This document shows, in pieces, positions 1 to 29,685 of a DNA stretch of 29,685 bases. Position 1 is the first letter of the stretch. Each line of letters starts with the position of its first letter. Origin of the DNA: a virus. Position numbers and translations under genes: made by a program. Location: positions 1 to 29,685 of IMG/VR virus record IMGVR_UViG_3300042316_000198. The stretch is one strand, 5' to 3'. Under the pieces are notes generated by a model. That model made no database searches, was not told where the DNA came from, and was given only the letters and a program-made list of their open reading frames with translations.

Positions 1-45
1 GCCATGAGCAACGCAGGCGGCGGCTGGGGCGGCGGCAGAGTTTAA
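1..45 (+). CDS. C-terminal end of an upstream virion gene (partial)
   Basis: The first 42 bases read as an open frame that ends in a glycine-rich tail (NAGGGWGGGRV) and a TAA stop at 43-45. The start lies outside the window. Glycine-rich tails are common in phage structural proteins, and the next three genes on the same strand look like virion proteins, so this is probably the end of a tail or internal virion gene. Too little remains to assign a function. Confidence 0.5.
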   Translation, partial: AMSNAGGGWGGGRV

Positions 46-91
46 ATCAGTTGGCTACATCTTGTAGCAGAGTAAAATTCATTCATCTAAA

Positions 92-110
92 CGCAGTGAT
101 GCGCCGGAGG
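92..110 (+). promoter_or_regulatory. GNRA-type hairpin plus Shine-Dalgarno, copy 1
   Basis: CGCA (92-95), loop GTGA (96-99) and TGCG (100-103) form a 4-bp stem with a GNRA tetraloop. It is followed at once by CC and the Shine-Dalgarno GGAGG (106-110), five bases before the ATG at 115. Nearly the same sequence precedes the gene at 29038. Related hairpins precede the genes at 4866, 23994 and 27046. I infer a shared RNA element in the late transcript that affects translation, processing or stability. Confidence 0.6.
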
Positions 111-114
111 CCAA

Positions 115-801
115 ATGGCATACGATCCTAGTCTTTTTGGGGCCAACCCCTACACCGCGCAGCAAGCGCAAAACTTGCAAGCGACGAGCAATCAAAACCT
201 CGCGCAAAACGTCATGCCCGGCATTGGGCAGGGCGCTCAAGCTGCCGGTCAATACGGCAGTAGCCGCCAAGGCATCGCAGAAGGCATCGCAGCCGGAAAC
301 GCGCAAACCGGCGTCAACACGGCGCAGGCGAATCTGTACAGCAACGCCTACCAGACTGACCAAAACAACGCCGTCCAAAACAAGCAGTTAGATAACAACT
401 TTTATCTTGGCAACCAAGGCCAGATGCAGAACTTCTACACGCAAAACCGCAATCTCGACCAAAACGGCGCGGTTATCGGCGCGAACTTGTACAACTCTGG
501 CAACACCGGCAACCTAGCCGCTGGTGCAGGTCAAACGGCCTTGGGCAACCAGTACCAAAACGCGCCACTCACAGCGCTGCAAAACTACAACAGCACGATC
601 TCTCCGTACACGGGTTTGGGCGCATCCACATCGACCACTGGCTCGACTGGCGGCGGCGCTATGGGCGCGGTAGGCGGTGCGCTGGCTGGGGCGCAGATTT
701 ACAACAACCTCGGCTTTGGCAGTAGCGGCAGCACGGGCGGCATGGCCATGACCAACGGCGGCGGCTTTGCCAACATGCCCAACTACATGATTCAGAACTA
801 A
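115..801 (+). CDS. Gly/Asn/Gln-rich probable internal virion or tail protein
   Basis: This 228-aa protein is dominated by Gly, Asn, Gln, Ala and Thr. The first half is predicted helical, with repeated NAQ/QNL-type segments, and the last third is a low-complexity Gly/Ser/Thr stretch (about residues 170-215) with a GGAMGAVGGALAGAQ glycine-zipper-like segment. There is no signal peptide. The start at 115 is fixed by the GGAGG five bases upstream. It opens a run of three same-strand genes just before the lysis cassette, the usual place for podoviral ejection proteins. I recognise the type but not a named family. A tail-assembly role is an alternative. Confidence 0.6.
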   Translation: MAYDPSLFGANPYTAQQAQNLQATSNQNLAQNVMPGIGQGAQAAGQYGSSRQGIAEGIAAGNAQTGVNTAQANLYSNAYQTDQNNAVQNKQLDNNFYLGNQGQMQNFYTQNRNLDQNGAVIGANLYNSGNTGNLAAGAGQTALGNQYQNAPLTALQNYNSTISPYTGLGASTSTTGSTGGGAMGAVGGALAGAQIYNNLGFGSSGSTGGMAMTNGGGFANMPNYMIQN

Positions 802-810
802 GGAAACAAC

Positions 811-2202
811 ATGGCTGGATTACTTGGAACAAGTTGGGAAGACCCCAAATCGCAAGGCTTGTTAGCGCTTGCGTCTGGCATGCTGCAAGGCAACATGGGC
901 GCGGGTGTGGCGAACATGGGAACGACGATGGCGGGTGCGCAGGATATGGCCATGAAGCGCAAGCTGATGGACATGCAAATGCAAAAGGGCGGTCTTGAGC
1001 TTGATGCAGAGCGCAAGAAGCTGAGTGACGCCGCAGCGGCGCGCGAGATTGGCATGCAGTACGGCGTGCCGGGCATGGCTCAAGCCGCGCCGTCTGGGGG
1101 CGCTGGTTTGTCTGCCGACACTATGGCAGCAATGCCCGCCGAGTTTCAATTGCCAACGACTGCGGCCATGCCCAACGCTGCGCCTGCTGGCACTCAGTCT
1201 GGCGGCTCTAAAAAGAGCTTCTTTGACCATTACAGCGGCTTGGCGCAAAAGCTGATGCAAGGCGGCTTGCCGGACCAAGCTGCCGCAGCCATGGCGACGG
1301 CTGAAAAGTACCGGCCAAAGTTCAGCACCACGCCGCAATTGATGAAGGTCAATGGAAAGCTGACGAACGTGCTTATCAGTGAAGACGGTTCAACCAAAGA
1401 CTTGAACGGCTACGACGTTAAGCCGGACATGGTTGAAACCGATGATGGCGCGACTAAAACATGGGTTGACAAGAACCAGCTTACACCGGGTCAGTCGGTT
1501 AAAAAGCAAATGTCGCCGGGTGAAGTTGCCTCCAACACGCTAGGCTGGGCCAACAACGCAGCATCGATCCAGAACGCCTCGGCAACCCGTGCCATTGCCC
1601 AGGCTCAATTTGGTATCAACAACCAGCTCAAAGAGTTTCAACTGGATAAGGTTCGAGACGAGACGCGAGATCGCAACGATCAACGCAAGACAACTATCGC
1701 CGGAATGGGCGACTCAATCGACGTTCTCAATAAAGCCATTAACCATCCGGGGCGAGAGACTGTCACCGGCCTGTCTGGGGCGCTTGACCCTAGAAATTAT
1801 GTGCGCGGCTCTGATGCGCGTGACTTTCAAGTCGTCGTCGATCAAATTGGCGGTAAGGCTTTTCTGCAAGCGTTTGAAAGTCTTAAAGGCGGCGGTCAGA
1901 TTACAGAAGTCGAGGGCAAAAAAGCAACCGACGCCATGGCGCGACTCAATACATCGCAAAGTGACAGCGAGTATCTGGTGGCGCTGGAGGACTTGAAGGG
2001 GGTCATGAACGCTGGCTACCAACGCATGACAGGCAAGAGCTACGTGCGCCCAACCGAAGAACCTGCAAAGCCGGGTGCGACAAACGTCGGCAAAACAGCA
2101 TCAATCTCCGATATTGCAGCAACGGCCAAGGCCAGCGGCAGAAGCACGGCTGATGTGACAAAAGCGCTGAGAGCGCAGGGCTACACGATTGGAGGTCAAT
2201 GA
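811..2202 (+). CDS. Probable internal virion / DNA-ejection protein
   Basis: 463 aa, preceded by AAGGAA eight bases before the ATG. The N-terminus (about residues 10-50) is Gly/Met-rich and could be membrane-active. A Met/Gln/Lys-rich helical segment follows (about 50-80), then a linker rich in Ala and Pro. The region around residues 325-405 contains a recognisable conserved stretch (DARDFQ...GGKAFLQAFE..KGGGQITEVEGKKATDA) that I associate with internal or injected proteins of tailed phages. The C-terminus resembles a short helical hairpin (SISDIAATAKASGRS). The stop overlaps the next start. The ejection role is inferred from composition and position. Confidence 0.6.
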   Translation: MAGLLGTSWEDPKSQGLLALASGMLQGNMGAGVANMGTTMAGAQDMAMKRKLMDMQMQKGGLELDAERKKLSDAAAAREIGMQYGVPGMAQAAPSGGAGLSADTMAAMPAEFQLPTTAAMPNAAPAGTQSGGSKKSFFDHYSGLAQKLMQGGLPDQAAAAMATAEKYRPKFSTTPQLMKVNGKLTNVLISEDGSTKDLNGYDVKPDMVETDDGATKTWVDKNQLTPGQSVKKQMSPGEVASNTLGWANNAASIQNASATRAIAQAQFGINNQLKEFQLDKVRDETRDRNDQRKTTIAGMGDSIDVLNKAINHPGRETVTGLSGALDPRNYVRGSDARDFQVVVDQIGGKAFLQAFESLKGGGQITEVEGKKATDAMARLNTSQSDSEYLVALEDLKGVMNAGYQRMTGKSYVRPTEEPAKPGATNVGKTASISDIAATAKASGRSTADVTKALRAQGYTIGGQ

Positions 2203-4712
2203 TGGCTGGACGAGACTTGAGCGAAGGCTTGTTTGACGATGCAAAGCCGACTGCTGGCCGCGATCTAAGCGCTGGGCTTTTCCCGGCAGCAAGCGATGAA
2301 AGCACTTTCAAAAGCAGTGTCCGTAAACTTGCGCCAGTGCTTTCTATGGCATTGGAAAACCCAAAAGGCGCGGCTATGGCTGGGCGCGATTTACTGACTG
2401 GTTTTGTCGGTGGGGCGGGCCGCATCGGCGCAACGCTGATGGCTCCGTTTGACTATGCCGAAGAAGCCATTGGCCGGGCCATGGGCGCGCCTGCGCCTGC
2501 TGAGTCTTTGAACAGTCAGCGGCGTGCTGGGGTAGTTGGTGGTACGCGCGATCTTGGTGGCAATCCTGATTCATTGGGCTACAAGGCTGCTGATATGGGC
2601 GCACAGATTGGTGGTACTGCGGGCGTCGGCGGCTTGCTCGCAAAGCCCATTGCAACGGTTATGCCGCGTCTTGCTCAAGCCTTAACCACGGGCGGCTTTT
2701 CAACCGGCGCAGCAACAGCGCCTGGCTTGCTGGGTCAATCTGCAAACATGGGAATTCGGGTGGCTGGTGGCGCTGGTACAGGCGCAGCGGCTACTGGGCT
2801 TGTGGGTGAAGACCCAATGCTCGGCGCGGCCATCGGCGGCGCTTTACCGCCAGTGGCTAAGTTGCTGGGCGAAGGCGGCAAATTAATTGGCCGGGCAGGC
2901 AGCGCCATGTTCACGCCAGCGCAGCGCTCAATGGCCCAGCGAGTAGCGGAAATGACGGGGAAAAGTGTTGAAGAAGTGTTGGCGTCGATCCAGTCGCCCG
3001 GTCCAACAATGACGGGTATCAGGCCAACCGTTCCGCAGATTCTACAAACGCCTGAAATGAGCCAATTGCAGCGTACCGCGATCAATGCTGGAGACACATC
3101 GATTGTCTTGCGCGAAGGCGAGCAAAACGCGGCACGACTGGCTGCGCTTGGTCGAGTTGCACCAATTTCTGCAAGCGTCAATGAAGCGGCTGATAACGCA
3201 GGCTCTGCTATTGCCCGATATGGCAAGGCGGCGCGGGAAACGTCAACGACCAATGTGCGGAATATGTTTGATGCGGTTGACCCGTTCAGCGAAACAGCGT
3301 TTGAATTGCCCATTGCCGGCATGGAGGCTGGCAGGGCTAAATACTTAGGGCCGGGAACATTTGGCACGGGTTCAAAGGCAGACGCAGCTTTGACGGAGGC
3401 GCGGCGCATTGGCACACAAGAAATACCGGCAGTGGCTCCTTTGGCTCGTGAGTCAGCCAGCAACAGCCAGACACTTGAAAAAGCAGTTCGCAGCGCGGGC
3501 GGCATCCGTGGCGGTAGTGGCGAATTGCGCGACTTGGGTATCAGGCAGTCTGGAACAACGGGCTTGGTGAACAATAAAACCGGAAAATCGGCTGACTTGT
3601 TGGCCGAGGAAATGTATCGGCGCGGCTACATTCCCGACGCCGATCCGGCGACTTTGATGGATGCGCTCCGTAATGGCGGTGGCCGAAAAGTCTTTGCCAA
3701 CGATCAAGTCGAAAGCAATGCCATGCAGCGGATGGCCGAGGACGCAATGGGCGATGCACCCGGCGCGATGGTAATCCCGAAAGCCATTCCATTCAGTCAA
3801 GTGCAAAACCTTCGTAGCTCACTCAGCGAGGCATGGAAAGACGCAGGGATGCGAGGGCGCAACAAAGAAGCCGCAGCGCTGAATGAAATGATCAAGCAGA
3901 TTGACAGCGGTGTGAACGCAGTAGCGGCAGGCAAAGGGAATCCAAGCGAGTTTTTCCCTGCTGACATTGTTGACAACTGGCGGGCTGCTCTAGCGGCGCA
4001 TGGTGATAAAAAGCTGCGTTTTGACACTGGCCCACAAGCGAGGATGTTTCGCCAAGGCGGCGACGGCCAAGCAGCCATTCAAGGGGCAGAGGTTCCGCGT
4101 GAATTCTTTAATTCTCGCGCCTCACAGATTGAAGACGCGCAAGCCTTTAAGCGGCTGGTCAAAGACAATCCCGACCTTCCCGGCTTGCTGAAAAGCTACG
4201 CCATGACGGATGCGGCGCAACAAACGGACAGGTTTGGGATGCTGTCAAATGCCAAGTTGGGCGACTGGCTCAAGAGTCGGAGTGGCGCGATTAAGCAGAC
4301 ATTCACAGACAAAGAAGTCTCACTGATGAATGAGGTGATGGGGCAAGTCAAAGCGGGGGATGTGGCGTCAACTGGCTTCAAGTCGGTTGGCTCCAACACT
4401 GAGCAAAATAAGCAAGCAGCAGAGCGCGCCATTGGTTCAGGTGTGCTGGACAACCCGGTCACTGATTTTGTTTTTAACCAGTTGCCGTTTGTGAAGCATT
4501 TCAGCGGGCCACTGTTGCAGTCTGTCAGAGGTTCGGCAAGCGCTAAAAAGTCTCAAATCTTGGGTGGCCTTTTGGCCGATCCCGATCTGTTGGCGCAAGA
4601 GCTTTCAAAGCTGGTGACGCGCCCGAACTCAGCCCCTACCGGATTGCTTTCTGATCCGGTTGTTCGGCAGTTTGGATATCGGGCGGCTCCATTCCTAGGG
4701 GTCGACCAGTGA
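2199..4712 (+). CDS. Large internal virion / DNA-ejection protein
   Basis: 837 aa. GGAGG at 2191-2195 supports ATG 2199, which overlaps the preceding TGA; ATG 2202 is also possible. The N-terminus repeats AGRDLSxGLF at residues 3-12 and 19-28, with a related AGRDLLTGF at 61-69. Residues about 60-240 are Gly/Ala-rich with glycine-zipper-like stretches (GGAGTGAAATG), as expected of proteins that enter or cross a membrane. The rest is mostly helical and charged. There is no lytic transglycosylase motif. Like its two upstream neighbours it probably leaves the capsid with the DNA. A structural role without ejection cannot be excluded. Confidence 0.6.
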   Translation: MMAGRDLSEGLFDDAKPTAGRDLSAGLFPAASDESTFKSSVRKLAPVLSMALENPKGAAMAGRDLLTGFVGGAGRIGATLMAPFDYAEEAIGRAMGAPAPAESLNSQRRAGVVGGTRDLGGNPDSLGYKAADMGAQIGGTAGVGGLLAKPIATVMPRLAQALTTGGFSTGAATAPGLLGQSANMGIRVAGGAGTGAAATGLVGEDPMLGAAIGGALPPVAKLLGEGGKLIGRAGSAMFTPAQRSMAQRVAEMTGKSVEEVLASIQSPGPTMTGIRPTVPQILQTPEMSQLQRTAINAGDTSIVLREGEQNAARLAALGRVAPISASVNEAADNAGSAIARYGKAARETSTTNVRNMFDAVDPFSETAFELPIAGMEAGRAKYLGPGTFGTGSKADAALTEARRIGTQEIPAVAPLARESASNSQTLEKAVRSAGGIRGGSGELRDLGIRQSGTTGLVNNKTGKSADLLAEEMYRRGYIPDADPATLMDALRNGGGRKVFANDQVESNAMQRMAEDAMGDAPGAMVIPKAIPFSQVQNLRSSLSEAWKDAGMRGRNKEAAALNEMIKQIDSGVNAVAAGKGNPSEFFPADIVDNWRAALAAHGDKKLRFDTGPQARMFRQGGDGQAAIQGAEVPREFFNSRASQIEDAQAFKRLVKDNPDLPGLLKSYAMTDAAQQTDRFGMLSNAKLGDWLKSRSGAIKQTFTDKEVSLMNEVMGQVKAGDVASTGFKSVGSNTEQNKQAAERAIGSGVLDNPVTDFVFNQLPFVKHFSGPLLQSVRGSASAKKSQILGGLLADPDLLAQELSKLVTRPNSAPTGLLSDPVVRQFGYRAAPFLGVDQ

Positions 4713-4788
4713 AGCCGCAGTAAATGCCCCAGATTAAAGCGCCAAGTAAAACCAAGCCGCCTTTGATGAGCATGTAATCTGTAAGCAT
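4636..4788 (-). CDS. Small antisense membrane protein (50 aa)
   Basis: An open frame on the minus strand encodes a short hydrophilic start, one clear membrane helix (about residues 7-24: LIKGGLVLLGALIWGIYC) and then FTGRPLGMEPPD and a charged, proline-containing tail. The order of helix, GFTGRPL-type motif and charged tail resembles small membrane proteins I know from proteobacterial phages. Its last 77 bases overlap the 3' end of the 837-aa gene in antisense, and the rest fills the spacer before the holin gene. There is no strong Shine-Dalgarno, and an in-frame TAG lies four codons upstream of the ATG. Expression would need a leftward promoter, which I did not find. Confidence 0.45.
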   Translation of the reverse strand: MLTDYMLIKGGLVLLGALIWGIYCGFTGRPLGMEPPDIQTAEQPDQKAIR

Positions 4789-4841
4789 CCAGCCATTCTA
4801 GAACCAAGCTAGCCAAAAGTGTAATTATTTTAAAAACCTAA

Positions 4842-4859
4842 CGTCGAGAGACGCTGGAG
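4842..4859 (+). promoter_or_regulatory. GNRA-type hairpin plus Shine-Dalgarno, covarying copy
   Basis: CGTC (4842-4845), loop GAGA (4846-4849) and GACG (4850-4853) form the same 4-bp stem with GNRA tetraloop as at 92-103, but both stem strands have changed together (CGCA/TGCG to CGTC/GACG). The Shine-Dalgarno GGAG (4856-4859) follows, just as in copy 1, ahead of the TTG start at 4866. Confidence 0.55.
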
Positions 4860-4865
4860 AATCAA

Positions 4866-5075
4866 TTGAGACGAAAACTGACCCTAGTGGATGACGCTAG
4901 AAATGCGTGGCGCTGGATCTCCATGCAAGCGATGGTGGTGGCCGGCGCAATACAAGGCGCTTGGCTCTTTGTGCCTGACGACATGAAAGCGACCATACCG
5001 CCGAATGTGGTGCAAGGCGTCACTTTGGCGCTACTTGCTTTGGGTGTTGTTGGCCGACTGGTGAAGCAACCATGA
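4866..5075 (+). CDS. Holin (two predicted TM helices)
   Basis: 69 aa, starting with TTG (GGAG at 4856-4859 with a six-base spacer; no ATG fits better). A basic N-terminus (RRKLTLVDDARNAWRW) is followed by TM1 (about 19-36), a short polar loop with DD and PP, TM2 (about 48-64) and a basic tail. This resembles the small phage holin-like proteins encoded directly before lysozymes. It would form the inner-membrane lesion that releases the endolysin, which has no signal sequence of its own. The stop overlaps the lysozyme start (ATGA). A TTG start is often linked to low expression, which would suit a timing protein. Confidence 0.75.
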   Translation: MRRKLTLVDDARNAWRWISMQAMVVAGAIQGAWLFVPDDMKATIPPNVVQGVTLALLALGVVGRLVKQP

Positions 5076-5497
5076 ACGCCGAACTCACCAAGCAACTCAG
5101 GCGCGACGAGGGCGAAGTGCTAACCGCCTATGTTGACACGCTGGGCTACACCACGATTGGCGTAGGCCGCTTGATCGACAAGCGCAAAGGCGGCGGCATC
5201 ACAGCCGAAGAATCTGCCTACCTCCTAGCCAACGACATACGCAGCAAAACCGCTGCCGTTATCAAAGCCTTGCCGTGGGCCGAACACCTTGAGCCTGCCC
5301 GTCTGGGCGTCTTGGTGAACATGGCTTTTCAGCTTGGCATTACGGGTTTGCTTGGGTTTAAAACGACTTTAGCTCTAGTGCAAGGTGGAAATTACGACCG
5401 AGCTGCCGAAGGCATGGCCGAGTCTTTGTGGGCCAAGCAAACACCCGAACGCTGCGCACGACTGCAAACCCAAATGCGCACGGCGGTCTGGCAATGA
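5072..5497 (+). CDS. Endolysin, T4-type lysozyme (glycoside hydrolase 24)
   Basis: 141 aa, a normal length for a single-domain phage lysozyme. The catalytic triad of the T4 lysozyme family is visible: E13 in RRDEGE, D22 in AYVDTLGY and T28 in YTTIGVG. It should cut the beta-1,4 bond between N-acetylmuramic acid and N-acetylglucosamine in peptidoglycan. There is no signal peptide or SAR segment, so export depends on the holin just upstream. The C-terminal half holds the conserved FQLG/GF.T helical region and the W near the end. Start and stop both overlap neighbours by ATGA, giving a tightly coupled lysis cassette. Confidence 0.93.
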   Translation: MNAELTKQLRRDEGEVLTAYVDTLGYTTIGVGRLIDKRKGGGITAEESAYLLANDIRSKTAAVIKALPWAEHLEPARLGVLVNMAFQLGITGLLGFKTTLALVQGGNYDRAAEGMAESLWAKQTPERCARLQTQMRTAVWQ

Positions 5498-5964
5498 TCG
5501 CGCTCTTGTCTTACTGGCGTGTCGGCCTTGTGGCGGCTTTACTCGCTGCGGCGGGAGTATGGCACTACACCGACAAAACAAAGGCAGTAGACGCGGCGGT
5601 AACGCTTGTCAGGGCCGAATACATCAACGCAGCACTCGCCGCAAGTGAATCAGCGCGCACCCGTGAATCTCAGCTAATCGCAGCAAACGCAAAGGTAAGC
5701 CATGACTTCCAGATTCAAAAAACTCGCAACGCCGCTAATGCTCGCGTTACTGCTGGCAAGCTGCGCGACCTCCAAGCCGCCATTGCCAGTGCTGATACCC
5801 CAAGTGCAGACACCCCAGCCGCCAGCGGAATTAATGGCCCCTTTGCCAGCATCGCCGGTGAATGTGGACGCGCTCTTGTTGCGCTGGACGAACATGCTGC
5901 AACTCTGGCAAGCACAGCGCGAGCTTTGCAACAGTACGCCGCAAGCGTGCGTGTGAAGGAATAA
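5494..5964 (+). CDS. Rz: Inner-membrane spanin subunit (Rz-like)
   Basis: 156 aa. The ATG at 5494 overlaps the lysozyme stop and places a single N-terminal membrane anchor at residues 5-24 (LSYWRVGLVAALLAAAGVWH). A long, charged, Ala/Lys/Arg-rich periplasmic helix follows, likely a coiled coil, as expected of an i-spanin. It would pair with the nested lipoprotein at 5702 to fuse inner and outer membranes at the last step of lysis. In-frame starts further upstream would run through the lysozyme gene and spoil the N-terminal anchor, so they are rejected. Confidence 0.85.
   Translation: MIALLSYWRVGLVAALLAAAGVWHYTDKTKAVDAAVTLVRAEYINAALAASESARTRESQLIAANAKVSHDFQIQKTRNAANARVTAGKLRDLQAAIASADTPSADTPAASGINGPFASIAGECGRALVALDEHAATLASTARALQQYAASVRVKE
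5702..5956 (+). CDS. Rz1: Outer-membrane spanin lipoprotein (Rz1-like), nested in Rz
   Basis: 84 aa in a different frame, wholly inside the i-spanin gene, the classic Rz/Rz1 arrangement. A basic start (MTSRFKK), a hydrophobic stretch and the lipobox LASC with Cys21 mark a signal peptidase II lipoprotein. The mature part is proline-rich (PPLPVL, PQPP, PLPASPV), as is usual for o-spanins, and has two more cysteines near the end. The lipidated Cys should anchor it in the outer membrane, facing its partner. Confidence 0.88.
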   Translation: MTSRFKKLATPLMLALLLASCATSKPPLPVLIPQVQTPQPPAELMAPLPASPVNVDALLLRWTNMLQLWQAQRELCNSTPQACV

Positions 5965-5967
5965 CAA

Positions 5968-7413
5968 ATGGCAAAAGATGAGCTTGGCGCCTACTTTGGA
6001 AACCCAAACATCGCAAATCAAGGCAAGAAGGCGCGAGAACTTGCCGCCGCCCGTGATGTAAACACGCTACCAGACCCGAAGACCTACGCGTTTGTATCGG
6101 GTTTGCTTGGCTCTGCGCCTGATGAACAAGGCTTTAGCGTCATGCACCCGCAGGCCGACAACATTCGAAGCATGGGAGCGGTTGGCTTTGGATTGGGACT
6201 GGCCGCACAAACTGCGCCGATGATTATGCCCATTGGTGCAGGCTTGAAGGCGTTGGCTCCAACTGCCAAAAATATGGCCTACAACGGGCTTGAAGGCTTT
6301 ATGAATAGCCAAGGCTTGAAGCAGAACATGGTGCTGCCAGATGGCATGAGCCTAGCCAATAAAAATCTTCAAGCGCTGGCTAATGGTGAGCGCGTCAATC
6401 CCGTAAAGATTGGCTTGATGACTGATGACCAATTCAGCCAAGTCAATAGCCTGAGAGCGCAGAGTGGCTTTGACCCCTTGCCTAGCAAGGAGGTGTTTTA
6501 CACCGGCAAGCACCACGCAGGCAGTCGCTACAAAGACGGTTATGCACCTCAAGACCTTCTTAAGCAATTGACAAGTGGGCTGGATGACGCGGCTGTTCCA
6601 CAGATGGATCGCGCTGGACGAGTCAATCTTGTTTCAACACTTCCAAGGTTTGACGGCTACGCCAGCACAGTGAGCGACACGGTGGCGCTGATACCGTCAA
6701 AAGGCCAAACTATTGCGGAGGCGTTCTCTGTCATACCGAAGGGTGACAAACAAACGATTTCTGCTCTACAAACAAAAATGGCTAATGTCCCCCCTGGCGT
6801 CGTGAGCGATATGAGTCGCAACCAGCGCATGGGACATCAGCCAAGCTCCAGTTTAATCACAAATCAGGATGTTCGCAACTGGATCGCGCAAGACAACGCT
6901 GTAAAGATGCTGGGTTTACCTTCAAACAACACGGCAATGGATAGGGCCGCTGCTTTGGGCTTTGACGCGAATACCTATCACGGGACTTCTAAACAATTTG
7001 ACAGCTTTGACGTTACAAAAGCTAACCCTCGCAGCCAATACATGCCAGGTGTTTTTAGCGCAGATGATCCAGCGCTTGCTGAAAACTTTGGCGACTACAT
7101 CATGCCGCTCTTACAGCGTAAGGGGACGTCTATTTTTGATAAACAGCAAGCACGTCGTGCCGGACTTGCCGCACCCGAAGTTGACACTATTTATGACAAG
7201 GCGGCGGGCATACGCGTTACCAATAAGCCAGAGAACATTCGATCTCGATTTGCCGCGTTTGATCCTGCCCGTGTAGGCGAAAACAACTTGCTTGGTGGAG
7301 CGACTCCTGAATTTTTGGGTCTGCTTGGTGCTGGTACTGCTAGCGGTGCTTATTCATTCAGCGACAGCGGCAAGGAAAAGATTAATCAACTTCGCGGATT
7401 GCTGGGCCAATGA
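5968..7413 (+). CDS. Putative multidomain effector: nuclease-like region plus ART-like C-terminus
   Basis: 481 aa, starting three bases after the spanin stop. Residues about 68-95 form a Gly/Ala hydrophobic segment. Residues about 173-260 contain EVFYTGKHHAGSR, DGY and FSVIPKGD blocks, which resemble the phage Barnase/EndoU/ColicinE5/RelE-like nuclease domains of polyvalent proteins (low certainty). Residues about 337-433 contain YHGT followed by FDSFD, then GVFSADDP and NIRSRFAAFDP. This order is typical of the ADP-ribosyltransferase-like domain of phage polyvalent proteins (moderate certainty). A second hydrophobic patch lies at about 441-462. Its place between lysis genes and attP suggests an accessory, perhaps injected, host-directed protein. 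Activity is not proven. Confidence 0.6.
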   Translation: MAKDELGAYFGNPNIANQGKKARELAAARDVNTLPDPKTYAFVSGLLGSAPDEQGFSVMHPQADNIRSMGAVGFGLGLAAQTAPMIMPIGAGLKALAPTAKNMAYNGLEGFMNSQGLKQNMVLPDGMSLANKNLQALANGERVNPVKIGLMTDDQFSQVNSLRAQSGFDPLPSKEVFYTGKHHAGSRYKDGYAPQDLLKQLTSGLDDAAVPQMDRAGRVNLVSTLPRFDGYASTVSDTVALIPSKGQTIAEAFSVIPKGDKQTISALQTKMANVPPGVVSDMSRNQRMGHQPSSSLITNQDVRNWIAQDNAVKMLGLPSNNTAMDRAAALGFDANTYHGTSKQFDSFDVTKANPRSQYMPGVFSADDPALAENFGDYIMPLLQRKGTSIFDKQQARRAGLAAPEVDTIYDKAAGIRVTNKPENIRSRFAAFDPARVGENNLLGGATPEFLGLLGAGTASGAYSFSDSGKEKINQLRGLLGQ

Positions 7414-7781
7414 TGGCGAAACTCAAAAACCCCGTGTCGGAGGCCGATGCGCTGCTATTTGACGCCTACGTTGCCAAGTGGCAGCAGCTTTTAAATCTGC
7501 AAGATTGGCGAATCGAGCGATCCAGCGCAGCAGCTAAAAACGCAATGGCCTCGGTGGAATTCAATCTACCGGCTCGGCTGGCTGTTTACAAGTTGGGTGA
7601 TTTTGGCTCTGAGGCCATCACGCCAGAATCGCTTGAACAAACTTGCATTCATGAGCTTCTGCATATTGTGCTTTTTGACCTTATCAACGTTGTCTCAGAT
7701 AAATCAAGCGACGAAGAAATAGAGTCGGCAGAGCATCGAGTTATCAACATGATGGAAAAACTACTCAAGGTGATTGCATGA
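7410..7781 (+). CDS. HELLH zinc metallopeptidase-like protein
   Basis: 123 aa. The zinc-binding HExxH motif is HELLH at residues 81-85, in a helix after a predicted beta strand. A downstream acidic residue in SAEHRVIN (E108) could be the third ligand. The fold resembles the compact SprT/putative-metallopeptidase families found in phages. There is no signal peptide, so it should act in the cytoplasm. The substrate is unknown. The start overlaps the preceding stop and the end overlaps the next gene by ATGA. The codons ATG 7410 and ATG 7413 are both possible starts. Confidence 0.65.
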   Translation: MMAKLKNPVSEADALLFDAYVAKWQQLLNLQDWRIERSSAAAKNAMASVEFNLPARLAVYKLGDFGSEAITPESLEQTCIHELLHIVLFDLINVVSDKSSDEEIESAEHRVINMMEKLLKVIA

Positions 7782-8794
7782 TCGACGCTGAATTAGCCAG
7801 TTATGCGACCGTTCGACAGCTTGAATATTTGGAGGCGGCAGAAAAGTACGGGTCGCACCGCGCTGCGGCAAAAGCCCTTGGTGTAGATCAATCAGCCGTC
7901 AGCCGTTCGATAGTTGCATTAACCAAGAAGGCAGCAGCGCAAGGGCATTCTCCTGCTCCAGCCATAAACAAGAAGCATTCTCGAATAATGGTGCTACCAG
8001 ACGTGCAAGCAAGGCCGGGACTAGATTTTTCGTATCTTAAAAGGTACGGCCAGTACATGCTAGAAAAGCGGCCAGATATTGTGGTGTGCATTGGCGACTT
8101 TGCCGATATGCCCAGCTTAAGCAGCTACGACAAGGGAAAAAAGTCTTTTGAAGGCAGGCGCTACAAGCGCGACATTGAAGCCGCGCAGTTTGCAATGCAG
8201 GCGTTTTTGGGGCCAATGGAGGATTACAACAAGACCGCCAAAAAGCCGTACAAGCCGCGAATGGTGCTAACGCTTGGCAACCACGAAGACCGAATCAATC
8301 GGGCGATTAATGACGACCCCAAGTTAGACGGCGTGATGTCAGTCAATGACCTGGCCTATGGTGAATATGGCTGGGAAGTACACGAATTCCGCAAGGTAGT
8401 GATTATTGAAGGCGTGGCGTTTTCGCACTACTTTGGCACAGGGGTTATGGGCAGGCCAGCATCAAGCGCAGCAGCACAGCTACGCAAAACCAACATGAGC
8501 TGCTTTGCCGGACACAAGCAAGGTAAGGAAATCTCCTACGGCTACAAGGCTGACGGCTGCACGATCACGTCCATCATCTGCGGCTCGGCTTACGAGCATG
8601 ACGAAGATTATTTGGGGCCGCAGGGCAACAAGCACTGGCGCGGCATTTTCATGCTGCACGAAGTGAAAGATGGCGCATTCGACGAAATGCCTGTTTCGCT
8701 CTCATACATCAATGGCAAATATGGCCGCATCAATTATCAAACGCCAAGCTATTCCATGCCAACAGAGGCCGAATTAGTTGCGGGTCGGATGTAG
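7778..8794 (+). CDS. HTH-fused calcineurin-like metallophosphoesterase
   Basis: 338 aa. The N-terminus (about 11-50: RQLEYLEAAEKYGSHRAAAKALG) is a helix-turn-helix similar to the DNA-binding part of LysR-type and phage HTH domains. The rest is a metallophosphoesterase with DVQ (D75), GDFAD (106-110), GNHED (167-171), a histidine in FSHYFG (H217) and GHKQ (245-248). These are the usual two-metal ligands. The HTH-phosphoesterase fusion is a recurring phage architecture. It may act on DNA ends or nucleotides near a bound site, but the substrate cannot be read from the sequence. It overlaps the metallopeptidase gene by ATGA. Confidence 0.8.
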   Translation: MIDAELASYATVRQLEYLEAAEKYGSHRAAAKALGVDQSAVSRSIVALTKKAAAQGHSPAPAINKKHSRIMVLPDVQARPGLDFSYLKRYGQYMLEKRPDIVVCIGDFADMPSLSSYDKGKKSFEGRRYKRDIEAAQFAMQAFLGPMEDYNKTAKKPYKPRMVLTLGNHEDRINRAINDDPKLDGVMSVNDLAYGEYGWEVHEFRKVVIIEGVAFSHYFGTGVMGRPASSAAAQLRKTNMSCFAGHKQGKEISYGYKADGCTITSIICGSAYEHDEDYLGPQGNKHWRGIFMLHEVKDGAFDEMPVSLSYINGKYGRINYQTPSYSMPTEAELVAGRM

Positions 8795-8796
8795 GC

Positions 8797-8841
8797 ATGA
8801 TTTTGGGGCTAATCGTACCCAGCTTGGGGATGCTGGCATGA
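8797..8841 (+). other. 14-codon mini-ORF linking two genes
   Basis: An ATG two bases after the phosphoesterase stop opens a 14-residue hydrophobic frame (MILGLIVPSLGMLA). Its TGA overlaps the ATG at 8838 of the next gene. It may serve only to pass ribosomes across the gap, or be chance. No strong Shine-Dalgarno is present. Confidence 0.2.
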
Positions 8842-8981
8842 GCGCGTGGCTGATCGCCGTGGTCGGCTTGGTCTACGCTGGGATTGGCGTGATGCAGGCT
8901 CTCAAGGGCAATACGTCAATGGCAGTAGTTTTCACCGGCTACGCCTTTTCCAACATTGGCCTGTACCTGCTTGCCAAATGA
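8838..8981 (+). CDS. Small two-helix membrane protein
   Basis: 47 aa with two predicted membrane helices (about residues 4-20 and 28-45) joined by a short KGNTS turn. The pattern YAGIGVMQALKGN...GYAFSNIGLYL is like small phage membrane proteins I have seen in this position, but I know no function. The ATG at 8838 places the hydrophobic helix right at the N-terminus; an earlier in-frame start at 8778 would add a polar, unlikely extension. It is the last rightward gene before the attachment region. Confidence 0.6.
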   Translation: MSAWLIAVVGLVYAGIGVMQALKGNTSMAVVFTGYAFSNIGLYLLAK

Positions 8982-9024
8982 CTGCGTTTTATCCCGTTTA
9001 ATTTGCATTTAATGGGGTAATTGC

Positions 9025-9242
9025 GCTCCGCAACGGCTTTTTCATTTACGGTTCTATGCGGCCTAGAGTACTGTTTAAAACAACAGTTTTGCGGAGCAGG
9101 AATTGGGCTGCAAGCCGCATGGATGAACGAAACCTTGACCAACTTAGAAGGCTGATGCTCTATCCAACTGAGCTACGGGCAGCCGCTTAAACACTGGCTT
9201 GGATGCTATGATTTTTGATGAGTGCTGCGGAGCGCTCCGCAA
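9025..9242. repeat. GCTCCGCAA repeats, candidate integrase arm sites
   Basis: The 9-mer GCTCCGCAA occurs at 9025-9033 (+), 9089-9097 (-) and 9234-9242 (+). An 8-base inverted copy at 9226-9233 makes the third site a perfect palindrome, TGCGGAGCGCTCCGCA (9226-9241). Copies lie on both sides of the tRNA-like core, as arm-type integrase or excisionase sites do. Confidence 0.55.
9142..9183 (-). other. attP core: 5' half of a tRNA-Arg(TCT)-like gene
   Basis: Read on the minus strand, this has a tRNA acceptor 5' strand, the D-arm (AGCTCAGTTGGATAGAGC), and an anticodon arm TCAGC-CTTCTAA-GTTGG whose stem pairs fully if G-U pairs are allowed. The anticodon is TCT. After the anticodon stem the sequence no longer resembles a tRNA, so this is not a complete gene. 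Phages that integrate into tRNA genes carry such identity blocks. Carrying the 5' rather than the 3' half is less common. Confidence 0.65.
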
Positions 9243-9287
9243 ATTCAAAATCAAGATCGTTATTATCACACGGCATATAGGCATTTC

Positions 9288-10313
9288 TCACCGTGATGGT
9301 GCGACGATTTTACCTCGGTGAAGGTAGTGCTTCTGTGTCGTTCTAACGCTGGTGTGACCCAGCAAGTCAGCCGCCGCCTGTTCACCGTGAAGCTCTGCCA
9401 CATCGTCCGCAGCCTTGGCCCTCAGATCGTAAAACCAGAATGCCTCGATCTCGGCTTGCAGCGTTAAATCCTTGTCTGCCAGTGCCTGTAATGCCGCCTT
9501 TGAGCGCGCTTCTGTAAAGCCGTCTCTCAGCACTTGCTTGCTGGTCGGCATCCCTCTGGTGTTGATCGCCAGCGCAGAACTCCACACTTTGTAAGTCTTC
9601 TTTCGCGCAAGAATCCGATCAATGACGGCAGACAATTTGCCCTCGATGCGAATGCGCCGCTTCACCTTCGTCTTGCCCTGCATGACGTACAGCAGCCCGT
9701 CTTTAATGTCCGTCTCGCGCAGGCGCAGCACATCACCTGGCCTTTGCCCCAGCACCTCGGCCAAGTCCATTGCGTCCCGCGTCGGTGCGTTCGCCTGCTC
9801 CCAAACAGCCGCAAACACCCGGTCATTAATATCAACCTCACGGCTCTCAAGCGTGTGGCCCACAATGCCTTTGCATGGGTTTTCTCGCCCGGTGTAGCCT
9901 TCGCCTCGGCCAAAGTTAAAGATCGTACTGAACAGCCGTTTGAGCCTATTTGCGGTGGTCGGGCTGTCTTTCTTCCACTTGAGCATTTGCTTGATGTGCT
10001 TTGGCTCGATCAAGTCCAGTGGGGCCGGAGTTGGCAAGCCAAAGAACTCTCGCAGGTGCTTCAAGTCGCTGCGGTAAGTTGCCTGAGTGCTTTTCGCCAA
10101 CTTCACCAATTCCTCGATTTCGTACTTTTCAATCAAGTCGATGAAGGTCGTTGTCGGTGCAGCCACGCGGGAATCAGCGATGAGCGTTGACCACTGGCGC
10201 ACGGCAAGCTGGTAGTCAGAGCCTAGCGGGATCTCTTTGCGCGGCTTGCCACCAGCGTCAAAGTAATAGTAGGTGACGCCTGACTTTTGGACTCTGGCTC
10301 TGAAATGTTGCAT
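9288..10313 (-). CDS. int: Tyrosine recombinase integrase
   Basis: 341 aa. The catalytic set of phage integrases is visible: Arg191 in EVLGQRPGDVLRL, a Lys in the GKTKVKRR beta-hairpin (about 214-218), the second-Arg box as YDLR (Tyr295 in place of the usual His, Arg298), His320 in LLGHTS and the nucleophile Tyr330 in KHYLH. Residues about 55-140 form the core-binding SAM-like domain, with a short N-terminal arm-binding part. The ATG at 10313 overlaps the TAA of the upstream DUF4224 gene by one base, which fixes the start. It should recombine attP (just downstream) with a host tRNA gene. Confidence 0.93.
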   Translation of the reverse strand: MQHFRARVQKSGVTYYYFDAGGKPRKEIPLGSDYQLAVRQWSTLIADSRVAAPTTTFIDLIEKYEIEELVKLAKSTQATYRSDLKHLREFFGLPTPAPLDLIEPKHIKQMLKWKKDSPTTANRLKRLFSTIFNFGRGEGYTGRENPCKGIVGHTLESREVDINDRVFAAVWEQANAPTRDAMDLAEVLGQRPGDVLRLRETDIKDGLLYVMQGKTKVKRRIRIEGKLSAVIDRILARKKTYKVWSSALAINTRGMPTSKQVLRDGFTEARSKAALQALADKDLTLQAEIEAFWFYDLRAKAADDVAELHGEQAAADLLGHTSVRTTQKHYLHRGKIVAPSR

Positions 10314-10537
10314 TAGGCTCTCGCTGATTCCCAAGTGGTCGGCTCGGCTATTTTGGATGTGCCGCCTTCGATTGTTGCTCTTGCAACGATGGCTCGTCCA
10401 GCCATATTTAGATAAAACGGAATGCGCATAGCCTTGAGTGCAGCAGCTTGGCACTGGCCGCGAGTCTTTCCGGCACGGCCAATCTTCACGCCGGTCAACT
10501 CAGCTAACTCATTCGGCTGTAAAAACATGGGTGTCAT
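10313..10537 (-). CDS. DUF4224-type small DNA-binding / excisionase-like protein
   Basis: 74 aa. The pattern FLQPNELAELTGVK...Q..ALKAMRIPFYLNMAGRAIVARATIEG matches the DUF4224 family, small winged-helix-like proteins often encoded directly before phage integrases. Position and family suggest a directionality factor or integrase partner, not proven here. AAGGAG lies five bases before the ATG at 10537. The stop shares one base with the integrase start, so the two are translationally coupled. Confidence 0.75.
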   Translation of the reverse strand: MTPMFLQPNELAELTGVKIGRAGKTRGQCQAAALKAMRIPFYLNMAGRAIVARATIEGGTSKIAEPTTWESARA

Positions 10538-10734
10538 GTCTTCTCCTTCGGTGGTGTGCAGGTGTGAATCGAAAGCTCAACGAAGCCGCTGGCTAATCGC
10601 TTGCCACAGCGCGGGCAGAAGTTAGCTTCACCCCAAGCACTTTGCTTTGTGTGCTCTACGCCGCTGTTGTAGGCAGCAGCAACCTCATCGCATATATCGC
10701 AAGCGCCCATGAAGTTTCCGTGTGGGCAACTCAT
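10534..10734 (-). CDS. Small zinc-ribbon-like protein
   Basis: 66 aa with CPHG and CDIC near the N-terminus and CPRCGKR in the middle, spaced like a four-Cys metal site. Similar short Cys-rich proteins occur in phage early operons. No specific function is known to me. It overlaps both neighbours by ATGA. Confidence 0.6.
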   Translation of the reverse strand: MSCPHGNFMGACDICDEVAAAYNSGVEHTKQSAWGEANFCPRCGKRLASGFVELSIHTCTPPKEKT

Positions 10735-11219
10735 TGGTTTTTCTCCTTTAGCTTGGCTTCAACATTGCGAACAAATTCTTTATCATTGGCGTAGGCAAAA
10801 TCATATAGATCAACAACCTCTTCATCCGTCAGCCCTACCCATTCGCGCTTTATGTCATGCGAAGTCTGGTCAAGCATCACTGTACGGGCTAACGCTTCGC
10901 ACGTTGGGCAAGGTGGTGGTGATGTGTAGAGTGGTCTGTCATCGTCTGACTTCTTGAAGTTTGTTGAATACCACAATCCATCACCGTCGTCTCTGGTCAT
11001 CCAAGCCACCGGCTCATGCTCTACCTCTAAGTCCTCAATGCGTTTTGCCATACGCTGCATCTCTTCCACCAGCACAGCTTCGGTGTTGTAGTCGGGTTTA
11101 AACGGCTGTGCCAAGGCTTCTTTGATTGCGGTGATGGCTGCCTGTGCTTTAGCTGTTGCGCCAAATTGCGCGTAATTCTCCAGCGCCTCAAGCGCCATCT
11201 GTAAAAATTCGCGGGTCAT
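10731..11219 (-). CDS. Hypothetical early protein (EPVAWM/PLYTSPP family)
   Basis: 162 aa. Three parts are visible: an N-terminal helix (MALEALENYAQFG), a central EPVAWM...PLYTSPPPCPTCEAL stretch, and a C-terminal WVGLTDEEVVDLY segment. Each is a recurring cassette in early-operon proteins of proteobacterial phages, joined in various orders. No catalytic motif is visible. It overlaps its neighbours by ATGA, so it is part of the leftward operon. Confidence 0.7.
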   Translation of the reverse strand: MTREFLQMALEALENYAQFGATAKAQAAITAIKEALAQPFKPDYNTEAVLVEEMQRMAKRIEDLEVEHEPVAWMTRDDGDGLWYSTNFKKSDDDRPLYTSPPPCPTCEALARTVMLDQTSHDIKREWVGLTDEEVVDLYDFAYANDKEFVRNVEAKLKEKNQ

Positions 11220-11476
11220 GATTGGCTCCTTGCTCGGATGGCAGCGGCGCAGTCAAGCGTTGCAACATCCCAAACGGTTGCCCGGTCACGAGGCACATCA
11301 GGAGGCGCTGGCAAGTCCTCGCAAACCAAAGCACAGGCCTCACGCTCAGCAGCGGCTACAAGGTTGGCGAAGCGTTCAACTGAAACAATAATTTCAGCAA
11401 ATGCCGGATGGTCTAAGTCATCACGGCTGTCTAAAAGATTGCACTCAAGGGCCATCGCTAAAAGTCGTTCGTTCAT
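11216..11476 (-). CDS. Hypothetical early protein
   Basis: 86 aa, mostly helical. A FANLVAAAEREACALVCEDL stretch followed by AAAIRARS is a familiar pattern of small early phage proteins of unknown role. No signal peptide or membrane helix is seen. It overlaps the genes on both sides. Confidence 0.65.
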   Translation of the reverse strand: MNERLLAMALECNLLDSRDDLDHPAFAEIIVSVERFANLVAAAEREACALVCEDLPAPPDVPRDRATVWDVATLDCAAAIRARSQS

Positions 11477-11724
11477 TCTGTTTCTCCGGTTGCCTTTTGG
11501 ACGGCTGCGTTTATGCGGTCAACAATTAAAAGGGGGACGTCATACTCGCTCCAGTAGCTTGCGGATTCTTGAAGGTCTTTGACAAGGCCAAGTAATTCCT
11601 CATTGGCTGCGTGCAGGCGGCGTAGTTCAATCGAGGCAATGGAGCAAGTCAGGTTGTCCAAATCTTTTCGTGTACGTGGGTCAAGCCGATCAGCAAGGCG
11701 AAGTGCTTCTGGTTGTTTAGTCAT
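11473..11724 (-). CDS. Hypothetical helical early protein
   Basis: 83 aa, starting at ATG 11724, which overlaps the stop of the 45-aa membrane protein gene. The sequence (LADRLDP..RKDLDNLT..SIELRRLHAANEELLGLVKDL) is charged and helical, with a likely short coiled coil at residues 25-50. An in-frame start further upstream would add a run that is really the frame-shifted shadow of the membrane gene, so it is rejected. Confidence 0.65.
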   Translation of the reverse strand: MTKQPEALRLADRLDPRTRKDLDNLTCSIASIELRRLHAANEELLGLVKDLQESASYWSEYDVPLLIVDRINAAVQKATGETE

Positions 11725-11858
11725 ATCAGCCACCCAATAAAAAACGACAGCGCCACCAACAAAGAACACCCAGCCGCAGCCGCGCAAACCCAGCCAGCAA
11801 TCTCCAATCTGTGGTCACTGAAATAATCAATCAGCGACGGCTTGGTTTTGATTTTCAT
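11721..11858 (-). CDS. Small single-helix membrane protein (45 aa)
   Basis: Too short for routine ORF lists but well supported by context. The ATG at 11858 overlaps the upstream TGA, and its own TGA overlaps the ATG at 11724. A basic, soluble start (MKIKTKPSLIDYFSDHRLE) leads into one long hydrophobic helix (about residues 20-45). Function is unknown; it may sit in the inner membrane. Confidence 0.6.
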   Translation of the reverse strand: MKIKTKPSLIDYFSDHRLEIAGWVCAAAAGCSLLVALSFFIGWLI

Positions 11859-12319
11859 TTCATCACCGCTTTCATTTTGGCAATCTCGGTCTTGGCCCAT
11901 TCATGTGAGTGCCAGGCTATTGCGTACTTGTCGGCAGCAATAAGCTGATCCATGACGTGTAAGGCGCTGCGTGAATTTTCTAATTCACCATTCAACATCG
12001 ATATGCGGCCAGTCTGCTTGAATCTTTCAATCATCTGCACTACTTGCAAAAGCTGCTTATCCATTGCCTCAACAGCTTCGTCTGTGACTTTTACGCCATC
12101 GACAATCAATCGGCGTGTCATTTCGCTGTAGACCAAAGCAATCTGCACCCAGTCCCATAAATCTTGTTTATCCGCTTCGTCGCCCGTGAATTTGTTGAGG
12201 ACTTCATAGTGGTAAATGGAAGTCGTCAACTGGTGGCTTTTCGTTGCCTTCGGTTGGCAGTGCTTTGGCAATAGTGCGCGTGATTCGCTGCGGCGATGGT
12301 GCTGGGCTGGGGTTAGCAT
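11855..12319 (-). CDS. Hypothetical helical early protein, start uncertain
   Basis: Up to 154 aa. The conserved-looking part begins near YHYEVLNKFTGDEADKQDLWDWVQIALVYSEM and ends in a helical, Met/Lys-rich tail. I have seen this type in phage early regions without a known function. ATG 12319 has only a weak GAAAG upstream. The first 30 or so residues are low in helix and lie inside the inverted-repeat region 12299-12420, so the true start may be an internal TTG, for example at 12271 or 12229. Confidence 0.55.
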   Translation of the reverse strand: MLTPAQHHRRSESRALLPKHCQPKATKSHQLTTSIYHYEVLNKFTGDEADKQDLWDWVQIALVYSEMTRRLIVDGVKVTDEAVEAMDKQLLQVVQMIERFKQTGRISMLNGELENSRSALHVMDQLIAADKYAIAWHSHEWAKTEIAKMKAVMK

Positions 12320-12420
12320 GTTCGGCTTTCAAAAAGTTCGCTTACTCGCTGCACTGGATAACCAGCATCCGCTTTCGGCGGTAAAAATTCGGCAGTGGCC
12401 TACTACAACCAGCCCAGCAC
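12299..12420. repeat. 12-bp inverted repeat enclosing small hairpins
   Basis: GTGCTGGGCTGG (12299-12310) is exactly complementary to CCAGCCCAGCAC (12409-12420). The enclosed 98 bases can also form two short local hairpins on the minus strand (CCGC-CGAAA-GCGG and CTGG-TTAT-CCAG). In the leftward transcript this would make a closed multi-branch RNA just before or over the start at 12319. The region between the genes at 12319 and 12470 holds no other gene I can support. Confidence 0.4.
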
Positions 12421-12469
12421 GTTGAATTAAATGGAAGCCGTGCAAGGCCGTTACTGCCTGAAAACTAGA

Positions 12470-12736
12470 TCAAAAAGGCATGTCTTGGTCCATATCGTCA
12501 AACCCGCTGGACACGGCTTGGCGCTGAACTGGTGCGGGGGCGGCGGCTTGCTTTGGCTTGCCTGACAAGCTCATGAACTTTTCCGCTGGGTTACTGGCCT
12601 TTGGCTTGATCCAGCCGCTGATTTCAAACAGCACGCCATTCAACATAATGTCGCCTCGGTAATCTGGACGGGCTGAGTTATCGCCTTTGTCGTTCTTGAA
12701 AAGTGATCCGCTGCCGTCTTTGTGTTCGTATGCCAT
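12470..12736 (-). CDS. Putative single-stranded-DNA-binding protein
   Basis: 88 aa. The N-terminus (YEHKDGSGSLFKNDKG) and the central DYRGDIMLNGVLFEISGWIK look like a small beta-barrel (OB-like) domain. A low-complexity linker follows, and the acidic tip DDMDQDMPF resembles the C-terminal DDDIPF tip of bacterial SSB, which binds partner proteins. It lies between exonuclease and accessory genes in a recombination cluster, which fits ssDNA handling. It is not a canonical Ssb by length. Confidence 0.6.
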   Translation of the reverse strand: MAYEHKDGSGSLFKNDKGDNSARPDYRGDIMLNGVLFEISGWIKPKASNPAEKFMSLSGKPKQAAAPAPVQRQAVSSGFDDMDQDMPF

Positions 12737-13351
12737 TTATGCCTTTAGGTTGTTTAATTTCTCAACCGTCGCAGCTACTTCCTGCAAAAACTCGGTCACT
12801 TGCTTTTCCAAATCTGCAATCACCGCTGCGTCTTTAGGGACGCGGGCAACAAAGAGTTGGAGATGCTCTGGGAAACGTGGGTCAAAGCTAACGAAGTCGC
12901 ACCACTGGCGACCTGTACAAGCCATTTGCCACATCATTTGCGTGATGTATTTGCCGTCTGGCTTGCCCAACAACAGTGTTTTGGCGTGAGTCGCTGAGTT
13001 GGGACACTTGATCTCAATCAGACCGTCAGCGTCAATCAGCCCGTCAGGACTTGCGCCGCACAGCTCGATGGATGGGTGGGAAATCATGGCGACTTCTTCA
13101 ACCATTGCGCCGGTCTTTGCTTCGTAAGCAGCGCGTGCCTTTGGCTCGGTGTCAGTTCCCCATTGCATTGCGCCGTTGGTAAATGACTCCTGGCGCTGGC
13201 CGGTCAATCGCTCCAAAGCCAACTCAACGCAATAACCCTCCCGTGAGGCACTAACGCCGGTCTTTGTCTTGGCGATTACATCCGCAACGCGGGAAGCTGT
13301 GACCTTTCCCAGCCGCTGCAAAAACCACTCCGGTGAACCTTGGGAAATCAT
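12737..13351 (-). CDS. YqaJ-type phage recombination exonuclease
   Basis: 204 aa. The lambda-exonuclease/YqaJ fold is marked by SPEWFLQRLGKVTASR near the start, GTDTEPKARAAYE (E69 region) and the catalytic block SPDG (D103)...LIEIKCP (E113, K115). It should digest one strand of duplex DNA from ends to give 3' overhangs for the ERF annealase encoded next to it. The stop is directly followed by the SSB-like gene, and the start overlaps the ERF gene by ATGA, so the three are made together. Confidence 0.9.
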   Translation of the reverse strand: MISQGSPEWFLQRLGKVTASRVADVIAKTKTGVSASREGYCVELALERLTGQRQESFTNGAMQWGTDTEPKARAAYEAKTGAMVEEVAMISHPSIELCGASPDGLIDADGLIEIKCPNSATHAKTLLLGKPDGKYITQMMWQMACTGRQWCDFVSFDPRFPEHLQLFVARVPKDAAVIADLEKQVTEFLQEVAATVEKLNNLKA

Positions 13352-13956
13352 GCCTCCACCGACATTTCATTGAGAAACGCCTTGTGATTAGTTGCAGCAT
13401 GTTTTAGTGCGTTGTAGTCAGGCCCACCAGAAACAAACTTGGTAACTTCAGACTTCCACAATGCCGTCAGTTCGTCTTGATTTTTGGCCTTGGTGATAAT
13501 TTTGATGGAATCAGCCAGTGCATAAACCTCAACCTTTGGGCCGCTGGATTTTGCTTTGCGTGCAGCCTCTCCGTCGTCATCTTCACCAGCGATCCCGCAA
13601 GCCGTCATTAGGCTGTAACGACGCGCATAGGTCAGGGCGCTGCCGTACCCCTGTGGGTCTTGCTTGGCGGCTGGAACGTGCAACTTACCAAAGCGCAGGG
13701 ACTCACCACATTCATGCAACAAGACCGTCTCAATGGTCACGCCTGTAGCGTCCTCTGAGGTCTCTTGGAACACGGCTATACCGTTGCTCAAGAAGGATTC
13801 ATTAACCGCGTCAAGGCAAGCGCCAAGGTCTGCATAACGGTTCTTGAAGTGGTCGTTCTTGCTGTTTTTAATGGCTGGCGAGAACTCGCGCTTTGCCTTG
13901 ATGAAAGCGGCTGAAATTGTTTTCATAATTTTGATCTCATTCAGTGGGTTATTCAT
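13348..13956 (-). CDS. erf: ERF-family single-strand annealing protein
   Basis: 202 aa. The ERF signature is present: FIKAKREFSPAIKNSKNDHFKNRYADLG near the N-terminus, then YGSALTYARRYSLMTACGI with the following acidic GEDDDGE. It should anneal complementary single strands and promote phage recombination or circularisation with the adjacent exonuclease. TAGGAG lies seven bases before ATG 13956, which decides the start; an earlier in-frame start would overlap the membrane gene. An internal ATG at 13926 is a weaker option. Confidence 0.9.
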   Translation of the reverse strand: MNNPLNEIKIMKTISAAFIKAKREFSPAIKNSKNDHFKNRYADLGACLDAVNESFLSNGIAVFQETSEDATGVTIETVLLHECGESLRFGKLHVPAAKQDPQGYGSALTYARRYSLMTACGIAGEDDDGEAARKAKSSGPKVEVYALADSIKIITKAKNQDELTALWKSEVTKFVSGGPDYNALKHAATNHKAFLNEMSVEA

Positions 13957-13966
13957 GTTGTTGCTC

Positions 13967-14119
13967 CTAGCGAAACCAGATGTAGAAGCCGTGGAGGATG
14001 CCAATCGGAAAGACGATGGCCCCGGCGATCAAGAAGCCCCACAAGCCTTCTGAAAAGCAAGTGAAGATGTGCGTCAGCCAAGCCACGAAAAGGGCAAAGC
14101 CAATGAGGCCGCCGATCAT
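13967..14119 (-). CDS. Small two-helix membrane protein (50 aa)
   Basis: The ATG at 14119 overlaps the TGA of the upstream 50-aa gene. Residues about 2-16 and 26-49 are hydrophobic, separated by THIFTCFSEGLW. The second half (WGFLIAGAIVFPIGILHGFYIW) is a pattern I recognise from small phage membrane proteins of the early region, function unknown. The TAG at 13967 is 11 bases from the ERF start, and the ERF Shine-Dalgarno overlaps this stop. Confidence 0.68.
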   Translation of the reverse strand: MIGGLIGFALFVAWLTHIFTCFSEGLWGFLIAGAIVFPIGILHGFYIWFR

Positions 14120-14268
14120 GCTGCCGCCCTCTGAATGGCAAACAGCATCCGAGCTTTGCGAAACGTCCGGCGAATGTCTGTCAGCGCTGCGCAGGTGTAA
14201 ACAAACTTGCGGTGAGTGATGGGCCGCGAAGGAAGCGCGACGGCTTGGGCGAGTGGGTTAGATGACAT
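14116..14268 (-). CDS. Small basic protein (50 aa)
   Basis: The open frame encodes an Arg/Lys-rich protein (RPITHRKFVYTCAAL, DIRRTFRKARML) ending in AIQRAAA. Its TGA overlaps the start of the membrane protein gene at 14119. High basic content suggests nucleic-acid contact, but no motif is diagnostic. Its ATG lies inside the last codons of the 28-aa frame upstream. Confidence 0.55.
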   Translation of the reverse strand: MSSNPLAQAVALPSRPITHRKFVYTCAALTDIRRTFRKARMLFAIQRAAA

Positions 14269-14344
14269 TGAGTGCTTTCAAGATAAAGGGTGAGCCAATC
14301 AAAAGGCCAAGGGCGATGGCTTCGCAGCATTCGCGGGCGGTCAT
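14258..14344 (-). CDS. Tiny hydrophobic protein (28 aa)
   Basis: The ATG at 14344 overlaps the preceding gene's TGA (ATGA). The frame MTARECCEAIALG followed by LLIGSPFILKALNVI gives one short membrane helix and a TAA at 14258-14260, overlapping the next gene's start by 11 bases. Overlap at both ends and the membrane-like composition support a real gene. Length alone makes it uncertain. Confidence 0.45.
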   Translation of the reverse strand: MTARECCEAIALGLLIGSPFILKALNVI

Positions 14345-14658
14345 TTCGGACCAACCGTTTCGTAAGCAAAAAGAAGCTGCATTTCTTCCGCAATCAGCGG
14401 CTCTTCGTCGTCTGGCTTTCCGTCGAAGTACATCCATGCGCCAAATTGCTGCTGACCATTCACCAGGCCTCGCAGAACTTCACGCACCCGAAAGGCCACT
14501 GGCTCAGTTGGAACAAATGCTTGCAGCGCATAGATGGCTGCTTGCTCAGTGCGCCCGTAAGCGATTGGGTCGCCGCCTTCGTAGCCTTCCAGCGTGGCGC
14601 TCCAGTCAAAGTCCCTTACGGGAATTGGTGGGTTGACGAATGTGGTGACGGTGTTCAT
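14341..14658 (-). CDS. Hypothetical early protein
   Basis: 105 aa. The start PPIPVRDFDWSATLEGYEGGDPIAYGRTEQAAI is a familiar N-terminal block of small phage proteins that may form a beta-rich domain. The C-terminal half is acidic (GKPDDEEPLIAEEM). It overlaps both neighbours by ATGA. Function unknown. Confidence 0.68.
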   Translation of the reverse strand: MNTVTTFVNPPIPVRDFDWSATLEGYEGGDPIAYGRTEQAAIYALQAFVPTEPVAFRVREVLRGLVNGQQQFGAWMYFDGKPDDEEPLIAEEMQLLFAYETVGPK

Positions 14659-14939
14659 GCTGCCAACCGGATAGCGGTGAGTGCGTCAAGCTGGCCGCGT
14701 GTGCCTTCAAAGCCGCGCATGTCTTGCGCGTACTCGTTTTCGCTTTCCAGATACGATTCAGCCGATTTCACAGCGGTCTCGATCAAGTCTTCGCAGTGCT
14801 TATCGAACCAGAGAAACTCAGGCATCCGGACTTCCATTTCGTGCATGGCTGTCATGAATGTCACGTACTGCTCAACAGTTGGAATTTCGCCTTTGTCGGC
14901 GGCGTCTTGCGCCGCGAAAATCATTGTCTGGATGCTCAT
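14655..14939 (-). CDS. First gene of the leftward early operon, hypothetical
   Basis: 94 aa, helical and acidic (EDLIETAVKSAESYLESENEYAQ). AGGAG lies seven bases before ATG 14939, a strong site that suits the first gene after the leader. Longer in-frame starts would run through the leader hairpins. Being promoter-proximal, it should be made early and in quantity. I do not recognise a family. Confidence 0.65.
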   Translation of the reverse strand: MSIQTMIFAAQDAADKGEIPTVEQYVTFMTAMHEMEVRMPEFLWFDKHCEDLIETAVKSAESYLESENEYAQDMRGFEGTRGQLDALTAIRLAA

Positions 14940-15071
14940 TTGTCTACTCCTGTTGGGTCTAAAAACCCGCACCTTCCAGCTTCGGAGGAGTCCTCCTAAC
15001 AACACCCTCTGCTTCGTTCAGGTCTCGACTGCGTATCGCTCAGTCTGTTGTTTGCCGCTTTCTTTTGCGTT
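14940..15071 (-). ncRNA. Structured 5' leader of the leftward early transcript
   Basis: About 130 bases lie between the predicted start point and the first gene. In transcript order there is a hairpin at 15045-15027 (GACT...AGTC with an inner GCG/CGC pair), a GGAGG-ACT-CCTCC hairpin at 14996-14984 that buries a Shine-Dalgarno-like sequence, and GGGT...ACCC at 14968-14955 just before the real Shine-Dalgarno. An antitermination (nut-like) or translational role is possible. No canonical boxA was identified. Confidence 0.4.
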
Positions 15072-15077
15072 GCCTAG

Positions 15078-15106
15078 ACTTTAACAGACTTAATTAAATG
15101 GCGCAA
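15078..15106 (-). promoter_or_regulatory. Leftward early promoter (PL-like)
   Basis: On the minus strand, TTGCGC (15106-15101), a 17-base spacer and TAAAGT (15083-15078) give a sigma70-type promoter reading into the leftward operon. The -10 box is identical to that of the cro promoter. GCTAA half-sites like those of the central operators lie upstream at 15116-15120 and 15133-15137. Confidence 0.55.
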
Positions 15107-15147
15107 GTGTATTAAGCTAAATTCTTTGATGCGCTAAACAACAGGCG

Positions 15148-15173
15148 TAAAAAAGCCACCTCGATGGGTGGCT
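15148..15173 (-). terminator. Rho-independent terminator of the repressor transcript
   Basis: On the minus strand AGCCACC, a six-base loop and GGTGGCT form a 7-bp stem followed by a run of six T. It lies between the repressor stop (15326) and the leftward promoter, so it should separate the repressor transcript from the early operon. Confidence 0.75.
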
Positions 15174-15240
15174 GTCTTCTTGCGATTCGTTCTTTCTATA
15201 GCATTAACGCCATAGATACCAAATGTTTAAGCATTTTGAA

Positions 15241-15252
15241 GGGGGGGGGGGG
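15241..15252. repeat. Twelve-G homopolymer
   Basis: Twelve consecutive G lie in the non-coding stretch between the repressor gene and its terminator. Such tracts slip easily in replication and are also error-prone in sequencing. The gene-free part 15174-15325 otherwise holds only A/T-rich sequence. Confidence 0.8.
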
Positions 15253-15325
15253 TAAACCCGTAAACTTTTATTAGCAATTGTTAGCAAATGATTCTGCGGA
15301 AAGTTATACACTTGGCAAAGGGTTT

Positions 15326-15745
15326 TCACGCTTTGAATTTTTGGTTCTGCACAAATGCTTTGTTTTCTAACATTAAAGCGATAGACCCCATGATTCGCTC
15401 GTCGCCCGGCTTGCGAACAAGACTAGCCATTAGTCCTTGCAGCGTCTCACGATCCTCGGGGTCAGCTTGGGCCAAGAAGTCGCTCAGTGTCTGAAGGGTG
15501 CTGGTTAAATCAGTTTTTACAGGGGTGGCAGCTCCGACACGCTCCGGCCCTTTGCCTGTTGCAATCCAGAGAGCATTAAATCCAGTGAGCGCCTGGAGTC
15601 CAGCAGCAGACTCCGACTTTATCTCTAAAGTGTTCCCGTTGAGCCATTGGGTCACAGACGCATTTGTCCTACCAGCCGCTTTTGCAAGCGCTGCTCTGGT
15701 GTGGCCGCTATCTACAAGCCGCTGAATTCTGTCCCTCAACGTCAT
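15326..15745 (-). CDS. Short CI-like repressor without peptidase domain
   Basis: 139 aa. The N-terminal half (TLRDRIQRLVDSGHTRAALAKAAGRTNASVTQWLNG) is a helix-turn-helix of the phage repressor type, followed by the LQALTGFNALWIATGKGPE linker usual in CI-like proteins. The C-terminal half is short and acidic, and lacks the Ser/Lys LexA-type (S24) self-cleavage domain of lambda CI. It faces cro across two operators. It should hold the lysogenic state, but release must work differently from RecA-stimulated self-cleavage. The ATG lies six bases after its -10 box, suggesting a leaderless mRNA. Confidence 0.82.
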   Translation of the reverse strand: MTLRDRIQRLVDSGHTRAALAKAAGRTNASVTQWLNGNTLEIKSESAAGLQALTGFNALWIATGKGPERVGAATPVKTDLTSTLQTLSDFLAQADPEDRETLQGLMASLVRKPGDERIMGSIALMLENKAFVQNQKFKA

Positions 15746-15815
15746 GCGGCTATTTTAGCCAGCTAACGTATTTAATGCAATTGACACTATATATTTAGTG
15801 TGCTAAAGTAGAGCT
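15746..15815. promoter_or_regulatory. Divergent repressor/cro promoters and operators
   Basis: Rightward: TTGACA (15781-15786), 17 bases, TAAAGT (15804-15809), six bases, then the cro ATG. Leftward (minus strand): TTGCAT, 17 bases, TAAAAT (15757-15752), six bases, then the repressor ATG. Two palindromes, TTAGCCAGCTAA (15755-15766) and TTAGTGTGCTAA (15795-15806), fit TTAG-4N-CTAA, and each covers part of one -10 box. Both promoters would start transcription at or next to the start codon. Confidence 0.7.
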
Positions 15816-15998
15816 ATGAACAAAGCAAACGCCATACGACTTGCCGGTAGCGCGGCTGAACTAGCCGAACTTTTTGGGCTTACACAGAGTGCAGTCAGCC
15901 AGTGGGGGGAAAAACTTCCACAAGCTCGCGTCTGGCAGCTCATGGTTTTAAAGCCTCGCTGGTTCAAGAAATCCAAAGCTGAAGTAATTGCCAAATGA
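15816..15998 (+). CDS. cro: Cro-like regulator (P22 Cro family)
   Basis: 60 aa, the usual length. The helix-turn-helix is at about residues 11-32 (GSAAELAELFGLTQSAVSQWG), followed by LPQARVWQLMVLKPRWF, typical of P22-Cro-like proteins. It is divergent from the repressor and should favour lytic growth by binding the same operators. The start lies six bases after the -10 box with no clear Shine-Dalgarno, suggesting leaderless translation. The stop overlaps the next start by ATGA. Confidence 0.88.
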   Translation: MNKANAIRLAGSAAELAELFGLTQSAVSQWGEKLPQARVWQLMVLKPRWFKKSKAEVIAK

Positions 15999-16207
15999 GT
16001 AAGAAACGGCTAACCCTTAGCCCGTTTGCTTGGCGCGGCCAATCTTCTGCCATTGCAGACGCAAACCCAACATTTCGTCACAAGCCGCCACACAAGCGCA
16101 TCACCCCGATCAGCGAGATTTCGATGCTTAACAAGCACAACTCCATCAACACGGTGAAGACGCTGGCGTACGACAAGACCCACAAGATTCTTAAAGGGAG
16201 CATTTGA
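15995..16207 (+). CDS. Hypothetical early protein
   Basis: 70 aa, basic (KKRLTLSPFAWRG, HKPPHKRITPISEISMLNK). Its ATG overlaps the cro stop, and its TGA shares one base with the next ATG. This continuous coupling is the main support; I do not recognise the sequence. A minus-strand frame covers the same bases but fits no operon. Confidence 0.5.
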   Translation: MSKKRLTLSPFAWRGQSSAIADANPTFRHKPPHKRITPISEISMLNKHNSINTVKTLAYDKTHKILKGSI

Positions 16208-16482
16208 TGATTCCACTTGCACGCTCACATGATCCGCTGGTCAGCTTCTTGGCCGCTGACTCTGCCAAGTCTTTTATCAAGACGCACGAAGTCAAGATTC
16301 TCTCAACGCTAGAGCAGTCTGGCCCGCTGGGTGTTGACGCTATTGCTCGTTGCATCGGCTTGTCTGGCCATCAAGTAGGCAAGCGCATGACGGCTTTGAA
16401 GCTGCTTGGCTTGATCTGTTTGACGGGTAACACCGTGCGGTCATCGTCTGGCCGTGGTGAGCGTGAGTGGGCTGCTGTATGA
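16207..16482 (+). CDS. Winged-helix DNA-binding protein
   Basis: 91 aa. The region at about residues 25-75 (HEVKILSTLEQSGPLGVDAIARCIGLSGHQVGKRMTALKLLGLI) reads as a winged helix-turn-helix of the MarR/DeoR-like kind. AAAGGGAG precedes ATG 16207. The position just after cro suggests a second early regulator, perhaps in the place of CII, though it shows no CII similarity that I can name. Confidence 0.65.
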   Translation: MIPLARSHDPLVSFLAADSAKSFIKTHEVKILSTLEQSGPLGVDAIARCIGLSGHQVGKRMTALKLLGLICLTGNTVRSSSGRGEREWAAV

Positions 16483-16676
16483 CCGGCCTAGAACGCGAAA
16501 CCCAAATACGCCAGCACGGCGTTTCGATGATGGCCGCTTACGCCAGATACGAGCGCTCTGGCTGCTTTGCTGACCGTGGTGAGGCAGATGGCCACCGCAT
16601 CCAAATGGAAGCCGCCATTACACAACGTGAGGCCGCTGACGTGGCTTTTATTGAGCAGAGCAGGGGGATTAACTAA
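16479..16676 (+). CDS. Hypothetical small protein
   Basis: 65 aa, helical (ERETQIRQHGVSMMAAYARYE; HRIQMEAAITQREAADVAF). The ATG at 16479 overlaps the upstream stop and the TAA overlaps the replication gene start (TAATG). I know no family for it. Confidence 0.55.
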   Translation: MTGLERETQIRQHGVSMMAAYARYERSGCFADRGEADGHRIQMEAAITQREAADVAFIEQSRGIN

Positions 16677-17425
16677 TGGCCGGAGATTGGATCAAGATGC
16701 GCTCAGATTTACATGATGACCCAGCCGTCTACAAGCTGGCAGAAATTCTGGAGGTTGACGAGCTGCATGTGGTTGGCGCTTTGTTCTGCTTTTGGGCATG
16801 GGCAGACAAGCATGCTGTAGACGGTCATGTAGACGGTGCGACAACTCGGCTTGTTGATAAGGTGAGTTCTACAACTGGTTTCTGCGATGCAATGAAGTCC
16901 GTCGGGTGGCTTTTGCAGACCGATACAGGAATCTCAATTCCCAACTTTGACCGGCATAACGGCGAGTCTTCCAAGGAAAGAGGGCTTAAAAACGCACGCC
17001 AAGCCCGCTGGCGTGCTGGTAAGTCTGTTTCTGTAGACGGTCAAGCGTCTACATCTGCATCTACCAAGTCGCCTACCAAAGAAGAGAAGAGAAGAGAAGA
17101 AGAAATACATACGTCCGTTCCGGACTTGGATGTTGTTCAAAAGATTCCCACTGCCAAACAAGACCCCATCGGGTTCACCGAGTTTTGGCAGGCGTGGCCG
17201 TCCGGAGTTCGCAAACAGGCAAAGGGCAAATGCCTTGAGGTTTGGAAAAAGGCTCACGCCGAAGCTGAGGCTGCTCTGGTCAAGGCTCACGTCGAGAGCT
17301 TGAAGGACTCTGCCAACTGGAAGAAAAACGACGGCGAATTCATCCCCGCGCCGCTGGTCTACCTCAATAAAAGATCATGGGAAGGCGCTGAAATCGCAGA
17401 GCCAGCCTTCGGGAATTTCACATGA
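16676..17425 (+). CDS. Phage replication initiator / helicase loader (O-like)
   Basis: 249 aa. The N-terminus (GDWIKMRSDLHDDPAVYKLAEIL...VVGALFCFWAWADKH) is a winged-helix domain of the type found in phage replication proteins. A low-complexity linker rich in Ser, Thr and charged residues (about 115-145) follows. The C-terminus (FWQAWPSGVRKQAKGKCLEVWKK) resembles the DnaT-like or helicase-loading part. Direct repeats inside the gene (16816-17053) could be the origin it binds, as in lambda O. It precedes a DnaB-like ATPase, its likely partner. Confidence 0.75.
   Translation: MAGDWIKMRSDLHDDPAVYKLAEILEVDELHVVGALFCFWAWADKHAVDGHVDGATTRLVDKVSSTTGFCDAMKSVGWLLQTDTGISIPNFDRHNGESSKERGLKNARQARWRAGKSVSVDGQASTSASTKSPTKEEKRREEEIHTSVPDLDVVQKIPTAKQDPIGFTEFWQAWPSGVRKQAKGKCLEVWKKAHAEAEAALVKAHVESLKDSANWKKNDGEFIPAPLVYLNKRSWEGAEIAEPAFGNFT
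16816..17053. repeat. Candidate replication-origin iterons within the initiator gene
   Basis: TGTAGACGGT occurs three times as a direct repeat (16816-16825, 16828-16837, 17032-17041). An inverted copy of its first eight bases lies at 17046-17053. A purine-only GAAGA tract follows at about 17081-17104. Lambda-type phages place their origin iterons inside the initiator gene, near its linker, as here. Confidence 0.45.
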
Positions 17426-17790
17426 GCATTGACCACATCCGCGACATGCGCCGCGCCCGTCAAAAGCCTTCTGGCGTGGTGACGGTGGTTGTCGGCAACT
17501 TGCCAAACAAATTTCGCAATGAGCCTTTGATGGTTGAAATCAAACCGGGTACAAATCCCGCGCTGATGGACTTGCGGCCTTTGGTTGGTACATGGGTTGC
17601 CCCTATTCAGATTGAAGGCCAGCAAGCCGCCTTAGATCAAGCCGTAGAGGCATTACTAAAGGCTGGAGCCAAGCTGTTCGGCTTCGTTAGCAATGGCAAA
17701 GCTCAAACCCTTTGCTCTTTCGATGATTCCTATGACCAACAAAAAGCGAAGTACGTCCTGTACCGCGAATGGAGTGCGCTATGCAGCTAA
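17422..17790 (+). CDS. Hypothetical replication-region protein
   Basis: 122 aa with alternating beta and helix (GVVTVVVGNLPN..., MVEIKPGTNPALMDLRPLVG, ALDQAVEALLKAGAKLFGFV). It lies between the initiator and helicase genes, overlapping both. No motif is diagnostic, so a role in replication is suggested only by position. Confidence 0.6.
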   Translation: MSIDHIRDMRRARQKPSGVVTVVVGNLPNKFRNEPLMVEIKPGTNPALMDLRPLVGTWVAPIQIEGQQAALDQAVEALLKAGAKLFGFVSNGKAQTLCSFDDSYDQQKAKYVLYREWSALCS

Positions 17791-18743
17791 TCACAGCCGA
17801 TGAAATTGACTTTAGCTTTTACGAGCAAGTTACCGACTACCAGCAAAAAGTCAGAAGTTCGTCGCTCTACGTCCAAGCGCTGCTAGATCGCCTGGACTCG
17901 CCAGTTGTTGAAAAACAAGCCTTCATGCCTTGGCAGAAAACCCGAGACTTGATCCAGTTTCGTCCGGGCGAGGTGACTGTTTGGGGTGGCCCAAACGGCA
18001 GCGGTAAAAGTCTGGTGACGGGTCAAGTGGCGCTATCACTGGCCGCACAAGAGGAAAAAATCTGCATTGCCAGCTTTGAAATGAAGCCCATGAAAACAAT
18101 GGAGCGCATGGGTCGGCAGTGGACATCCATGAGCCTCAAGGATGAATTTTTACTCTCAAGCCCTGACGCCCGCCGCATCTTGATTGATTACTACGAGCAA
18201 TTTCGGGATTGGTCAGAAAACAAAATCTGGCTTTATGACCAACAGGGAACGGTTCAATGGAAGCAAGTCTGTGCCGTAGCCCGCTACTGCGCTCAAGAGC
18301 TTGGCATCACGCATTTCTTTGTGGACAACTTGGGCAAGTGCGTGGCTGGCGAGGATGACTTCAACGGTCAAAAGGCTTTTGTGGATGAGCTTTGCTCGAT
18401 TGCCCGCGATGAAAACATCCACATTCATTTGGTGCATCACATCAAAAAACCGGCGACTGAAAACGCCAAGCCGACGAAATACGACTTCAAGGGGACTGGC
18501 GCTATCACAGACCAGCCAGACAACGTGATTGTGGTGTGGCGCAACAAAGACAAAGAGCGAAAGCTGCAAGAGGGCAAGGCCGTTCAAGCAACTGAGCCTG
18601 ACGCTCTCTTGATTGTTGATAAACAAAGGAATGGCGAAGGCTGGGAGGGGAATATTGGCCTGTACTTCAACCGCGCCAGTCAGCAGTTTTTACCGGGTCA
18701 TGGCATGGAGCCAATGAACTTCTTTTATCCGGAGGGTTCATGA
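17781..18743 (+). CDS. DnaB-like / RecA-fold replicative helicase
   Basis: 320 aa. Walker A is GGPNGSGKS (residues 69-77), the catalytic Glu lies in ASFEMKP (E100), Walker B is HFFVDN (178-183) and a sensor-like VHHIKKP follows (218-224). This is the RecA-fold part of a DnaB family helicase with no separate N-terminal domain, so it probably depends on the initiator upstream. GGAG (17771-17774) with a six-base spacer selects ATG 17781 over ATG 17769. It should unwind DNA at the phage fork. Confidence 0.85.
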   Translation: MQLITADEIDFSFYEQVTDYQQKVRSSSLYVQALLDRLDSPVVEKQAFMPWQKTRDLIQFRPGEVTVWGGPNGSGKSLVTGQVALSLAAQEEKICIASFEMKPMKTMERMGRQWTSMSLKDEFLLSSPDARRILIDYYEQFRDWSENKIWLYDQQGTVQWKQVCAVARYCAQELGITHFFVDNLGKCVAGEDDFNGQKAFVDELCSIARDENIHIHLVHHIKKPATENAKPTKYDFKGTGAITDQPDNVIVVWRNKDKERKLQEGKAVQATEPDALLIVDKQRNGEGWEGNIGLYFNRASQQFLPGHGMEPMNFFYPEGS

Positions 18744-19012
18744 GCCTAGCCGCCCACTACACCCGCCAAGCCCGCACGCCCGGCTGGTACGCCTACAGCC
18801 GCCGCCAAGTGCATGAGCTTGATGCTGACAAAAGCGGCTTATTCGCCGGACTACGCGCAGCCGTCGCTAAAAACCTGACTGGCTTTGCAGTGCCGCAAAA
18901 CGAGCGCGGTGACTGGTGGCTCATGTTGTCCGAAGCAGAGCGCGGCGTGGAAATATTCCTGCCGCGTGAGCCGGTTGTTGTCTATGCAGAAAAGAAGCGG
19001 GGCCGGAAATGA
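18740..19012 (+). CDS. Hypothetical protein
   Basis: 90 aa with a basic N-terminus (HYTRQARTPGWYAYSRRQVHEL) and a beta-rich second half (DWWLMLSEAERGVEIFLPREP), ending in KKRGRK. Start and stop overlap neighbours by ATGA. I know similar small proteins only as conserved phage hypotheticals. Confidence 0.6.
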   Translation: MSLAAHYTRQARTPGWYAYSRRQVHELDADKSGLFAGLRAAVAKNLTGFAVPQNERGDWWLMLSEAERGVEIFLPREPVVVYAEKKRGRK

Positions 19013-19305
19013 GCCGCTACGCCGCCAGAGTAGACGACAACCAAGCCGAAATTGTGGCTGCGCTCAGAAAAGCTGGCGCCACGGTGCAATCGCTGGCAGA
19101 GGTGGGCCGTGGTTGCGCTGATTTGCTGGTCGGCTACCAAAACAAAACCGCCTTGATTGAAGTCAAGGACGGGGCCAAGCCGCCGTCAGCCCGACAACTC
19201 ACGCCAGCACAACTCAAGTGGCACGCCGAATGGCGCGGCGGCACTTTATGCGTGGTCGACAACATCGAAGCCGCACTGCGAGTGCTGAAAGTGATGGCCA
19301 CATGA
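19009..19305 (+). CDS. VRR-NUC / Holliday-junction-resolvase-like nuclease
   Basis: 98 aa. A DDNQAEIVAALRKAGATV helix, ADLLVG (D38) and IEVKDG (E51, K53), then LTPAQLKWH, match the PD-(D/E)xK fold of VRR-NUC and small resolvase-like phage nucleases. It would cut branched or flap DNA in replication and recombination. Its place beside the Ref-like HNH and NinB genes suits such a role. Confidence 0.75.
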   Translation: MSRYAARVDDNQAEIVAALRKAGATVQSLAEVGRGCADLLVGYQNKTALIEVKDGAKPPSARQLTPAQLKWHAEWRGGTLCVVDNIEAALRVLKVMAT

Positions 19306-19589
19306 CCAAAGCCGAAACGACGCATAAACGCAAATTAGCGCAACTTGGGTGCATGGTTTGTCTGCGCATACATGGTGCGCATGAGGCTGGGCCGGTCCAA
19401 CTGCATCACCAGCGCGGCGGCATGGGAGGCTGGGGTAAGGGTGATTACAAAACGCTGATCCCGCTTTGCTACCCGCACCACATGGGCGCATATGGCGTTC
19501 ATGGTTTGGGGACTAAGGTTTTCCCCGAGTATCACGGCTTCACTGAGGCTGATTTATTGGCCGACGCTTTGCGATTGGTTGGCGCATGA
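19302..19589 (+). CDS. Ref-like HNH family nuclease
   Basis: 95 aa from the coupled ATG at 19302. CMVC (C17, C20), LHH (H35, H36), PLCYPHH (C56, H59, H60) and HGLG (H67) give the zinc and catalytic pattern of the recombination-enhancement nuclease (Ref) and related HNH proteins. P1 Ref cuts DNA at RecA-made displacement loops. Whether this one depends on RecA cannot be seen. An upstream start in the same frame would run through the VRR-NUC gene and is rejected. Confidence 0.75.
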   Translation: MTKAETTHKRKLAQLGCMVCLRIHGAHEAGPVQLHHQRGGMGGWGKGDYKTLIPLCYPHHMGAYGVHGLGTKVFPEYHGFTEADLLADALRLVGA

Positions 19590-19756
19590 CCCGGCTCAAT
19601 GGATGCCACAACCGCTGGCCTTACGTCGCTGAGTACCGTCTAAGCAACGGCACGATCCTGCCAAATTTCAGCTTTGGCAAAGGCTGCGAATACACCAAGA
19701 GCGTACTCGGCCAAAACGACAAGGGCTGCACCGGATGTTTGTGGAGGAAGCCATGA
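19586..19756 (+). CDS. Small Cys-rich protein (56 aa)
   Basis: The ATG overlaps the HNH stop. The frame runs through CHNRWPYVAEYRL, FGKGCEYTKSV and CTGCLWR, giving a C/H-C-CxxC metal-site pattern that I recognise from small phage proteins near the NinB region. Function unknown. Its TGA overlaps the next ATG. Confidence 0.6.
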   Translation: MTRLNGCHNRWPYVAEYRLSNGTILPNFSFGKGCEYTKSVLGQNDKGCTGCLWRKP

Positions 19757-19791
19757 ACGTCTTCATCATTTATTTAAAGGAAGCTATATGA
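19753..19791 (+). other. 12-codon mini-ORF coupled at both ends
   Basis: MNVFIIYLKEAI. The ATG overlaps the stop of the Cys-rich gene and its TGA overlaps the ATG at 19788. The AAAGGA within it is the Shine-Dalgarno of the next gene. It may only carry ribosomes across the gap. Confidence 0.2.
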
Positions 19792-20228
19792 AAACAATTG
19801 ACACAAGTTCATCACGCCATCAGAAGTTTTTTGATGAGGCCTGCAAAAGACTGAAAGAGGTTTCTGAAAATTCGGCAAAAAGTATTGTTGGTGAGTCAAT
19901 GGCTCAAAACATGCGACTAGCCGAGCTTCTGACAGAAAGCCGGGTAATTGTTGAAGATGGTGTGTGCGAGGTTATCGATGCGTTGGACTTGGCGTTCGAA
20001 GCCAAGAATCAAAAAATTAAGAGACTAGAAGGCTTGATAGAGGTTGTCTCGTCGCAAGTTGCGTTCTTGAAAACATCCCTTTCAACCGTGGCAGTAAAGA
20101 CTGTTGAGGTAGACGCGCTTATTAAAAAAATGGAAATTTTGAATAGTGGGATTGAAAAATTCAATTCCCTAGTCGAATCTGGATGTTTTGACCGGATGGC
20201 GCGCGCTGCAAAAGCAATCTCTGTGTAG
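19788..20228 (+). CDS. Coiled-coil protein, possibly acquired
   Basis: 146 aa, helical throughout, with long heptad-like stretches (EAKNQKIKRLEGLIEVVSSQ; DALIKKMEILNSGIEKFNSL). AAAGGA precedes ATG 19788. The codons are clearly richer in A and T at third positions than in the flanking genes (for example the run of AAA, ATT and GAA codons near 20120-20165), which suggests later acquisition. No family is recognised. Confidence 0.6.
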   Translation: MKTIDTSSSRHQKFFDEACKRLKEVSENSAKSIVGESMAQNMRLAELLTESRVIVEDGVCEVIDALDLAFEAKNQKIKRLEGLIEVVSSQVAFLKTSLSTVAVKTVEVDALIKKMEILNSGIEKFNSLVESGCFDRMARAAKAISV

Positions 20229-20230
20229 GC

Positions 20231-20656
20231 ATGAGCAAGCTAACCCTGACGCTCATCAACGAAGTGCAAGGCCATGCCGCATTAAAAACAATCTGGATGC
20301 ACGCCAAGGCCAACTTAAACGCAGGTCGCAGGATGGTGGTCAGCCTCATGCCTGAGACGCGCACCCAACGGCAAAACCGATTGATGTGGCCTATCTTGTC
20401 CGTTTTCAGTAAGCAACTGGTGTGGCCGGTCGATGGCCGCATGGTGTCGATGGATGAGGATGACTGGAAGGATGTGCTGAGTGCGGCCTTTAAGGGTGAG
20501 TCTGTCCGTCTGGCAATGGGTCTGAATGGCGGCGTGGTCATGTTGGGCCAGCGCACCAGCAAATTCACCAAGGCTCAGTTTGCTGAGTGGATTGAATTCT
20601 TGTACGCCACAGCAGCAGACAGGGACGTAAAGCTACCGGCTTGGAGTGAGGAATGA
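20231..20656 (+). CDS. ninB: NinB / Orf-family recombination mediator
   Basis: 141 aa, the usual size. RTQRQNRLMWPILSVFSKQLVWP, MDEDDWKDVLSAAF and QFAEWIEFLYATAAD are the conserved blocks of NinB (Orf), which binds single-stranded DNA and loads annealing protein in lambda-type recombination. It complements the ERF-exonuclease pair on the other arm. It overlaps the next gene by ATGA. Confidence 0.9.
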   Translation: MSKLTLTLINEVQGHAALKTIWMHAKANLNAGRRMVVSLMPETRTQRQNRLMWPILSVFSKQLVWPVDGRMVSMDEDDWKDVLSAAFKGESVRLAMGLNGGVVMLGQRTSKFTKAQFAEWIEFLYATAADRDVKLPAWSEE

Positions 20657-20826
20657 GCATGGGCGGCAAAAGAGCAGGGGCAGGGCGTCCCAAGACAAAC
20701 ATCGACGACAAGCGGGTTTTAGTGCTACTCGGTCAGGGGTTTTCTCGCAGGGAGATAGCCGAGCGCTTTGGCGTATCAATCGGCGTTATCCAGTATTCAG
20801 TCAGGTTCAACAAAGGGAAAACATGA
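20653..20826 (+). CDS. Small helix-turn-helix protein (57 aa)
   Basis: The ATG at 20653 overlaps the ninB stop. The start GGKRAGAGRPKTNIDDKRVL is basic, then QGFSRREIAERFGVSIGVIQYSV is a clear helix-turn-helix. It ends with ATGA into the next gene. A longer frame in another phase overlies it but is the shadow of this gene upstream of 20823. Confidence 0.68.
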   Translation: MSMGGKRAGAGRPKTNIDDKRVLVLLGQGFSRREIAERFGVSIGVIQYSVRFNKGKT

Positions 20827-21191
20827 AAAACGACTCACTCGCCATCATTGACGACCTTTTACTATCGTGGCACAGGTGGGCCGACAAGTGGAGTCCATGC
20901 GCAGGTCATGGAAGTTGCGCCATGTTTACAGGTGTGAAAAGCAGCCGCCAGTTTGACAGCGAGGGCGATGTGGCTGACGCCAGCCTGCACAACACGCAAA
21001 TGAAGGCGGTTGACTTTCACGTGTCTGAAATGTGTGAGGTTTATCGGACAGCTTTGCAGATGTGCGCGAGAAACCTTTCTACAGGTGCAGCAGTATGGAG
21101 AAGCCCGCGATTACCGCAGGATGTTGAGAAGTGCAGGGAAGTGGTCGCGGCGGCAAAGGTTGAACTGCTTGGTCGGCTGGGAAATGCTTAA
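20823..21191 (+). CDS. Possible late regulator (Q position), otherwise hypothetical
   Basis: 122 aa. LLLSWHRWADKWSPCAGHG..AMFTGVKSSRQFDSEGDVADASLH and the basic RNLSTGAAVWRSPRLPQD are conserved features of a family I know from the last early gene of proteobacterial phages. It is followed directly by a non-coding region with several terminators and then the late genes, the place where lambda encodes antiterminator Q. The Q role is an inference from order, not from a domain. Confidence 0.5.
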   Translation: MKNDSLAIIDDLLLSWHRWADKWSPCAGHGSCAMFTGVKSSRQFDSEGDVADASLHNTQMKAVDFHVSEMCEVYRTALQMCARNLSTGAAVWRSPRLPQDVEKCREVVAAAKVELLGRLGNA

Positions 21192-21267
21192 TATGAAAAT
21201 AAATGCCACAAGCTCAATTTTTAATGCTAATATGCGCATGTGAGGCGTAAGCACGCCCGTACTTTTT

Positions 21268-21297
21268 AAAGCCACTTGCAGCAATGCCGGTGGCTTT
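21268..21297 (+). terminator. Intrinsic terminator after the early operon
   Basis: AAAGCCAC (21268-21275) and GTGGCTTT (21290-21297) form an 8-bp stem around a 14-base loop, followed by TGTCGTTTT. Confidence 0.6.
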
Positions 21298-21483
21298 TGT
21301 CGTTTTAGCCGCCCGAAAAGCACACACGCACACAGATTAATTTCTCCGAGGTGCTTCATTCGTGGTTGGCTGATTATTCAGCGCCGCTTCACAAGAGCCA
21401 GCGCTAACCGTTCCTTCGGGAAGCCAGATAAACGTCACTGGCATTAATTCAGAAGCTGACTTAGAGCAGCGCTGATACATAAG

Positions 21484-21507
21484 CCGCCCACTGAGGCGGT
21501 TTTTTTT
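21484..21507 (+). terminator. Strong intrinsic terminator before the Rha gene
   Basis: CCGCC (21484-21488), loop CACTGA and GGCGG (21495-21499) form a GC stem followed by eight T. It lies 20 bases before the next gene. Confidence 0.85.
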
Positions 21508-21527
21508 CGACCAAACGAAAGTGAACG

Positions 21528-22037
21528 ATGAATAAATTGCCTGTTTTGAACTTCCGCGCCTTCATTGACGCCGCTGGTGAATCTCTCACAACTGACTCAC
21601 TTAAGGTGGCGGCAGTTCACGGCAAGCAGCATAGAAATGTGCTTAAGCTGATTCGGGCACGCATTGAGGATGCGGGAGATTGGGGTGTGCTCAATTTCAA
21701 GCAGACCCTGTACACCGCCGCCAATGGTGAGGTTTACCCGTCATTCACTATGACAAAGGACGGCTATGCCTTCCTTGTCGGCAAGATGACGGGGAAGAAA
21801 GCTGTCGAACACCAGATTGCCTACATTGAGGCCTTCAACTCGATGGCTGCATACATTAGGAATCAGCGCGAAGGATTGACCTATCGCTGCATGGAAAAAG
21901 AACTTGAGTGCCAAGGCAGCAAGGAGCGCGGAAGCATCCACGGTCGCGGGTTGAACCAGCGCAAGCAGGAGAAGCCCATCCTTGAAACAGAGCTTGCCGC
22001 ACTGAAAAACTTGGTGCAGCCTAGTTTGCTAAATTAG
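21528..22037 (+). CDS. Rha-family phage regulatory protein
   Basis: 169 aa. The N-terminal region (TTDSLKVAAVHGKQHRNVLKLIR, FTMTKDGYAFLVGKMTGKKAVEHQIAYIEAFNSM) is the pRha domain. Rha proteins of temperate phages interfere with growth in IHF-deficient hosts. The C-terminal part is short and basic, with no added antirepressor domain. Only a weak GAAAG precedes the ATG. It is bracketed by terminators on both sides, so it is probably a separate transcription unit or depends on antitermination. Confidence 0.85.
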   Translation: MNKLPVLNFRAFIDAAGESLTTDSLKVAAVHGKQHRNVLKLIRARIEDAGDWGVLNFKQTLYTAANGEVYPSFTMTKDGYAFLVGKMTGKKAVEHQIAYIEAFNSMAAYIRNQREGLTYRCMEKELECQGSKERGSIHGRGLNQRKQEKPILETELAALKNLVQPSLLN

Positions 22038-22058
22038 TTTCACGCTCTTGGTCGAGCC

Positions 22059-22090
22059 GCCCTGTTGGAGAAATCCTTCAGGGCTTTTTT
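22059..22090 (+). terminator. Terminator after the Rha gene
   Basis: GCCCTG (22059-22064) pairs with CAGGGC (22079-22084), with an inner GGA-GAAA-TCC hairpin, followed by six T (22085-22090). Confidence 0.8.
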
Positions 22091-22122
22091 ATGAACAACT
22101 CCTGCCGCTTTCAATGCGGTTT

Positions 22123-22145
22123 GCCTCGCCAGTCGAGGCTTTTTT
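22123..22145 (+). terminator. Second tandem terminator before the late genes
   Basis: GCCTCG (22123-22128) and CGAGGC (22134-22139) with a five-base loop are followed by six T. A small CCGC...GCGG hairpin (22105-22119) precedes it. Confidence 0.8.
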
Positions 22146-22177
22146 ACATCTGGACACGCTGCGAAGCACCCAACGCC

Positions 22178-22387
22178 ATGACAAAAGACAACAAACAAGA
22201 GGCTTTTCAGTTGCTCCAGTTGAGCGAGTTGCTGGGCAAACTCCCCCCTCGCGAGGAGCGCAAAAAAGTTCGTGACTTTATTTTGTCTTGCGGATTCAGT
22301 GAAAAATGGATTGATGACGAGTGCTTTGGTCGTGAGTACGCATTGTTTCGTGACGCCATGCTACAAAGAGAATGGAAGGCGCAATGA
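22178..22387 (+). CDS. Hypothetical protein before terminase
   Basis: 69 aa from ATG 22178 (MTKDNKQEAFQ). The protein is helical and charged (LSELLGKLPPREERKKVRDFIL). An earlier in-frame ATG at 22091 would place the N-terminus across the second terminator and is rejected. It is the first late gene and overlaps the small terminase gene. Function unknown. Confidence 0.6.
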   Translation: MTKDNKQEAFQLLQLSELLGKLPPREERKKVRDFILSCGFSEKWIDDECFGREYALFRDAMLQREWKAQ

Positions 22388-22683
22388 TGCCAGCCATTGA
22401 AAAACAATCAAACAATCAAAAGGGTGGTAAGCGAGTTGGGGCGGGGCGAAAAAAGGGCGAGCCTAACAAGCGCACAGCAGAAGCACAGGCCAAAGCCGAA
22501 GAAACCGGAATCATGCCTCTGGAGTACATGTTGTACGTCATGCGCAGCGGCGAAGACGAGCGAATGCGCATGTCGGCTGCGGTGGCTGCTGCGCCTTATG
22601 TCCATGCCAAGCTCGCAAGCATTGAGCTATCAGGCAAGGATGGTGGCGCTATTGGGCTGAATATCAATGTCAACTTCGATTAA
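22384..22683 (+). CDS. terS: Putative small terminase subunit
   Basis: 99 aa. A basic N-terminus (KGGKRVGAGRKKGEPNKRTAEAQAKAEE) is followed by MPLEYMLYVMRSGEDERMRMSAAVAAAPYVHAKL. This two-part pattern is typical of small proteins encoded right before large terminase genes in such phages. It would recognise packaging DNA. GGAAGG at 22374-22379 supports ATG 22387 or 22384. It overlaps the large terminase gene by 17 bases. Confidence 0.68.
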   Translation: MMPAIEKQSNNQKGGKRVGAGRKKGEPNKRTAEAQAKAEETGIMPLEYMLYVMRSGEDERMRMSAAVAAAPYVHAKLASIELSGKDGGAIGLNINVNFD

Positions 22684-23953
22684 CGTTGACGCTCGCTTTC
22701 CGCGCAAGCTGCAATTCCTATTCAAGCCAGCGCGCTACAAGGTTGCAAGGGGTGGTCGTGGTTCTGGCAAGTCTTGGGGTTTCGCTCGGGCTATCTTGCT
22801 TCGTTGCGCCAAGCAAAAGACGCGGGTTCTATGCACCCGTGAGATACAGAAGTCGATTCAGCAGTCAGTCCACCAGCTATTGAGCGACCAGATTGAGTCG
22901 CTTGGTTTGTCCGGCATCTTTGAGATATTGCAGACTGAAATTCGCGGGCCGCATGGCTCTTGCATCTATTTCTCCGGCTTGTCGGACATTACAGCGACGG
23001 CTTTGAAGTCGTTTGAGGGTGTGGATATTTGCTGGTGCGAGGAAGCCCAAGCTATTTCAGCCAAAAGCTGGAAGACGCTAACTCCGACGATCCGCAAAGA
23101 GGGCAGCGAGATATGGGTGACTTACAACCCAGAGCTTGAATCTGACACAACGCATGAAATGTTTGTGACCAGCCCGCCGCCTGATTGTGTGAGTGTGCTG
23201 ATGAACTACAGCGACAACCCGTACTTTCCGGCAGTGCTGGAGGCTGAGAGAGTCCACGCAGAAGCGACGATGAGGATTGACGACTACAGGCACACCTGGC
23301 TCGGCATGTGCAAGCCAGCCGTGGACGGCGCGATCTACTTTGACGCCATGAGCCAATCCATCGCAGGGGGCCGAATTCGCAAGGTTCCGCATGACGGCAG
23401 CTTGAAAACTCATGTGGTTTTCGATTTGGGCATGGCCGACAGCATGGCGATTATCTTGGTGCAGAAGGTTGCCAGTGAAGTTCGTGTCATTCACTACATT
23501 GAGGGCAACCAGAGGATTTTGGCCGATTACAGCGCAGAGCTAAAGCAGTTGCGACTTGACGATCAACCGATGAATTGGGGCAAGGTCTATCTTCCGCACG
23601 ACGGGTTTCACGTTCGCCACCAGAGTGGCAAAGACGATGCCACGATCATGCAAGGTCTAGGCTGGTCTGTTGAGAAGGTTCCGAATACCAGTATCAACAG
23701 CGGCATTGATCGCATGAGGGAGCTTTTCCCGCGTGTTTACTTTGATACCGAACGAACCGCCAAGCTGATTGAGTGCCTTAAAAGATACCGCTGGAACATC
23801 TCCAGCAAGACCGGCGAGGCAATGCACCCTCTCCACGATTCCAATTCTCATGCGGCAGATTGCAGCAGGTATATGGCGTTGAGCATTGACATGATGAGCA
23901 ACGAAGAATACGGCGGCGCACTTAAATATCCCTCAATGGGAGTCTCCTACTGA
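22667..23953 (+). CDS. terL: Large terminase subunit (PBSX/Terminase_3 type)
   Basis: 428 aa. Walker A is GGRGSGKS (29-36), Walker B is VDICWCEEAQ (119-128), and a coupling motif follows in WVTYNPE. The C-terminal RNase H-like nuclease shows VFDLGMADS (D253) and later acidic positions near LPHDG and HDSNSHAADCSRY. The packaging motor would translocate and cut DNA with the small subunit upstream. Length is usual for the family. No frameshift is seen. Confidence 0.95.
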   Translation: MSTSINVDARFPRKLQFLFKPARYKVARGGRGSGKSWGFARAILLRCAKQKTRVLCTREIQKSIQQSVHQLLSDQIESLGLSGIFEILQTEIRGPHGSCIYFSGLSDITATALKSFEGVDICWCEEAQAISAKSWKTLTPTIRKEGSEIWVTYNPELESDTTHEMFVTSPPPDCVSVLMNYSDNPYFPAVLEAERVHAEATMRIDDYRHTWLGMCKPAVDGAIYFDAMSQSIAGGRIRKVPHDGSLKTHVVFDLGMADSMAIILVQKVASEVRVIHYIEGNQRILADYSAELKQLRLDDQPMNWGKVYLPHDGFHVRHQSGKDDATIMQGLGWSVEKVPNTSINSGIDRMRELFPRVYFDTERTAKLIECLKRYRWNISSKTGEAMHPLHDSNSHAADCSRYMALSIDMMSNEEYGGALKYPSMGVSY

Positions 23954-23970
23954 CAACCAAATAAAGGCAT

Positions 23971-23983
23971 CGCAGTGATTGCG
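23971..23983 (+). promoter_or_regulatory. CGCA/TGCG hairpin before the portal gene
   Basis: CGCA (23971-23974), loop GTGAT and TGCG (23980-23983). The loop has one base more than in copies 1 and 4. No Shine-Dalgarno follows it here, unlike the other copies. Confidence 0.5.
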
Positions 23984-23993
23984 ACCCGAAACT

Positions 23994-26441
23994 ATGACCC
24001 AAAAGAAACCGATGAGCGACGACGAACTCCTTGCTCTAACCGGCAATGAGATAAGGAATAGCACTGGCTACCGCACCGGCCGACTGTCCGAGTCACGCCG
24101 AAAGAACTTGCAGTACTACCTTGGCCGCGCCGTGGGTGATCTAGCGCCGCCTGAGATTGAGGGCCGTTCTTCGTTCGTTGACTCGTCTGTTGCCGATACG
24201 GTCAATGGCCTCATGCCTTCGTTGCTCAAGGTCTTCGCTGCTGGCGACAACGTTGTGGAATTTGCGCCACAAAAGCAAGCTGACGAAGAAGTCGCCTCGC
24301 AGGTGACGGACTACATCAATTACGTGTTCTATCGCCAGAATCCTGGCTTTCAAATCATGCGCACTTGGATGACGGATGCTCTCTTGCAAAAGAACGGCAT
24401 TCTCAAAGTCATGTGGGACGAGTCCACCGTCGAGGCTCGTGAAGAGTACAACGGCTTGAGCGACGAAGACTTGGCCATCCTTGCCGATGACGAAGAAGTC
24501 GAGATCATTGAACACACGTTGCAGCCTGACGAGGCCGACGCCGAAGAACGCATCAAAGCCCTACAAGGCATGTCGCAGCAGCTTGAGCAGGCCATGCAAG
24601 CCGCCAGCCAGCCAATGCCGCCACAGCAAGGTCAGCAGGGCATGCAACAAGGTGTGATGCAGCCGAACCAACAAGCTATCCAAGCGGTTCAGCAGTTGCA
24701 AGAACACATGGCGCACATTCAATCGCTGCCGCCAAAGATGCTGCACGACGTGGCCTGCAAGCGCACCAAGGAAAACAAGCAAGTCAAGATTTACAACGTG
24801 CCGCCAGAAGAATTCCTTCTGAACCGTGACGCACGCTCGATTGAAGACGCCCGCTTTGTCGCGCACCAAGTGCTGAGAACAATCAGCGACTTGAAGTCGA
24901 TGGGCTACAAGAACACCGACGAGTTGACGAGTGACGACGTTCAAGCCAGTCTTTCAGCAGAAAGAATTGAGCGCATTACTTTCAACGACGAGACGGGTTG
25001 GCAGAGTGGCGCGAATGAAGTGCCGGGTGATCCAAGCCAAAAGCAAATCTGGGTGACTGAGTGCTACATGCGTATTGACGCCAACGGCGACGGTATTGCC
25101 GAATGGCGCAAGATGACCCGCGCAGGGAATCGATTGCTGGACAACGAGGAATGCGACGGCCCGCCGTTTGTGTCGATCACGCCAACGCCGCTGCCGCACC
25201 AGTTCTTTGGCCTTTGCCCAGCCGACCAAGCGCTTGAGATACAAAAGCACAAGACAGTCGCTACACGCGCCATTCTGGACAACCTCTCGCTATCCGTTAA
25301 TGGCCGCTACTTTGCCGTTGAAGGCCAGGTTAATCTGGACGACTTGCTGACCTCGCGCCCCGGTGGTGTGGTTCGCATGAAGCAGGCTGGCATGGCTGGC
25401 CGACTCGATCAAGGATCTGCCGATGCTGCCGGTTCCTATCAGTTGCTTGACTATCTTGAGCTGCAAAAAGAGCAGCGCACGGGCTTTACGCGCAACACGC
25501 AGGGCGTGAACGCTGACGCGATGAACCAGACAGCCACGGGCGCGAACATTCGCACCGCACGCGAAGACGCACGGGTCGAGTTGATTGCTCGTGAATTCGC
25601 GGAAACAGGCGTTAAGGACTTGTTTAAGCTGATTCTCAAGCTGGTCAGCCAAAACCAAGACAAAGAAGCGCAGATCAAAGTCGCTGGTAAGTGGCTGGCG
25701 ATTGACCCGCGTGCTTGGCGCAACCAGTACGACATGACGATCAATGTGGGTCTGGGTACTGGCAACAAAGACCAAGAAGTGCAGCACCTGATGGCCATGA
25801 TCCAGTCGCAAGCTGGCGCGTTTCAAATGGGCTGCGTCACGCCGGATAACGTCTTTGAGGCGCACGACAAACTGGCTAAAGCATTGGGCTACCGGCAGTC
25901 GGGCTTGTTCTTTAGCGATCCAAGCGATCCAGAGACAAAGAAGAAAATGCCGCCGCCAATGCCTGACCCTGCACAAGCTGCCGGTCAGTTGGCGATGCAG
26001 TTGCAGCAAGCCAAAGACCAGAGCGCGATGCAGATCAAGCAGATGGAATTGCAAGCGGCTGCACAGCAAAAGCAAATGGATGCACAGGCCAGCATCCAAG
26101 TCGAGCGCGACCATTCTGAAATGCAAGCCAAGGTCGATCAGCACCGCCAGTCGGTTGAAGCGGCACAGCAAGACGCCAAAGCCGAGAAAGAGGCCCAGCT
26201 TGAGCAGTTCCGCAGCGAGTTGGAAAAAGATCACAACAACGCCAAACTGAACCATTCACTTGCCATTGAGCAGATGAAGCAAGCCGGAGCGCGTGAGATC
26301 GCTGAGTTGGAAGCTGCAACACGCATCCAAGTGGCTCAGATCAGCGCAGGAAGCGCCATTAGCCTCGCCAACATAGCAGCGCAGCAAGCGGCAAGTAATG
26401 AGCTTGTGGCCGGGTTTGGCGACAACAAGGAAACTGAATGA
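23994..26441 (+). CDS. Portal protein (P22 portal type)
   Basis: 815 aa from ATG 23994; ATG 24012 is an alternative, and neither has a good Shine-Dalgarno. The N-terminus (SSFVDSSVADTVNGLMPSLLKVF, FAPQKQADEEVASQVTDYINYVF) and the central block with DANGDGIAEWRKMTRAG match P22-like podoviral portals. A Gln/Met-rich insert lies at about residues 190-240. A long Gln/Lys/Ala coiled coil fills about 660-805 and may form an extended barrel as in P22. It should form the dodecameric DNA channel. Confidence 0.88.
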   Translation: MTQKKPMSDDELLALTGNEIRNSTGYRTGRLSESRRKNLQYYLGRAVGDLAPPEIEGRSSFVDSSVADTVNGLMPSLLKVFAAGDNVVEFAPQKQADEEVASQVTDYINYVFYRQNPGFQIMRTWMTDALLQKNGILKVMWDESTVEAREEYNGLSDEDLAILADDEEVEIIEHTLQPDEADAEERIKALQGMSQQLEQAMQAASQPMPPQQGQQGMQQGVMQPNQQAIQAVQQLQEHMAHIQSLPPKMLHDVACKRTKENKQVKIYNVPPEEFLLNRDARSIEDARFVAHQVLRTISDLKSMGYKNTDELTSDDVQASLSAERIERITFNDETGWQSGANEVPGDPSQKQIWVTECYMRIDANGDGIAEWRKMTRAGNRLLDNEECDGPPFVSITPTPLPHQFFGLCPADQALEIQKHKTVATRAILDNLSLSVNGRYFAVEGQVNLDDLLTSRPGGVVRMKQAGMAGRLDQGSADAAGSYQLLDYLELQKEQRTGFTRNTQGVNADAMNQTATGANIRTAREDARVELIAREFAETGVKDLFKLILKLVSQNQDKEAQIKVAGKWLAIDPRAWRNQYDMTINVGLGTGNKDQEVQHLMAMIQSQAGAFQMGCVTPDNVFEAHDKLAKALGYRQSGLFFSDPSDPETKKKMPPPMPDPAQAAGQLAMQLQQAKDQSAMQIKQMELQAAAQQKQMDAQASIQVERDHSEMQAKVDQHRQSVEAAQQDAKAEKEAQLEQFRSELEKDHNNAKLNHSLAIEQMKQAGAREIAELEAATRIQVAQISAGSAISLANIAAQQAASNELVAGFGDNKETE

Positions 26442-26749
26442 GTCCCAACACAGAGAGTCAATTGCGCAGTGAGGCAACACGCGGCCAGCGCGCCAATGAG
26501 TTGATGGCCGATGAACTGATCGTCGAAGCCTTCACGCAACTGAACAACCGATTAACCAAAGAATGGGCCGACTCGCCCGTTCGTGATTCCGAAGGGCGCG
26601 AAAGAATATGGCTGATGCAGAAGCTCCTAAAAAACGTGGGCGACCATTTAAGCGAGATAGCGCAGACGGGCAAGTTAGCGAGCCTGCAATTGGAGCAGGA
26701 GAGAACGCTAGTCCAGAAAGCGAAGGAATGGGCGAAGGAAGTCTATTAA
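26438..26749 (+). CDS. Hypothetical late protein
   Basis: 103 aa, helical (RANELMADELIVEAFTQLNN; LQLEQERTLVQKAKEWAKE). It overlaps the portal stop by ATGA. Similar small proteins lie between portal and scaffold in P22-like phages, but I know no function. Its last 142 bases also encode the start of the next gene in another frame. Confidence 0.65.
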   Translation: MSPNTESQLRSEATRGQRANELMADELIVEAFTQLNNRLTKEWADSPVRDSEGRERIWLMQKLLKNVGDHLSEIAQTGKLASLQLEQERTLVQKAKEWAKEVY

Positions 26750-26931
26750 CGTGGGCCGAGTTCGACGCCGCTTTGTACAAGTGGGAGTTCGACAACCGAG
26801 AGCTGCGGATCACGCGGGTCTTTTTCTTTGGTGAATGCCCAACTGATTACAGCGGCTGCTACTCAGAAGCGCCGATCAGCCACGGCAAGCCAAGCGTGAT
26901 GCTGTCCAGTGGAAAGATCATAGAAATCTAA
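26608..26931 (+). CDS. AT-hook-like protein overlapping the previous gene
   Basis: 107 aa. PKKRGRPFKR near the N-terminus is an AT-hook-like basic patch, followed by a Gly/Ser/Glu linker and a compact C-terminal half (LTWAEFDAALYKWEFDNREL, GECPTDYSG). The first 142 bases lie inside the preceding gene in another frame. The alternative start ATG 26728 would remove the basic patch and most of the overlap. A terminator follows. Function unknown. Confidence 0.55.
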   Translation: MADAEAPKKRGRPFKRDSADGQVSEPAIGAGENASPESEGMGEGSLLTWAEFDAALYKWEFDNRELRITRVFFFGECPTDYSGCYSEAPISHGKPSVMLSSGKIIEI

Positions 26932-26953
26932 GCGAAGCCAACACGCTATAGAC

Positions 26954-26975
26954 GCCGCTTAATTGCGGCTTTTTT
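26954..26975 (+). terminator. Terminator between the portal and scaffold units
   Basis: GCCGC (26954-26958), loop TTAATT and GCGGC (26965-26969) followed by six T. Confidence 0.8.
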
Positions 26976-26990
26976 GTTGGTGAATCCGTC

Positions 26991-27008
26991 CGCAGAGATG
27001 CGCCGGGG
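26991..27008 (+). promoter_or_regulatory. GNRA-type hairpin before the scaffold gene
   Basis: CGCA (26991-26994), loop GAGA and TGCG (26999-27002), then CCGGGG. The loop is another GNRA variant. A second hairpin, ACTGG...CCAGT (27009-27025), separates it from the Shine-Dalgarno AGGAA (27036-27040). Confidence 0.55.
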
Positions 27009-27045
27009 ACTGGTGGAAATCCAGTTCAATGACTAGGAATTAATC

Positions 27046-27990
27046 ATGGATGCAGACACTCCAGCAATGGAATCTGGCCCTACTGACACGGTAGCGGCAT
27101 TTGAAGCGGCTTTGGGTAAATCGTTCGGTGAGCCACCGCCAGAAAAGGCAGAGCGCGCACCGCCGACAGAGCTTGAAGTGCCTGACGAAATCGAGGTCAA
27201 GGACGAAAAGCCCGACGATGAAGTAGACGAGGATGAGGACAAGCCCGAGGGCAAGACCTACACAGTCAAGGTAGACGGCAAGGATGTAGTCGTCGCAGAG
27301 GACGAATTGCTCAAAGGCTATTCACGCCAGCAAGACTACACCAAGAAGACGATGGAGCTATCAGCCCAGCGTCAGCACATGGAGCAAGCTGGGGCGCAGA
27401 TTCAAAGTGAACGCGCTCAGTACCAAAACCAATTGAACCAGTTGACCGCCGCATTGGGCGAGCAATTGAGCAAGGCTCCTGATTGGGATGCTTTGCTAGA
27501 AAACGATCCCGTCGAGTATTTGAAACAGCAGCACCTCTATCAAGCGAGACAAGCAGCTTATCAAGGCGCTCGGCAGGAACAAGCTCGTAATGAGCAACAA
27601 ACGCAAGCGCAAAACGCTCAAGCGATGCAGCAAATGTTAGCCAACGAAGCGGAGCAATTACTTGCCAACCTGCCGACGTGGAAAGACAACGCCAAAGCAA
27701 CGACTGAGAAAACAGCAATCGCAAAACACCTTGTTGAGCGTGGATATACGCAAGAGCAAGTCGCCCAACTGACAGACCACAAGACCGTGATTCTGGCCCG
27801 TGAAGCAATGCTCTACCGGCAAATGATGGCGAAGGCAAAGGAGACGGTTAAGACCGTTGAAAAACTGCCTCCGCGCATGGAAAAGCCGGGCGTGTCTCGC
27901 CCCACAGATGGCCGAACTACGGATATGCAAAACCTTCGCAAGAGTGGCAAAGCAGAAGACGCAGCGGCTCTTTTCGCAAAAATGTTTTAA
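27046..27990 (+). CDS. Scaffolding protein
   Basis: 314 aa, very acidic in the first third (DEKPDDEVDEDEDKPEG). The typical YTVKVDGKDVVVAEDELLKG and YSRQQDYTKKT stretch follows, then a long Gln/Ala-rich helix (about 105-215) and a basic C-terminal end. This composition and the place just before the capsid gene are usual for phage scaffold proteins, which guide capsid assembly and are then lost. AGGAA lies five to six bases before ATG 27046. Confidence 0.82.
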   Translation: MDADTPAMESGPTDTVAAFEAALGKSFGEPPPEKAERAPPTELEVPDEIEVKDEKPDDEVDEDEDKPEGKTYTVKVDGKDVVVAEDELLKGYSRQQDYTKKTMELSAQRQHMEQAGAQIQSERAQYQNQLNQLTAALGEQLSKAPDWDALLENDPVEYLKQQHLYQARQAAYQGARQEQARNEQQTQAQNAQAMQQMLANEAEQLLANLPTWKDNAKATTEKTAIAKHLVERGYTQEQVAQLTDHKTVILAREAMLYRQMMAKAKETVKTVEKLPPRMEKPGVSRPTDGRTTDMQNLRKSGKAEDAAALFAKMF

Positions 27991-28002
27991 GGAATTACTT
28001 TC

Positions 28003-28947
28003 ATGGCTATCTTTTCAAACTCCGGTACGTCGTTTACGTACAACTCGCTCGTCAACGCAGAAGATGTGTCTGACGTTATCGCCAACATCGCACCAATGGA
28101 CACGCCGTTTTTGTCGGCTCTCAAGAAGACCAAAGCGACCAGCACCAAGCACGAATTCATCACCGATGATTTGACTGCCGCCAGCAACAACGCTCAACTT
28201 GAGTCCGACACCTTCGCCGCCGGTACACGTCCTACGCCAGTTCGCTTGTTTAACCGCACGCAGATCAGCTCTAAGATCGTCGCCGTCTCGCGTACCCAGC
28301 AAGCATCCAATCCTTTTGGCATGAAAAACATGCTGGCCTACCAAATGGCCAACGTGTCCAAAGAGTTGAAGCGTGATACCGAAGTTGCTCTGACTCAGAA
28401 CAGCACTTCAAACGCTGGTTCGACCACTGTTGCGCGTCAGTCTCGCGGTCTTGAGGGTTGGGTTCAAACCAACGTTGACGCCCACACGGGTTACAGCGCT
28501 GGTTCGTACTTGACCGACCCCGGCACTGCATCGACTGACGGCACACAGCGCGCCTTCACCGAGACTTTGCTGAAAACGGCCTTGCAGTCGTGCTACACCT
28601 CCGGCGGCTCGCCAGAGATCATCATGGTTCCACCCGCTGCCAAGCAGACCTTCTCAACGTTCGCTGGCAACAGCACCCGTTTCAAGGATGCTGACCAGAC
28701 GCTGAATGCGGCCATTTCGATCTACGTGTCTGACTTCGGCACGCTGAAAGTTGTGCCTAACCGCTTCCAGCGCGCTCGTACCGTGTTCATCTTGGACATG
28801 GATTACTGGGCCTTGGCTGAGTTGACTGCACCGTCTATGCAAGACCTGCCAAACACCTTTGACGGTGTGGGCAAAGTGCTGGTGACTGAGTACACCTTGG
28901 AAGCCAAGCAAGAGAAAGCAAGTGCCGCGATTAGGGATATTCTATAA
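28003..28947 (+). CDS. Major capsid protein (SU10/DUF5309-like, HK97 fold)
   Basis: 314 aa. The start VSDVIANIAPMDTPFLSALKK and the following KHEFITDDL, QISSKIVAVSRTQQ and ELKRDTEVALTQN blocks are those of the SU10-type (DUF5309) major head proteins. AAGGAA precedes the ATG. There is no long N-terminal prodomain, in keeping with a separate scaffold gene upstream. It should build the icosahedral shell. Confidence 0.9.
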   Translation: MAIFSNSGTSFTYNSLVNAEDVSDVIANIAPMDTPFLSALKKTKATSTKHEFITDDLTAASNNAQLESDTFAAGTRPTPVRLFNRTQISSKIVAVSRTQQASNPFGMKNMLAYQMANVSKELKRDTEVALTQNSTSNAGSTTVARQSRGLEGWVQTNVDAHTGYSAGSYLTDPGTASTDGTQRAFTETLLKTALQSCYTSGGSPEIIMVPPAAKQTFSTFAGNSTRFKDADQTLNAAISIYVSDFGTLKVVPNRFQRARTVFILDMDYWALAELTAPSMQDLPNTFDGVGKVLVTEYTLEAKQEKASAAIRDIL

Positions 28948-28975
28948 GTCTTTGATCTAGCCTAACTAGGCCGAT

Positions 28976-28992
28976 TCGGGTGAAAGGCCCGA
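28976..28992 (+). terminator. Weak terminator-like hairpin after the capsid gene
   Basis: TCGGG (28976-28980) and CCCGA (28988-28992) around a seven-base loop. A T-rich but broken tail follows (ATTCTTTT at 28998-29005). It may only reduce transcription downstream. Confidence 0.35.
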
Positions 28993-29012
28993 TCCCCATT
29001 CTTTTAACTAAA

Positions 29013-29033
29013 CGCAGTGATTGCGCAGGGAGG
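29013..29033 (+). promoter_or_regulatory. CGCA/TGCG hairpin plus Shine-Dalgarno
   Basis: CGCA (29013-29016), loop GTGAT and TGCG (29022-29025), then AGGGAGG (29027-29033), five bases... actually four bases before the ATG at 29038. The surrounding sequence closely matches 88-117. Confidence 0.6.
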
Positions 29034-29037
29034 CCAC

Positions 29038-29340
29038 ATGGCTCATGACTTTATTACCCTCGGTGCTACAGGCATCCGGCTGACCTCTGGCAGCACTTCG
29101 TCTGGTGCGGCATTGCCCTTTGGCTTGGCTGGCGATGTTTCAAGGCTTATCCGCATATCTGCCACCGTGGCGGCTCATGTTCGCATCGGCGCTGGCTCGC
29201 AAACAGCAGTCAACACCGACGTCATGGTGCAGCCAGGCGAAAGCATTGTGGTCACGACCAACGGGAATACGCACATTGCGGTTATTCAAGCCACCGCAGC
29301 CGGTGTCGTTCAAGTGAGTCCTTTGGAGAATCTCTGTTGA
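29038..29340 (+). CDS. Small beta-rich virion protein
   Basis: 100 aa from ATG 29038, which AGGGAGG selects over an in-frame GTG at 29017. It is mostly Thr, Gly, Ala and Val with alternating strands (IRLTSGSTSSGAALPFGLAG; ESIVVTTNGNTHIAVIQ). Its position right after the capsid gene and this composition suggest a head-decoration or head-tail protein. No family is named with confidence. Confidence 0.6.
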   Translation: MAHDFITLGATGIRLTSGSTSSGAALPFGLAGDVSRLIRISATVAAHVRIGAGSQTAVNTDVMVQPGESIVVTTNGNTHIAVIQATAAGVVQVSPLENLC

Positions 29341-29627
29341 GCGCGGTTCAGACCCGCTTCCTAGAAGGCGCTGACAACACTTACAAGATTGTCCGGTCGC
29401 AGGACGTCGCCCCAATTGCCGACTACGCCAAGGGTATGCAGGCGGCGGGCATGACCGGCTCAAAGGACATGAAGCACGCCGCTGAAATTCCAATGCTGGT
29501 CGTTGAAAACTACATGACGCGCATGGGCATCACCTTTGAAGAATTTTGCTCAGAGCAGAAGCACGGCAAAGCACTTCTCAACGACCCGGCACTTGCCGCA
29601 TTTCGCATCTGGGAAGGCCGCGTTTAA
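29337..29627 (+). CDS. Conserved late hypothetical protein (TTG start)
   Basis: 96 aa. The TTG at 29337 overlaps the preceding TGA (TTGA), with GGAG at 29324-29327 upstream. The protein is helical (PIADYAKGMQAAGMTGSKDMKHAAEIPMLVVENY) and ends in a short DPALAAFRIWEGRV segment that I recall from head-tail genes of podoviruses. Function unknown. Confidence 0.62.
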   Translation: MSAVQTRFLEGADNTYKIVRSQDVAPIADYAKGMQAAGMTGSKDMKHAAEIPMLVVENYMTRMGITFEEFCSEQKHGKALLNDPALAAFRIWEGRV

Positions 29628-29629
29628 TC

Positions 29630-29685
29630 ATGGAAAAGTACTTCGACACGGTTCTTGGCAGCAACGGGGCGATCATCAAAGGCGG
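29630..29685 (+). CDS. Start of a virion gene (partial)
   Basis: The ATG at 29630 opens a frame (MEKYFDTVLGSNGAIIKGG) that continues past the window edge. Such starts are known from phage tail or head-tail proteins with a beta-rich N-terminal domain. The identity is uncertain. Confidence 0.5.
   Translation, partial: MEKYFDTVLGSNGAIIKG

Follow-up and report, generated by a model that had tools for sequence, protein, structure and literature searches.

The 5′ half of a tRNA-Arg(TCT) gene in the probable attachment site of a temperate phage and in its integrated relatives

The window, that is the whole stretch of 29,685 nucleotides analyzed here, in all likelihood contains the attP of a temperate phage. 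The tyrosine integrase of this phage would be directed, with reversed polarity, at the anticodon stem-loop of the host tRNA-Arg(TCT) gene, and the P arm is inferred to bring the promoter. By comparison with relatives, this attP would consist of tRNA nucleotides 1 to 40 between two arms of integrase-type repeats; upon integration, the host would keep a 5′-half remnant beside the P′ arm, and the complete gene, preceded by the P arm, would be composed of a 5′ half from the phage and a 3′ half from the host. Crossover probably takes place in the anticodon loop, sequence identity ending just past it, and a promoter in the P arm would then transcribe the rebuilt tRNA. tRNA genes are favorite targets of phages, and the retention of the host promoter is the usual explanation for phages carrying the 3′ half. 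The relevant features of the window are:

8982 to 9142, minus strand: P′ arm, which adjoins the 5′-half remnant in integrated relatives
9089 to 9097, minus strand: GCTCCGCAA in the P′ arm, with its reverse complement at 9025 to 9033
9143 to 9182, minus strand: attP core, nucleotides 1 to 40 (5′ half) of tRNA-Arg(TCT), an exact 40-nt match to tRNA-Arg(TCT) genes
9183 to 9287, minus strand: P arm, 105 nt from the int stop codon to tRNA nucleotide 1, found upstream of the rebuilt tRNA in integrated relatives
9226 to 9241, strand not assigned: perfect 16-bp palindrome TGCGGAGCGCTCCGCA in the window sequence, probably two paired integrase arm-type sites; the arms of loci L077, L073 and L071 have it as well
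9262 to 9291, minus strand: candidate promoter GTGAGA-18-GATAAT, which overlaps the int stop codon and has a TG ahead of its -10; its -10-like hexamer is shared across arms
9288 to 10313, minus strand: tyrosine integrase (PHROG 1, Pfam PF00589), 341 aa from the start common to relatives
10313 to 10537, minus strand: excisionase-like protein (DUF4224; PHROGs 8896 and 4764, Pfam PF13986)

The site occupies the gap from 8982 to 9287, flanked by an ORF on the plus strand (8778 to 8981) and by the integrase ORF on the minus strand, which ends at 9288; attP is thereby placed between the integrase gene and the lysis-side genes, amid integrase arm-type repeats and directly beside a tyrosine recombinase gene. 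The integrase start was picked by alignment, the longest ORF extending to 10454, and relatives of the excisionase adjoin int in 9 of the 12 compared loci. The core comprises the 5′ acceptor strand, the D arm, the anticodon stem and loop, and the first base of the 3′ stem, and the window diverges from tRNA-Arg(TCT) past tRNA nucleotide 40. The first-pass annotation had described a match that runs from the acceptor strand into the anticodon arm and then departs, which proved exact over nucleotides 1 to 40: the core occurs with zero mismatches in three genomes (G003, G004 and G419), with a complete tRNA-Arg(TCT) called at each. No tRNA is called in the window by ARAGORN or by Rfam at its gathering threshold.

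Arm repeats bind integrase. Exact GCTCCGCAA words occur three times in the window, all within 9025 to 9242, two of them on the P′ side and one inside the palindrome; shuffles of the whole window contain a mean of 0.73 such words, and 3 of 100 shuffles reach three. Similar repeats lie beside other integrases of the same family, and the repeats of the window are therefore read as putative arm-type sites. The 12-bp center of the palindrome was the search pattern behind most of the aligned arms, and its presence in 9 of 12 arms is due to selection, because the pattern demanded the palindrome or its center; the arms of L077, L073 and L071 are free of this selection, these loci having been found by the core alone. 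Across the 12 P arms, the palindrome center ends 35, 44 to 46 or 58 nt ahead of tRNA nucleotide 1.

A genome scan with the integrases of the window and of viral contig L003 gave 61 loci, and the five with the closest integrases (L010 to L014) belong to two Polaromonas, two Xylophilus and one Comamonas genome, Polaromonas and Xylophilus being placed in the Burkholderiales. Each of these genomes contains exactly two copies of the core at up to 3 mismatches. In all five, a palindromic P arm precedes the complete tRNA-Arg(TCT) that forms one copy, and the second copy consists of a 5′ half, preceded by host DNA and followed by a P′ arm; that is, the element bears the 5′ part of the gene and the 5′ fragment keeps the host's upstream DNA. 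The two copies are identical across the core (40 of 40 nt), their 40 nt of upstream sequence agree at 11, 6, 11, 6 and 16 positions, and joining the host 5′ flank to the 3′ half yields a tRNA-Arg(TCT) in every one of the five genomes. Further, two genomes have remnant and intact pairs with the same reversed polarity at tRNA-Gly(CCC) (L016 and L017). The DNA upstream of the rebuilt tRNA is that of the phage in all seven genomes (five Arg(TCT), two Gly(CCC)), as had been proposed from the window alone. A host tRNA-Arg(TCT) with extended identity was sought and found at 40 of 40 nt, and the attL/attR pairs sought in related prophages are present as tRNA halves bounding the elements in the five closest genomes and in the two tRNA-Gly(CCC) genomes; the two outcomes named beforehand as contrary to the proposal, no host tRNA or prophages bounded elsewhere, were not encountered. 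Beyond the rebuilt tRNA-Gly of L016, a piece of 53 integrase residues (12386 to 12544, minus strand) is 72% identical to the window integrase and is perhaps what remains of a second element.

The comparison rests on relatives, the window's own host and lysogen not having been found. The ends of the Xylophilus elements are 44.5 and 43.7 kb apart; in G002 and G005, they fall on different contigs, and in G001 they are about 93 kb apart, which is plausible only if the contig is circular. Ten ORFs were scanned in the 44.5-kb interval of X. ampelinus, among them one terminase and one tape-measure protein, and a PEP carboxylase gene follows beyond the interval. Among 25 genomes (the X. ampelinus relatives set), 11 contain the core within 2 mismatches, two lysogens twice each and nine others once. 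All nine single copies are called as tRNA-Arg(TCT), the copy of L111 being cut by a contig end, and neither GCGGAGC nor GCTCCGC occurs within 300 nt upstream of any of them. A tRNA-Pro(TGG) gene lies just upstream on the same strand in six of these nine genomes; in Polaromonas CG9_12, tRNA-Pro stays beside the remnant half and the rebuilt tRNA-Arg is elsewhere. The palindrome together with the core was present in 4 of 399 genomes (a sample of the family), two of which are the known lysogens.

The same arrangement of palindrome and half-tRNA is carried by four viral contigs (L003, L005, L008 and L009), in the order palindrome, 35 to 46 nt, half-tRNA and a P′ arm with GCTCCG and CGGAGC words. 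DNA-pattern searches located these contigs; in a scan of viral contigs with the window integrase as a single protein, 5 stretches fit a pattern and none of the five was confirmed. As judged from sequence, the half-tRNA att arrangement is no chance match, being repeated in four further viral contigs and five host genomes. The exact core is present in six viral loci. Three candidates (L002, L004 and L007) were dropped, their exact core belonging to complete tRNA-Arg(TCT) genes, and L006 was excluded from the family, its half-tRNA lying beside a different integrase and lacking the palindrome; this 5′ half of tRNA-Arg(TCT) (L006, 9958 to 9991, minus strand) is about 500 nt downstream of the different integrase fragment (PF00589) and is perhaps an independent case of the same polarity.

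Polarity was followed on a quick maximum-likelihood tree of 62 of 65 integrases (the 61 scan loci plus the window, L003, L008 and L009, with L065, L069 and L070 omitted), in which seven members are unlabeled (L042, L045, L053, L054, L059, L060 and L068) and the long branches L061 and L063 join. The labels come mostly from the int-side end only, and for L047, L058, L063 and L067 they were read from remnants that are short or incomplete. One group of 12 (SH-aLRT 100) takes in all 11 five-prime members. Its twelfth member, L015, has the usual polarity at tRNA-Gly(CCC), where two 3′-half copies, one within a complete gene, are separated by 13.8 kb, and its sisters L016 and L017 have reversed polarity at the same tRNA. 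The polarity label changes twice on the tree, one change being L015 nested among 5′-half members, where shuffled labels change 10.3 times on average and 0 of 500 shuffles are as low. The conservation of reversed polarity by one integrase clade, with one usual-polarity member nested inside, appears to be new. An ARAGORN reading of L027 as a reversed tRNA-Asn case was rejected; the locus reads as a 3′-half remnant and was labeled as usual polarity. L068 was left unlabeled: its 5′ remnant diverges ahead of the anticodon loop, and another contig contains a tRNA-Arg(CCT) with upstream GCGGAGC repeats. In a Methylotenera genome, a tRNA-Arg(CCT) with two GCGGAGC repeats upstream of its 5′ end (L097, about position 1500, plus strand) is perhaps another reversed-polarity site.

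Moreover, the att cassette occurs either way round relative to int, which also looks new. In the window, L011, L012 and L014, it is the P arm that adjoins int, and in L013 a cargo gene separates the two; the P′ arm faces int in L003, L005, L008, L009 and L010, and the arm facing int changes 13 times on the tree, a count made without a shuffle control. The cargo gene between int and the att arm, the gene after int in L013 (Xylophilus Leaf220 prophage; L080, 632 to 1363, plus strand), encodes a protein with a TRADD-N-associated transmembrane domain (PF20712) and is perhaps a lysogenic defense gene.

The promoter for the rebuilt tRNA is likely, but not proven, to be supplied by the phage P arm. 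A -10-like hexamer (TATAAT-like with at most one mismatch, A2 and T6 fixed) was sought in the stretch 12 to 45 nt upstream of the palindrome and is present in 10 of 12 P arms, being absent from those of L005 and L008; dinucleotide shuffles give a mean of 3.2 and a maximum of 8, with 0 of 1000 reaching 10, odds that are too favorable because the arms are related. The corresponding counts are 1 of 12 sixty nt further up, 0 of 5 in P′ arms and 6 of 12 on the reverse strand. Complete two-box sigma-70 sites, scored with generally known promoter weights, are weak: 2 of 14 arms have p values of 0.05 or below, the Stouffer z is 2.0, and the window has a p value of 0.24. The earlier suggestion that the phage might have to supply the promoter is thus favored by the shared hexamer, but not by the whole-promoter scores. 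Read by eye, a hexamer, TAGAAT in L016 and TAAAAT in L017, lies nine nt ahead of the rebuilt gene in the phage arm of the tRNA-Gly(CCC) relatives, and the same hexamer recurs in host DNA, 9 to 10 nt ahead of the Gly remnant half; the top-scoring promoter site of L017 differs from its eye-read TAAAAT near the tRNA.

These weak scores would favor a rather unlikely alternative, in which the phage gives the 5′ half and the tRNA is expressed by read-through from int or the lysis genes, without a promoter of its own in the arm. In keeping with it, int points at the tRNA from about 84 to 142 nt away in the window, L011, L012 and L014, and in L005 the nearest long upstream ORF is codirectional with the tRNA. 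However, L003 has ORFs upstream of the arm that are directed away from the tRNA, int is on the opposite side in L003, L005, L008, L009 and L010, and the arm retains a -10-like hexamer in either layout, as it does behind the cargo gene in L013/L080. The candidate promoter would also read across the half into P′, and in L003 then antisense into int; a highly improbable reading is accordingly that the free phage, too, transcribes the half, into a regulatory 5′-tRNA-half RNA, for example one antisense to int in the opposite layout, whereas integration alone explains the conservation of the half.

Taken by itself, the window record has only an unoccupied site, which would suit a half-tRNA that is a relic or a captured piece without a present role in integration. 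There is next to no likelihood of this, however, as the same site is found in four other viral contigs, remnant and intact pairs are found in seven genomes, and intact integrase and excisionase ORFs lie beside the half-tRNA. The preferred reading, integration with a phage-supplied P arm promoter, can be extended to a mobile module of promoter plus half-tRNA that puts the host's only AGA-decoding tRNA under phage control, with a tRNA turn-down and a host-range filter; this extension is quite unlikely. In the Arg arms, the palindromic integrase site lies between the candidate promoter and the tRNA, and integrase binding at induction could lower tRNA levels, but the Gly relatives have their arm repeats upstream of the -10-like hexamer. 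The acceptor-strand match between phage half and host half would filter the host range of lysogeny.

The carried half tracks the host's own half. Acceptor pairing is 7 of 7 in all five rebuilt tRNAs; the half of the window would pair at 7 of 7 positions with three of the five hosts, at 6 of 7 with Polaromonas CG9_12 and at 3 of 7 with Comamonas, and when it is joined to the Comamonas 3′ half, ARAGORN no longer calls a tRNA. A TCT-anticodon pattern, which is exact and could miss an unusual tRNA, has one match per genome, the rebuilt tRNA, in the five genomes, two of which are MAGs. Searched backward as a control, the pattern has one match each in G001 and G005, so that a chance match is possible; all five real matches are the rebuilt tRNA. 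These counts suggest, at the sequence level, that the rebuilt tRNA-Arg(TCT) gene is not redundant in the host, and with this gene apparently the only source of tRNA-Arg(UCU) in the cell, the phage half may be kept identical to the host half, down to the acceptor strand, which has to pair with the host 3′ half. No second tRNA of this kind appears to accompany the one rebuilt on phage DNA in the five genomes examined; if so, lysogeny would exchange the upstream control of what is probably an essential tRNA and make host range depend on tRNA compatibility. The clade makes the exception to the 3′-half rule testable, polarity having changed within one integrase family.

The 5′-half class of integrative elements is already known and uncommon. 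Of the 3919 islands in Islander, 3760 have a 3′ fragment and 159 a 5′ fragment (PMC4383910); elements that leave a 5′ tDNA fragment were described by Zhao and Williams (2002), as cited in PMC6563490, a thaumarchaeal survey whose accessible portion gives 5′-distal recombination as considerably less frequent. As in the Islander 5′-fragment islands, the element bears the 5′ part of the tRNA gene, and an intact gene and a 5′ fragment mark its ends; the available portion of that account names no promoter, whereas the present case has one clade, arm repeats and a candidate promoter. According to a review, exceptions to the retention of the original promoter by a recombinant bacterial tRNA are very few; the archaeal pTN3 case is also described there (PMC8371274). 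The pTN3-like integrases are archaeal; in the present phages, the candidate promoter belongs to the att arm, downstream of int, and accompanies this arm in the layouts that have int on the opposite side. The tRNA-dependent lysogeny of actinobacteriophages, in the available text of PMC10865867, is alike in that an essential tRNA gene is targeted and a phage-supplied tRNA sequence is needed; in those phages, the core is short and does not rebuild the tRNA, an entire tRNA gene is brought by the phage, and one attP is inverted relative to the rest of the genome. In contrast, the 40-nt core here rebuilds the tRNA and the window has no whole tRNA gene, which sets it apart from that combination of short core and complete phage gene. 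The best matches of the integrase among named phages are Pseudomonas phages F10 and PA8 (37 to 38% identity over 99% of the query). Related integrases are found in Pseudomonas prophages that lie at tRNA-Leu(TAA) with similar TTGCGGACC-type repeats; the phage there faces the tRNA 3′ end, and the host promoter would therefore be kept. No report of this phage group was found in the open-licence literature, which is not a claim of absence.

The window record, a linear contig of viral origin, has portal and capsid genes of the SU10 type, and megablast of positions 1 to 24000 against named phages gave no match. Its attP is uninterrupted and internal, so that the earlier description of the site as unoccupied stands, but the conclusion of a free or circular genome is too strong, as the same appearance would be expected of linear virion DNA. 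A circular junction was sought and not found, the record being classed as linear, without end repeats or a terminal direct repeat; its sequence fits linear virion DNA and a circle equally. When 22 window proteins were compared with the 12 loci, most of which span only about 10 kb beside int, clear relatives were found for the integrase and excisionase only, plus one 29-residue match to L009, and the module therefore appears common to otherwise different phages. The possession of the same int/att module by a podovirus-type and a long-tailed phage looks new. The window also has recombination genes at 12737 to 14004 (minus strand) and 20231 to 20656 (plus strand), namely a YqaJ-type exonuclease, an ERF annealing protein and NinB. 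Two copies of the 14-mer CTAAACGCAGTGAT are present, at 87 to 100 and 29008 to 29021, each just upstream of an ORF of the structural half; at least two matches at up to 2 mismatches arise in 2 of 100 shuffles, and the 14-mer is possibly a late control element.
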